Source: an uncultured Aquimarina sp. (GTDB taxonomy: Bacteria; Bacteroidota; Bacteroidia; Flavobacteriales; Flavobacteriaceae). Taken from it: a stretch of DNA of 50,328 bases. The stretch lies in the NCBI GenBank assembly GCA_938011245.1, contig CALLUJ010000021.1:1-50328 (forward strand), read 5' to 3'. The translations under genes and the position numbers were made by a program. This document shows, in pieces, positions 1-50,328 of this stretch (position 1 is the first letter of the stretch; every line of letters begins with the position of its first letter). The notes under the pieces are model-generated. The model made no database searches. It was not told the DNA's origin and saw only the letters and a program-made list of their open reading frames with translations.

Positions 1-219
1 TGGTTTGAAGACACTAAAGAATTAAATATTAAGAATTTCAATATTGCAACAAATACTATCAAATATCATTTTCAGACAATCTTAAATTTCTTTGATAATA
101 GAAATACCAATGCGAATGCAGAATCTTTTAATTCTAAAATAAAATTATTCAGAGCGAATTTAAGAGGTGTAAGAGATATTAAATTTTTCCTCTTCAGATT
201 AGAAAAATTATTTGCTTAA
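1..219 (+). CDS. Transposase, C-terminal part (DDE, ISL3/ISAon1-like), cut by window edge
   Basis: An open frame enters from the left edge and gives 72 residues before a TAA stop. The segment NANAESFNSKIKLFRANLRGVRD followed by FFLFRLEKLFA is typical of the C-terminus of ISAon1-like/ISL3-type DDE transposases common in Bacteroidota; the Glu in AESFN would be the last acidic catalytic residue. The N-terminal part and left terminus lie outside the window, so I cannot tell whether the element is intact. Family placement is from memory of the motif. Confidence 0.75.
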   Translation, partial: WFEDTKELNIKNFNIATNTIKYHFQTILNFFDNRNTNANAESFNSKIKLFRANLRGVRDIKFFLFRLEKLFA

Positions 220-221
220 TC

Positions 222-299
222 CCCATAAAATTTAATTGAGCCAAAAGTAGCTTATAGAAGTGTACTTTATATGCCAATACAAAGCTTACATTTTATGGG
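222..299. repeat. 9-bp inverted repeat after the transposase
   Basis: CCCATAAAA (222-230) and TTTTATGGG (291-299) are exact reverse complements, starting 3 bases after the transposase stop. This could be structure within the right end of the insertion sequence. The true terminus cannot be set without the left end. Confidence 0.4.
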
Positions 300-400
300 T
301 CCGGCGTCTTCGCCAGTCACTACACCCACAAAACACATATCCTAAAACCATAAATCAATATTGTTTTTTCTTTAATTGAAAATACAAAGGAGCATTGGAG

Positions 401-444
401 CAAGACTATTTATACATAACTATGTGTTATGTATAAATAGCTTG
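401..444. repeat. Long perfect hairpin (15-bp arms, 5-nt loop)
   Basis: CTATTTATACATAAC (406-420) and GTTATGTATAAATAG (426-440) are exact reverse complements around the loop TATGT. CAAG (401-404) and CTTG (441-444) extend the pairing past one unpaired A. No T-run follows, so it is not an ordinary terminator. A GC-richer imperfect palindrome (about 441-458) adjoins it. It may be a recombination site, an element end or a structured RNA. Confidence 0.7.
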
Positions 445-520
445 GGCGATGCGCCAAGAGGGAGAGGGCAAGGATTTCTTGACACTTCCGCTTAAAGAGG
501 TATATATGGATATAAGCTAA
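437..520 (+). other. Short coding-like scrap, no start codon
   Basis: From just inside the hairpin, a frame reads IAWAMRQEGEGKDFLTLPLKE and then VYMDIS to a TAA at 518-520. The mix of charged residues and the higher GC content look like protein-coding sequence, so this may be the last codons of a gene whose body was lost. I do not recognise it. The alternative is chance. Confidence 0.25.
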
Positions 521-943
521 TTATCTGGAAATACTCTTTTGCTTATTTAAAAAAGGCTTAGGGAGTGGTGCAGTTGTTTCTGTTCTAATTTTTAATTTAG
601 ACCTTTTTTGACTACCGATTGGAGAATCAGAATTGCTTAAATCAAATTTTAAAGCTCTATCCCTCTCTTCCCGATATTTGTGTATTTCAGATAGAGTCGT
701 TTCAGTTTTAGGGTTTCTTAACTTTTTTGAGGGGTGCCGTCTATTTATTTCTGCGTTAACTCTTTTAATGTATTCTGCACTTATTGTAGTAGTTTTTTCT
801 AACTTTTCAATGGGTATTTTTCCAAAATCAAGTAAATCTAATGGGTTGAAGTTTTTGATAGAGTTTTTTTGAGTTGATGTTAAAATACTCTTGGATTTTT
901 TTTCATGAGATTTTTTTTCATGAGATTTTTTTTTGTTTGGCAT
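521..943 (-). CDS. Hypothetical basic protein with KKSHE repeats
   Basis: 140 residues, very rich in Lys, Ser and Arg, with no signal peptide or membrane segment. The N-terminus carries two copies of KKSHE followed by KKSKS, from a 15-bp tandem repeat. The middle (about 32-100) may be helical and contains ISAEYIKRVNAEINRRHP. I recognise no family. It lies between transposon debris and a decayed region, which suggests accessory DNA. A frame on the other strand (633-872) overlaps it, but this one starts with ATG and reads like a soluble protein. Expression is uncertain. Confidence 0.45.
   Translation of the reverse strand: MPNKKKSHEKKSHEKKSKSILTSTQKNSIKNFNPLDLLDFGKIPIEKLEKTTTISAEYIKRVNAEINRRHPSKKLRNPKTETTLSEIHKYREERDRALKFDLSNSDSPIGSQKRSKLKIRTETTAPLPKPFLNKQKSISR
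894..923. repeat. Tandem 15-bp repeat, two copies
   Basis: The unit GATTTTTTTTCATGA occurs at 894-908 and 909-923 and is followed by a partial third copy. It encodes the KKSHE repeats of the minus-strand hypothetical protein. The homopolymer runs make it prone to slippage. Confidence 0.8.
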
Positions 944-1280
944 GATATAATATTTTAAGTTTATTATAAAAACAATCTAAAGATAAAAGGCCCTAAGTTA
1001 TACTGTTTACGGATAACAATATCGTATATATTTTAAATTATTTTTTGTTAGTCTAAGGCAAAAAAATAAGTATAATCTTAATTACGATTGTTTTTTTTAA
1101 CTCCAAAATAGAGAAAAAGAAACAACATATATGCGAAATTTTTGTTAGTAAATCGTATTAGTTAAAAAATGAAGACACATAATTGAGTGTATAGATGCTC
1201 ATTGAATGAGTTGATTTTTGTTTGATGATAGATTTTTATTTAACTAAATTGGATTGGTAGAGTAATTAATACTTGCTTGA

Positions 1281-1379
1281 TTAGGCGATGATAGTGTTTC
1301 GAAACCTATTGGAGAATTTAAACAATATGAGTATCATGAGTTAAATAATGAAAATCCATAATATTTTGAATTAATATAA
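1281..1379 (+). pseudogene. Decayed C-terminal coding remnant
   Basis: One frame reads LGDDSVSKPIGEF, then KQYEYHELNNENP, a TAA, then YFELI and a second TAA (1377-1379). The composition looks like a real protein end broken by a nonsense codon at 1359-1361; another stop (TGA) lies just upstream. I do not recognise the parent protein, and chance is possible. Confidence 0.3.
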
Positions 1380-1420
1380 CTTAACTAAGCAGAGTTGTTT
1401 TTTGAATGTGTCTTTTAACT

Positions 1421-1460
1421 ATAAAAAAAAGGGTTTAACGTTGAAAAAAAGTTAAACCCT
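1421..1460 (-). terminator. Rho-independent terminator of purM
   Basis: AGGGTTTAAC (1430-1439) pairs perfectly with GTTAAACCCT (1451-1460). On the minus strand the stem is followed by a T-rich tract (complement of 1421-1429). It lies 36 bases after the purM stop. Confidence 0.85.
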
Positions 1461-1495
1461 CTATGCTTTAAATTTATAAAATTTATATGTAATTT

Positions 1496-2677
1496 TTATG
1501 AATATTCATAAATGCCAAATTCACTCTTAATAGTAAGTTTTTTGCTTTTAGACTCTTCAACGCGTCCTATAATTTGAGCGTTTACATTAAAACTATTAGA
1601 AATAGCAATAATATCATTAGCGATAGTTTCGTTTACATATAATTCCATGCGGTGTCCCATATTAAATACTTGGTACATTTCCTTCCAATCGGTTCCCGAA
1701 TTTTCTTGAATCAATTTAAATAAAGGAGGGAGTTCAAATAAATTGTCTTTAATAATATGATTTTTACTAATAAAATGAAGTATTTTAGTTTGTGCTCCAC
1801 CACTACAATGTACCATTCCGTTAATGTCGTTGCTATTGTATTTAGAAAGAATTTTCTTAATAATAGGAGCATAAGTTCTAGTGGGGGATAAGACTAATTT
1901 ACCAGCATCAATAGGAGCATCTTTAACGGCATCAGTTAATTTTGTTTTTCCAGAATATACAAGCTCTGGAGGAACAGAAGTATCAAAGCTTTCAGGAAAT
2001 TTTTCAGCTAAATAGTTACTAAAAACATCATGTCTGGCAGAAGTAAGACCATTACTTCCCATTCCGCCGTTGTATTCTTTTTCATAAGTAGCTTGTCCAA
2101 AGGAAGCTAGGCCAACAATAACATTTCCAGGTTTTATATTGGCATTATCTATAATTTCAGAACGCTTTAGGCGAGCAGTTACAGTTGAATCTACAATAAT
2201 AGTCCTAACTAAATCTCCAACATCGGCGGTTTCTCCACCCGTAGAATGTATATTAATTCCATGCTTTTTTAAATCTACAAGTAGTTCCTCAGTCCCATTA
2301 ATTATAGCAGAAAGGACTTCCGCTGGGATTAAATTTTTGTTTCGTCCTATAGTAGAAGAAAGCATTATATTGCTAGTAGCTCCTATGCATATTAAGTCAT
2401 CAATATTCATAATTAAGGCATCTTGAGCTATTCCTTTCCATACAGAAATATCCCCAGTTTCTTTCCAGTACATATAAGCTAAAGAAGATTTAGTACCAGC
2501 TCCATCGGCATGCATAACTAAGCAATGTTCGTCACTACCAGTTAAATAATCGGGAACTATTTTACAAAAGGCTTTGGGAAAGAGTCCTTTGTCTATGTTT
2601 TTTATGGCAGAGTGCACATCTTCTTTAGAGGCAGAAACACCTCTTTGAGCATATCTTTTACTTACTTCTTTACTCAT
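1496..2677 (-). CDS. purM: AIR synthase (phosphoribosylformylglycinamidine cyclo-ligase)
   Basis: 393 residues. It makes 5-aminoimidazole ribonucleotide from FGAM and ATP in cytosolic purine synthesis. Visible PurM-family motifs are HADGAGTKSS (about 56-65) in the nucleotide/substrate region, STGGETADVGD in the middle, and FNMGHRMEL near the C-terminus. The length fits the longer Bacteroidota form rather than the roughly 345-residue enterobacterial one. It is monocistronic here, with its own -7 element about 20 bases upstream and a strong terminator downstream; no other purine genes are in the window. Confidence 0.95.
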   Translation of the reverse strand: MSKEVSKRYAQRGVSASKEDVHSAIKNIDKGLFPKAFCKIVPDYLTGSDEHCLVMHADGAGTKSSLAYMYWKETGDISVWKGIAQDALIMNIDDLICIGATSNIMLSSTIGRNKNLIPAEVLSAIINGTEELLVDLKKHGINIHSTGGETADVGDLVRTIIVDSTVTARLKRSEIIDNANIKPGNVIVGLASFGQATYEKEYNGGMGSNGLTSARHDVFSNYLAEKFPESFDTSVPPELVYSGKTKLTDAVKDAPIDAGKLVLSPTRTYAPIIKKILSKYNSNDINGMVHCSGGAQTKILHFISKNHIIKDNLFELPPLFKLIQENSGTDWKEMYQVFNMGHRMELYVNETIANDIIAISNSFNVNAQIIGRVEESKSKKLTIKSEFGIYEYS

Positions 2678-2697
2678 ATATAATTATATTGATAAAA

Positions 2698-2705
2698 CAA
2701 AGATA
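2698..2705 (-). promoter_or_regulatory. Bacteroidota -7 element of purM
   Basis: On the minus strand this reads TATCTTTG, an exact TAnnTTTG match, 20 bases before the purM ATG. The -33 region is weak. Confidence 0.5.
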
Positions 2706-2886
2706 CCATAATGTTATAAATTTTAATATGTAAAAAAATAGAAGAAAGTTTAATCTATTTTTAAAGTTTATTTAGAGCAGATATTTTTTGTAAGAGTCTA
2801 GTAATTGACCTTCGAAAAAAATGTTTGCGTTTGGAATTAACCATAAAAATTAATTATTTTTATAGTTTTTCTTTAGTGGAACACTT

Positions 2887-2915
2887 TTTGATAAATAATT
2901 ATGAAAATAATTTTG
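2887..2915 (+). promoter_or_regulatory. Candidate promoter of the GH42-like gene
   Basis: TTTG (2887-2890), a 17-base spacer and TAATTTTG (2908-2915) match the Bacteroidota -33/-7 pattern. The implied leader is about 120 bases. The rest of the 365-bp purM/glycosidase gap shows nothing else I can assign. Confidence 0.4.
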
Positions 2916-3042
2916 AATTTTGTGCAATTAAAGCTGAATTAAAGTACAGAAAATAACTATTTAAATTAAAAATACAGATGAATAATTACATGAGGTTAAG
3001 TATTTTAACAAATAAAGATAATTTTAAAAACATATAATTACA

Positions 3043-5376
3043 ATGAGAAAACATTATACTTTAACTTTATTATTACTGTTATTTATTCAAAGTTTTTCTG
3101 CAAATGCTCAAAAGTTAACTAATGAAGCTAAGAAAAAAATTGATAAATTAGAAAAGTTAATGTCAAAAGCAGAAAAAAAAGGCTTTGATGTTACCAGAGA
3201 GAAAACCATAATATGGTTTTCTAAAGAATTTTTGAAAATTGCGAAATGGGATGAAAAAAATATTCCTTTTATACAAAATGCTTTCGAACAGTTTAAACCT
3301 ATAAAAGGAGATAAAGCGGAAATAGCAAAAGGCATTCCTAATTTTGAAAGGCAACAAGTTATAGAAATTTTGAATACAGGAATTAATAATCTTACCAAAG
3401 TAATTGATGGTGCTATTATAAGAAGACCAGTAGCAAAAGTAGATTGGGAAAATATAAAGGTAGAAAAAGATCAACTTACGAGTAACGGAAAACCTGTATT
3501 TTTATACGATTATTTTTCGAAATCGCAAGGTAACCCTACTTCGGATACTAATATTTATAACGATCACTTAGGAAATATAGATCATGTAAAAGGTTTTACA
3601 CCTCAACTATTGAAGAAAGATAGAACATTTAACCAAAATGTATTAAACCGAGCAATTAACCATCCAAATACAAAAGCAGGTTACCTTTTACTTTGGAATA
3701 CAAATGTACCTAAATGGATAAAAGAAGAAGATCCCCAAGTAACTAAGGGGAGGTGTACTTTTATAGGTTTTGATATTGATAACCCATTAATGCATGAGGT
3801 TTGGGGTAGTATTATGCAAAAAGCAGGAGAAGTAACAAAGGGCAAAAAAAGTGTACAACTAGGTTACATTTTAGCAAATGAACCACACTGGTTTTCAGAA
3901 CAAGGGAGTTGGTCTTTTAAGCGAGGAGAAATGAATTCTCTTTCAACGTACACTCTTGATAAATTTAACGATTGGCTTTGCGAAAAATACGATAATGATA
4001 TTGAGGCACTTAATAAGAATTGGGAATCCGATTTTGAATTTTTTGGAGATGTAACTTTTCCTTTTCCATTACCAAAAAAAACAAAAGGAACTCCGCTTAG
4101 GTATGATTGGGATCGTTTTAACATGGATAGAGCAACGGAATGGTTTTCGTTTTTACAAACTGAATTGCACAAAACGAATCCTAAAGGAGATACTCATATA
4201 AAATTAATATCCCACTTTTTCTCTGACGATGGGCGTTCTCATGGAATAGATATAGAATCTCTTACAGAATTAACTACGATGATAGGGGATGACGCTAAAA
4301 CTAGAGAAAGAGATTTGCGTTACGATAGAGAAGAGCATTGGGAAAAGTACTATTCTTATCATTGGCAAGAGCTATGTGTTTCGTATGATTTTGTGGAGTC
4401 GGTATCGCCAGATAAAATACACGTTAATTCGGAAACTCATTTTCTTTCTAGTGTTGCTTGGCGCAAACTAGATACTTCCCCAGAATATGTTAGAAACAAT
4501 TTTTGGTTAGCTACATTACATGGTATGGATGTAGGTTTGTCATGGTTTTGGGCAAGAGACCCAGATGGTTCTCCTGAAGATAGATTTGAAAAAAAGAAGT
4601 ATTCAAGCGACGTAGCTTTACATAAATCTTTTGCAGCATCGGTTAATATGCAACCTCAAGTAGCTAATGAGCTTACACAGGTAATGATGGATTTGAATAG
4701 TTTTTCGGAAGAAATTATGGCATTGCGTCGTCAACGAAAACCAATACGATTATTTCATTCCGAAACATCAGCAATTAATAAAAAACATCATATGACAGAG
4801 CAGTATGATCTTTACGAATCATTGTTTTTTGAAGGTTTTCCTGTAGGATATGCTACAGAGAAAATTATTAGAAAACAAGATCATAAGAATTGGGACACTG
4901 TACTTGTTTATAAAACAGAATACGTAACTGATGCTGAATTTAATGAGTTGCAAAACTATTTAAATAAAGGAGGAACTGTTATAATAGATAATGAAAAGAG
5001 TCTTTCAATGGACGAATATGGATATAAGCGTTTGGAGACTTTAGAAAAAGGTGAAGGGAATTTACATGTGCTTAATACCGATAAATATGAAGATTTAAAA
5101 GCATTTGCATTAAAAACAATTGATAATAAGTTGCCAGAAATTGTTTTAACAGAATCAAATGGTACAGGACATAAAGGTTGTGAATGGAGAGTAGTTCCTA
5201 ATAATAAAGGAGGTTATATTATGACTATTATTAACCTAGGTAATAAAGCACAATTAAAAGTTTCTAATAAAAATGGAACTAGTCTTAATTGTGTAAATAT
5301 GTTAACAAGAGAATCTTTAGGATCTAGTTTTGAGCTTGACGTTCATGGCACACTTTTGCTTGAAATAGAGAAATAA
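3043..5376 (+). CDS. Secreted GH42-like glycoside hydrolase
   Basis: 777 residues with a Sec signal peptide ending near NAQ (about residue 23). After a charged coiled region comes a clan-A-like catalytic domain: ANEPHW supplies a candidate acid/base Glu280, and HVNSETH supplies a candidate nucleophile Glu464. The segment FNDWLCEKYDNDIEALNKNWE resembles the GH42 beta-galactosidase signature. Residues from about 570 look like the GH42 trimerisation/Rossmann-like domain. It is longer than usual GH42 enzymes and has an added N-terminal domain. The substrate is unknown; galactan-type algal polysaccharides are a guess from the family. It has its own candidate promoter and is not beside SusC/D genes. 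No T9SS or lipoprotein signal is seen. Confidence 0.65.
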   Translation: MRKHYTLTLLLLLFIQSFSANAQKLTNEAKKKIDKLEKLMSKAEKKGFDVTREKTIIWFSKEFLKIAKWDEKNIPFIQNAFEQFKPIKGDKAEIAKGIPNFERQQVIEILNTGINNLTKVIDGAIIRRPVAKVDWENIKVEKDQLTSNGKPVFLYDYFSKSQGNPTSDTNIYNDHLGNIDHVKGFTPQLLKKDRTFNQNVLNRAINHPNTKAGYLLLWNTNVPKWIKEEDPQVTKGRCTFIGFDIDNPLMHEVWGSIMQKAGEVTKGKKSVQLGYILANEPHWFSEQGSWSFKRGEMNSLSTYTLDKFNDWLCEKYDNDIEALNKNWESDFEFFGDVTFPFPLPKKTKGTPLRYDWDRFNMDRATEWFSFLQTELHKTNPKGDTHIKLISHFFSDDGRSHGIDIESLTELTTMIGDDAKTRERDLRYDREEHWEKYYSYHWQELCVSYDFVESVSPDKIHVNSETHFLSSVAWRKLDTSPEYVRNNFWLATLHGMDVGLSWFWARDPDGSPEDRFEKKKYSSDVALHKSFAASVNMQPQVANELTQVMMDLNSFSEEIMALRRQRKPIRLFHSETSAINKKHHMTEQYDLYESLFFEGFPVGYATEKIIRKQDHKNWDTVLVYKTEYVTDAEFNELQNYLNKGGTVIIDNEKSLSMDEYGYKRLETLEKGEGNLHVLNTDKYEDLKAFALKTIDNKLPEIVLTESNGTGHKGCEWRVVPNNKGGYIMTIINLGNKAQLKVSNKNGTSLNCVNMLTRESLGSSFELDVHGTLLLEIEK

Positions 5377-5453
5377 ATTATTAAATATTTTTATAATAAA
5401 GAATAAAAAAAAGCTGTCTGAGAAGAAAGCTACTAAAAAAGTCAATTTTAATT

Positions 5454-5489
5454 AAAAAGAGCAAGATTTTCTAAATCCTGCTCTTTTTT
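5454..5489 (+). terminator. Terminator-like hairpin
   Basis: AAAAAGAGCAAGATT and AATCCTGCTCTTTTTT pair with one mismatch around TTCTA and end in a T-run. It may end the glycosidase transcript or be the read-through shield often found near insertion-sequence ends. Confidence 0.6.
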
Positions 5490-5501
5490 GTATTTTGGAC
5501 T

Positions 5502-5561
5502 ATGGTAGTTCAGCAACAAGCTTTACAGCTAAGTGAGTATAGTTCTTTGTATGGGGTTTAA
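5502..5561 (+). pseudogene. IS1182-like transposase start fragment
   Basis: ATG-initiated, 19 codons: MVVQQQALQLSEYSSLYGV, then a stop. It resembles the beginning of IS1182-family transposases (Q-rich start, then LQLS..S.LY). The rest is missing. Too short to be sure. Confidence 0.3.
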
Positions 5562-5594
5562 AAAAAGACAGACAAGGTTAAGAAAACACTCCCA

Positions 5595-5788
5595 TTTACC
5601 ATTGCACTTATTGCCTTTAGAGCGTTCAGATTCACTTAAACAGTTTTCCATCTTAGCTTGCAAAACTTTCTCTATGAAATTTTTAACAAAGGAGCAAAAG
5701 CGCCGTATTTGCCAAATAAACTTTTTCCTGTCATGAATTGCCCTAATGCTTTTTTCTCTAGAGCGGATTGTTCTAATTCTTTTCCCAT
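5595..5788 (-). pseudogene. IS256-family transposase, N-terminal remnant with frameshift
   Basis: From ATG at 5788 the frame reads MGKELEQSALEKKALGQFMT and then GKSLFGKYGAFAPLLKIS before a stop. One frame over it continues NFIEKVLQAKMENC...SKGNKCNGK. Joined, this is the classic IS256-family N-terminus (SALE.....L..GKSLFGK.GAFAPLLK.F.E..L..EM..HL......GN..NGK). The break fits loss of one base in the T-run at 5680-5684. Homology ends near 5595; the catalytic domain is absent, so it is dead. Confidence 0.75.
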
Positions 5789-5819
5789 ATCTCAAAATTA
5801 TTTAATCTTTTTCAGACAG

Positions 5820-5986
5820 GGTTTAAATTATACTCTCTATTTAAGAGGTAAATTTATTACAAGAAAATCCTAAATTTGAATTTCTAAGTTTTAACTACTT
5901 TTTCAGTATTCTTCCGGTAAGGAGGTCTTTTTTTATCGATAAAAAGATAAAATTACGTTATTGTTTTACGTTTTTTATAAGAAATC
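5820..5986. other. Intergenic, AT-rich
   Basis: It contains a small TTTTTATCGATAAAA palindrome near 5931-5945 and nothing else I can assign. It completes the 5377-5986 stretch that lacks an intact gene. Confidence 0.5.
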
Positions 5987-6400
5987 TTAAATAGCTTTAT
6001 TATAATTAGGCTCTAGTAATTGTATTTGATCTTGTAGGCGTTGTATTACTAGATTAATCATTCTTTTGTTTAAAGGAGAGGAATTTTTAATATATTTTAA
6101 ATATTCTTCTACAGTAAATTGTCCAACAATTATCCCTTTAATACTATTTCTAAACTTTATATCTTTATGTAAAGAATTTTCAATATAATTCAATCGTTTT
6201 TCTAAATTTATTTTAAAAAAAACATTTTTATTTTTGCGAATATAATTTTTATATACTTCAAGAAGCAATTCGTTTTGAAGTTTAATTATTGGACGTAATA
6301 CTTTATTCTGAAAATATTCTTCACTACTCATATTGGGAAGAATTTTTGCAGATAAAATTTGAGGTCTTAATTTTTCAATTGAATAATCACGTGTTTCCAT
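5987..6400 (-). CDS. Conserved flavobacterial protein of unknown function
   Basis: 137 residues, soluble, highly charged, mostly helical in appearance. It begins METRDYSIEKLRPQI and contains GIIVGQFTVEEY and SPLNKRMINLV. I recall close relatives across Flavobacteriaceae often labelled glyoxalase, but I see no vicinal-oxygen-chelate features here, so that name should not be trusted. Divergent from the aldehyde dehydrogenase at 6498. Role unknown. Confidence 0.7.
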   Translation of the reverse strand: METRDYSIEKLRPQILSAKILPNMSSEEYFQNKVLRPIIKLQNELLLEVYKNYIRKNKNVFFKINLEKRLNYIENSLHKDIKFRNSIKGIIVGQFTVEEYLKYIKNSSPLNKRMINLVIQRLQDQIQLLEPNYNKAI

Positions 6401-6497
6401 AATTCAAAGTTTCTTAAAGATACAATATAGATTTTTTGTTTATGAAAAACTTAAATAAGCTATTAACAACCTTATGAACAATTAACTAATTTTTTTA

Positions 6498-7847
6498 ATG
6501 TTTAGATCGATAAACCCCTATACAAATACAATAATTAAAGATTACCCTTTAACTACCAGAAAGGAATTAGAGTTTATATTAAACCAAACCCAACAAGCAC
6601 ATGTAAAATGGAAACAGGTACCATTAGCAAGTAGATTACAACAAATAAAAGAACTAGGAAGCCTATTAGAAAAGAACCTTAAAGAAACTTCGGAGTTAAT
6701 AACACAAGAAGTAGGAAAACCTATACAGCAATCTAAAGCAGAAGTTAAAAAATGTATTCAGTTATGTTATTTTTATGAAGAAAGAGGAGAAATCTTTTTA
6801 AAAAATAAACAAGGAAATACTAGTTTTAAAAGTTATGTTACTTATGAACCTTTGGGGGTAATTTTAGGAATCATGCCGTGGAATTATCCTTTTTGGCAAG
6901 TCTTTCGATTTGTAGTTCCAACATTGCTTTCTGGAAATTCGGTAGTCTTAAAACATGCTTCTAATGTTGGAGGCTGTGCAAATTTTATAGAAAGTCTTTT
7001 AGCAAAAGCATTAAGTGTAGATAGGGTGTTTAATAATTTATTTTTAAGTAATGAGAGTACAACAGCAGTAATTACCAATCCAATAATTAAAGGTGTAAGC
7101 CTTACAGGGAGCACTAAAGCAGGTAAAAGTGTGGCTAGTGTAGCAGGAACGTTTTTAAAACCTGTGTTATTGGAATTAGGAGGTAGTAATGCATTAATTG
7201 TATGTAAAGATGCAGCTATTGATAAAGCTATTGATGCCTGTATTTTGGGAAGATTTCAAAATAATGGTCAAAGTTGTATTGCTGTAAAAAGGTTGTTACT
7301 GGATGCTTCAATAGAAAAAGAATTTGTAGAAAAATTAACTCAAAAAGTTAAAAACTTAAAAAAAGGAGACCCGTTTAAAGAGGACACGTATATAAGCGTT
7401 TTAGCTAAGCCAGAATTTGTAACTTCATTAAATAATAACTTAAAAGAATCGTTAGAAGAAGGAGCAAATTTAATTTGTGGTGGTAATTATAAAGATTCGT
7501 TTTTTGAACCTACATTAGTGAGTAACGTTACATCCAATATGGCTCTTTTTAAAAAAGAAACTTTTGGACCTGTATTACCCATTTTATCTTTTAAAACCTT
7601 AGAGGAAGCAATTAACTTAGCAAACACTACCCAGTATGGACTTGGAGTTTCAGTATTTACAGAAAACAAAGAGCTAGCAAAAAAAATTATTCCAAAATTT
7701 AATGATGGTGCAGTATTTATAAATAGCATTGTAAAAAGCATTCCCTCTTTACCTTTTGGAGGTACTAAAACCTCTGGTTTAGGTAGAGAGCTTGCGGAAG
7801 AAGGAATTAAAGCTTTTGTAAATGTAAAAACCGTAGTAATAAACTAA
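6498..7847 (+). CDS. NAD(P)-dependent aldehyde dehydrogenase (succinate-semialdehyde type)
   Basis: 449 residues, full length for the short succinate-semialdehyde-like ALDH group. It oxidises an aldehyde to its acid in the cytosol. MPWNYPFW holds the oxyanion Asn129, LELGGSN the general base Glu226, and NNGQSCIAVKR the nucleophile Cys260; ETFGPVLPIL and PFGGTKTSGLGREL close the fold. The start MFRSINPYTN matches relatives. Substrate inferred from family only. It is probably followed in the same direction by the small membrane protein at 7906, with a terminator at 8104. Confidence 0.9.
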   Translation: MFRSINPYTNTIIKDYPLTTRKELEFILNQTQQAHVKWKQVPLASRLQQIKELGSLLEKNLKETSELITQEVGKPIQQSKAEVKKCIQLCYFYEERGEIFLKNKQGNTSFKSYVTYEPLGVILGIMPWNYPFWQVFRFVVPTLLSGNSVVLKHASNVGGCANFIESLLAKALSVDRVFNNLFLSNESTTAVITNPIIKGVSLTGSTKAGKSVASVAGTFLKPVLLELGGSNALIVCKDAAIDKAIDACILGRFQNNGQSCIAVKRLLLDASIEKEFVEKLTQKVKNLKKGDPFKEDTYISVLAKPEFVTSLNNNLKESLEEGANLICGGNYKDSFFEPTLVSNVTSNMALFKKETFGPVLPILSFKTLEEAINLANTTQYGLGVSVFTENKELAKKIIPKFNDGAVFINSIVKSIPSLPFGGTKTSGLGRELAEEGIKAFVNVKTVVIN

Positions 7848-7905
7848 TCGAAAGTTTTTATAATACCATCTACCTACTTATATTTGCTTAAAATTACAAT
7901 ATACA

Positions 7906-8070
7906 ATGTTCGAATTTGACCAATATTTAGGCTTTTTAGCATTTTTAACCATCCTTACTATTGGATTTTGGTTAATGATTTTTTTAGTATCTATTATTCC
8001 TTTTTGGATAGGAGGATCTATTATGGAAATTTTAAAATACAGAGGAAAAGAAATTAAGCATAAACCTTAA
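7906..8070 (+). CDS. Small membrane protein (54 aa)
   Basis: ATG start, 54 codons, TAA stop. A long hydrophobic segment (about residues 8-39, LGFLAFLTILTIGFWLMIFL onward) is followed by a basic tail (KYRGKEIKHKP), which predicts an inner-membrane protein with a cytosolic C-terminus. It lies 58 bases after the aldehyde dehydrogenase and 33 bases before a perfect terminator, which supports a real transcribed gene. Function unknown. Confidence 0.55.
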   Translation: MFEFDQYLGFLAFLTILTIGFWLMIFLVSIIPFWIGGSIMEILKYRGKEIKHKP

Positions 8071-8103
8071 TTAGTGTTTTCTTATTAAAAAAATATAACA
8101 AGG

Positions 8104-8131
8104 GCCAACTAATTATTTAGTTGGCTTTTTT
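8104..8131 (+). terminator. Rho-independent terminator
   Basis: GCCAACTAA (8104-8112), loop TTAT, TTAGTTGGC (8117-8125), then six Ts. It has a perfect 9-bp stem and ends the 6498-8070 transcript. Confidence 0.9.
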
Positions 8132-8227
8132 GCATAGTTGTTCTAAATTTTAAAATAAAATAACCTTTAATAAAAAGATTAGTTATTCCTATATTGGTAT
8201 AACAATTACCTTAAAAAAATAAATAAA

Positions 8228-9919
8228 ATGTCAGACGATAAGAAAATAATTTTCTCAATGTCAGGGGTTACCAAAACCCATAAAGGAGCCAATACACCTG
8301 TTCTTAAAAATATTCACTTAAGTTTTTTTTATGGAGCTAAAATTGGAATTTTAGGTCTTAATGGATCAGGGAAGTCTACGTTATTAAAAATTATAGCAGG
8401 AGTAGATAAAAATTTTCAAGGCGACGTTGTTTTTTCTCAAGATTATAGTGTTGGGTACTTAGAACAAGAACCTCAATTAGATCCAGAAAAAACGGTATTA
8501 GAAGTTGTAAAAGAAGGAGCCGCAGCTACAGTAGCTATTTTAGACGAATATAATGCTATTAACGACCAGTTTGGTTTAGAAGAAGTGTATAGCGATGCCG
8601 ATAAAATGGAGAAATTAATGGCGCGTCAAGCTGTTTTACAAGATGAGATTGATGCCGCTGGAGCATGGGAGCTAGATACTAAGCTAGAAATAGCTATGGA
8701 TGCGTTGCGTACTCCAGAAGGAGATAAAAAGATAGGACCACTCTCAGGAGGTGAAAAACGTAGAGTAGCTCTATGTAGATTACTACTCCAAGAGCCAGAT
8801 GTATTGTTATTGGATGAACCTACGAACCATTTAGATGCCGAATCAGTACATTGGTTAGAGCATCATCTAGCACAATATAAAGGTACAGTAATCGCCGTAA
8901 CGCACGATAGGTATTTCTTGGACAATATTGCGGGTTGGATACTAGAATTAGATAGAGGAGAAGGAATTCCTTGGAAAGGAAATTATTCTTCTTGGTTAGA
9001 TCAAAAATCGAAACGAATGGCACAAGAATCTAAAACGGCTTCTAAGCGTCAAAAAACCTTAGAACGAGAATTAGATTGGGTACGTCAAGGAACAAAGGGA
9101 AGGCAGACGAAACAAAAAGCACGTTTGAAAAACTATGATAAATTGATGAGTCAAGACCAAAAACAAGTAGACGAAAGGCTAGAAATTTATATTCCCAATG
9201 GACCTCGTTTAGGAACTAACGTTATTGAAGCCCAAGGAGTAAGTAAAGCTTTTGACGATAAATTGTTGTATGAAGACTTAAATTTTAATCTTCCGCAAGC
9301 AGGAATTGTAGGTATTATTGGGCCTAATGGAGCAGGTAAAACTACCATTTTTAAAATGATAATGGGGGAGGAGCAAGCCGATAAAGGAAGCTTTTCTGTA
9401 GGAGAAACTGCTAAAATTGCTTATGTAGATCAAAGCCATAGTAATATTGATCCAGAGAAAACCATTTGGCAAAATTTTTCGGACGAGCAAGAACTAGTAA
9501 TGATGGGAGGTCGTCAAGTAAACTCTAGAGCTTATTTAAGTCGTTTTAATTTCAGCGGAAGCGAACAAAATAAAAAAGTATCTATGTTATCTGGTGGAGA
9601 GCGAAACCGTCTGCATTTAGCAATGACTCTTAAAGAAGAAGGTAATGTGTTATTATTAGACGAACCTACAAACGATTTAGATGTAAATACACTTAGGGCT
9701 TTAGAGGAAGGCTTGGAAAATTTTGCAGGATGTGCTGTAGTTATTAGTCACGACCGTTGGTTTTTAGATCGAATTTGTACGCATATTTTAGCTTTTGAAG
9801 GCGATTCTCAAGTATATTTTTTTGAAGGAAGTTTTTCCGATTATGAAGAAAATAAAAAGAAACGTCTAGGAGGAGATTTAATGCCAAAGCGAATTAAATA
9901 TAAGAAACTAGTAAGATAA
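8228..9919 (+). CDS. ettA: ABC-F translational throttle ATPase EttA
   Basis: 563 residues with two ABC domains and no membrane segments. The first has Walker A GLNGSGKST (43-51), LSGGEKRRVALCR and LLLDEPTNHLD; the second has GPNGAGKTT, LSGGERNRLHLAM and LLLDEPTNDLD. The linker and arm region between them fits EttA, which binds the ribosomal E site and gates the first elongation step according to ADP/ATP. Stand-alone gene with its own terminator. Confidence 0.92.
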   Translation: MSDDKKIIFSMSGVTKTHKGANTPVLKNIHLSFFYGAKIGILGLNGSGKSTLLKIIAGVDKNFQGDVVFSQDYSVGYLEQEPQLDPEKTVLEVVKEGAAATVAILDEYNAINDQFGLEEVYSDADKMEKLMARQAVLQDEIDAAGAWELDTKLEIAMDALRTPEGDKKIGPLSGGEKRRVALCRLLLQEPDVLLLDEPTNHLDAESVHWLEHHLAQYKGTVIAVTHDRYFLDNIAGWILELDRGEGIPWKGNYSSWLDQKSKRMAQESKTASKRQKTLERELDWVRQGTKGRQTKQKARLKNYDKLMSQDQKQVDERLEIYIPNGPRLGTNVIEAQGVSKAFDDKLLYEDLNFNLPQAGIVGIIGPNGAGKTTIFKMIMGEEQADKGSFSVGETAKIAYVDQSHSNIDPEKTIWQNFSDEQELVMMGGRQVNSRAYLSRFNFSGSEQNKKVSMLSGGERNRLHLAMTLKEEGNVLLLDEPTNDLDVNTLRALEEGLENFAGCAVVISHDRWFLDRICTHILAFEGDSQVYFFEGSFSDYEENKKKRLGGDLMPKRIKYKKLVR

Positions 9920-10002
9920 GAACAGCTTTCTCTTATATAGTGATATATGGGATTTAATGCTTATTTATAATTATAGACGAATCATGTTAAGTGATTAAGC
10001 AG

Positions 10003-10029
10003 AAAAAGCTTCCAATATGGAAGCTTTTT
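10003..10029 (+). terminator. Terminator of ettA
   Basis: AAAAAGCTTCC (10003-10013), loop AATAT, GGAAGCTTTTT (10019-10029), followed by more Ts. Perfect stem. Confidence 0.9.
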
Positions 10030-10089
10030 TTTATACGATGGATTATAATTATTATAAAAAATTACGACTACATATGAATAAACTCAATT

Positions 10090-11577
10090 ATGAATTTAGA
10101 TTTTTTTAAAATTTTAGTTTTTAGTCTTTATTTGTTTTCCTTTCAAAGTAACGGACAGATAATAAACTCACAAGTGTTTGATTTAGAAACAAAAGAAGCT
10201 ATACCATATACCATAATAAGTTTTGGAAACAACAAAGGAATCACTACCGATGGTGAAGGTTTTTTTGAAGTAGATACCTCCATAGTAGATCATATAGAAA
10301 TAATTTCATTAGGCTATAAAAGCTTAACATTAAAATTACAAGAACCTATTCCGTCAGAAATTTATTTGTCCAGAGATACTATAATTATGGACGAGGTGGT
10401 AATTACGAATTCGAAATATAGTTTAGAGGAAATTTTAGAGAAGGTTGAAGATAACTTGCAAGTTAACTATATCTCAGATTTTACAGAAAAAGAAATATTT
10501 TATAGACAGAAGGATAACAATAAAATAAATAAACTTAATATTAAATTTAAAAAATCTACCATAAAAGAGTTTACTCAAGAATATGTAAACGACGAATTAA
10601 ATAAAATACCAAAAACGTCTGCTTTTTTTACGGATGTATATGGTTATTTATATAATGGAAACAAAAAATATAAACTAGATATACAAAAAGCAGTTAAGTT
10701 TTATGATACTTACGAGAATAGTCATTTAGACGTATTTTATAAAAGGCTAGAAACTATTTTAAATAAAAATGTCAAAGAAGATTCTTATTTTAAAATTAAA
10801 TCGGGACTATTTAGTATAAAAGCAGATGGTAATCAGGATTTTTTTAAGAATGGAGAATTACTGGATATGCGTAATGAAATGAGTAAAAAAGAGGAAGTAA
10901 ATGACAATTTCTTCTTAACAAATAGAAGGAAAACATTATCTAAAATGCTAGAAAATGTTTTTTATAATACAGGTTCTCCTCTTAATTTTATTAGAAAAAC
11001 GAATAGGTATAGCTTTGAATTAGAATCTACTATGCCTTACAAAAATGATTTAGCATACAAAATTAATTTTTTCCCTAATGGAGGTGAAGATTTTAAAGGT
11101 ACATTTTATGTAAATACTGAAGATTTTGCTATTTTACGTATAGACTATCAAAACGTAAAATATTTAAGAAGTTTTAAGTTGTTAGGATTAAGTTTTAGAG
11201 AGTTGGGAAGAAAAGGAGTAATGTTATTTAAAAAAGGAAATGATGATAAATATTTTTTAAAATATTTGGAACGTACCGAAGAAGATAAATATGGAATTGA
11301 TAGACCTTTAAAAATTATAGAAAAAAACAAACACACTAAAGGAAGAAGAAAACAAAATGAAATTTCTACTGATATTGATTTTGTATCCAATGTGGTAAGA
11401 GAGTTTAAAGTATTGGTTTACGATTCTAAATCCAGTTCAGAAAAGCAATATCAGTTACAGACAGAAAATAAAAAAGAACAACCCAAAAATTGGATTAAAT
11501 ATAATGCAGGCTTTTGGAAGGAAAATTCAAAGGTTTTTCAGTTTTCTTCAGATATAGAAACTCTAAAGCAATTTTAA
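10090..11577 (+). CDS. Secreted carboxypeptidase-regulatory-like (CarboxypepD_reg) protein
   Basis: 495 residues. The signal peptide ends near SNGQ (about residue 23). Residues 24-100 form a CarboxypepD_reg-like beta-sandwich (VFDLETKEAIPYTIISF.NNKGITTDGEGFFEV), the domain seen at the start of TonB-linked receptors. Here no beta-barrel follows; the remaining roughly 390 residues are the extension typical of Bacteroidota proteins of this type. Probably periplasmic or outer-membrane-associated; function unknown. No partner gene adjoins it. Confidence 0.75.
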   Translation: MNLDFFKILVFSLYLFSFQSNGQIINSQVFDLETKEAIPYTIISFGNNKGITTDGEGFFEVDTSIVDHIEIISLGYKSLTLKLQEPIPSEIYLSRDTIIMDEVVITNSKYSLEEILEKVEDNLQVNYISDFTEKEIFYRQKDNNKINKLNIKFKKSTIKEFTQEYVNDELNKIPKTSAFFTDVYGYLYNGNKKYKLDIQKAVKFYDTYENSHLDVFYKRLETILNKNVKEDSYFKIKSGLFSIKADGNQDFFKNGELLDMRNEMSKKEEVNDNFFLTNRRKTLSKMLENVFYNTGSPLNFIRKTNRYSFELESTMPYKNDLAYKINFFPNGGEDFKGTFYVNTEDFAILRIDYQNVKYLRSFKLLGLSFRELGRKGVMLFKKGNDDKYFLKYLERTEEDKYGIDRPLKIIEKNKHTKGRRKQNEISTDIDFVSNVVREFKVLVYDSKSSSEKQYQLQTENKKEQPKNWIKYNAGFWKENSKVFQFSSDIETLKQF

Positions 11578-11646
11578 GGTAGTACTCCAAAAACCTTATA
11601 AATAGAAAAATAGGAAGGTTTTAAAATGATACTATCGTTAAGTCTC

Positions 11647-11805
11647 TTATTTGTTGATGTCTTTATTTTGAAATTTTTCTAAAATTTTTTTAAGACGTTC
11701 TTTGTTTTTAATTTTATCCTTAGCTTTTTTGCGTTTTTTTCTAGCCATAAGTTTACTGTGTAAAGCCTTATTTTTGGTGTTTTTTGGGCTGTTAGATTTA
11801 GCCAT
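11647..11805 (-). CDS. Small Lys-rich conserved-type protein (52 aa)
   Basis: ATG at 11805, 52 codons, TAA stop. The sequence MAKSNSPKNTKNKALHSKLM followed by ARKKRKKAKDK is about one-third Lys/Arg, with a helical LKKILEKFQ end. I recall similar small basic proteins in Flavobacteriaceae, function unknown; nucleic-acid or ribosome binding is a guess from charge. It sits in an otherwise gene-free 355-bp gap. Confidence 0.6.
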   Translation of the reverse strand: MAKSNSPKNTKNKALHSKLMARKKRKKAKDKIKNKERLKKILEKFQNKDINK

Positions 11806-11932
11806 AGTTTAATTAGATTAAATTTAGAACACGATGATTATTGTATTTTTTTGTTGGTAGATAGTATTAGTTATTTAGTGGTTCGTTTTTGAATCGTATA
11901 ATTATAAGATAAAAAATAGATTAAATAGATAG

Positions 11933-12517
11933 TTATAATTTTTTAACGTATTTGGTTACAATAACAATTTGTTGCCCATTTACCTTTCCTTCTATATATT
12001 CTGCATTTTCATAATCTAAAGAAACTCTCCTTACAGCAGTCCCGCGTTTGGCTATTAAACTAGATCCTTTAACAGGTAAATCTTTAATAAGAATAACACT
12101 ATCGCCGGCTTCAATAACAGCACCATTACTATCTCTGTGTATAATTTTATTATCTCCATCGTTATAAACGTTCTCTGTAGCTTTAGCCCATTTTAACACT
12201 TCGTCTTCTAGGTATAACATATTTAATAAGTCTTGCGGCCAACTTTCATTTTTTAACCTATTTAGCATGCGCCAAGCAATGACTTGTACTGCAGGATACT
12301 CGCTCCACATACTATCATTTAAACACCTCCAATGATTAGGATTTATTATGGTAGAATCTTCAATTTGAGAAGTACAAGTTTGGCAAGCCAGTAAGCATTC
12401 CTCTATAGAAACCTTTTTTAAGGAAGGTTTTACGGTATATACTAATAGGTTATTGATACTTCCACACATTTCGCAACTATCATTACTTCGTTTGCGTAAT
12501 TCTCTTTCAAAATTCAT
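11933..12517 (-). CDS. PhnA-domain protein
   Basis: 194 residues. Two CxxC pairs (CEMCGS and CQTCTS) near the N-terminus form a zinc ribbon. The C-terminal 60 residues (RDSNGAVIEAGDSVILIKDL and VKGSS.IAKRGTAVRRV) are the PhnA beta domain. Despite the name, PhnA proteins are not required for phosphonate use; phosphonoacetate hydrolysis is a separate, similarly named enzyme. The role here is unknown. Divergent from 12613, with -7 elements for both genes in the 95-bp gap. Confidence 0.85.
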   Translation of the reverse strand: MNFERELRKRSNDSCEMCGSINNLLVYTVKPSLKKVSIEECLLACQTCTSQIEDSTIINPNHWRCLNDSMWSEYPAVQVIAWRMLNRLKNESWPQDLLNMLYLEDEVLKWAKATENVYNDGDNKIIHRDSNGAVIEAGDSVILIKDLPVKGSSLIAKRGTAVRRVSLDYENAEYIEGKVNGQQIVIVTKYVKKL

Positions 12518-12535
12518 TATTTCTTCTGTTTATAG

Positions 12536-12543
12536 CAAATGTA
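12536..12543 (-). promoter_or_regulatory. -7 element of the PhnA-domain gene
   Basis: On the minus strand it reads TACATTTG, an exact TAnnTTTG match, 18 bases before the ATG. Confidence 0.45.
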
Positions 12544-12576
12544 CTTAGATTCATTTTAATATTTCTAAGTTGGTTG

Positions 12577-12584
12577 TATCTTTG
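12577..12584 (+). promoter_or_regulatory. -7 element of the pRiA4b-like gene
   Basis: TATCTTTG, 28 bases before the ATG at 12613. About 19 bases upstream, TTTT replaces the usual -33 TTTG. Confidence 0.45.
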
Positions 12585-12612
12585 AAAACTACTAATTCCT
12601 AAAACTAGCGTT

Positions 12613-13125
12613 ATGATTTATCGATTTAGAATAATTTTAGACACTCAAGAAGACGTATTTCGTGATATAGAGATACTTCAAACGGCTACTTTGGAAGAAT
12701 TTCATAATGCGATAACGCAATCATTTGGTTTTGATGGTTCCGAAATGGCATCTTTTTATATTAGTAATGAAACGTGGGGTCAGGGAGAAGAAATTTCTTT
12801 ATTTGAGATGAGTGATAAAAACTCCGAAGTACGTTTGATGAATGAAACTAGCTTAGAATCGGTTACACATAAAGATCAAACTCGTTTAATTTACGTGTAC
12901 GATTATCTTACCCTGTGGACGTTTATGGTAGAATTAGCCGATATAGCCCCTAAGGAAAGCGGACAACAATACCCTAATTTGATGTTTTCGTATGGTGAAT
13001 TACCAGATAGCGCACCAGACAAAAAATTCGAAAGTGAATTAGAGTTTGGCGATGATTTTGATGATAAGGATAATTTTAATATAGATGATTATGATAATTT
13101 AGATTTCGATGAAAATTGGAATTAA
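12613..13125 (+). CDS. pRiA4b ORF-3-like protein
   Basis: 170 residues. The N-terminal 115 residues (MIYRFRIILDTQEDVFRDIEI; ATLEEFHNAITQSFGFDGSE; LIYVYDYLTLWTFMVEL) match the plasmid pRiA4b ORF-3 / IS1096 TnpR-like fold. The last 40 residues are an acidic Asp/Glu/Asn tail ending DNLDFDENWN. It is commonly chromosomal in Flavobacteria with no known function; the mobile-element name is historical. The acidic tail suggests a protein- or metal-binding role, unproven. Confidence 0.8.
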   Translation: MIYRFRIILDTQEDVFRDIEILQTATLEEFHNAITQSFGFDGSEMASFYISNETWGQGEEISLFEMSDKNSEVRLMNETSLESVTHKDQTRLIYVYDYLTLWTFMVELADIAPKESGQQYPNLMFSYGELPDSAPDKKFESELEFGDDFDDKDNFNIDDYDNLDFDENWN

Positions 13126-13152
13126 GAGAGGCTTTGTAGTTAATGTTTAGCT

Positions 13153-14082
13153 TTATAAAGGAGCTATTTTTTGTTTAGGAATTTTAATAATATATTTTTT
13201 CCTGCTAGCATTATTAAGTTTACTCTCTCTTAACCAGGGATTATGTAACTTTAAGTCTTTATAAGTAATACCAAATTGTTTAGCAAAATTAGTAAAATTA
13301 GTAACTACGGTATCCACAGAAACTTTATAAGTAGGATTAAGAGTGTATAAATGCTTTTTCTTAAAATTAAATCCATGGGCTTTTGGGTTTTTAAGGATAT
13401 GTTTTATGGCAATAATTCGAAAAACATACCTACCTGTTTCTTCCCCTAAAAGTAAATCGTAATAACTATTTACTTTTTGTTTATTTAGTCTGTTTTGAAT
13501 ACCAGTATTTCCGGCATTATAAGCAGCAGCGGCAAGTGTCCAAGACCCAAACTTTTCTTTAGACTTTAATAAATATTTGCAGGCGGCATGAGTCGATTTT
13601 TCGATATGATAACGTTCGTCTACGTTATTATTTACTTCTAAGTCTAACTCTTTTGCCGTATTTTTAAGAATTTGCCAGAAACCAACAGCTCGTGCACTTG
13701 ATACAGCCTGTGTTAATCCACTTTCTATTACGGATAAATATTTAAAATCGTCTGGAATTCCATATTGCTTTAGTATAGGCTCTATAATTGGAAAGTATTT
13801 GTTAGCTCTTTTGATAAGTAATAACCCGTTAGATTGCCAGTAAGTATTAACCAATAATTCTCTATCCATACGCTCTTTTATATCATTTTTTTCAATAGGG
13901 ACAGACTCTCCGGCAAAATTTAGGTTGCTAGGCATGTCTATAGCATACACATTGTAATCATTTAAAGGTTTAACTTGAGATTGCGATATATTAGTTTTTT
14001 CCTTGTATTTAACAGCATAAATAAAAAAACTAGCACAAGTAATAATTCCAATGAAAAAAATAGTTTTAGAGAAAAACTTCAT
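13153..14082 (-). CDS. Membrane-anchored lytic transglycosylase (SLT domain)
   Basis: 309 residues with an N-terminal hydrophobic anchor (8-23). The SLT domain has catalytic Glu120-Ser121 in YLSVIESGL, then AVGFWQI and AAAAYNAGN, as in MltD/Slt family enzymes that cleave peptidoglycan to 1,6-anhydromuropeptides in the periplasm. The last 60 residues (FAKQFGITYKDLKLHNPWL...KKYIIKIP) look like one LysM-type wall-binding repeat. It is at the downstream end of the minus-strand run, 115 bases after the acyl-CoA-binding protein gene. Confidence 0.88.
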   Translation of the reverse strand: MKFFSKTIFFIGIITCASFFIYAVKYKEKTNISQSQVKPLNDYNVYAIDMPSNLNFAGESVPIEKNDIKERMDRELLVNTYWQSNGLLLIKRANKYFPIIEPILKQYGIPDDFKYLSVIESGLTQAVSSARAVGFWQILKNTAKELDLEVNNNVDERYHIEKSTHAACKYLLKSKEKFGSWTLAAAAYNAGNTGIQNRLNKQKVNSYYDLLLGEETGRYVFRIIAIKHILKNPKAHGFNFKKKHLYTLNPTYKVSVDTVVTNFTNFAKQFGITYKDLKLHNPWLRESKLNNASRKKYIIKIPKQKIAPL

Positions 14083-14197
14083 AAAAAATTAGTGAATTAT
14101 AGTTGAGTTTTAAGTACTGAAAAGTTAGGTTTAATTACTGTAAAAAAGAAATAACGGAGCTAATAAATTAGCTGAAATTAATGGAAAATAATAAATA

Positions 14198-14464
14198 TTA
14201 ACGCAAATACTTTTTTACTAACTCAATATACTTTTCTTTAGCTTCTTCAACAGAGAATTTACCCACTTGAAATAACGCATTCAGTTTAAAAGCATTTCTA
14301 ATCTCTATTCGATCTGAAGGGCGATACATTTGGGTATTTACAGTAGCCTGCTTATAATAAGCGTAAAACTTAAGTTTAATATCTGTAGGGAGAGTTTTAG
14401 GGTAGGCGTTCGCTTCGTCTACCGCATCCATAAAGCGTTTATGTAAGTTTTCGTTTTCTGTCAT
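14198..14464 (-). CDS. Acyl-CoA-binding protein
   Basis: 88 residues, the full ACBP length. LKFYAYYKQATVN is the ACBP signature (KxxYxxYKQAT). It probably buffers long-chain acyl-CoA in the cytosol. It lies 8 bases downstream of the phosphatidylserine decarboxylase gene, which fits a phospholipid-synthesis operon. The residues usually called W in the ACBP core are replaced (FKLNALF), so binding may differ. Confidence 0.85.
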   Translation of the reverse strand: MTENENLHKRFMDAVDEANAYPKTLPTDIKLKFYAYYKQATVNTQMYRPSDRIEIRNAFKLNALFQVGKFSVEEAKEKYIELVKKYLR

Positions 14465-14472
14465 AATTTAAT

Positions 14473-15120
14473 TTATAGTGAAGCTAAAATACTTTCTCCA
14501 CCACGTACTTTATCACCTAAATTTACATTAATCTTAGTCCCTATAGGTAAAAAAACATCAACTCTTGATCCAAATTTTATAAAACCATTATCAGCTCCTT
14601 GTAGTATAGTGTCATTTTCCTTAGCATAACTTACAATACGTTTTGCTAATGCCCCTGCAATTTGACGATATAAAATTGAAAATTTAGAGTCACCAATAAC
14701 AATAGTAGTTCTTTCATTTTCTTCGGAAGATTTTGGATGCCAAGCTACTAAAAACTTTCCAGGATGGTATTTGCTAAAAAGTACTTTACCTCCAATAGGA
14801 TTTCGGGTAACATGAACGTTAATAGGAGACATGAAAACAGATACTTGAATTTTATTCTCTTTATAATACTCTTTTTCATAAACTTCTTCTATAACGACTA
14901 CTTTACCATCTACAGGAGAAAGAATATGTTTATTATTTAAAACTGTATTACGTTTAGGATTTCTAAAAAATTGAAGAATAATTATTAAGAAAAAAGCAAA
15001 AATGAGGAATAATACAATTTTTAAAAATAGATGATGCACAAAAAAGTGTGTTAGCAAACTTCCTAAAAGTATTGCTATTACTGTAATTGTAATTATTTTA
15101 TAACCTTCTTTATGAAACAT
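14473..15120 (-). CDS. psd: Phosphatidylserine decarboxylase, short type
   Basis: 215 residues with two hydrophobic segments near the N-terminus (10-28, 32-50). HVTRNPIGGKV and KFGSRVDVFLP are typical of the short PSD form, in which Gly-Ser in FGSRVD is the self-cleavage site that makes the pyruvoyl cofactor. It converts phosphatidylserine to phosphatidylethanolamine at the membrane. It overlaps the end of cdsA by 11 bases, so the two are translationally coupled steps of one pathway. Confidence 0.93.
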   Translation of the reverse strand: MFHKEGYKIITITVIAILLGSLLTHFFVHHLFLKIVLFLIFAFFLIIILQFFRNPKRNTVLNNKHILSPVDGKVVVIEEVYEKEYYKENKIQVSVFMSPINVHVTRNPIGGKVLFSKYHPGKFLVAWHPKSSEENERTTIVIGDSKFSILYRQIAGALAKRIVSYAKENDTILQGADNGFIKFGSRVDVFLPIGTKINVNLGDKVRGGESILASL

Positions 15121-15916
15121 AGTTAACTATTTGTAAAAACAAAAATACAAAAGGACTAGCATATAACACACTATCTAAACGATCAAAAATTCCTCCATGA
15201 CCAGGCATAATAGTGCCGCTATCTTTAACACCAGCCTGACGTTTAAATTTAGATTGAATTAAATCTCCAATAGTACCAAAAAAACCAATAATAAGACCAT
15301 AAATTATCCATTGGTAGAGATTTAATAAGTTGAAAAATTGAGCAAGTATAATACTTGTAATTATGGCAAAAATTACTCCACCTACAAAACCTTCAATTGT
15401 TTTTTTGGGAGAAATTTGAGAATATAATTTATGCTTGCCAAACTTTTTTCCCGTAAGATAAGCAAAGGAATCGTTTGACCATATAAGAATAAACATTCCT
15501 AAAATTAATATAGGTTGATAACTGCCTGTAATAGAAAAAGGAATTAAGCTTAAAAAAACGAAATTTAGTATTAAATAAAAAATACAAACTATGTATTTTT
15601 TTTTCTCGAACATGGGTATAATTCTAATGTATAAAAGATCATACAGTAACATAAGTTGTGTTACTAAAGTAATTCCAAGAGCAATCCATGTAATTTCTTT
15701 TGGTATTGTATAAACATGATATAAACTAATAATAATTATAGGAATAGAGAATAGTAAATAATTTTTTAGGTGTATTAACCGTTGAAATTCCCATAAGCAA
15801 ATTAAGGAAAAAAAAATGACGATGGTTAAAAAAGTGTATTGGTGAAATATAATTCCAAAAATAAGTAAGGATACATATACAATACCCGATAGAAGTCTTT
15901 TGCTAAATTCAGTCAT
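15110..15916 (-). CDS. cdsA: Phosphatidate cytidylyltransferase
   Basis: 268 residues, about seven or eight membrane segments. The C-terminal signature includes SPKKTIEGFVGG, KRQAGVKDSGTIMPGHGGIFDRLDS and YASP. It makes CDP-diacylglycerol from CTP and phosphatidate, the precursor of phosphatidylserine for Psd. One base separates it from the LUD-domain gene upstream, and it overlaps psd downstream. Confidence 0.95.
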   Translation of the reverse strand: MTEFSKRLLSGIVYVSLLIFGIIFHQYTFLTIVIFFSLICLWEFQRLIHLKNYLLFSIPIIIISLYHVYTIPKEITWIALGITLVTQLMLLYDLLYIRIIPMFEKKKYIVCIFYLILNFVFLSLIPFSITGSYQPILILGMFILIWSNDSFAYLTGKKFGKHKLYSQISPKKTIEGFVGGVIFAIITSIILAQFFNLLNLYQWIIYGLIIGFFGTIGDLIQSKFKRQAGVKDSGTIMPGHGGIFDRLDSVLYASPFVFLFLQIVNYVS

Positions 15917-15917
15917 A

Positions 15918-16520
15918 TTAAAGATCTTCTATAAGCAATAAATATACATTTTTAGTAGTACTACCATAAGTCATAAAATCATCATTTTGTTTTCCCTTTT
16001 CAAAATGTTGTAATGTAGTAATATTACTGGGAATTACACCTGTTTTATTCTTTATTCCTTGCAATCCTTCACTAATATTTCTAATTAACTGGCTGGTATA
16101 AGCTACAATAACTAAATGGTCTGGGACTTCAAAAAGTTTTTTTTCTCTAAGTTGATTTGATGATACTAAAATCCCTCCAATACTAGAAATTAAGTACTCA
16201 CAATTTGATAGGTAAAATTTTGAAGAATTTTTATTTGAAAATGTTAAATTAAAATTTGAAAAATCAGCTTTTACAGAATCTTGAAAACAACATACTTCAG
16301 ATTTTTGCCAATTATTTTCGATAAGTATTTTTTTAAAAGCATCATGTGCTTCATCCATGTTATCACAATACAAAAACTTACCTCCTTTTTCGGTAAATAA
16401 AAGCATAAATTGTTCGTCTACAGGCACATTTTCTTTGGGCATGTATTTACTTGCAACATCTTCAATATTTTTTGGTGAAGATGCATTTACTCTCGCAAAT
16501 AATTTTTTAAACAAATTCAT
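15918..16520 (-). CDS. LUD-domain protein (LutC/YkgG-like)
   Basis: 200 residues. The C-terminal part (YLISSIGGILVSSNQLREKKL, PDHLVIVAYTSQL, PSNITTLQHFEKGKQND, LTYGSTTKN-like ending) matches the LUD domain of lactate-utilisation subunits. LutA and LutB are absent nearby, and the position between ftsH and cdsA is, as I recall, common in Flavobacteriaceae, so a link to lactate oxidation is doubtful. Function unknown. Confidence 0.8.
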   Translation of the reverse strand: MNLFKKLFARVNASSPKNIEDVASKYMPKENVPVDEQFMLLFTEKGGKFLYCDNMDEAHDAFKKILIENNWQKSEVCCFQDSVKADFSNFNLTFSNKNSSKFYLSNCEYLISSIGGILVSSNQLREKKLFEVPDHLVIVAYTSQLIRNISEGLQGIKNKTGVIPSNITTLQHFEKGKQNDDFMTYGSTTKNVYLLLIEDL

Positions 16521-16597
16521 AAAATAAGGGGCATAATTTTTTCAAATTAGCCCCTAAGTTACATAAAAGTAGATAGGAAATCTACAATATTTTAATT

Positions 16598-18577
16598 TTA
16601 CTCTATCTCCAAAGCTTCAGTAATATCATTATCAGCCTTTAAGGAGTTTTTTTCCGTTTTAAAAGTTCTTTTACCAAAAATTTCTTCTAAATTATCTTTG
16701 AAAATTACTTCTTTTTCTAAAAGAACTTCAGCTAGTTGAGTTAATTTATCTTTATTGTCTTCTAATAATTTGATGGCTCTTTGATATTGCTCTTCAATAA
16801 TTACGGATATTTCTTTATCAATAAGCTTAGCTGTTTCTTCACTGTATGGTTTATTAAAATTATAATCATTTTGACCGTTAGAGTCGTAATAAGTAAGATT
16901 CCCAATTTTGTCATTTAAACCGTAAACTGTTACCATGGCTCTAGCTTGTTTCGTTACTTTTTCCAAATCACTTAAGGCTCCAGTGGATATCTCGTTAAAA
17001 ATAACTTTTTCAGCAGCTCTACCGCCAAGTGTGGCACACATTTCGTCGAGCATTTGATTAGGACGTACAATTTGTCTTTCTTCGGGTAAGTACCAAGCAG
17101 CTCCTAAAGATTGTCCTCTAGGTACAATAGTAACTTTTACTAATGGTGCAGCGTGCTCTAGCATCCAACTTACAGTAGCATGTCCTGCTTCGTGGAAAGC
17201 AATAGCCTTCTTTTCTTCGGGAGTAATAATCTTGTTTTTCTTTTCTAGTCCACCAACAATTCTATCTACAGCATCTAAAAAATCTTGTTTGCTTACTGCT
17301 TTTTTGCCTTTACGAGCAGCAATAAGAGCAGCTTCGTTACATACATTAGCAATATCGGCACCAGAAAAACCAGGTGTTTGTTTGGATAGAAACTTAATAT
17401 CTAATTCTTCTATTTTTTTTATGGGTTTCAAATGTACTTGGAAAATTTCTTCTCTCTCTCTCACATCAGGTAAGTCTACATAAATTTGTCTATCGAAACG
17501 TCCAGCACGCATTAAAGCTTTATCTAAAACATCGGCACGGTTAGTAGCAGCAATTACAATTACATTGCTGTTAGATCCAAAACCATCCATTTCGGTTAAT
17601 AATTGGTTTAGAGTATTCTCACGCTCATCGTTCGATCCAGACATAGCATTGTTACCTCTAGCTCTACCTATAGCATCAATTTCATCAATAAATATAATAG
17701 ATGGTGATTTGTCTTTTGCTTGTTTAAACAAATCTCTAACACGAGAGGCTCCTACACCTACAAACATCTCTACAAAGTCCGAACCAGATAACGAGAAGAA
17801 AGGAACTTTAGCTTCTCCAGCTACAGCTTTTGCTAATAACGTTTTACCAGTACCAGGAGGTCCTACTAATAAAGCTCCTTTAGGTATTTTACCACCTAAG
17901 GAAGTGTATTTTTCGGGGTTTTTTAAGAAATCTACAATTTCTTGAACTTCTTCTTTAGCACCTTCTAAGCCAGCAACATTTTCAAAAGAGGTTTGTACAT
18001 CTGTTTTTTCATCAAAAAGTTTAGCTTTTGATTTTCCAATATTAAAAATTTGACTTCCACCTCCAGGGCCTCCAGCACCACCGCTCATTCTTCGCATTAC
18101 AAAAATCCAAACACCAATTAGTAAAGCTATAGGAAGTATGGCAACAATAATATCTCCAAAAATGTTAGATTCTGTAACGTAAATTATAGGGGTTTCTGTG
18201 TTACTTTCTTTAGCTATAGAACGAATTTGATTTTCAAAATTTTGTAAATCCCCAAATTCAAATTTATAATCTGCTATTTCTGAAGAGGTAGCAGATTCTA
18301 GTAGTGGAGTATTACCTTTTTTCTTATGTTTATCTAGCATTTTAGCTTCTTGTGTTAAAAACACTTTAGCTATCCTACGATTTACTATAATAACTTTTTT
18401 GACTTCTTTATCTTTTAAAAAAGCATTGAATTCTGATGGTGATATTTCTTTTCTTCCGTTAATACCAGAATCAAAGAATGTAATTGCGGCAAAGCCTAAA
18501 ATTACAACTGCAATAATCCAAAAGGAATTAAATTTAGGACGTTTATTTGAATCCGTTTTTTTTGTTCTATTTGCCAT
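16598..18577 (-). CDS. ftsH: ATP-dependent zinc metalloprotease FtsH
   Basis: 659 residues. Two membrane segments (about 18-36 and 143-161) flank a periplasmic domain. The AAA+ module has GPPGTGKT and IIFIDEIDAIGR plus a second-region-of-homology ATNRADVLD...GRFDRQ. The protease motif HEAGH is at 462-466. It degrades unfolded or unassembled membrane proteins as a membrane hexamer. It lies 21 bases after rsfS. Confidence 0.97.
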   Translation of the reverse strand: MANRTKKTDSNKRPKFNSFWIIAVVILGFAAITFFDSGINGRKEISPSEFNAFLKDKEVKKVIIVNRRIAKVFLTQEAKMLDKHKKKGNTPLLESATSSEIADYKFEFGDLQNFENQIRSIAKESNTETPIIYVTESNIFGDIIVAILPIALLIGVWIFVMRRMSGGAGGPGGGSQIFNIGKSKAKLFDEKTDVQTSFENVAGLEGAKEEVQEIVDFLKNPEKYTSLGGKIPKGALLVGPPGTGKTLLAKAVAGEAKVPFFSLSGSDFVEMFVGVGASRVRDLFKQAKDKSPSIIFIDEIDAIGRARGNNAMSGSNDERENTLNQLLTEMDGFGSNSNVIVIAATNRADVLDKALMRAGRFDRQIYVDLPDVREREEIFQVHLKPIKKIEELDIKFLSKQTPGFSGADIANVCNEAALIAARKGKKAVSKQDFLDAVDRIVGGLEKKNKIITPEEKKAIAFHEAGHATVSWMLEHAAPLVKVTIVPRGQSLGAAWYLPEERQIVRPNQMLDEMCATLGGRAAEKVIFNEISTGALSDLEKVTKQARAMVTVYGLNDKIGNLTYYDSNGQNDYNFNKPYSEETAKLIDKEISVIIEEQYQRAIKLLEDNKDKLTQLAEVLLEKEVIFKDNLEEIFGKRTFKTEKNSLKADNDITEALEIE

Positions 18578-18598
18578 TAATTTTCTTTTGAGTAACGA

Positions 18599-18970
18599 TT
18601 AATAATTGGTAGGAATAATAGTGCTTTTAGCATCTCCCCAAAGGGCTTCAATGTCGTATTCTTCTCTAATATGTTTTTGAAAAATATGAGCCACTACATT
18701 TACATAGTCCATTAATACCCATTCAGCATTGTCAGTGCCTTCTATATGCCAAGGTTTATCTTTTAAAGCTTTACTTACTGTTTTTTGGATAGAACTTACT
18801 ATAGCGTTTACTTGCGTGTTGGAAGTACCATTGCAAATTACAAAATAGTCGCATACTGTGTTTTCTATATCTCGTAAGTCTAAAATGGTAATATCTTGTC
18901 CTTTAACTTCTTCAATTCCCTTAATAATTTCTGCAATAAGTAAATCGTTATCTATGTATTCTTTCGACAT
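18599..18970 (-). CDS. rsfS: Ribosomal silencing factor RsfS
   Basis: 123 residues, full length for the RsfS/Iojap family. DITILDLRDIENTVCDYFVICNG and WHIEGTDNAEWVLMDYVNVVAHIF are diagnostic. It binds L14 and blocks subunit joining during starvation. First gene of the minus-strand rsfS-ftsH-LUD-cdsA-psd run, with a -7 element 20 bases upstream. Confidence 0.95.
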   Translation of the reverse strand: MSKEYIDNDLLIAEIIKGIEEVKGQDITILDLRDIENTVCDYFVICNGTSNTQVNAIVSSIQKTVSKALKDKPWHIEGTDNAEWVLMDYVNVVAHIFQKHIREEYDIEALWGDAKSTIIPTNY

Positions 18971-18989
18971 TCATTTTTTTTTAATAAAG

Positions 18990-18997
18990 CAAAGTTA
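18990..18997 (-). promoter_or_regulatory. -7 element of the rsfS operon
   Basis: On the minus strand it reads TAACTTTG, an exact TAnnTTTG match, 20 bases before the rsfS ATG. I see no clear -33 TTG at the right spacing. Confidence 0.45.
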
Positions 18998-19014
18998 TTG
19001 TTTTTTGGCTTTAA

Positions 19015-19785
19015 ATGCGTTCTTTGCAAATTATAACTCTATTATTTGTGATAAACTTAATCAAAGTTGATGCCATAGACTCTACAAATACTTTCTTAAA
19101 AGAAGGAGTACGCAATGGCAGTATCGTAAAACCAACTTGTATTTGGGCAAGAAAACAGTTAAAAGGAAGAGGGCAAAGGGATGCTCTATGGAAGTCGGAG
19201 TCGGGTAAAAATTTAACGTTTAGCGTATATACCCCAGTTTCCAAGGATTTAGCAAAATACCCAATAACCATTAATTTGTTAACGGCCTTAGCTATTCAAT
19301 TAGTTTTAAAAAAACATGATATTCCTAAATTAAAAATAAAATGGCCTAACGACATTATGTCAGCAAAAAAAAAGATTGGTGGCATTCTTATAGAAAACAC
19401 GTATTTAAATGGCGTATTTATTGGAAGTATAATTGGTATAGGTCTTAATGTAAACCAAGAAATTTTTGAAGGTTTGCCTCAAGCATCATCTTTAAAGAGA
19501 GAGACGATGCGTGAATTTGATTTAAATATTTTAATACAGCAGTTGTTATTAGAATTAGAAAAAAGTATTTTAAACTACTCGTCTAAAAATTTCTTTACCA
19601 CAAAACAAGTATTTGAAGAAGCTTTATTTTTAAAAGGAACAGTAACTTCTTTTAGAAAGGCTTCTAATGGTGTTATATTTAACGGGATTATTCAAGGAAT
19701 TACTGAAAATGGAGAGTTAAGAGTATTAGAAGAGAATGATAAGAACGTAAATTATTCTCTTAAAGAGTTACAACTACTGTATTAG
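19015..19785 (+). CDS. birA: Biotin--[acetyl-CoA carboxylase] ligase
   Basis: 256 residues from ATG 19015. It attaches biotin to carboxylase carrier protein. IDSTNTFLKE, the biotin-binding loop KGRGQRDALW (GRGQR), KIKWPNDIM, KKIGGILIE and GIGLNVNQ are BirA landmarks; there is no N-terminal helix-turn-helix, so it is catalytic only. Most relatives start right before the LIKVDAIDSTN segment, so GTG at 19048 (MINLIKVDAIDST) is a serious alternative start. Divergent from rsfS. Confidence 0.92.
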   Translation: MRSLQIITLLFVINLIKVDAIDSTNTFLKEGVRNGSIVKPTCIWARKQLKGRGQRDALWKSESGKNLTFSVYTPVSKDLAKYPITINLLTALAIQLVLKKHDIPKLKIKWPNDIMSAKKKIGGILIENTYLNGVFIGSIIGIGLNVNQEIFEGLPQASSLKRETMREFDLNILIQQLLLELEKSILNYSSKNFFTTKQVFEEALFLKGTVTSFRKASNGVIFNGIIQGITENGELRVLEENDKNVNYSLKELQLLY

Positions 19786-19837
19786 TCTAGTTAATAATTC
19801 GATTAAATTGTTAATTTTACGATAAATATCACAATAA

Positions 19838-20653
19838 ATGTCAGCATCAAAAAAAGATTATAAGCGTATTACAACTAAAACGCTAGTGGAAATGAAGTCT
19901 AATAAAGAAAAAATTTCTATGGTTACAGCTTATGATTATACAATGGCTCAAATTGTAGATGGAGCGGGAATTGACGTAATTTTAGTGGGAGATTCTGCTT
20001 CTAATGTAATGGCAGGGCATGAAACAACGTTACCTATAACTTTGGATCAAATGATATACCATGCCTCTTCTGTAGTTAGAGGTGCTAAACGTTCTTTGGT
20101 TGTGGTAGATTTGCCATTTGGGAGTTATCAAAGCGATCCAAAAGAAGCATTGCGTTCTGCTATAAGAATTATGAAAGAATCTGGAGGACATTCTGTGAAA
20201 TTAGAAGGAGGTACTGAAATTAAGGATTCTATAAAAAAGATTTTAAATGCGGGGATTCCTGTTATGGGGCATTTAGGGTTAACCCCACAATCTATTTATA
20301 AATTTGGGACTTACACGGTTAGAGCAAAAGAAGAAGCGGAAGCAGAAAAATTAATGAAAGATGCTTTGTTTCTTCAAAAAGCAGGGTGTTTTGCGATAGT
20401 TTTAGAAAAAGTTCCTGCAAAATTAGCAGAACAAGTAGCCTCTCAATTAACAATTCCTATTATTGGTATTGGAGCTGGTAATGTGGACGGACAGGTATTA
20501 GTTGTTAATGATTTACTGGGGATGACTAATGAATTTAATCCTAGATTTTTAAGACGTTACCTTAATTTGCACGAACAAATAACAGGAGCTATAAGCCAAT
20601 ATGTAGCAGATGTTAAAAATGAAGATTTTCCTAGCGAGGAAGAACAGTATTAA
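19838..20653 (+). CDS. panB: 3-methyl-2-oxobutanoate hydroxymethyltransferase
   Basis: 271 residues. First committed step of pantothenate (CoA) synthesis, using 5,10-methylene-THF. [55 protein letters not shown] and [13 protein letters not shown] are PanB family blocks. It starts 52 bases after birA; both serve cofactor supply. No panC or panD nearby. Confidence 0.97.
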
Positions 20654-20871
20654 ATTAGTATAAGTTTAAAAAAACATTTTTGATTATACGTTATGTCTAA
20701 ATTGGTGTTAATTGTTATACCTGCAAAATGTTAAAATGAAAAATATTATTAAAGCGGTTAAGATAAATCAAAGTAGTGTAAGAGACCGTTACAAAGCTAA
20801 AAATCTATGTTTTTTATCGTTTAATGGTTGCTTTAAAGTATTTGTAACTTTATAATAAACAAATAAGCCTT

Positions 20872-22203
20872 CTATTTTAAGTCTTTTTCATTAATCAAAG
20901 CAGTCCAAATGCTAACTAAACCATCTTCAACCTGTGTCCAAATAGGACGTATTATTCCATTATAGGCATTAATATTATTATAATCGCCAAAAAAATTAGC
21001 TCCTTTAGGATTAAATGGAGCTTTGGAAATTAGGTAATCAGAAAAAGTTTGTGCACCATTTTTTGAAACAGAAAGGTGTACTTCAATAAGTGACGATTTG
21101 GGTTTTGTTTCTTTATAATAGACAATATAAATATACCCTGTTTTTGGATCAACACTCATCCAATTAAAAAAGTGATGGGCAAATTCTTTATCAGAATAAA
21201 TAGTTTTTGGTGTTGACCAAGTATTACCCTCGTCAGTCGATTTGGAAATAAAAATATCAGTTTGATTATCGTTTAATTGACTACTCCAATTTAAATACAA
21301 AGTACCCTTTTCTTTAGATTCAGATAAATCAATACCCATTACAGGAAAACCATTACAACGAGTAATATTTTTAATATCGTATTTCCAGCCATTAGGTTGG
21401 TTTGTAATAGGGAACTCCTTAGACCAGCTTTTGCCATTATTAGTGCTTTTTGAAAACCAAATTTTAGCATCAAAAGCCCAAGATACATATATATTAGTTC
21501 CGTTACTAGCTAATGTAGTTCCTTCAGGAGTTAAATCGTCGTCTAAACAATCGCCTTCGTGGCTTCCTATTTGAATAGGAGTGGACCAACTAATACTTCC
21601 ATTAGTAGATTTAGAAAATAAAATTCTAGAATGATTATTGGGGTTAAAACTATTATAAGCATCAAATTCAGTCCAAGCAACATATAGTTCGTTATTATTA
21701 GATGGATTAATCAAGGCCCATTGCTTATCTTGTTGTTTAGGAGTGTTTAGTCCTATACCCGCACCTGTATTCCAAGTAGTTCCATTATCGGTGCTTTTTT
21801 GAACTACAATACGATCTAAGATATGGTTGCTTTTCCAATTTGTCCCCTCTGGGTCGCTTAAATGAAAATAATAAAAAGTACCGTTAGTATCCGCAACAAC
21901 CGTAGGATCTCCCCAAATACCATATTTGGAGCGTAATTGTTTAGTAGTCCAATGTATTCCTCCGTCTTGGGAAGTATGCACATAATCCAAAACACTACCT
22001 GCAACCAAATATTGCGGATTTTTAGGATTAATAAAAATACTGGGTTCGCAAGGTCCTAAGGTGTTTTTAGAAGTTTGTTCGTATATTTTCACATTTTTTG
22101 GACGGTACGTAGTATTAATTGTATTTTTAGGTGTTGAAATTACTTTTTTTATGCTACATCCAATTAAGGAAAACGTTAGTGTTAGAAGAAAAAAATGATT
22201 CAT
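20872..22203 (-). CDS. Asp-box (BNR) repeat lipoprotein, sialidase-like propeller
   Basis: 443 residues with a lipobox LIGC (Cys16), so it is membrane-anchored. At least five Asp-box motifs are spaced along the chain: SQDGGIHW, STDNGTTW, STNNGKSW, STDEGNTW, plus looser STNGSISW and SKNGAQTF. This is the pattern of a six-bladed sialidase-type propeller. I cannot place the Arg triad and Tyr/Glu pair of true sialidases, so the activity is uncertain; it could be a glycan-binding or non-sialic hydrolase. Divergent from 22211, with only 7 bases between starts. Confidence 0.75.
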   Translation of the reverse strand: MNHFFLLTLTFSLIGCSIKKVISTPKNTINTTYRPKNVKIYEQTSKNTLGPCEPSIFINPKNPQYLVAGSVLDYVHTSQDGGIHWTTKQLRSKYGIWGDPTVVADTNGTFYYFHLSDPEGTNWKSNHILDRIVVQKSTDNGTTWNTGAGIGLNTPKQQDKQWALINPSNNNELYVAWTEFDAYNSFNPNNHSRILFSKSTNGSISWSTPIQIGSHEGDCLDDDLTPEGTTLASNGTNIYVSWAFDAKIWFSKSTNNGKSWSKEFPITNQPNGWKYDIKNITRCNGFPVMGIDLSESKEKGTLYLNWSSQLNDNQTDIFISKSTDEGNTWSTPKTIYSDKEFAHHFFNWMSVDPKTGYIYIVYYKETKPKSSLIEVHLSVSKNGAQTFSDYLISKAPFNPKGANFFGDYNNINAYNGIIRPIWTQVEDGLVSIWTALINEKDLK

Positions 22204-22210
22204 TAAATTT

Positions 22211-22738
22211 ATGCCGTTTAATTATAAAAGTAAGCAATTTAAAAGCATACCCATAAGTATATTTCTATTAGTATTAAGTATTAGTATTACTTCTTTCTCT
22301 ATACATAAATATTATGTAAGTATTTCTAAAATTGAAATTAATAAAGAAGAGCAATTACTAAAAGTGTACTCTAAAGTCTTTGTAGACGATTTTGATAAGG
22401 TACTGTCAGAAAGATACAATTTAGAAGTAACCAATTTTGATGAAACAACAGATGCAGAAAATCAACAAATAGCCGTTTATTTGAATCAGAAAGTAAAATT
22501 AGCGGTAAATCGAATACCCGTAAAGATAAATTTTTTAGGATGTCAATTAGAGAATGATTATTTATATCTATATTACGAAGCTCCTTTTAAAAAGCAAGTT
22601 CAGCGCTTGGATATTGAAAACACTTTATTAATGGATTTATTTACAGAACAACAAAATACAGTAGATGTAACCTTATTAAATACAGTGAAAAGTGTACATT
22701 TAACACATCAAAACATTAAAAAAACGCTCTTTTTTTAG
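22211..22738 (+). CDS. DUF6702-family protein
   Basis: 175 residues with an N-terminal membrane segment or uncleaved signal (about 14-31). The stretch HKYYVSISKIEINKEEQLLK and VFVDDFDKVLSERY is typical of DUF6702 proteins, which regularly precede an M1 peptidase gene in Flavobacteriaceae; here the gap is 8 bases. Probably periplasmic. Function unknown; the constant pairing suggests a shared role. Confidence 0.75.
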   Translation: MPFNYKSKQFKSIPISIFLLVLSISITSFSIHKYYVSISKIEINKEEQLLKVYSKVFVDDFDKVLSERYNLEVTNFDETTDAENQQIAVYLNQKVKLAVNRIPVKINFLGCQLENDYLYLYYEAPFKKQVQRLDIENTLLMDLFTEQQNTVDVTLLNTVKSVHLTHQNIKKTLFF

Positions 22739-22746
22739 AAAAAAAC

Positions 22747-25038
22747 ATGAATATATATAAAAGCACATTACAACATATCATTACTTCGGGAATAATTATT
22801 GTAAATTTAATAACGCTATCGGCACAAGAAAAAGATAGTATATCTCATAAAGGGCATATTAATCAAGGTAAATTTCGCCAACTATATAACGAGTTTGCTA
22901 CGCCTAATGCATATAGAAACGCCTCGGGAGCTCCAGGATATAAATATTACCAACAACAAGCCGATTATAAAATTAAAGTTACTCTTACCGATCCACAAGA
23001 TGGAACAAACCCTAAACTTACAGGGTCGGAGATTATTACCTATACTAATAATTCGCCAGATAAATTAGATTTTTTGTGGTTGCAGTTAGATCAAAATAAG
23101 CGAGCTAAAAATTCTAAAACCCCTTTAATTAATGGCAAAGTGATGAATCCTTACTATTTGCCAGCAGCGTTTACTTCAGCATTTTTGAAAGAGCGTTTTG
23201 ATGGAGGATTTAATATTACTAAAGTTTCAAATAATTCTGGACAAAATTATAACTATACCATTAATCAAACAATGATGCGTATAGATTTAGCGACCCCTTT
23301 ATTACCAGGAAAAAAGTTAAATTTAAATATAGATTGGTGGTATAATGTAAATGAGCATATTCCGGGAGAAGATAGATCAGGCTACGAGTTTTTTAAAGAA
23401 GATGGAAATAGGGCTTTTGTAATTGCACAATTTTATCCTAGAATGTGCGTATATAACGATGTAGAAGGCTGGCAAAATGCTCAATTTTGGGGAGATGGTG
23501 AATTTGCATTAAATTTTGGCGATTACGAAGTGGAAATTACGGTTCCAGAAGACCATATGATAGAGGCTACGGGAAGACTTCAGAATAGAAAAGAAGTATA
23601 TTCCAAAACAATGATGGAACGTTATGAACAAGCTAAAGAAAGTTTTGTTAAGCCTGTAATGATAATTACCCAAGAAGAAGCTATCGAAAAAGAAAAAACA
23701 AAAGCAATAGCAACGAAGACATGGAAATTTAGAGCTAAAAAAGTACGAGACTTTGGTTTTGCAAGTTCCAGAAAATACATTCACGAGATGATGGCTGTAG
23801 ATGTACAAGGAAAAACCGTAATGGCAGTTTCTATGTATCCTAAAGAAGGAAACCCGTTGTGGGAAGAATACTCTACAAAGGCAGTTAAACAAACGTTACA
23901 AACGTATAGTAATATGACGTTTCAATACCCATATCATAAAGCAGTTTCAGTTAACTTTAGGCAAATAGGAATGGAATATCCTATGATTTGTTGGAATTGG
24001 GGGCGTCCTAAAAATGGAAAGTATTCTGCTAGAGAACGTACGTCTATGATTGGTGTTGTAATCCATGAAGTAGGACATAACTTTTTTCCAATGATTGTTA
24101 ATAGCGACGAAAGACAATGGGGATGGATGGATGAAGGCTTGAATACCTTTTTGCAATATTTAACAGAGCAAGAATTTGAAGAAGATTTCCCTAGCAGAAG
24201 GGGGCCTGTTAAGAATATTATAGAATATATGAGTGGAGACCAAAGTAAAATAACTCCAATTATGACCCAGGCAGATAATGTAATTCAATTAGGAAATAAT
24301 GCTTATGGGAAGCCTGCTACAGCATTAAATATACTACGAAATACAGTTATGGGACCAGAGTTATTTGATTATTCCTTTAAAATATATGCTAACCGTTGGA
24401 AATTTAAGCACCCTACTCCAGAAGACTTTTTTAGGACTATGGAAGAAGCTTCTGCAATGGATTTGGATTGGTTTTGGAGAGGTTGGTTTTATACTACCGA
24501 TGTGGTAGATGTTTCGGTTAAAGAAGTTAAAAATTATTATGTTTCAAATAAACCCAATGCTTACATTAGGAAAGTAATGGAGGAACGAGGTATTCCAGAA
24601 CACCAATTAATACCCTTAGTATTTCCGGTAGCAGAAGATAGTGAGGACTTTAAAAATGTAGATACTAGTAAATCCATTGTGGAAAATTCGAAACATTTAA
24701 AAGATTACTTATTTGATAATTTTACAGCAGAAGAGCGTGCTAAAATGCAAAGTCCTAATTTCTTTTATCAAATTACTTTTGAAAATAAAGGAGGTTTAGT
24801 AATGCCATTAATTGTAAAATACACCTATGCAGATGGTACTTCAGAAACTATTAAATACCCAGCTCGAATATGGAGATTAAACGATAAAAAGATTCAAAAA
24901 GTTATCCCTGCTATTAAAAAAATAGTAAAAATAGAAGTAGACCCTAATGGAGAAACAGCAGATATTGACACTTCGAATAATATGTGGCCAAAGGAAGCTG
25001 TAAAAAGTAAATTCGATCAATTTAAAGAAAAGCAGTAA
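22747..25038 (+). CDS. Secreted M1-family zinc metallopeptidase
   Basis: 763 residues. A signal peptide ends around SAQ (about 26). Zinc motif HEVGH at 440-444 and Glu463 (WMDEGLNTF) give the exact M1 spacing HExxH-X18-E. The usual GAMEN exopeptidase motif is replaced by GMEYPMICW, a feature of the Bacteroidota group. Probably periplasmic or surface peptide degradation. It probably forms an operon with DUF6702 upstream and the broken DinB-like gene 3 bases downstream. Confidence 0.9.
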   Translation: MNIYKSTLQHIITSGIIIVNLITLSAQEKDSISHKGHINQGKFRQLYNEFATPNAYRNASGAPGYKYYQQQADYKIKVTLTDPQDGTNPKLTGSEIITYTNNSPDKLDFLWLQLDQNKRAKNSKTPLINGKVMNPYYLPAAFTSAFLKERFDGGFNITKVSNNSGQNYNYTINQTMMRIDLATPLLPGKKLNLNIDWWYNVNEHIPGEDRSGYEFFKEDGNRAFVIAQFYPRMCVYNDVEGWQNAQFWGDGEFALNFGDYEVEITVPEDHMIEATGRLQNRKEVYSKTMMERYEQAKESFVKPVMIITQEEAIEKEKTKAIATKTWKFRAKKVRDFGFASSRKYIHEMMAVDVQGKTVMAVSMYPKEGNPLWEEYSTKAVKQTLQTYSNMTFQYPYHKAVSVNFRQIGMEYPMICWNWGRPKNGKYSARERTSMIGVVIHEVGHNFFPMIVNSDERQWGWMDEGLNTFLQYLTEQEFEEDFPSRRGPVKNIIEYMSGDQSKITPIMTQADNVIQLGNNAYGKPATALNILRNTVMGPELFDYSFKIYANRWKFKHPTPEDFFRTMEEASAMDLDWFWRGWFYTTDVVDVSVKEVKNYYVSNKPNAYIRKVMEERGIPEHQLIPLVFPVAEDSEDFKNVDTSKSIVENSKHLKDYLFDNFTAEERAKMQSPNFFYQITFENKGGLVMPLIVKYTYADGTSETIKYPARIWRLNDKKIQKVIPAIKKIVKIEVDPNGETADIDTSNNMWPKEAVKSKFDQFKEKQ

Positions 25039-25041
25039 AAG

Positions 25042-25584
25042 ATGAATACCGAAGCTTTGAAGTAACCTATAGGTAATTTTAAAAATCCTCAAGAATATAA
25101 TAATGAAGTTATCGAAAAATGGATTTCTGAAATTGAGTTATTTCCGAGACGAATTTCAAAGCTTACGGCGTCATTAAAAAACGAACAATTAAATTGGAAA
25201 TACAGACCCAATGGTTGGAATATAAAACAAATAGTACACCATTGTGCGGATAGTCATTTAAATAGCATTATTCGATTTAAACTAACATTAACAGAAGATT
25301 TACCAGAAGTTAGACCTTATTTTGAAGATCGATGGGCAGAATTGATAGATGGAACATCTAATAATATTTCAGATTCGTTGTTGTTAATTAAGGCTTTGCA
25401 TAATAAATGGGTGCTTCTTTTGAGGAATGTAAATTCGGAAGAATTGCTATTAAAGTATATCCATCCCGAGCATGGGAAACAATTTTCTTTGCAAAAATCT
25501 ATAGCGATGTATGCTTGGCATTGTAACCACCATTTAGCACACATACAATTAGCTTTAGAGGCTAAAGGCAGGTATTGTGATTAA
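25042..25584 (+). pseudogene. DinB/YfiT-like metal-dependent transferase with nonsense codon 8
   Basis: From ATG 25042 the frame reads MNTEALK, then TAA (25063-25065), then PIGNFKNPQEYNN and on for 172 more codons to 25584. Family members have a residue such as Tyr at this place (ALKYPIGKF), so the stop is a one-base change. Downstream, IVHHCADSHLNS and WHCNHHLAHIQLA carry the three His metal ligands of DinB/YfiT (bacillithiol-transferase-like) proteins. No ATG, GTG or TTG occurs in frame until 25342, which would lose the first His. It is either a fresh pseudogene or a sequence error; the rest looks unharmed. Confidence 0.8.
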
Positions 25585-25937
25585 ATGTAGAGATATCCCT
25601 TCGAGATTGTAAACCAAATTTTGTTTTTTAGGTATATAAATAGGAACATTCAAAAATACCGTTGTTTATCTAAATTTTGTATAAAAAAGGAATTAATATT
25701 AATTCCAAACACATCTAGAGATTCTTCTGTAATCTCTGAATGTTTCATTCTTAGAAACTTACATTGTACGAAGGGGAAAGTTTGAAAACCGTAGATTTTC
25801 ATTAAATAAATTAGAATTCTAACAAATACCTCGCACGCTTACATAGAGGAGATTTATTTAAACTATTGTTAATTTGTTTAAACAGATGCACCTTAGTGTT
25901 TTAGTTTTCCTTACATTTAAAATAAATTGACTTGATT
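25585..25937. other. Intergenic region before the polysaccharidase pseudogene
   Basis: Contains the palindrome at 25689-25706, a 7-bp hairpin (AGAGATT 25717-25723 with AATCTCT 25731-25737) and a partial promoter match (TTTG 25873-25876, 17-base spacer, TAGTGTTT). No open frame is convincing. Confidence 0.5.
25689..25706. promoter_or_regulatory. Perfect 18-bp palindrome, possible operator
   Basis: GGAATTAATATTAATTCC is fully self-complementary, about 230 bases upstream of the polysaccharidase start. It could bind a dimeric regulator. The AT-rich core makes chance possible. Confidence 0.3.
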
Positions 25938-28900
25938 ATGAAAAAAGAATTTAGCTTTATTGTAAGTTTTTTTATGATTTTTTTGGTGTACACACAAGAA
26001 GTGATACCCGTTGATACTACTATAGATTCTCCTATAAATAGTACTTTTTATTACGGATTTGAAGCTTCAGGGAGTACGGCCAAATGGTCTACAAGTCAAT
26101 TGGACATTTGGTCAGTCTCTACAAATAAAAAAATACAAGGTGCGCAAAGTTTAAAAGTATCTATACAAAGTAACGATTCTGCTATCCAAAGTTTTGTCAC
26201 CCATATACCGTTTCTAAAGTAAGAAGTGCAGCTATTTCTAATACAGAATCTATGATTATCGCAAGTAGTTATGAAGGTAGGGTATTAGGAATTAATTATA
26301 CTGGAGCTATTGTTTGGGATACTGCTTTAATAGCCTCAGGAGATGCGAAGCCCTTGTTTACAGCAAATAACGATCTTTTTTGTGCTGATTTAAACAATGA
26401 TGGAATTGAAGAAGTATTAGCAGCCAATGCCGATGGTGTTTTGTATTGTTTAGATGCAAGAACAGGGGCCTTGCTTTGGGACACCAAAGGAATTTTACAA
26501 ATTAACAATGTAACACCTATGTATGCGGTTTGTGTTGTAAAGAAACAAGGAATACCTTATGTAGCTTGTAGTAACTATGATAATAGTTTGTATTATTTAA
26601 ATGCAAACGGAACATTTAATAAAGAAGTTAAATCTAGTACCTATTCTAGACTTAGAGTGTTCGGAAACTTTGAAAAAACATTTTTTAAGTCAAATGTACA
26701 CATGGCTAATTTTTTAAGACCTATTCCTGTAGATGTAGATGTAGATAACGATAGATTGGGTATGGTAGCAAGAAACAACCATATGCAAACCAGTGGGTTG
26801 TTTTACCAATTTGAACCTTTAGAAAATTTACCCATTCAAATTAATGGAGCAAGAACTAACGATGGAGTAGAAATTGTAGCCAAAGTGCCTGTAGGAGATA
26901 TGCGAGTGGTTAAAAATCCCGTAGATAATAAGAATTTAGTCATTTTTGGAAACAGTGCACAAAGTATTAATTCAGGTTCCTTTACCTTAAATCCTGATAT
27001 AGACAATTACACCTCTGCGACTAATATAGGAACAGAAACCATTAATGGTACATTAATAGATATTAGAGGAGTAGGATATGCCGATGCTTTTGGATACAGA
27101 GTCCCCCAAACAGAGTTAGTAGATACAGCTTCGGGTCAAATTTATGTTACTTTTTTTGGATCTGATGCCATTATTCAAGACCCTACCAATTTATCTAATT
27201 ATAGAAGAATACAATCTACCTATTCTTATAATGATATGTGGAAAGATACCGTAACCGATAGAGTATTATTAGCCGGTAGTCAATCTGGAGGGAGTTGTGT
27301 TCATGTAATTAATACGATGGACAATAGTTGGGAAGATGCCTATGTAAATTTAGTACCTCCAGGTAAAATAACGACACTGTTAAGAAATGTGGCCGCTATT
27401 AAAAACAGCGTAAGCACTTTTGTAAAACCTAGTTATGAAACTCCTGAGACTCCTAACAATGTAATTTTTGCCACAGGGCTTAGTAACAGAACCAGCATAC
27501 CAATAGAAACTTTATTGCTAATATGGAAGCTATAGACCCTGTAAATGGACCTAAAGCGTTAAATAATGTATTTAGTCAACGATACAGAGTTTGGGATAGG
27601 ACTTCGGATATTAGAAGCGTAACCTATCAAAATAAAAGAGATAGGCGATTTACGTATATAGAAGATGGATGTGATCAAACAGCAAATCCCAGATGTCAAA
27701 GAGATTATGATGCAGTAACTACCATAAGAATAGATGCGTTAAATAGCAACCCTAATGGAGTTTCTTTTTGGGGTGGTCACGGAAACGACCCATCTCCATT
27801 TTCTCAACAAGACTTAAGATCTATTATGGAAGCAGATGTTGCGAAAAAGAAAGTATTCATCTATCCAGAATTAGAATCTATTACTGATGAGTTTGGAACT
27901 TTTTTAGATGATTATCTGTTTGAGATAGCAGATACTATTAAAACCTATAACTTAAATACCAACATGCATATTAGAACCAAACATACGTTTTGGCAAGGGT
28001 CTATTCATTTACCTATTTGGAATCGAGTATTGGCAGGAGATTATGCAGATATTTTTGTGCCTACTATGGAAGAAACCACCGATAAATCTATGGAATTAAG
28101 TGTAGCGGCAAGAATGGGGGTATGGATGTCAGGTGTTTTTAATCATTGGGGAGTTCGTAGTGTAAACGATAATTTGTCTTACGATAGAAGTAGACAACAC
28201 TCTCATGCACAAGCTAAAAACCACGTATTAAGACAAACAGTGTACTCATTAGCGAATGGAGCAACACATTTAAATAATTTTGATACGTTTGATACCGAGG
28301 TAATGAGACTTCTTTTTGAAATGGTGGCTAAAGGTGTAATTTATGTACCTCAAAAAAATGAATTGTTAAGTATTTCTCCTGTACACTTGAGTATTGTAAA
28401 TCCAGATTTAGATTACATCCACAAATCATCTTCTGTTAAGTTTACTACTAATTTTGATAAAAATATTGGAGAAGAAAGATTTGTTTTTGGGAGATTAAGT
28501 GCAGCCTTTGCAGGAGCTAAAAATACGGAATACGATTTTTCTACCTATGCAGCAGGTGCGAATGATAGAAGGCTGAATTTTTTACCGAGATACAATCACG
28601 GAATGGTATTAGTTACACCTCCTAATGTTGATGGAGTTAATAAACCTACGAGAGGACTTTTAGAAGATCATATGCACCCTTTTTATACCGGTAAAACCAA
28701 AGAATATTTTACAGACGGTAAAAAATACTATTCAGATATCAATCAATCGTCGTCTTTTGAGCCAGATAGTAGTTATTATTTAACCATTAAAAACGATATT
28801 GAAACCAGTGCAAACTTATTGCCTATTACCGTATCTGGGGATGTTTCGTGGGTGGTTGCACAAACCGATAAAAATCATTTAAGATTAACATTAATAGATA

Positions 28901-29088
28901 ACGGGTATATCAATCCTAAAGGAGGAGTTGCCAAAGTTAAAATTAACGCTTCGGAAATTAATGTTAATAATATTAGTAATATTTTGAATTCAGGAGAATC
29001 GTATAGTGGGGCTTCAGAATACGATATAACAATACCTTTAGGTGGTTTCAAATTCTTTGATGTTACATTGAATAACGAATATTTCTAA
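25938..29088 (+). pseudogene. Secreted beta-propeller glycosidase, lambda-carrageenase-like (GH150?), two frameshifts
   Basis: ATG 25938 gives a signal peptide (MKKEFSFIVSFFMIFLVYTQ) and the start of a mature protein to a stop at 26222. One frame over, the protein continues (HPYTVSKVRSAAISNTES...) as a PQQ/FG-GAP-like propeller (GRVLGINYTGAIVWDTA; DLNNDGIEEVLAANADG) to 27535, then shifts again (NRNFIANMEAIDPVNGPK...) into a 500-residue domain (WGGHGNDP, FIYPELESITDEFG, MHIRTKHTFW, FNHWGVRS) up to 29088. Both breaks fit single-base losses, near 26200 and 27500. Restored length is about 1,050 residues. The architecture (N-terminal propeller, large C-terminal domain, about 100 kDa) matches what is known of GH150 lambda-carrageenase; this is from memory of that family and is tentative. 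It lacks a T9SS tail. Confidence 0.6.
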
Positions 29089-29105
29089 TTGACAAACTAA
29101 TTACT

Positions 29106-29762
29106 ATGAAAAATTATCTATACATAGCAATACTTATGTGCTGTTCTTTTTTTAAAATAAATGGACAAACAGCTATTCGTAGCAATATAAATACGCCAAG
29201 TTCTAGATATACATTAGAGGCGAATACAGATTACGATATTTATTTAAAAGCTTATGTAGATGCTAGTGCTACTATAGAAGGTTTTACCACAACTTTTAAT
29301 AATGAATTTCCTTTAAAATGGGAATTTGATAAGTTTGAAAAAGATAAATGGGTGTTATTAAAACATAGTTTTAAAACCACTAGTGAATTAGTAAACCCAA
29401 TACTTCAAATAGAATTATTATCTAATAGTTTACTAGAAGAAGGTACAGGAGTATTTTATATGGACGATATTAGAATTGTTGAAAATAAGACACTAAACAT
29501 ACAGCCTGTATCTTTTGATAATGAAATTAAAGTTTATCCAAACCCAGTAAAAGATAAAATACTATATATAGAAAATTTAAAAAATATAGAGAATATTACA
29601 CTATATAACCTAAATGGAAGCGTAATAACAACAGAACTAGACTTAAAAGAAATAAAAGATGGAGTAGAAGAATTCGATTTAAGCTTTTTAAAAAGAGGCG
29701 CTTACATCCTAAAAATTACTACTCAAAAAGCTAAAACGTTTAGAAAAGTTATTATAGATTAA
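29106..29762 (+). CDS. T9SS-sorted protein with a carbohydrate-binding-like domain
   Basis: 218 residues. The signal peptide ends near INGQ (about 20). Residues 25-130 look like a jelly-roll module (SSRYTLEANTDYDIYLKAYV...GVFYMDDIRI), the style of family 4/16/22 carbohydrate-binding domains. The C-terminal 75 residues are a type A sorting domain (VYPNPVKDKI; ITLYNLNGSVI; LKRGAYILKITTQKAKTFRKVII), so it should go to the cell surface or medium by type IX secretion. It starts 17 bases after the polysaccharidase and probably was its partner. No catalytic domain is seen. Confidence 0.8.
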   Translation: MKNYLYIAILMCCSFFKINGQTAIRSNINTPSSRYTLEANTDYDIYLKAYVDASATIEGFTTTFNNEFPLKWEFDKFEKDKWVLLKHSFKTTSELVNPILQIELLSNSLLEEGTGVFYMDDIRIVENKTLNIQPVSFDNEIKVYPNPVKDKILYIENLKNIENITLYNLNGSVITTELDLKEIKDGVEEFDLSFLKRGAYILKITTQKAKTFRKVIID

Positions 29763-30217
29763 TTGATATTTGTATAGTGTTATTACAATAATTAGAAAAA
29801 CGAAATATTAGTTATAGTTGGAAAAGAAAAAGAATATTACCATCTCAAAAAAATAAAGACTAAAATAAAAACTACCGAAAAACTCTGGATCTTTTTTGGC
29901 ATCCATACAGCTAATGCTCTGGAAATAGGTAGAAGGATATATAATTGCCAAGGGAAAATAGCAACCTAAATTTAAAGAAATTTAAAAAAAACAAGGGATA
30001 ATTACGTCTTGTTGATTCTAAAAATGAACATGCAAAGCAAATATTAACTACAAAAAACAAAACTCAAGACTTGAAGCTCTCAAGTCTTGGGTTTTTTATA
30101 TCTATTTTTTTTGAACAGCACTATTTTCTAAATGTGCCTTTAAATACCACTTAAAAGTGGGATAATTATCTTAAAGTTGTAACTTAAATGCACAACAAGT
30201 TAGTTACTTTAGTCTTC
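29763..30217. other. 455-bp stretch without an assigned gene
   Basis: A frame with no start codon, ending near 29969, reads KTTEKLWIFFGIHTANALEI and GRRIYNCQGKIAT; it may be a gene scrap or chance. A strong terminator lies at 30064-30097. Nothing else is assignable. Confidence 0.5.
30064..30097 (+). terminator. Rho-independent terminator
   Basis: CAAGACTTGA (30065-30074), loop AGCTC, TCAAGTCTTG (30080-30089), GG and a T-run. Perfect 10-bp stem. It is 300 bases beyond the T9SS protein, so some transcript may cross the unassigned stretch before it. Confidence 0.85.
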
Positions 30218-31192
30218 TTACAATATATTACCTGTTAAAAGACGTTGCTTCCAATTAGTCCATTTGTATTTTTTAGCGAATACAAAAAGTAGAATAGGAT
30301 ACATTACAAGTAAAGGCATTAATATTGCCACTCCAGGTTCTGGTTCTCCTAATTGTTTTAAAATAGCAGGAGTTTGAATTACAGAATAATCTGCCGTTAC
30401 TAAAAGAGCTGTAATTAAATTATTAGCAGCATGGAAACCTAAAGCTAATTCCATCCCATCATCCATAAGAGTTAATATTCCTAAAAATAAACCTGTTCCT
30501 ATATAAAATATTTTAGCATAAATTCCTAAAGCATCAACTTCAGGATTAGTAAAATGTAAAGCGCCAAAAATTAAGGAGGTTAAAAGTAATGATATACCTC
30601 TATTTTTGGTTAGAATTCCAAAGCCTTGTAATAAATACCCTCTAAAGATGAACTCTTCGACACTAGTTTGTATAGGCATTAAAGCACATGCTATAAGGCA
30701 TAATATTAAAAAAGGTTGTAATTGAAAATTCCATTCAAAACCTTCCGGGTTAGAAAAATATTCTAAAAAGGTAAATCCAAATATTAATATAGATAATAGT
30801 CCGAAGGAAAATAAAATGCGTTTCCAAGAAACACTATTTCTTGCCGTAATTAACGATTTAAAGGACTGTTGATGAATGCGTAAACATATTAGAATACCTG
30901 TTAAAGCAAAAACAAACATTAAAAGGGCATAGAACAGGGTGGTATTGTGGTCTAAAATTCCCATTAAATCTTTTTGCGGAGTGTTTTGCAATTCTTTCCA
31001 ACCAGTTGTAAAAATATTTGTAATAGAATTTTCTTGAGAGGTTTCATCAGTTAATTGAGACCCTTTTTTATATATCCAAGCTATAGTTAAAGGTATTTGC
31101 CCAATACTATAAAAAAAGGTAATAATTACCACGCCAATAGTATATCGCCACCATTCCGTTTTAGAAAATTGCTGTACTTGTTTTAAAAACAT
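30218..31192 (-). CDS. CPBP-family intramembrane glutamic endopeptidase
   Basis: 324 residues, about eight membrane segments. Motif 1 SVEEFIFRGYLLQG (Glu179-Glu180, Arg184), motif 2 FGALHFTNPEV and motif 3 FHAANN define the ABI/CAAX-protease (CPBP) family. Substrate unknown; family members process prenylated or membrane proteins or immunity peptides. Stand-alone minus-strand gene. Confidence 0.88.
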   Translation of the reverse strand: MFLKQVQQFSKTEWWRYTIGVVIITFFYSIGQIPLTIAWIYKKGSQLTDETSQENSITNIFTTGWKELQNTPQKDLMGILDHNTTLFYALLMFVFALTGILICLRIHQQSFKSLITARNSVSWKRILFSFGLLSILIFGFTFLEYFSNPEGFEWNFQLQPFLILCLIACALMPIQTSVEEFIFRGYLLQGFGILTKNRGISLLLTSLIFGALHFTNPEVDALGIYAKIFYIGTGLFLGILTLMDDGMELALGFHAANNLITALLVTADYSVIQTPAILKQLGEPEPGVAILMPLLVMYPILLFVFAKKYKWTNWKQRLLTGNIL

Positions 31193-31244
31193 AAAAAAAA
31201 TAAAAATTCTATGCTAAAATACAATTATTAGCGAAACGTCTTTA

Positions 31245-31252
31245 TATATTTG
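31245..31252 (+). promoter_or_regulatory. -7 element of tRNA-Ser
   Basis: TATATTTG, an exact TAnnTTTG match, 9 bases before the tRNA. No clear -33 element. Confidence 0.5.
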
Positions 31253-31261
31253 CAGCCAAAT

Positions 31262-31346
31262 AGAGAGGTGGCCGAGCGGTCGAAGGCGCACGCCTGGAAA
31301 GCGTGTAAACGGCAACGTTTCGAGGGTTCGAATCCCTTCCTCTCTG
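31262..31346 (+). tRNA. tRNA-Ser (anticodon GGA)
   Basis: 85 nt. Acceptor AGAGAGG (31262-31268) pairs with CCTCTCT (31339-31345), and the discriminator is G31346. The D arm GCCGAGCGGTCGAAGGC, the anticodon loop with GGA at 31296-31298, a long variable arm (class II) and GGTTCGAATCC in the T arm are all present. CCA is not encoded. It reads serine codons UCC/UCU. Confidence 0.97.
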
Positions 31347-31354
31347 CAACGATT

Positions 31355-31390
31355 ATCCAAGATCTAAATGTTAAGATCTTGGATTTTTTT
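31355..31390 (+). terminator. Terminator of tRNA-Ser
   Basis: ATCCAAGATCT (31355-31365) and AGATCTTGGAT (31374-31384) pair perfectly, then a T-run. Confidence 0.9.
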
Positions 31391-31409
31391 ATGTATAAAT
31401 AATAGTAAA

Positions 31410-32639
31410 TTATTGAAACTTAATAGCTTTTATAGGAGCTATTCTCGATATAATCATAGATGGAATCCAGAGTACTAGTACACATATTACTAGCGTCCCT
31501 ATGTTTAACATAATTATATGTGAAAAAGTAATATATACGGGTGCTGACTTCACGTAATAATGATCTGGATTTAGAGTAATAATCTTCAAAAAATGCTGTA
31601 TAGCAATTAAACCAAGCCCTATGATATTTCCCCATACTAATCCTTTTAGAATAATATAACTAGCATTATATAAAAATACTTTTTGAATGGTTTTATTAGG
31701 ACTGCCTAATGCCTTTAACATTCCTATAAGTTGTGTGCGTTCTAAAATTAATACCAAAATAGCAGTAATCATATTAATAATGGCTACTAGTACCATAATC
31801 CCAATAATCCCAATAATATTAAAATCGAACATTTTTAACCATTGAAATAAATTGGGATATTTCTGTGGGATAGAAGTACTTTCTAATTCAGAAGGAATAT
31901 TCACGTAAACGGCATCGTTTAAAATATCTATTTTGGAAAAATCGTCTATAAATACTTCAAAAGCACCAATTTCATCCTTTTTCCATTTGTTAGTCTTTTG
32001 AATATGTCTAATATCGGCAAAAATCAAAGATTCATCAAATTGATTGAAGCCCGAATCGTAAATACCTACAATACGAAACGAACGAAGATTGTATTTAATC
32101 TCGTTTTTTAACAAATAAGTAACAGCTTTGTCGCCTATAGTTAATTCTAAACGGTTTGCAATATGTTGTGATATTAAGATTTCGTTGTTTAGCGACTCTT
32201 TAAAGTTAGGAAGTCTTCCAAGTACTAAAAATTCTTCAAATGGAGCCCAATTATAATCTGCACCAACTCCTTTAACCAGTATTCCTTCCGAGTGTTTTTC
32301 GGTTCGTATAATTCCAGCTTTAGAAGCAGTAGCTTGAATATGAACTACCTCTGGCATAGAAGTGAATTTGGGGTAAAAATCTTGTTTTGTACTAATTGGT
32401 TTTATAGAAACTTCACTTTGATTGTTGTCAAAATTCGAAATTTGAATATGACCATTGAAAAGTGTTATTTTTTCACGTATTTTACGCTGTAAACCAAGAC
32501 CTGTTGCTATAGATATAAGCATCATAACCATTCCTAAAGCAATTGCTATAATAGCAATACGGATAATAGGTGCAGATATCGATTTAGAAAAAGTTTTTTC
32601 TTTAATTAACCTTTGGGCTATAAAATATGCAAAATTCAA
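31410..32639 (-). CDS. ABC transporter permease, LolC/E-FtsX type
   Basis: 409 residues. N-terminal membrane segment (about 24-47), a MacB-like periplasmic domain, then three membrane segments (about 270-295, 320-345, 375-398) with LIGMLKALGSPNKTIQKVFLY, the FtsX coupling region. Likely role: extracting lipoproteins for the outer membrane, as in LolCDE. The best start is TTG at 32639, giving MNFAYFIAQRL, which matches the family N-terminus; no ATG fits. The start overlaps that of the divergent gene at 32627 by 13 bases. The ATPase gene is not in the window. Confidence 0.88.
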   Translation of the reverse strand: MNFAYFIAQRLIKEKTFSKSISAPIIRIAIIAIALGMVMMLISIATGLGLQRKIREKITLFNGHIQISNFDNNQSEVSIKPISTKQDFYPKFTSMPEVVHIQATASKAGIIRTEKHSEGILVKGVGADYNWAPFEEFLVLGRLPNFKESLNNEILISQHIANRLELTIGDKAVTYLLKNEIKYNLRSFRIVGIYDSGFNQFDESLIFADIRHIQKTNKWKKDEIGAFEVFIDDFSKIDILNDAVYVNIPSELESTSIPQKYPNLFQWLKMFDFNIIGIIGIMVLVAIINMITAILVLILERTQLIGMLKALGSPNKTIQKVFLYNASYIILKGLVWGNIIGLGLIAIQHFLKIITLNPDHYYVKSAPVYITFSHIIMLNIGTLVICVLVLWIPSMIISRIAPIKAIKFQ

Positions 32640-33865
32640 TGTTGAAAATTCAGTTTAGATACTTCAAAAATACACTATTATTACTCATTTTAATGTTAGT
32701 TTCTTGCGGAAAAGCAATAAGTTCTTCAAAGCAGGAGAATACAGTATTTAAAAATCAATTTTCTTCAGAAATAGAAATAGGAGCTTCTCAATTACCTGCA
32801 TACCTACCATTATTAAAAAACAAGAAAGTAGCTTTAGTAAATAACCCTACAAGTATTGTTTTTAATTCTAAAAAAAGAGCAATTCATTTGGTAGATACTC
32901 TATTAACGCATAGTATTAATATTGTAAAAGTTTTTGCCCCAGAACATGGTTTTAGAGGAAAGGCAGATGCCGGAGAAGAGATTAAGGATGGTGTAGATGT
33001 AAAAACTAATATTCCTGTTATTTCTCTTTATGGGAAACATAAAAAACCTACTGTAGAATTGTTAAACGGTATTGATATTGTTGTTTTTGATGTTCAAGAT
33101 GTAGGAGCACGTTTTTATACGTATATATCTACGTTAAGTTATGTAATGGAAGCCTGTGCAGAAAACAATATCCCTGTACTTATTTTAGACCGTCCTAATC
33201 CTAATGGACATTATGTAGATGGTCCTGTGCTACAACCAAATTTTAAAAGTTTTGTAGGATTACACAAAATTCCTATAGTACATGGAATGACTATAGGAGA
33301 GTACGCAAAAATGATAAATAATGAAGGTTGGTTAGCTAATAAAGTACAATGTAACCTTAGTATTATAAAAATGAAAAATTACCATCATCAAAAAAACTAT
33401 TCATTACCTATAAAACCATCCCCTAATTTACCTAATAATATTGCTATAAATTTATACCCTAGTTTGTGTTTGTTTGAAGGAACAGTAATTAGCGTAGGAA
33501 GAGGTACAGATAAACAATTCCAAATATATGGTAATCCTTTTTTAAACAAAAGTACTTTTAGTTATACACCAAAGCCTAATTTAGGGGCTAAACACCCTAA
33601 ACACGAAAATAAAGTTTGTTACGGAGAGGACCTATCAAATACACGAAAACTCAATAAAATATCGTTACGTTGGTTAATAGAAGCTTACCAACAATATCCA
33701 GATAAATCTCACTTCTTTAATTCTTTTTTTCAAAAGTTAGCAGGCTCTAATTTATTACAAAAACAAATTGAGTCAGGAATGTCCGAGGAAGAAATAAGAA
33801 AAACTTGGCAAAAAGAATTAACTACGTTTAAGAAAATTAGAAAACAATATTTATTATACAAGTAG
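32627..33865 (+). CDS. DUF1343 lipoprotein (NamZ-like exo-N-acetylmuramidase)
   Basis: 412 residues. The signal and lipobox LVSCGKA anchor it as a lipoprotein. GASQLPAYLPLLKNKKVALVNNPTSI, FAPEHGFRGKADAGEEI, VFDVQDVGARFYTYISTL, RPNPNGHYVDGPVL and FEGTVISVGRGTDKQFQI are DUF1343 blocks; this family includes NamZ, which releases MurNAc from peptidoglycan fragments. A second in-frame ATG at 32639 is an equally good start. Convergent with the YkgJ gene 13 bases downstream. Confidence 0.9.
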   Translation: MQNSMLKIQFRYFKNTLLLLILMLVSCGKAISSSKQENTVFKNQFSSEIEIGASQLPAYLPLLKNKKVALVNNPTSIVFNSKKRAIHLVDTLLTHSINIVKVFAPEHGFRGKADAGEEIKDGVDVKTNIPVISLYGKHKKPTVELLNGIDIVVFDVQDVGARFYTYISTLSYVMEACAENNIPVLILDRPNPNGHYVDGPVLQPNFKSFVGLHKIPIVHGMTIGEYAKMINNEGWLANKVQCNLSIIKMKNYHHQKNYSLPIKPSPNLPNNIAINLYPSLCLFEGTVISVGRGTDKQFQIYGNPFLNKSTFSYTPKPNLGAKHPKHENKVCYGEDLSNTRKLNKISLRWLIEAYQQYPDKSHFFNSFFQKLAGSNLLQKQIESGMSEEEIRKTWQKELTTFKKIRKQYLLYK

Positions 33866-33878
33866 TATAATTTAAAGT

Positions 33879-34400
33879 TTACCGTCTTCTGTTGCTCTTT
33901 TTTTGAGTTTTATCTAAATAGGCTTTTAGTTTATCTATGATTACAGAAGTTGCAGGGCATACAATGGTGTTTTCTAAAGTAATGTTTGAAATTTTATGAA
34001 ATTTCTTTCTATTGGTATGTGGATATTCAGAACAAGCCTTTGGACGAACATCATAAATTAAACAATAATTATCTGCTGCTAAAAATTCGCATGGAGCTGT
34101 TTTGAAAGATTTTGAGTTGTCATTTTCTATAGCTACATATTTAGTTTCAAAATCGTACACTTTCATTTTAAGATGTTTTGCTATTCGTTCCGAATCTCTA
34201 TCCGTAATAATTGGAACCGTAGTTTTACAACAATTAGCACAATTTAAACAATCAATTTCTTGGAAAGTTTCCTCATGTAACTCATGCATTTTTAAATCCA
34301 ATCCTTTAGGTGGTTTTTTTTGTAATCGATTTAAAAATTTTTTATTTTCAAGTTTTAAATCCTTAGCGCGATCTTGAATATCTTTTAACTCATCTTCCAT
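33879..34400 (-). CDS. YkgJ-family cysteine-cluster protein
   Basis: 173 residues. CLNCANCCKTTVP, then CEFLAADNYCLIYDVRPKACSEYP give the eight-Cys metal-binding pattern (zinc or iron-sulfur) of the YkgJ/UPF0153 family. An N-terminal helical region (1-35) is charged. Function unknown. Its -7 element sits 4 bases before the ATG, implying a leaderless mRNA. Confidence 0.88.
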   Translation of the reverse strand: MEDELKDIQDRAKDLKLENKKFLNRLQKKPPKGLDLKMHELHEETFQEIDCLNCANCCKTTVPIITDRDSERIAKHLKMKVYDFETKYVAIENDNSKSFKTAPCEFLAADNYCLIYDVRPKACSEYPHTNRKKFHKISNITLENTIVCPATSVIIDKLKAYLDKTQKKSNRRR

Positions 34401-34404
34401 ATAG

Positions 34405-34412
34405 CAAAGGTA
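34405..34412 (-). promoter_or_regulatory. -7 element of the YkgJ gene, leaderless
   Basis: On the minus strand it reads TACCTTTG, followed by CTAT and then the ATG. Transcription would start at or next to the start codon. Confidence 0.5.
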
Positions 34413-34444
34413 GCATTTCCGTATTACATCCGTTTAAAAATGAT

Positions 34445-34452
34445 TATTTTTG
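34445..34452 (+). promoter_or_regulatory. -7 element of the methyltransferase gene, leaderless
   Basis: TATTTTTG followed by AAAA and ATG at 34457. Same 4-base spacing as its divergent neighbour. The -33 element is not clear. Confidence 0.35.
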
Positions 34453-34456
34453 AAAA

Positions 34457-35164
34457 ATGCAATATGATATCTTTGGAGAAGCTATAAAAGCTTATTTTAA
34501 AACAAAGCAAGAACAAATTATTACTGTAATTAACGAAGATTTTGATGATGATGAAATTAAAGTATCCTATTTGTTTAGAGATTTTAATGAAATGCCTGCT
34601 CTTGAACAGAAAGCCTTACAGTTGGCAGAAGGAAAAATATTAGATGTAGGTTGTGGAGCAGGAAGTCATACTTTATATCTTCAAAATTCAAAAAAAAAGT
34701 GGGTAAAAGCAATCGATACATCGGTTGGAGCAATTGATGTATGTAGTAAAAGAGGAGTTGTAAACGCATTGTGTAATAATTTTTACAACCACAAAGGCAA
34801 GTACGATACCTTATTACTATTAATGAATGGTAGTGGAATTATAAAAAAGCTTGAAAATTTTAATACTTTTTTTTCTAAAGTAAAAGAACTCTTAAATCCT
34901 AACGGGCAACTATTAATAGACTCTTCCGATCTTATATTTCTTTTTGAAAATGAAAAAGGAGAATATTGGGTAGATGCTTCTAAGGGATATTATGGCGAAT
35001 TACAATACCAAATAAGCTTTAATAATCTGATTTCGGAACAATTTGACTGGTTATATGTAGATTTTAATACGCTAAAAAGAGCGTGTCAATTACACGGTTT
35101 TACTTGCGAGCTTGTATTAGAGGGCGAGTATTACGATTACCTAGCAAGAATAACCTTATTGTAA
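34457..35164 (+). CDS. Class I SAM-dependent methyltransferase
   Basis: 235 residues. Motif I ILDVGCGAGSHTLYLQ (61-76) binds SAM; KAIDTSVGAIDVCSKRG is motif II and TLLLLMNGSGII motif IV. Cytosolic, with target unknown; the C-terminal part lacks features that would name a substrate. It is divergent from the YkgJ gene, and the pair may share control through overlapping promoters. Confidence 0.88.
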   Translation: MQYDIFGEAIKAYFKTKQEQIITVINEDFDDDEIKVSYLFRDFNEMPALEQKALQLAEGKILDVGCGAGSHTLYLQNSKKKWVKAIDTSVGAIDVCSKRGVVNALCNNFYNHKGKYDTLLLLMNGSGIIKKLENFNTFFSKVKELLNPNGQLLIDSSDLIFLFENEKGEYWVDASKGYYGELQYQISFNNLISEQFDWLYVDFNTLKRACQLHGFTCELVLEGEYYDYLARITLL

Positions 35165-35296
35165 TTACATAAGCACTAATTAAATTTTGTACTAAATATT
35201 CAGTATAAAACTTAATTAGTATGTAAGGAATTTTATATATTTAAAACTAAACCTGTAACATGTTTTAATACTAGAACAGTTATAATATTGATTTTT

Positions 35297-36223
35297 ATGC
35301 TTCATTTTTTAAAAAATACTTTTTTACTTTCTGCTATATGTATCACTATTTTTTCTTGTAATGATGATGATGCGACAAACAATAATAACCAATTAATGGC
35401 TCCAGGTGCATTTACACCTACATCTACCGATTTATTTAATGCAGAAGGAACGTCTATAAATATTAGAGAATTACAAAGGAGAAATCCAAACTTTAGAATA
35501 GAAAATTTAGAAAGCACAGGTGCTTCTAATGTTGATTTACTAACGGCAAATCAGTATAGAAGCATTACGTTAGAAGTTGTTTCTATTGAAGGTTCAGAAC
35601 CTGAAGAATCTTCTATTGAGAGTTTAATTGATTTTATAAATCAACGTTTACATAAACCAGATGGAGTAAATGTAATTAGAAGAAGTATAGCTAGTCCAGG
35701 TTTAAGAACATATTCTACAAGGCAAATTTTTGAAGAAATTGAAATTCCTTTTCGAACCCAATTTAATAATGATAATAATTTGTCTATTTTTATCTTTTTT
35801 GCAGATGCCGATAATGAAAATACAGTTTTTGACCCTCAAATGACTAATGCTATTTTAGGTACAGCTTATTTTAATACATCATTTGTAATTTATAAGAGTA
35901 CTTTAAATAGGGTAGTAAACAGAAGTCCTAACAAGTTGACAGATGTAGAGGCAGGAACATTAAGGCATGAATTTGCGCATTTATTAGGTCTTGTTAATAT
36001 TGGAACAGAGATGGTAATTCCACACGAAGAATTTCAAAGAAATGAAAATGGAGAAATTATTCGGGATAGTCAAGGTGATCCACAAGGGAATGGACATTGT
36101 AATGTTCCTAATTGCTTAATGGAAGCAAATTCTAGATTAATTAGAGATATGATGGGAGGTTTAGAAGTAATGGACTTAGATCCTTTATGTATTAGAGATT
36201 TACAAAATATAGGAGGGAAGTAG
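35297..36223 (+). CDS. Lipoprotein zinc metalloprotease (HExxH)
   Basis: 308 residues from ATG 35297; a TTG nine bases earlier is less likely. The signal and lipobox FSCNDDD make it a lipoprotein. LRHEFAHLLGLVNIG (HEFAH at 224-228) has the metzincin-like HExxHxxG, but the third ligand position is Asn rather than His/Asp, so another residue must complete the site; GNGHCNVPNCLME supplies a candidate Met-turn region. I recall similar putative metalloproteases in Bacteroidota. Substrate unknown. Confidence 0.78.
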   Translation: MLHFLKNTFLLSAICITIFSCNDDDATNNNNQLMAPGAFTPTSTDLFNAEGTSINIRELQRRNPNFRIENLESTGASNVDLLTANQYRSITLEVVSIEGSEPEESSIESLIDFINQRLHKPDGVNVIRRSIASPGLRTYSTRQIFEEIEIPFRTQFNNDNNLSIFIFFADADNENTVFDPQMTNAILGTAYFNTSFVIYKSTLNRVVNRSPNKLTDVEAGTLRHEFAHLLGLVNIGTEMVIPHEEFQRNENGEIIRDSQGDPQGNGHCNVPNCLMEANSRLIRDMMGGLEVMDLDPLCIRDLQNIGGK

Positions 36224-36227
36224 GAGG

Positions 36228-37067
36228 TTAAAAAAGTACTCTGTTGGAGTGAGAATAAATGTTCATTTTGTTCTGTTTAGCAAAACCAATTAAACAAATT
36301 TTAGATGCGTTGGCTATGTCTACTGCTAAATTAGTTGGAGCACCAATTGCAAATACTACTGGTATTTCTGCTTTAGCGCTTTTTTGCATCATTTCGTAGC
36401 CTACTCGACCACTCATAACAATAATAGTACTGGAAAAATCTTTTTTATTTAAAAGCATATTGCCTATTACTTTATCTAAAGCATTGTGTCTACCAATATC
36501 TTCAAAAAGAGTTAAAAGATTTCCTTCAAAGTCAAACAAACCACAAGCATGTATTCCTCCTGTGTACTTAAATAAAAGTTGGTTTTGCTGTAATTTTTCT
36601 GATAAAGTAGTTAAAACGGTTGAATGTATTTTTTTGGTTTCTACTACAGGTTTATAAGCATTTGTTAATTGTGTAATTAATACTTTGCCACAAACGCCGC
36701 AGCTTGAATTCATTATAAAATTCCTAGCTAATAATTTGTCATTTACAATTACAGATTTTAAAAGTGTAACTATCATCCTATTCTCATTAGCTTCTGTATC
36801 CTGCGAAGAATTACAATAACGTATCATACTTACATCGTTAATGGAAGTAATAATTCCTTCAGCATATAAAAAACCAATAACGAGAGCTTCGTCATCTCCT
36901 TTACTCCTCATGGTTATACTAATAGGTTTTTCTGTATAATTGTGTCCATTAAAATAATTTAATACTATTTGTAGAGGATCCTCCGAAGCTATTAAATCAG
37001 AAGTTTGTTGTACTTGTTCGGAAGTTACTTTGGTAACTGTTACATTTGTTAGCGCAATTGATGCCAT
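36228..37067 (-). CDS. fdhD: Formate dehydrogenase accessory sulfurtransferase FdhD
   Basis: 279 residues. The NSSCGVCGK motif gives the paired Cys that carry sulfur from IscS to the molybdenum cofactor; GIHACGLFD, EDIGRHNALDKVIG and SGRVGYEMMQKSAKAEIPVV are family blocks. No formate dehydrogenase or molybdopterin gene is in the window. Its end is 4 bases from the convergent metalloprotease gene. Confidence 0.95.
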   Translation of the reverse strand: MASIALTNVTVTKVTSEQVQQTSDLIASEDPLQIVLNYFNGHNYTEKPISITMRSKGDDEALVIGFLYAEGIITSINDVSMIRYCNSSQDTEANENRMIVTLLKSVIVNDKLLARNFIMNSSCGVCGKVLITQLTNAYKPVVETKKIHSTVLTTLSEKLQQNQLLFKYTGGIHACGLFDFEGNLLTLFEDIGRHNALDKVIGNMLLNKKDFSSTIIVMSGRVGYEMMQKSAKAEIPVVFAIGAPTNLAVDIANASKICLIGFAKQNKMNIYSHSNRVLF

Positions 37068-37083
37068 AAATAGTATAATTAAG

Positions 37084-37746
37084 ATGAAACTGACCGAAGA
37101 ATTAGTAAGCTACTTGGAGAGTTTTTTAACCACAAGACGCAAATTAAAAAATCATAAGGTATTAGACGAAAGAACGTATCATTTTTCTGTAGCCATAGAA
37201 GATGTTTATCAATTGCATAATACGAGTGCCGTAATGAGGAGTTGTGATATTTTTGGAATTCAAAATTTACATGTTATTGAAGAGCGTAACGTAAGAACAA
37301 TAGACCGAGAAATAGCTATGGGTGCACAAAAGTGGGTAGATATTAATAGACACCACACCACTAGAGATTGCGTAAATGTACTTAAAAACAAAGGCTATCA
37401 AATTGTAGCAACTTCTCCACATGGCGAAAATAACGTAATACTATCAGAATTTGATTATACAAAAAAATCAGTATTCTTTTTTGGAAAGGAAGATACTGGA
37501 TTAAGTGATTATGTTTTAGAAAACTCGGATGTACAATTAAAAATTCCGATGTTTGGATTTACAGAAAGTTTAAATATTTCAGTATCAGCTTCTATTATTT
37601 TACAAGAAGTAACTCGGAAATTAAGAGAAAGTAATATAAATTGGAAGTTAACGCCACAGGAACTTTTACAAAAACGCTATGAATGGGTATGTAAAGTTTT
37701 AAAAAGTCACGAACAAATATTGGCTAGGTATAAAGAAGAAAATTAA
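37084..37746 (+). CDS. trmH: tRNA (guanosine-2'-O-)-methyltransferase, SpoU/TrmH type
   Basis: 220 residues from ATG 37084 (MKLTEELVSYLES). An upstream TTG at 37030 would overlap fdhD and adds residues not seen in relatives. NTSAVMRSCDIFGIQNLHVIE, FFFGKEDTGLSD and MFGFTESLNISVSASIIL are the three SPOUT motifs for the deep-knot SAM site. It modifies G18 of tRNAs in the family. Confidence 0.92.
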   Translation: MKLTEELVSYLESFLTTRRKLKNHKVLDERTYHFSVAIEDVYQLHNTSAVMRSCDIFGIQNLHVIEERNVRTIDREIAMGAQKWVDINRHHTTRDCVNVLKNKGYQIVATSPHGENNVILSEFDYTKKSVFFFGKEDTGLSDYVLENSDVQLKIPMFGFTESLNISVSASIILQEVTRKLRESNINWKLTPQELLQKRYEWVCKVLKSHEQILARYKEEN

Positions 37747-37802
37747 GAGTTTAAATCTACTTTACATATGGCCTTATTTAGTTACTAAAGTAAGTTAAAC
37801 TT

Positions 37803-37838
37803 TAAAATACGGAAGGCAATGACACCCTCCGTATTTTA
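37803..37838. terminator. Bidirectional terminator between trmH and ybaB-type gene
   Basis: TAAAATACGGA (37803-37813) and TCCGTATTTTA (37828-37838) pair perfectly, with A- and T-rich flanks. It serves both converging genes. Confidence 0.85.
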
Positions 37839-38162
37839 TTACATAAACTTATCTAACCCAGGAATATTAGGGAGACCATCTTTTGCAGCAGCCGCTAATT
37901 CACTTTCGTTAATTTGGGTTGCTTTGGCAATAGCCTTGTTTAAAGTTAAAATTAAATAATCTTCTAGTTGTTCTTTATCTTTTAGTAATTCGTTAGCAAT
38001 ATTAATACTTTTAATATTTCTATTTGCAGTAAGCGTTACTTTTAATAAACCATCACTACTTTGTTCGTCTATTAATACGGTATTTAACCTTTCTTTTGTT
38101 TGGGCAACTTTTTCCTGAGATTCTTTCAGTTTATTCATCATGCCCATCATATCTCCAAACAT
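37839..38162 (-). CDS. YbaB/EbfC-family nucleoid-associated protein
   Basis: 107 residues. It begins [20 protein letters not shown] and contains [19 protein letters not shown] and [16 protein letters not shown], as in YbaB/EbfC dimers that bind DNA. The terminator stem abuts its stop codon. Confidence 0.93.
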
Positions 38163-38198
38163 AGTTTTTAATTTTAGTTATTGTTTTTAGTATTTCAG

Positions 38199-39146
38199 TT
38201 ATTTAATTAAGCCTATAGCCTTTAGACGTTCAAATAAAAAGTCTCCAGCTATAATATCTTTATAAGCTTTTGGATTGTTAGAGTTTATACAATTATCTAA
38301 ACAATTTAAAGGCATGTCTAATCTAGGATGCATAAAAAAAGGAATAGAATATCTAGGCTCGTGCCAACTTTTTTTAGGAGGGTTAATAACACGATGTATA
38401 GTAGATCGTAGTTTATTATTGGTAAGACGTTCTAACATATCGCCTACATTAATCACAAGATCATTTTTATTAGGAATAGCATCCACCCATTCATTTTGTT
38501 TATTTAGTACTTGAAGCCCACCAGTAGAGGCTCCCATTAATAATGTTATTAAATTAATGTCACCATGTGCACCTGCTCGTATAGCATTTTCAGGCTCAGA
38601 GGTTATTGGAGGGTAGTGTATAGGTCGTAAAATACTATTACCATAAGAACACCACAGATCAAAGTAGAATTCTTCTAAGCCTAAATACAAAGCAATAGCA
38701 CGTAATAAAAATACTCCTGTTTTTTCAAGCATTTTAAACGCTTGCATTCCTACATTATTAAAATTAGGGATCTCTTTTACAATAACATTAGCATGATATG
38801 CTTTACTGTATGAAATATTAACATTTGGTTCTTGGCCAAAATGCCAAAACTCTTTTAAGTCGGCTTTAGCATGTCCTACAGCCTGCTCTTTGCCAAAAGA
38901 CGTGTAACCTCGTTGTCCGTGTAAATTTTCTATTTCATATTGTTGTTTAGTTGTCTTTGGTAAATCAAAAAAAGTTGTTATTTCAGTATATAAATTGTGG
39001 GTTAAACTTTCTTCTAAAAAATGATTTTTTAAGGAAATAAAACCAATTTCCTCGAAAGCGTTTCCAAGATTAGTTACAAATTGTTGTTTTTTAATAGGAT
39101 CTTTAGATAAGAAAGCAGATAAATCTAAACTAGGAATATAATTCAT
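38199..39146 (-). CDS. 2-oxoglutarate/Fe(II) oxygenase, isopenicillin N synthase-like
   Basis: 315 residues. The iron triad is His194, Asp196 (AHGDINLI) and His251 (STIHRV); Arg265-x-Ser267 (RYSIPFF) would bind 2-oxoglutarate. The N-terminal part (IPSLDLSAF; FEEIGFISLKNH) is the DIOX_N domain. True isopenicillin N synthase is unlikely outside beta-lactam clusters; this group is usually called oxidoreductase. Substrate unknown. Confidence 0.9.
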   Translation of the reverse strand: MNYIPSLDLSAFLSKDPIKKQQFVTNLGNAFEEIGFISLKNHFLEESLTHNLYTEITTFFDLPKTTKQQYEIENLHGQRGYTSFGKEQAVGHAKADLKEFWHFGQEPNVNISYSKAYHANVIVKEIPNFNNVGMQAFKMLEKTGVFLLRAIALYLGLEEFYFDLWCSYGNSILRPIHYPPITSEPENAIRAGAHGDINLITLLMGASTGGLQVLNKQNEWVDAIPNKNDLVINVGDMLERLTNNKLRSTIHRVINPPKKSWHEPRYSIPFFMHPRLDMPLNCLDNCINSNNPKAYKDIIAGDFLFERLKAIGLIK

Positions 39147-39172
39147 TTAAAAGAGTTGTTTTAATATAAAGT

Positions 39173-39200
39173 TACTGTTATTTTTTTAAGAATAACAGTA
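39173..39200. repeat. 10-bp perfect inverted repeat between two genes
   Basis: TACTGTTATT (39173-39182) and AATAACAGTA (39191-39200), loop of 8. No T-run follows the stem on either strand, so it is more likely an operator or RNA hairpin upstream of the oxygenase than a terminator. Confidence 0.45.
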
Positions 39201-39245
39201 TAAAATTAGTCCTTACAAAAGTAAGATGTACTATAATTTTACTTC

Positions 39246-39548
39246 TTATCGAAGTACTACTTTTTCAATAAGATTTTTTTTTAAAGCTTCGTTAAGGTTG
39301 TCCTTTATTTTAGAAACACCATAGCTTAATTCTTCCCTAAGCACAGACGAGTTTAATTTTACGAACAATGTACCATTTTGAAGTTTTAGACCATTAGTAT
39401 ATTTATTAATAGCCGGTCCCATAGTACTGTTCCATACGTTTTCAACTTCTATTTGATGAATCCCTTTTTCTAATTTGTTATGAGCAACAAAGTCTTTTAG
39501 TACCTCATTAAGTCTTTGGTGTTCATTGTGTCTTCTTTGTTTTTTCAT
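39246..39548 (-). CDS. DUF721 (DciA-like) protein
   Basis: 100 residues. HQRLNEVLKDFVAHNKLEKGI, VWNSTMGPAINKYTNGLKLQNG and LFVKLNSSVLREEL define DUF721, whose better-known members (DciA) load replicative helicase. It lies downstream of recF and the small lipoprotein, overlapping the latter by 4 bases, which fits a replication/repair operon. Confidence 0.9.
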   Translation of the reverse strand: MKKQRRHNEHQRLNEVLKDFVAHNKLEKGIHQIEVENVWNSTMGPAINKYTNGLKLQNGTLFVKLNSSVLREELSYGVSKIKDNLNEALKKNLIEKVVLR

Positions 39549-39964
39549 TCTATGGTAATAGGAGTGAAAGGTTTGTATATGTAATTTACTTTTTCTTTAC
39601 TTTGAAAAATAATACGATTAGAAGAAGCTTCTATAAGTTGTTCTTCCCAGCTAGCATATTGGTTTTTGTAGTGAAAAAAAATTGCGTTACCTCTTTTAAT
39701 AACTTTAAAGGACTGTAAAATATTATTTCCTTTGTAAACACCTTTAAACGATGGTTTTAGTTTTTTTCTAAACCCAGTACTATCATTCTTTATATTAAAA
39801 TAATCTACAAAAGCATTAAATTTATAAGGCTTTTCGAGACCATCTAAAGTAACCACATTATCTATTTCCCAATAGCCGTTAACGAAGTCTATAGAAATTT
39901 CTTTTGAAGTGTTACAATTCAAAAAAAATAACAATAAGCAAATGTAATAAAGGATTTTTTGCAT
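39545..39964 (-). CDS. Small lipocalin-like lipoprotein
   Basis: 139 residues with lipobox FLNC (Cys17). The remainder is beta-rich (VNGYWEIDNVVTLDG; GVYKGNNILQSFKVIKRG; NYIYKPF), like the lipocalin-type lipoproteins that I recall lying between recF and DUF721 in Flavobacteriaceae. Ligand and role unknown. Directly abuts the recF stop. Confidence 0.7.
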   Translation of the reverse strand: MQKILYYICLLLFFLNCNTSKEISIDFVNGYWEIDNVVTLDGLEKPYKFNAFVDYFNIKNDSTGFRKKLKPSFKGVYKGNNILQSFKVIKRGNAIFFHYKNQYASWEEQLIEASSNRIIFQSKEKVNYIYKPFTPITIE

Positions 39965-41047
39965 TTATAAGAGTTCAAAAATTTTATAAGATTTAGTAAT
40001 TTTTTTAACAATATCTTCGGTGCGCTTAGGGTGAGTATCGCTAACAAATATTTGTCCAAAATTAGCATCGTCTACTAATTTAATAAGTTGTTCCACACGA
40101 ATTTCATCTAGCTTGTCAAAAATATCATCTAGTAATATAATAGGAGGAGCTTCACTTTGTAATAATATAAAATCAAATTGAGCTAACTTTAAAGCAATAA
40201 GAAAAGACTTTTGTTGTCCTTGGCTACCAAACTTTTTAATAGGATAATTAGAAATATTAAATTCCAAATCGTCTTTATGGACCCCCGAACTGGTATATTG
40301 CAATACACGATCTTTAGCTAAGGTTTGAGATAGTAACTCTAACATGTTGTTATCGTGTAATTTGGATTGGTAATTTAAAATTACACTTTCGGCATTATTA
40401 GTAATGTGTTTATATCGTTTTTGAAAAATAGGGGTAAAATCTCTTATGAAATTAGTTCGAAATTGATGAATTTGAGACCCAAGCTCGTGCAATTGTTCAT
40501 TATAAATTGTTAAATTCTCTTTATCAAAAGTGTGATTAAGAGCAAAATACTTTAATAAAGCATTACGTTGGGCTATAGTTTTGTTATATTTAATTAATAA
40601 GTGTAAATAATTAGTATTGGTTTGGGATAACACACCATCCATAAATTTTCTACGAGTAGCACTACCTTCAATAATTAAGTTATTATCTGCTGGCGATATA
40701 ATTACTAGGGGAAGAAAACCAATATGGTCACTTATTTTATCGTAGTTTTTTCCGTTACGTTTTATGGTCTTTTTTTGTCCTTTTTTAGCACTAACAATTA
40801 CCTTTTCTTCTCGATTTTCTTTGCTATACATACCTTCAATCATAAAAAAATCGGCATCATGATTTATGTTTTGACTAGTAATAGGATTAAAATAGCTTTT
40901 TCCAAAAGATAAATGATAGATTGCATCTAATACATTTGTTTTTCCTACACCATTCTTTCCTACAAAACAATTAATTTTTGGATCTAATTCTAAATGCTTT
41001 GAAATAATATTTTTGTAATTGACTACGGAAAGTGATGTTAACTTCAT
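39965..41047 (-). CDS. recF: DNA replication and repair protein RecF
   Basis: 360 residues. Walker [10 protein letters not shown] (30-38), the [18 protein letters not shown] signature and [11 protein letters not shown] (Walker B) mark an SMC-like ATPase that loads RecA at gaps. First gene of the recF-lipoprotein-DUF721 run, with a -7 element 20 bases upstream. Confidence 0.96.
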
Positions 41048-41067
41048 TATGAAAAATTACAGAAAAA

Positions 41068-41075
41068 CAAAGATA
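41068..41075 (-). promoter_or_regulatory. -7 element of recF
   Basis: On the minus strand it reads TATCTTTG, 20 bases before the recF ATG. It lies back to back with the plus-strand promoter at 41090. Confidence 0.5.
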
Positions 41076-41089
41076 CATTTTCTCTAACT

Positions 41090-41119
41090 TTTGTAGTCTC
41101 GATTTTGGTATTACCTTTG
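41090..41119 (+). promoter_or_regulatory. Promoter of the small membrane protein gene
   Basis: TTTG (41090-41093), 18-base spacer, TACCTTTG (41112-41119). One of the best full matches in the window, 15 bases before the ATG. Confidence 0.6.
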
Positions 41120-41134
41120 TTTAAAAATTAAGAA

Positions 41135-41338
41135 ATGAAGTATTTTTTGTTTGTGCTAATGGGATTAGCTGTGGTGACTATGGTTTTTAATACTACATTT
41201 TTAGATTTCGATAATTTATTTATAGGGCAAAGTAAAATAGCAATAATAGCTATTTTGGCGTCTTTGTGTGTGTTAATTATTGCTTGGATATTGTTAATTG
41301 CTAAGGTTATCGAAAAAAGAGAGAAGGGGCAATTGTAA
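41135..41338 (+). CDS. Small two-helix membrane protein
   Basis: 67 residues with two hydrophobic segments (about 3-21 and 36-57) and a basic end KVIEKREKGQL. The strong promoter directly upstream supports expression. It sits between recF and the S41 peptidase. Function unknown. Confidence 0.75.
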   Translation: MKYFLFVLMGLAVVTMVFNTTFLDFDNLFIGQSKIAIIAILASLCVLIIAWILLIAKVIEKREKGQL

Positions 41339-41348
41339 AATATTGGTA

Positions 41349-42926
41349 TTATTTTATATTTTGCTCTAGTTTTAATACTTTTTGTATCATTTCATCTTCG
41401 CTACTAAGAATTTGTAACCCAACATTGCTAGAAAATAATTGATTAGCCATCTCAGCTCTAATATTTTTTCTAATAGAAGCATTTGCATCAACTCCAATAA
41501 AACTTAGCCCTTTTTTGGTAGCATAATTTTTAAAGTTTTTAAGTAATGTATCAGTAATTTCTAAATTTTTCAAATCATTACTACTAAGGCTATTGTAAAA
41601 CTTTCTGTTAGTATCAAGTTCTTTAAAAACAAATTTGCTTAACACACCAGTATATAATGTGTAATCTAAAATCTCCAAATTGCGTTTAGAGCTTTTAGGG
41701 ATATAAAAATCAGGAATAATACCACCTCCACCATATACCTTTTTTCCTTTTCGTGTTTTAAAAACCAAACTATCGTTTACTTTTAATTTAGTTGAGTCTT
41801 GTAGTTCACCATTCTCGTAACGCTCTAAATATTCTTTGTAATAAGCTTTTGTTCCTTTGTTGTAAGGTCTTTGTATAGATCTTCCAGTAGGTGTATAATA
41901 TTTTGAAACGGTAAGACGTATTTTACTACCATCCCCTAAACTGCGTTCTTGTTGTACTAAACCTTTTCCAAAAGAACGACGACCAATAATAATACCTTTG
42001 TCGTTGTCTTGTAATGCTCCAGCTAAAATTTCGCTAGCAGAAGCCGAGTTTTCGTCGATTAATACGTATATTTTCCCTTCTTCGAAATCACCTTTAGAAG
42101 TAGAAAAAACCTTCTGAGTTTCATTATTTCTATCCTTAGTAAACATAATTAAGTGGCCGTCTTTAAGAAAATCGTCTGCAATTTTTACAGCAGGTCTAAC
42201 GTAACCGCCTCCATTTTCGCGTAAATCCAGAATTAAATTTTGGATTCCTTTCTTTTTAAGGTGAAGTAGTGCTGTTTTAAACTCGTTGTGAGAAGTTTCT
42301 GCAAAACGTTCTAATTTTATATACCCTAACTTTTTAGTAACTAAAAACGAAGCCTTAACACTTACTATAGGGACGTGGTCTCGTTTAATATTGTAATACA
42401 GAATTCCTTTCTGAGGTCTATAAATTTTAAGTTTTAAAGTACTTCCAATAGCCCCACGAAGTTTCTCTTGTATGTTTTTATTAGTGCTATTTTTTTTACC
42501 ATATAGGGTATCCAAATTAGATATAAGAATGCGGTCTCCCGAAAGTATTCCCGCTTTGTCACTAGGTCCATTAGGAATCGTGTTAATCACAGAAAGCGTA
42601 TCTTTATTTACATAATACTGAATTCCAATTCCAATAAATTCACCTTGCATTCTATTAGTATCTGAAGGAGCTTCTTTAGAAGAGATAAAGGTAGAGTGTG
42701 GGTCTAAACCATTTAGAATTCTTTCAATAGTTGAGTCAACAAGACTATCGGTGTTTATAGGATATACGTATTCATCATCTATAAAATCAATAAGTCTGTT
42801 TAATTTTTCTTTATTTTTATTAGATGTAAAACCAAGTTGTCCAGTAACTCTTGTTAAACGATTGCCAATTCCAAAACCAAGAGTTAGCCCGATCATTAAA
42901 AATAAAATATATCGAGTAATTTGCAT
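41349..42926 (-). CDS. S41-family C-terminal processing peptidase
   Basis: 525 residues. An N-terminal membrane anchor (about 5-20), a PDZ domain (95-175; GIQYYVNKDTLSVINTIPNG), and a tail-specific protease core with DENSASASEILAG (Ser in 294-298) and RRSFGKGLVQ (Lys321) as catalytic Ser/Lys. Periplasmic; cleaves C-termini of envelope proteins in the family. It directly follows the dCMP deaminase with no gap. Confidence 0.93.
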   Translation of the reverse strand: MQITRYILFLMIGLTLGFGIGNRLTRVTGQLGFTSNKNKEKLNRLIDFIDDEYVYPINTDSLVDSTIERILNGLDPHSTFISSKEAPSDTNRMQGEFIGIGIQYYVNKDTLSVINTIPNGPSDKAGILSGDRILISNLDTLYGKKNSTNKNIQEKLRGAIGSTLKLKIYRPQKGILYYNIKRDHVPIVSVKASFLVTKKLGYIKLERFAETSHNEFKTALLHLKKKGIQNLILDLRENGGGYVRPAVKIADDFLKDGHLIMFTKDRNNETQKVFSTSKGDFEEGKIYVLIDENSASASEILAGALQDNDKGIIIGRRSFGKGLVQQERSLGDGSKIRLTVSKYYTPTGRSIQRPYNKGTKAYYKEYLERYENGELQDSTKLKVNDSLVFKTRKGKKVYGGGGIIPDFYIPKSSKRNLEILDYTLYTGVLSKFVFKELDTNRKFYNSLSSNDLKNLEITDTLLKNFKNYATKKGLSFIGVDANASIRKNIRAEMANQLFSSNVGLQILSSEDEMIQKVLKLEQNIK

Positions 42927-43361
42927 TTATTCTGCGTTTATTTCTTGGATATGGTTAATTTTTACTCCGGCTTTATTTAAAAACTTTAGGCCGGAGTCGT
43001 CTTTATACCCTGTTTGATATACAACGCGCTCTATTCCTGCTTGAAAAATAAGTTTACTACATTCCTTACAAGGGGAAAGAGTAATATATAATGTAGCTCC
43101 TTTGCAAGACTGGGTGGATCCAGCAACCTTGGAAATCGCATTTGCTTCGGCATGAAGTACATACCATTTAGTGTATCCCTCTTCGTCTTCACAGGGGTTT
43201 TCAAAGCCAGTAGGAGTGCCGTTATAGCCGTCAGAAATAATCATTCGATCTTTTACAATAACAGCGCCAACTTTTTTACGATTACAGTGCGAAAGTTTAC
43301 CCCATTCACGAGCAATTCGTAAATAGGCCTTATCAAATTTAAGTTGCTTTTGTTTCGGCAT
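42927..43361 (-). CDS. dCMP/cytidine-type deaminase
   Basis: 144 residues. The zinc site is His70-Ala-Glu72 (HAEANAI) and Cys98/Cys101 (PCKECSK). NGTPTGFENPC matches deoxycytidylate deaminases, which make dUMP for thymidylate synthesis. The upstream gene of an operon with the S41 peptidase. Strong promoter at 43366-43395, leaderless spacing. Confidence 0.92.
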   Translation of the reverse strand: MPKQKQLKFDKAYLRIAREWGKLSHCNRKKVGAVIVKDRMIISDGYNGTPTGFENPCEDEEGYTKWYVLHAEANAISKVAGSTQSCKGATLYITLSPCKECSKLIFQAGIERVVYQTGYKDDSGLKFLNKAGVKINHIQEINAE

Positions 43362-43365
43362 ATTG

Positions 43366-43395
43366 CAAAACTAAACTATTCGTAAAATTTTACAA
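43366..43395 (-). promoter_or_regulatory. Promoter of the deaminase-S41 operon
   Basis: On the minus strand: TTG (43393-43395), 19-base spacer, TAGTTTTG (43366-43373), then CAAT and the ATG. A near-ideal Bacteroidota promoter that places the start site at the start codon. Confidence 0.65.
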
Positions 43396-43501
43396 TTATT
43401 TAGCGAATAATTAATTTAATATAAAGAATATTTTTCTTTTTAAATTTAGAAAAAGAAGATACATAAATATATTGTTCTTTTTAAAGGAGTAAGTGTAAAA
43501 C

Positions 43502-43533
43502 TTGTTTATAACTAAAAAAAAGTTGTACATTTG
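43502..43533 (+). promoter_or_regulatory. Promoter of the rimP-nusA-infB operon
   Basis: TTG (43502-43504), 21-base spacer, TACATTTG (43526-43533). The implied leader is about 55 bases and contains a strong hairpin. Confidence 0.6.
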
Positions 43534-43558
43534 CATCATTGAAAATGAAAATGATATT

Positions 43559-43586
43559 GAGGGGACATAAAGTCCCCTCTTTTTAT
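43559..43586 (+). promoter_or_regulatory. Terminator-like hairpin in the rimP leader
   Basis: GAGGGGAC (43559-43566), loop ATAAA, GTCCCCTC (43572-43579), then TTTTT. It has a perfect GC-rich 8-bp stem with a T-run, ending only 9 bases before the rimP ATG. It has the form of an intrinsic attenuator, or may hide the ribosome landing site. Confidence 0.7.
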
Positions 43587-43594
43587 ACCGAAAA

Positions 43595-44059
43595 ATGTTA
43601 AAAAATAAGGTAGAAGCATTAATTGAGGAGGCGCTTAAGGCTAATGAAAGTTTATTTTTAATTAATTTTGAAATTAAGCCCTCTAATACAATCGAAGTTG
43701 TTATAGATGGAGATAAAGGGGTTAGTGTAGAAGATTGTATTGCTATGAGTCGTGCAATAGAACACAATTTGGATAGAGATGATGAGGATTTTGCACTTCA
43801 GGTGATGTCTTCGGGTATTACGGAGGGTTTAGTACATAAAAGGCAATACGCAAAAAATTTAGGAAGAACGATTGCTGTTGAAACAGCTAATAATAAAATA
43901 GAAGGAGAACTTATAGCTACTACAGCTTCTCACTTTACAATCGAATGGAAAGCGCGCGAACCTAAGCCTATAGGCAAAGGCAAAGTAACGGTTACTAAAA
44001 AAGCAGATATTGCTTACGACAATGTAAAAAAGGCTCATGTAGTTGTAAAATTTAATTAA
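43595..44059 (+). CDS. rimP: Ribosome assembly cofactor RimP
   Basis: 154 residues. IEVVIDGDKGVSVEDCIAMSRAIEHNL and FALQVMSSGITEGL match the RimP N-domain, followed by the SH3-like C-domain (GRTIAVETANNKIEGELIAT). Helps mature the 30S subunit. Five bases before nusA, in the usual rimP-nusA-infB order. Confidence 0.95.
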   Translation: MLKNKVEALIEEALKANESLFLINFEIKPSNTIEVVIDGDKGVSVEDCIAMSRAIEHNLDRDDEDFALQVMSSGITEGLVHKRQYAKNLGRTIAVETANNKIEGELIATTASHFTIEWKAREPKPIGKGKVTVTKKADIAYDNVKKAHVVVKFN

Positions 44060-44064
44060 ATCTT

Positions 44065-45297
44065 ATGGAGAACATTGCACTAATAGACTCATTTTCGGAG
44101 TTTAAGGACGATAAATCAATCGACCGTGTAACGTTAATGTCAATATTAGAAGAGACTTTTAGAAGTGCTCTAAAGAAAAAATACGGTTCCGATGATAATT
44201 TCGATATTATTGTTAATCCAGATAAAGGAGATTTGGAAATTTGGAGAAACCGTGTCATTGTTGACGATGGAGAGGTAGAGGATGAAAATCAAGAAGTATC
44301 GATATCTGATGCAAGAAGGATTGAAACCGATTTTGAAGTAGGAGAAGATCTTTCTGAAGAGGTGAAACTTATGGATTTGGGACGCAGAGCTATTTTAGCA
44401 CTTCGTCAAAATTTGATTGCTAAAATACATGAGCATGATAATACCAATTTGTATAAACAATTTAAAGATTTAGAAGGCGAAATTTATACCGCAGAAGTAC
44501 ATCACATTAGGCATAAAGCAGTAATATTGTTAGATGATGATGGAAATGAAGTAATATTGCCAAAGGAGAAACAGATACCTTCGGACTTCTTTAGGAAAGG
44601 TGAAAATGTAAGAGGGATTATTGAAACGGTAGAATTAAGAGGGAATAAGCCTGCAATTATTATGTCTAGAACATCACCTTTGTTTTTAGAAAAATTATTT
44701 GAGCAAGAAATTCCAGAAGTTTTCGACGGACTTATTAATATTAAAAATGTAATGCGTGTTCCAGGAGAAAAGGCAAAAGTAGCTGTAGACTCATACGACG
44801 ATCGTATAGATCCAGTAGGAGCATGTGTTGGTGTAAAAGGTTCCCGTATTCATGGAATAGTTCGTGAATTAGGAAATGAAAACATAGATGTAATTAATTA
44901 CACAAATAACACACAGCTATATATTACTAGAGCCTTAAGCCCTGCAAGAGTTACTTCTGTTAAATTAAACGAAGAAACAAAGCGTGCAGAAGTAATGTTG
45001 AAGCCAGAAGAGGTTTCCAGAGCAATTGGTCGTGGAGGGCACAATATTCGTTTAGCAGGAATGCTTACAGGATATGAAATTGACGTGTTTAGAGAAGGAG
45101 TAGAGGAAGATGTAGAATTAACAGAATTTTCTGATGAAATTGATGCTTGGATTATTTCTGAGTTAGCAAAGATTGGTTTAGATACTGCTAAAAGTGTGTT
45201 AGAACAAGATGTTAAAGATCTTGTAAAACGTACCGATTTAGAAGAAGAAACAATTATTGAAGTTGTAAATATATTGAAATCTGAATTTGAAGATTAA
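44065..45297 (+). CDS. nusA: Transcription termination/antitermination factor NusA
   Basis: 410 residues. N-terminal RNA-polymerase-binding domain, S1 domain (EIYTAEVHHIRHKAVILLDDDGNEVILP), then two KH domains (DPVGACVGVKGSRIHGIVRELGNE; SRAIGRGGHNIRLAGMLTGYEI). As in other Bacteroidota it lacks the acidic repeats of the long E. coli protein. Confidence 0.97.
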   Translation: MENIALIDSFSEFKDDKSIDRVTLMSILEETFRSALKKKYGSDDNFDIIVNPDKGDLEIWRNRVIVDDGEVEDENQEVSISDARRIETDFEVGEDLSEEVKLMDLGRRAILALRQNLIAKIHEHDNTNLYKQFKDLEGEIYTAEVHHIRHKAVILLDDDGNEVILPKEKQIPSDFFRKGENVRGIIETVELRGNKPAIIMSRTSPLFLEKLFEQEIPEVFDGLINIKNVMRVPGEKAKVAVDSYDDRIDPVGACVGVKGSRIHGIVRELGNENIDVINYTNNTQLYITRALSPARVTSVKLNEETKRAEVMLKPEEVSRAIGRGGHNIRLAGMLTGYEIDVFREGVEEDVELTEFSDEIDAWIISELAKIGLDTAKSVLEQDVKDLVKRTDLEEETIIEVVNILKSEFED

Positions 45298-45359
45298 TCA
45301 ATTAATTACCGCAAAATAATATAGTAGAATAAAATAGTTTTTAGATTAGAAAGGCATTT

Positions 45360-48212
45360 ATGGCTGGAAATAACAACATGAGATTAAACAAGGTTTTACG
45401 CGAATTCAATATCTCGCTGGATAGGGCTGTGGACTTTTTAAGTTCTAAGGGACACGAGATTGAAGCAAGACCTACTACCAAGATTTCTTCCGAAGTCTAT
45501 CAGTTATTAACTGATGAATTTCAAAAAGATAAATCTAAAAAGGTGGCCTCAAAAGAAGTAGGTGAAGAAAATCGTAAAGAAAAAGAAGCGATTCGCCAAC
45601 GAATAGAGAGTGAGCAAGAACAAAAAAGAAAAGTTTCTCAAGAACGTGAAGTTGTAAAAGCTCGTGCTGCTCTTAATGGACCTAAACAAGTAGGGAAAAT
45701 AGACCTAAACAAAACTAAGCCCAAAGCTAAGCCCAAAGCTTTAGAGGAAGAAAAGGTAAAAGAGATTCCTACTACTAATGTAGAAAAAACTAAGCCAGTA
45801 GTTGTAGAAGAAAAGACGAAAGAGCCAGAGGTGTTTTCTAATCGACCAAAAAAACAATCTATTAAAATAACGGGTAAAGCAGACATAAATACTTCTAAAA
45901 AGAAAGATGTCGCAACGCAACAAGTTAAAGGGAGTAAAGATATCTCTAACAAAGATGATAAAAAGAAGGTGGTAGCTAAAGAAACACCAGTTGTTTCAAA
46001 AGAAACGCCAAATACTTCTACTACAGAAACAGCGGAAGGGATTGTCGAAAGTGAAAAAGTAGAAACCCAATATCAAAAATTAAAAGGACCAAACCTTACA
46101 GGTCAAAAAATAGATTTAACTCAATTTAAAAAACCAGAAAAGAAAAAAGACGATAATAAATCTGCTGATAATAAACGTAAGCGTAAGCGTATTAGCAAAC
46201 CAGGGAATTCAAATCAAAATTCAGGAGGAAATAGAAATAACAATAACAGAGGAGGTGGAAAATTCCAACAACGAGGAAAAAGAGCTCCTATAGTTAAAGA
46301 AGAACCAACAGACGAAGAAGTACAAAGACAAGTACGCGAAACTTTAGAGAAACTTCAAGGAAAATCATCTAAAGGTAAAGGAGCTAAATATCGTAGAGAT
46401 AAAAGAGATCAACACCGTCAGAAATCAGAAGACGATTTAGCGGCACAAGTAGCGGAAAGTAAAGTAATTAAAGTTACAGAATTTGTTACAGTAAGTGAAG
46501 TGGCTACAATGATGGATGTGGGAGTTACCCAAATTATATCGGCGTGTATGTCTCTAGGGATGATGGTGACTATGAACCAACGTTTAGATGCGGAAACCTT
46601 AACTATTGTAGCAGAAGAGTTTGGATTTACTGTAGATTTTGTTACAGCAGATTTAGAACAAGCAATAGAAGAAGTTGTAGATGCTCCAGAAGATTTAACA
46701 CATAGAGCCCCTATTGTAACTGTAATGGGACACGTAGATCATGGTAAAACATCACTATTAGATTACATTCGTGAAGAAAATGTAATTGCAGGCGAAAGCG
46801 GAGGAATTACACAACATATTGGCGCTTATGGAGTAACTCTAAAAAATGGTCAAAAAATAGCCTTCTTAGATACTCCAGGTCACGAGGCCTTTACAGCAAT
46901 GCGTGCACGTGGAGCCAAAGTTACCGATATAGCTATTATTGTAATTGCAGCAGACGATGATATTATGCCTCAAACTAAAGAAGCAATAAGTCATGCCCAA
47001 GCCGCAGGAGTACCTATAATTTTTGCGATTAATAAAATAGATAAACCAACAGCAAATCCAGACAATATTAAAACTAAACTTGCTGCCATGAATTTATTAG
47101 TAGAAGATTGGGGTGGTTCTATTCAATCTCACGATATTTCTGCAAAAACAGGATTAGGAGTTGAAGAGTTATTAGAAAAAGTATTATTAGAAGCGGAAGT
47201 ATTAGAATTGAAAGCCAATGCAGATAGATCTGCTACAGGAACTGTTGTAGAGGCCTTTTTGGATAAGGGAAGAGGTTATGTTTCTACGGTATTAGTGCAA
47301 ACAGGAACATTACGTATTGGCGATTTCTTATTAGCTGGTAAAAATAGTGGTAAGGTTAAGGCAATGCATGATGAGAGAGGGAACCGTATTGAAACGGCAG
47401 GGCCTTCTACTCCGGTATCGGTATTAGGTTTAGATGGCGCACCGCAAGCGGGAGACAAGTTTAATGTAATGGAAGATGAAAGAGAAGCAAAAGATATAGC
47501 TTCTAAACGATCTCAATTACATAGAGAGCAATCCGTACGTACACAGCGCCATATTACCCTTGATGAAATAGGTCGTCGTATTGCACTTGGAGACTTTAAA
47601 GAATTGAATATTATTCTTAAAGGAGATGTGGATGGTTCTGTAGAAGCATTAACAGACTCTTTCCAGAAGTTATCTACAGACGAGATACATGTTAATATTA
47701 TACACAAAGCAGTTGGTGCTATAACAGAAAGTGATGTGTTATTGGCTTCGGCTTCGGATGCTATTATTATAGGGTTTAATGTAAGACCTGCCGGGAATGC
47801 CCGTACAGTAGCAGATAATGAAGAAATTGATATCCGTATGTATTCTATTATATACGATGCTATTAATGACTTGAAAGACGCTATGGAAGGAATGCTTTCT
47901 CCAGAAATGAAGGAAGAAATTACAGGTACAGCCGAAATTAGACAAACTTTTAAAATATCTAAAGTTGGAACCATTGCAGGATGTATGGTGCTTACAGGGA
48001 AAATATTCCGTAGTTCTCAAATTCGTTTAATTAGAGAAAGTGTAGTAATTTATACAGGCGAACTTTCTGCTTTAAAACGCTTTAAAGATGATGTGAAAGA
48101 TGTAGCCAAAGGATATGATTGCGGTATGCAAATTAAAAATTACAATGATATTAAAGAAGGTGATATTATTGAAGCTTTTGAAGAAGTTGCTGTAAAAAAG
48201 AAATTAAAGTAA
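45360..48212 (+). CDS. infB: Translation initiation factor IF-2
   Basis: 950 residues. An N-terminal IF2_N-like domain, then a long Lys/Glu/Asn/Gly-rich linker (about 70-370), then a second small domain and the GTPase with [12 protein letters not shown] (G1), DTPGHEAF (G3) and NKIDKP (G4), followed by domains II-IV. Delivers initiator tRNA to the 30S subunit. Many short frames on either strand within it are shadows. Confidence 0.98.
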
Positions 48213-48234
48213 TAAATATTATTTAATTATATAG

Positions 48235-48264
48235 AAAAGGCTGTCTGGAAAGACGGTCTTTTTT
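48235..48264 (+). terminator. Terminator of the infB operon
   Basis: AAAAGGCTGTCT (48235-48246), loop GGAA, AGACGGTCTTTT (48251-48262) with two wobble pairs, then more Ts. Confidence 0.85.
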
Positions 48265-48302
48265 GGTTTAAAATAAAAAAATGAATTGTAGAGATGTTAA
48301 AA

Positions 48303-48323
48303 AGAAAATAACGAAGTTATTTT
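48303..48323. repeat. 9-bp perfect hairpin upstream of the peroxiredoxin
   Basis: GAAAATAAC, loop GAA, GTTATTTTC. About 80 bases before the peroxiredoxin ATG; no T-run on the plus strand. It could be an operator. Confidence 0.35.
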
Positions 48324-48400
48324 CACAAAAGTTTAAGGGAAAGTATTGTTAGTGCAAGCTATTTTAGCGACTTAATTTACTCAATCAAAAACATGAAATT

Positions 48401-49039
48401 ATGTCTTTAACCACACAATTAAAAGAATTAGCGGATCAAATGGCTACTAAAATCCCAGTAGAAGCTCAAGCCGTAATGGAAAACGCTATAAACGATTTAA
48501 AGAATTCTAACCTTATAGATAAAGCATTAAAAACAGGAGATGTATTACCAAATATTGTATTGCCTAATGTTAAAGGAGAAGCTATTTCTCTTCAATCTAA
48601 ATTGAAGTCTGGGAAAAAATTAGTTATTGCTTTTTATAGAGGTGGGTGGTGTCCGTACTGTAATGTTGAACTTGTAGCTCTACAAAAAATACTCCCTGAA
48701 ATACAGGCAAAAGGAGCAGAGCTTATAGCAATTACTCCAGAGTCTCCAGATAATTCATTATCTACTACAGAGAAAAATGAGTTAACTTTTGAAGTACTTA
48801 CAGATAAGGATAATAAAATAGCAAACTCTTTAAATTTAGCATATCAATTACCAGAAGAATTAAATGTATTATATAAAAACTTTGGTATAGATCTAAAAGA
48901 AAGTCAAGGTAATACAGAAAAAACGCTTCCAATAGCAGCAACCTACGTAGTAGAAGCTTCAGGAAAAGTAACCTACCATTTCTTAAAAGAAGACTATAAA
49001 TTAAGAGCAGATACAAGTGATATTTTGAATGCTATATAG
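48401..49039 (+). CDS. Peroxiredoxin-like AhpC/TSA-family protein
   Basis: 212 residues. FYRGGWCPYCNVELVAL has Cys84-x-x-Cys87 in a thioredoxin fold; the resolving Cys of 2-Cys peroxiredoxins is absent, so it resembles the CxxC peroxiredoxin-like group. No signal peptide, hence cytosolic thiol peroxide reduction is likely. Own terminator at 49102. Confidence 0.9.
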   Translation: MSLTTQLKELADQMATKIPVEAQAVMENAINDLKNSNLIDKALKTGDVLPNIVLPNVKGEAISLQSKLKSGKKLVIAFYRGGWCPYCNVELVALQKILPEIQAKGAELIAITPESPDNSLSTTEKNELTFEVLTDKDNKIANSLNLAYQLPEELNVLYKNFGIDLKESQGNTEKTLPIAATYVVEASGKVTYHFLKEDYKLRADTSDILNAI

Positions 49040-49101
49040 ATTTTTTTATGAAATTAAATCCTTAGAAATAAAAAATAATATACTTAAATGTGTTAAATTG
49101 A

Positions 49102-49136
49102 AAATATCGTGGATTATAATTCACGATATTTTTTTT
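49102..49136 (+). terminator. Terminator of the peroxiredoxin gene
   Basis: AAATATCGTG (49102-49111), 10-base loop, CACGATATTT (49122-49131), then a T-run. Confidence 0.85.
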
Positions 49137-49385
49137 GATTATTTGGATGTATATTTATTCTAATGTTTGGCAGTATTCAAAATTTTGTATAAACAGAATT
49201 TCAGAGGATTTAACTTTTTTATAGATAAGTCCTTTTTTTTAATATAGCTAAGAATTGTTTTATGTATTGTGTGTAGTTATATATTTAATGTATCACATAA
49301 ATTTGAGTATTTGCTGGGGAGTATATCTTTTTGTTACCAACAATAAAAAAATCTCGCAAAAGACCTATCATTAAAAATACTGATG

Positions 49386-49393
49386 TAAATTTG
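49386..49393 (+). promoter_or_regulatory. -7 element of the toxin-antitoxin operon
   Basis: TAAATTTG, an exact TAnnTTTG match, 28 bases before the antitoxin ATG. No clear -33 element. Confidence 0.45.
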
Positions 49394-49421
49394 ATTCAAT
49401 TACGAACCAAATATATTGATT

Positions 49422-49661
49422 ATGGTAAGACAGAGCATTTCCTTCACGCAACCAAATGATGAATGGTTAAAATCACAAGTAAATAGTAAAGAGTATTCTA
49501 GTAAAAGTGAATTAATTAATGATTTGATTAGACAAGCTAGAAATCAGCAAACTGAAATAGATTGGATTAGAGCTAAACTAGATAGAGCTGAACAAAGTGG
49601 ATTTACAAACGATTCAAAAGAAGATATATTAGCTGAAGCAAAATTAAGACTGAATGGCTAA
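49422..49661 (+). CDS. ParD-like antitoxin
   Basis: 79 residues from ATG 49422 (MVRQSISFTQPNDEWLKSQV). The N-terminus is a ribbon-helix-helix DNA-binding fold (SISFTQPNDEWLKSQVNSKE; SSKSELINDLIRQ), the C-terminus a charged tail that should bind the toxin. Its stop overlaps the toxin ATG by 8 bases, so the pair is translationally coupled. It probably represses its own promoter. Confidence 0.9.
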   Translation: MVRQSISFTQPNDEWLKSQVNSKEYSSKSELINDLIRQARNQQTEIDWIRAKLDRAEQSGFTNDSKEDILAEAKLRLNG

Positions 49662-49953
49662 ATATAAGTTAAGTAATGAAGCCAAAGAAGACTTAATAAG
49701 AATCTATAAATATGGAGTTAAAAAATTTGGAGAAACTCAAGCCGATAAATATTTTGATTTATTCTTTGAGTACTTTGATACTGTAGCAAATAGACTGTTC
49801 TCTTTCGAAGCTGTGGATTATATAAAAAGTGGATACAGACGCTGCCCCTGTGGAGTTGATAATATTTATTACAAATTGAATAACAACAACATTGTAGAAA
49901 TAATGGCAATTGTAGGAAGGCAAGATTTAAAAAAGGTTCTTCGAATAAAATAA
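49654..49953 (+). CDS. ParE/RelE-family toxin
   Basis: 99 residues. YKLSNEAKEDLIRIYKYGVKKFGETQADKYF is the classic ParE/RelE start, and RRCPCGVDNIYYKLNNNNIVEIMAIVGRQDL the core strand region. ParE relatives block gyrase; RelE relatives cleave mRNA. The ParD partner favours ParE. Full length and apparently intact. Confidence 0.92.
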   Translation: MAKYKLSNEAKEDLIRIYKYGVKKFGETQADKYFDLFFEYFDTVANRLFSFEAVDYIKSGYRRCPCGVDNIYYKLNNNNIVEIMAIVGRQDLKKVLRIK

Positions 49954-50029
49954 CTGTTGGTAACACTATATAAAAAACATAGGGCATTTATATTGCTTAA
50001 TCGAAAGTTGGCTGTCTATTTGCGAGGTC

Positions 50030-50091
50030 GCTAAATATAAAATTTGGCGTTTATAACAGAAAAGATAAAAGCAAAATTATTTATATTTAGC
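50030..50091. repeat. 12-bp inverted repeat beyond the toxin gene
   Basis: GCTAAATATAAA (50030-50041) and TTTATATTTAGC (50080-50091) are exact reverse complements 38 bases apart. The second arm overlaps a 14-bp palindrome TATTTAGCTAAATA (50084-50097). It lies between the toxin gene and tssD; may be structure of a lost gene's end. Confidence 0.4.
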
Positions 50092-50240
50092 TAAATAATA
50101 AACAGAAACGATAGTGCTTACCTACTGCCCTACGTTCCTTATACTTAACGTTACAAAAAGTCACTCAACAAACTTAAAAACACATTTATAATAAGTACGT
50201 TATGGTTTATATTTATAAAAACAACACAAACTAAAACGCA

Positions 50241-50328
50241 ATGTTTAAAGCCAAGCTTTTCATTTTTGAAAGAGAATACGAAGTTCTAAAATTTGAAATT
50301 CGATACAGTCAGAAAATAGACGCTATAG
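50241..50328 (+). CDS. tssD: TssD/Hcp-like type VI secretion tube protein, N-terminus only
   Basis: ATG at 50241 gives 29 codons to the window edge: MFKAKLFIFEREYEVLKFEI and RYSQKIDAI. This matches the start of Bacteroidota TssD (MSFKAKL...GKEY.VL...Y...Q..D..G). TssD forms the tube of subtype iii type VI secretion. Only a tenth to a quarter of the protein is visible, so the call rests on this short start. TssD homologues also occur as orphans beside effector genes. Confidence 0.6.
   Translation, partial: MFKAKLFIFEREYEVLKFEIRYSQKIDAI

Follow-up and report, generated by a model that had tools for sequence, protein, structure and literature searches.

Lambda-carrageenases of family GH150 are the closest described systems for the locus reported here. 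The family was defined by cglA, and two GH150 genes are reported in strain S85 (PMC6262041). CglA and its ortholog are reported to carry out endo-hydrolysis of beta-1,4 links, and GH150A and GH150B of Pseudoalteromonas distincta are described as lambda-carrageenan-active, with three predicted domains, no crystals and a conserved patch on the predicted model (PMC12549532). Degradation of lambda-carrageenan is also reported for OUC-CglA of Maribacter vaceletii, in a study in which the propeller-like domain was deleted (PMC11202985), and a GH150 is reported in a cattle Bacteroides locus (PMC13168452). T9SS export is described as dependent on the secreted protein's own C-terminal domain (PMC4804311). 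Within the titles and abstract openings of the open-access literature, we found no split module or partner gene for GH150.

Analysis of the window, the whole 50,328-nucleotide stretch from an uncultured Aquimarina sp., allowed us to compare a damaged GH150-type gene with these enzymes. It has the same three-part architecture as CglA of Pseudoalteromonas carrageenovora, GH150A and GH150B of P. distincta U2A and OUC-CglA of M. vaceletii. It differs from these known GH150 enzymes in belonging to a divergent clade, in carrying the first part of a jelly-roll (half1) ahead of the propeller, and in having a separate T9SS-tailed partner gene; a GH150 of M. vaceletii, at 8675-11479 of locus L057, shows no half1. 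The window gene is probably the enzyme half of a two-gene secreted divided-domain unit, broken by two frame breaks. The features of the region are as follows.

25042..25584, forward strand: DinB_2-family gene (71 bits) whose frame is interrupted once, by a stop at codon 8 (25063-25065)
25938..26222, forward strand: first frame of the broken GH150 gene, with signal peptide (inspection) and, N-terminally, the first part of a jelly-roll
26040..26195, forward strand: half1, CBM4-like jelly-roll first part, columns 1 to about 50 of 159; E 1.4e-11
26190..26252, forward strand: first frame-change stretch; coding-model switch at 26197
26252..27535, forward strand: second frame, lambda-carrageenase beta-propeller; Beta-prop_CGLA, 305 bits
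27490..27535, forward strand: second frame-change stretch; coding-model switch at 27512
27523..29088, forward strand: third frame, with CGLA_M at 27592-28734 and CGLA_C at about 28828-29064 (Pfam)
29106..29762, forward strand: partner gene, open frame, 218 aa, with signal peptide (inspection), half2 and Por_Secre_tail
29190..29489, forward strand: half2, rest of the jelly-roll, columns about 60 to 157 of 159; E 5.2e-26
29532..29756, forward strand: Por_Secre_tail, T9SS C-terminal sorting domain; 50.2 bits, cut-off 27

The E-values for half1 and half2 come from profiles built without the window sequence. Neither the partner gene nor the broken DinB-type gene upstream was part of the initial annotation, which had read the three GH150 frames as one interrupted protein of about 1,050 residues with one-base deletions near 26200 and 27500. 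This reading agrees with our results: the pieces match successive parts of one GH150-type protein, and in a three-periodic coding model, for which 372 kb of this genome served as training data, the frame changes at 26197 and 27512, each change being flanked on both sides by coding sequence. By coordinate arithmetic both frame changes run in the same direction, the one expected from the loss of a single base apiece. The length estimate is right because the relatives in L018 (Flavivirga rizhaonensis, 8420-11563) and L019 (Polaribacter sp. Z022, 8414-11548) are each encoded in one frame and measure 1,047 and 1,044 aa. The window copy, lacking an uninterrupted reading frame, is classed here as a broken GH150 gene and not as a working enzyme.

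Family membership was tested with the Pfam CGLA models. The second frame matches Beta-prop_CGLA over positions 1-316 of 316 with the score listed above, and the third matches CGLA_M over positions 2-367 of 370 (455 bits) and CGLA_C over positions 1-78 of 79 (91 bits), with the beta-propeller, middle and C-terminal domains in order on separate frames and cut-offs near 27 bits. The GH150 architecture proposed initially is borne out by these three domains, which score far above cut-off, by relatives whose sequences are 68 and 65% identical to the third piece, and by conserved residues. Its accompanying description of a family with few known members does not hold, since a single scan across 84,980 species yielded 106 stretches coding for a relative. 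GH150 was found in 14 of 397 genomes sampled from the same taxonomic family, CGLA_M in 3 of the 52 genomes of the genus sample (the window's own included), and two plasmid records match GH150, at four places. In the PDB, no sequence matched the third piece and the second had weak matches only; the family profile leads to propeller chains.

The downstream domains had been described as conserved. With conserved columns defined by an identity of 95% or more across 28 relatives, the third piece retains 94/94 positions and the second 41/43, and leave-one-out on the same measure gives 92-100% for the 28 relatives themselves. Because near-invariant residues are kept, and with no third break inside the GH150 gene in the frame scan, the earlier view of the damage as recent or artefactual fits.

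Three lesions lie within 2.5 kb, namely the two GH150 breaks and the stop in the DinB-type gene, which suggests either that this region is decaying or that it was poorly assembled. It is quite possible that local errors of sequencing or assembly created the frame breaks and that the GH150 gene is intact in the organism itself. The undiminished set of near-invariant positions in the third piece and the open frame of the partner gene are in keeping with such an error, and the lesion in the adjacent upstream gene could mark a single poor stretch of assembly. Against it, a frame-switch scan of 372,506 of the genome's 2,994,847 bases, counting ATG, GTG and TTG as starts, found 76 same-strand switches, and at 67 a start codon in the new frame lay no more than 30 bases away; this evidence is weak because the criterion also passes the second break of the GH150 gene itself, which is counted among the 67. 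Seven suspicious switches on four contigs were inspected, those in L101, L102, L112, L098 and L107 lying outside this set, and one of the seven (L104, near 4,254) resembles a possible break. The others comprise three in L099 and one in L110 within effector-like/lipoprotein arrays, a TTG start in L095 near 13,734, and a fragment by the contig end in L095 near 546. On this weak evidence the assembly does not look generally frame-broken. A separate scan for start-less coding behind a stop returned 12 places, with the DinB-type gene second by score. Programmed ribosomal frameshifting at both changes, leaving a gene functional as it stands, would account for the good conservation of the frames downstream and was rejected as highly improbable, because the relatives in L018 and L019 read through in a single frame and the other GH150 genes examined have open frames of 882-1,087 residues. 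As a side observation, the arrays in L099 (contig C6 of the window's genome) and L110 alternate short effector-like fragments with small lipoprotein genes and on inspection resemble polymorphic effector and immunity cassettes.

The DinB-type gene is a second broken gene, outside the proposed two-gene unit. At the position of its codon-8 stop, the three relatives that could be read, out of 11 loci tried, have phenylalanine in an open frame; the matches of two DinB relatives (G017 and G003) contain a TAA within the match. No empty insertion site was found in the three of 11 relatives' DinB loci that were read, where the downstream neighbours differ from those of the window. The window gene has among its neighbours an M1 peptidase, the DinB-type gene, a tRNA-Ser, a CAAX protease, an FtsX-like protein and housekeeping genes, and this is not an obvious carrageenan locus. 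The same genome also has one GH150 gene in an open frame on each of contigs C49 (945 aa) and C63 (1,033 aa), the C63 protein ending on inspection in a T9SS-type tail, and it encodes SprA.

In a tree of 104 GH150 proteins, built by a quick method and with CglA of P. carrageenovora left out, the window protein forms a divergent clade of three with those of L018 and L019 (SH-aLRT 100, stem 1.25), apart from the GH150 of M. vaceletii. Because the window gene sits in this divergent clade, lambda-carrageenan is the presumed substrate of the window-type enzyme from family membership. At 351 conserved columns the window protein has 15 private changes, compared with 8 in L019 and 5 in L018; as a sign of relaxed selection this excess shows little, because the window protein also has the longest terminal branch in this clade (0.27, against 0.22 and 0.16).

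The partner gene starts 17 bases after the GH150 stop and encodes a signal peptide, about 100 residues of half2 and the Por_Secre_tail. The roughly 50 residues ahead of the window propeller that make up half1 are absent from most GH150 proteins. The same two-gene unit, with both genes open, is present in L018 and L019, and the pattern of enzyme and partner is repeated in other GH150 loci scanned. Several of the downstream partners have the jelly-roll once in full as well as in part, which made a 159-column profile of the intact domain possible. Because profile-profile alignment (hhalign, one template) places half1 on columns 1-49 of this profile (probability 96.5) and half2 on columns 60-157 (probability 98.8), the GH150 N-terminus and the downstream gene are, at the level of sequence, complementary parts of one domain. 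Elsewhere the half profiles hit domains that are whole, whereas in the GH150 pairs each of two polypeptides has one part. The Pfam model CBM_4_9 stays below its cut-off of 25.9 bits in the L031 partner (17.3 bits) and in the L092 partner (16.6 bits), with no match in three other partners searched.

To gauge the pairing, we used 94 near-full-length GH150 genes in 76 named-genome loci, with four partial or divergent ones set aside. Half1 is present in 17 of the 94, and a half2 gene lies within 300 bases of 15 of these 17 as against 0/77 of the genes without half1 (Fisher 1.5e-15, a partly circular P value, most of the counted loci having supplied seeds for the profiles); for three of the 77, less than 600 bases of downstream DNA are available and a partner could be missed there. 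The half2 gene follows the enzyme in 14 of the adjacent pairs and precedes it in one (L092). The two half1 genes with no adjacent half2 gene are those of L023 and L071, and L139, from the family sample, has a half1 GH150 that scores like L071 and no adjacent half2 in the available DNA. Some half1 scores are weak (L061, E 0.014; L055, E 6.8e-5), and half1 is only about 50 residues long. Weak half1 matches such as L184, L187 and L189 (E 1e-5 to 1e-3) have no half2 match.

A further search was added because the profiles were largely seeded from counted loci. In the 397 family genomes, all seven half2 matches below E 1e-25 adjoin a half1 GH150; four of these pairs lie outside the profile seeds (two in G432, one in G287 and the window), and the other three score like seed loci. 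In 395 genomes of the class, half2 matches below E 1e-10 comprised the window's own and two weaker ones (7.5e-13 and 1.6e-11). Half1 matches below E 1e-6 other than GH150 or cut GH150 frames have the rest of the domain on the same chain in 7/7 cases. As judged from the profile or from the residues ahead of them, the weaker half2 matches in the loci retrieved belong to complete domains, mostly C-terminal in longer proteins or alone in proteins of 166-187 residues, and include one frame cut by the locus edge (L169). In their sequence features the longer proteins with a complete jelly-roll resemble GH16 enzymes or SusE/F-like lipoproteins. No convincing single chain with both jelly-roll parts around GH150 was found among the matches listed for L018-L093, nor, in the loci of the half1 search, a convincing case of half1 ahead of some other enzyme on a chain that lacks the remaining part. 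The 21 half1 GH150 proteins fall in several places of the 104-protein tree, whose well-supported branches force at least three changes. As judged from the genes themselves, these counts strongly support the half1-half2 pairing and demonstrate its recurrence in many Bacteroidota.

Predicted structures were obtained for one partner and one enzyme. AlphaFold2 gave the L031 partner (384 aa) a mean pLDDT of 76, with its half2 well folded (block means 84-93 over residues 201-300) and a strand sequence that on inspection resembles that of the complete domain. Foldseek placed tandem CBM22 modules first for this model (E 3.4e-7, TM 0.26). With VIA-align, the intact domain aligned to the CBM4 structure 4mgs (Z 11.5, rmsd 2.8, 133 aligned), the alignment running through a low-confidence stretch and part of the domain having pLDDT below 50, and the tail aligned to the T9SS sorting domain 8glk_D (Z 11.5, rmsd 1.6, 72 aligned). 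The complete copy in this partner is thus predicted to be a jelly-roll like the CBM4 modules, of which BiXyn10A CBM1 and Rhodothermus CBM4-2 are described examples. For the L019 enzyme (1,044 aa) the mean pLDDT was 83 with a confident core, and residues 21-80, which take in most of half1, scored poorly (block means 38-58). In the intact L031 domain the corresponding part is likewise poorly predicted, and the low score of half1 is therefore no evidence of disorder. VIA-align of the L019 model returned propeller matches only and is uninformative on the middle domain. Foldseek placed the GH98 endoxylanase 9h6f first for the same model (E 2e-11, TM 0.30), a match that may offer a lead to the catalytic residues of GH150.

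The window partner has the features of T9SS cargo, with its signal peptide (by inspection only), its Por_Secre_tail at 50.2 bits and SprA in the genome, and the tail of the L031 partner has a predicted fold like that of a T9SS C-terminal domain. Usual T9SS cargo has the tail on the same chain, as the C63 GH150 does on inspection, whereas the half1 enzyme has none: Pfam found no C-terminal sorting domain on the window GH150 pieces. One possible explanation for the divided domain, which we advance tentatively, is that assembly in the periplasm completes the binding module and lends the enzyme a T9SS tail, so that a tailless cargo is exported as a heteromeric complex. Each protein would cross the inner membrane by its own signal peptide and then lose it; half1 sits close behind the enzyme signal peptide, and half2 does likewise in 7/15 partners, standing in the other 8/15 behind a complete copy of the domain. 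The two parts would fold together in the periplasm into one carbohydrate-binding jelly-roll, joining the tailless enzyme to the partner with the sorting tail, and the T9SS would then export or display the complex, which may also bind the polysaccharide it acts on. That the parts assemble, leave the cell together and bind substrate is inferred, and we assume that a protein with no tail can be exported in a complex with one that has it. In the window's genome, the partner would be left without a full-length enzyme from this locus, with the two other GH150 genes remaining.

Two other explanations concern the same pair of genes. The partner could be a surface anchor or substrate-binding subunit, with the enzyme exported by other means and the parts meeting only outside the cell, which we consider unlikely. 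Many other GH150 enzymes stand without such a partner, 77 of the 94 having neither half1 nor a partner, and a crude regular expression, which misses some cases, finds a lipobox in 13 of these 77 and a tail in two; yet the same expression finds neither in any of the 17 half1 enzymes, and no alternative export signal was seen in them, although such an absence weighs little. More doubtful still is that the jelly-roll parts are leftovers of domain shuffling that never assemble, the partner being an independent T9SS-exported protein. The two half1 genes that lack an adjacent partner, and the complete jelly-roll that the partner itself has in 8 of the 15 adjacent pairs, would suit such leftovers, but half1 and half2 are each conserved, and they remain together in GH150 clades that lie apart in the tree. 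Leftovers would also be expected to decay independently, and the mean column identity of half1 (48%, 12 sequences) is near that of whole GH150 (51%, from a different set of 28 sequences).

If the proposed periplasmic assembly is true, a domain shared with a tailed partner would be a way of export for tailless enzymes, the divided domain would be a natural two-part assembly tag, and the partner would add a missing subunit to one class of GH150 enzymes in carrageenan breakdown. The window copy alone is, as a broken gene, ordinary in kind and of modest interest; the part worth pursuing is the two-gene divided domain.

Several further observations were made in the loci compared. The two-gene unit at 8420-12218 of L018 and 8414-12203 of L019 lies between the same neighbours in two genera, on inspection an AAA-type ATPase-like protein upstream and a protein of 349-353 aa downstream, and the flanking stretch that was read has no evident carrageenan genes. 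A divergent GH150-like group (L009, L010, L131-L135 and L140) has proteins of about 880-910 residues that score about 190-225 bits with CGLA_M, often in genomes that also have a canonical GH150. Small proteins of 166-184 residues consisting of one complete jelly-roll are encoded in L048 (7948-8448), L053 (7950-8450), L031 (4910-5452) and L032 (3356-3910), 95-155 bases upstream of GH150 genes without half1, and are candidate free-standing carrageenan-binding proteins.
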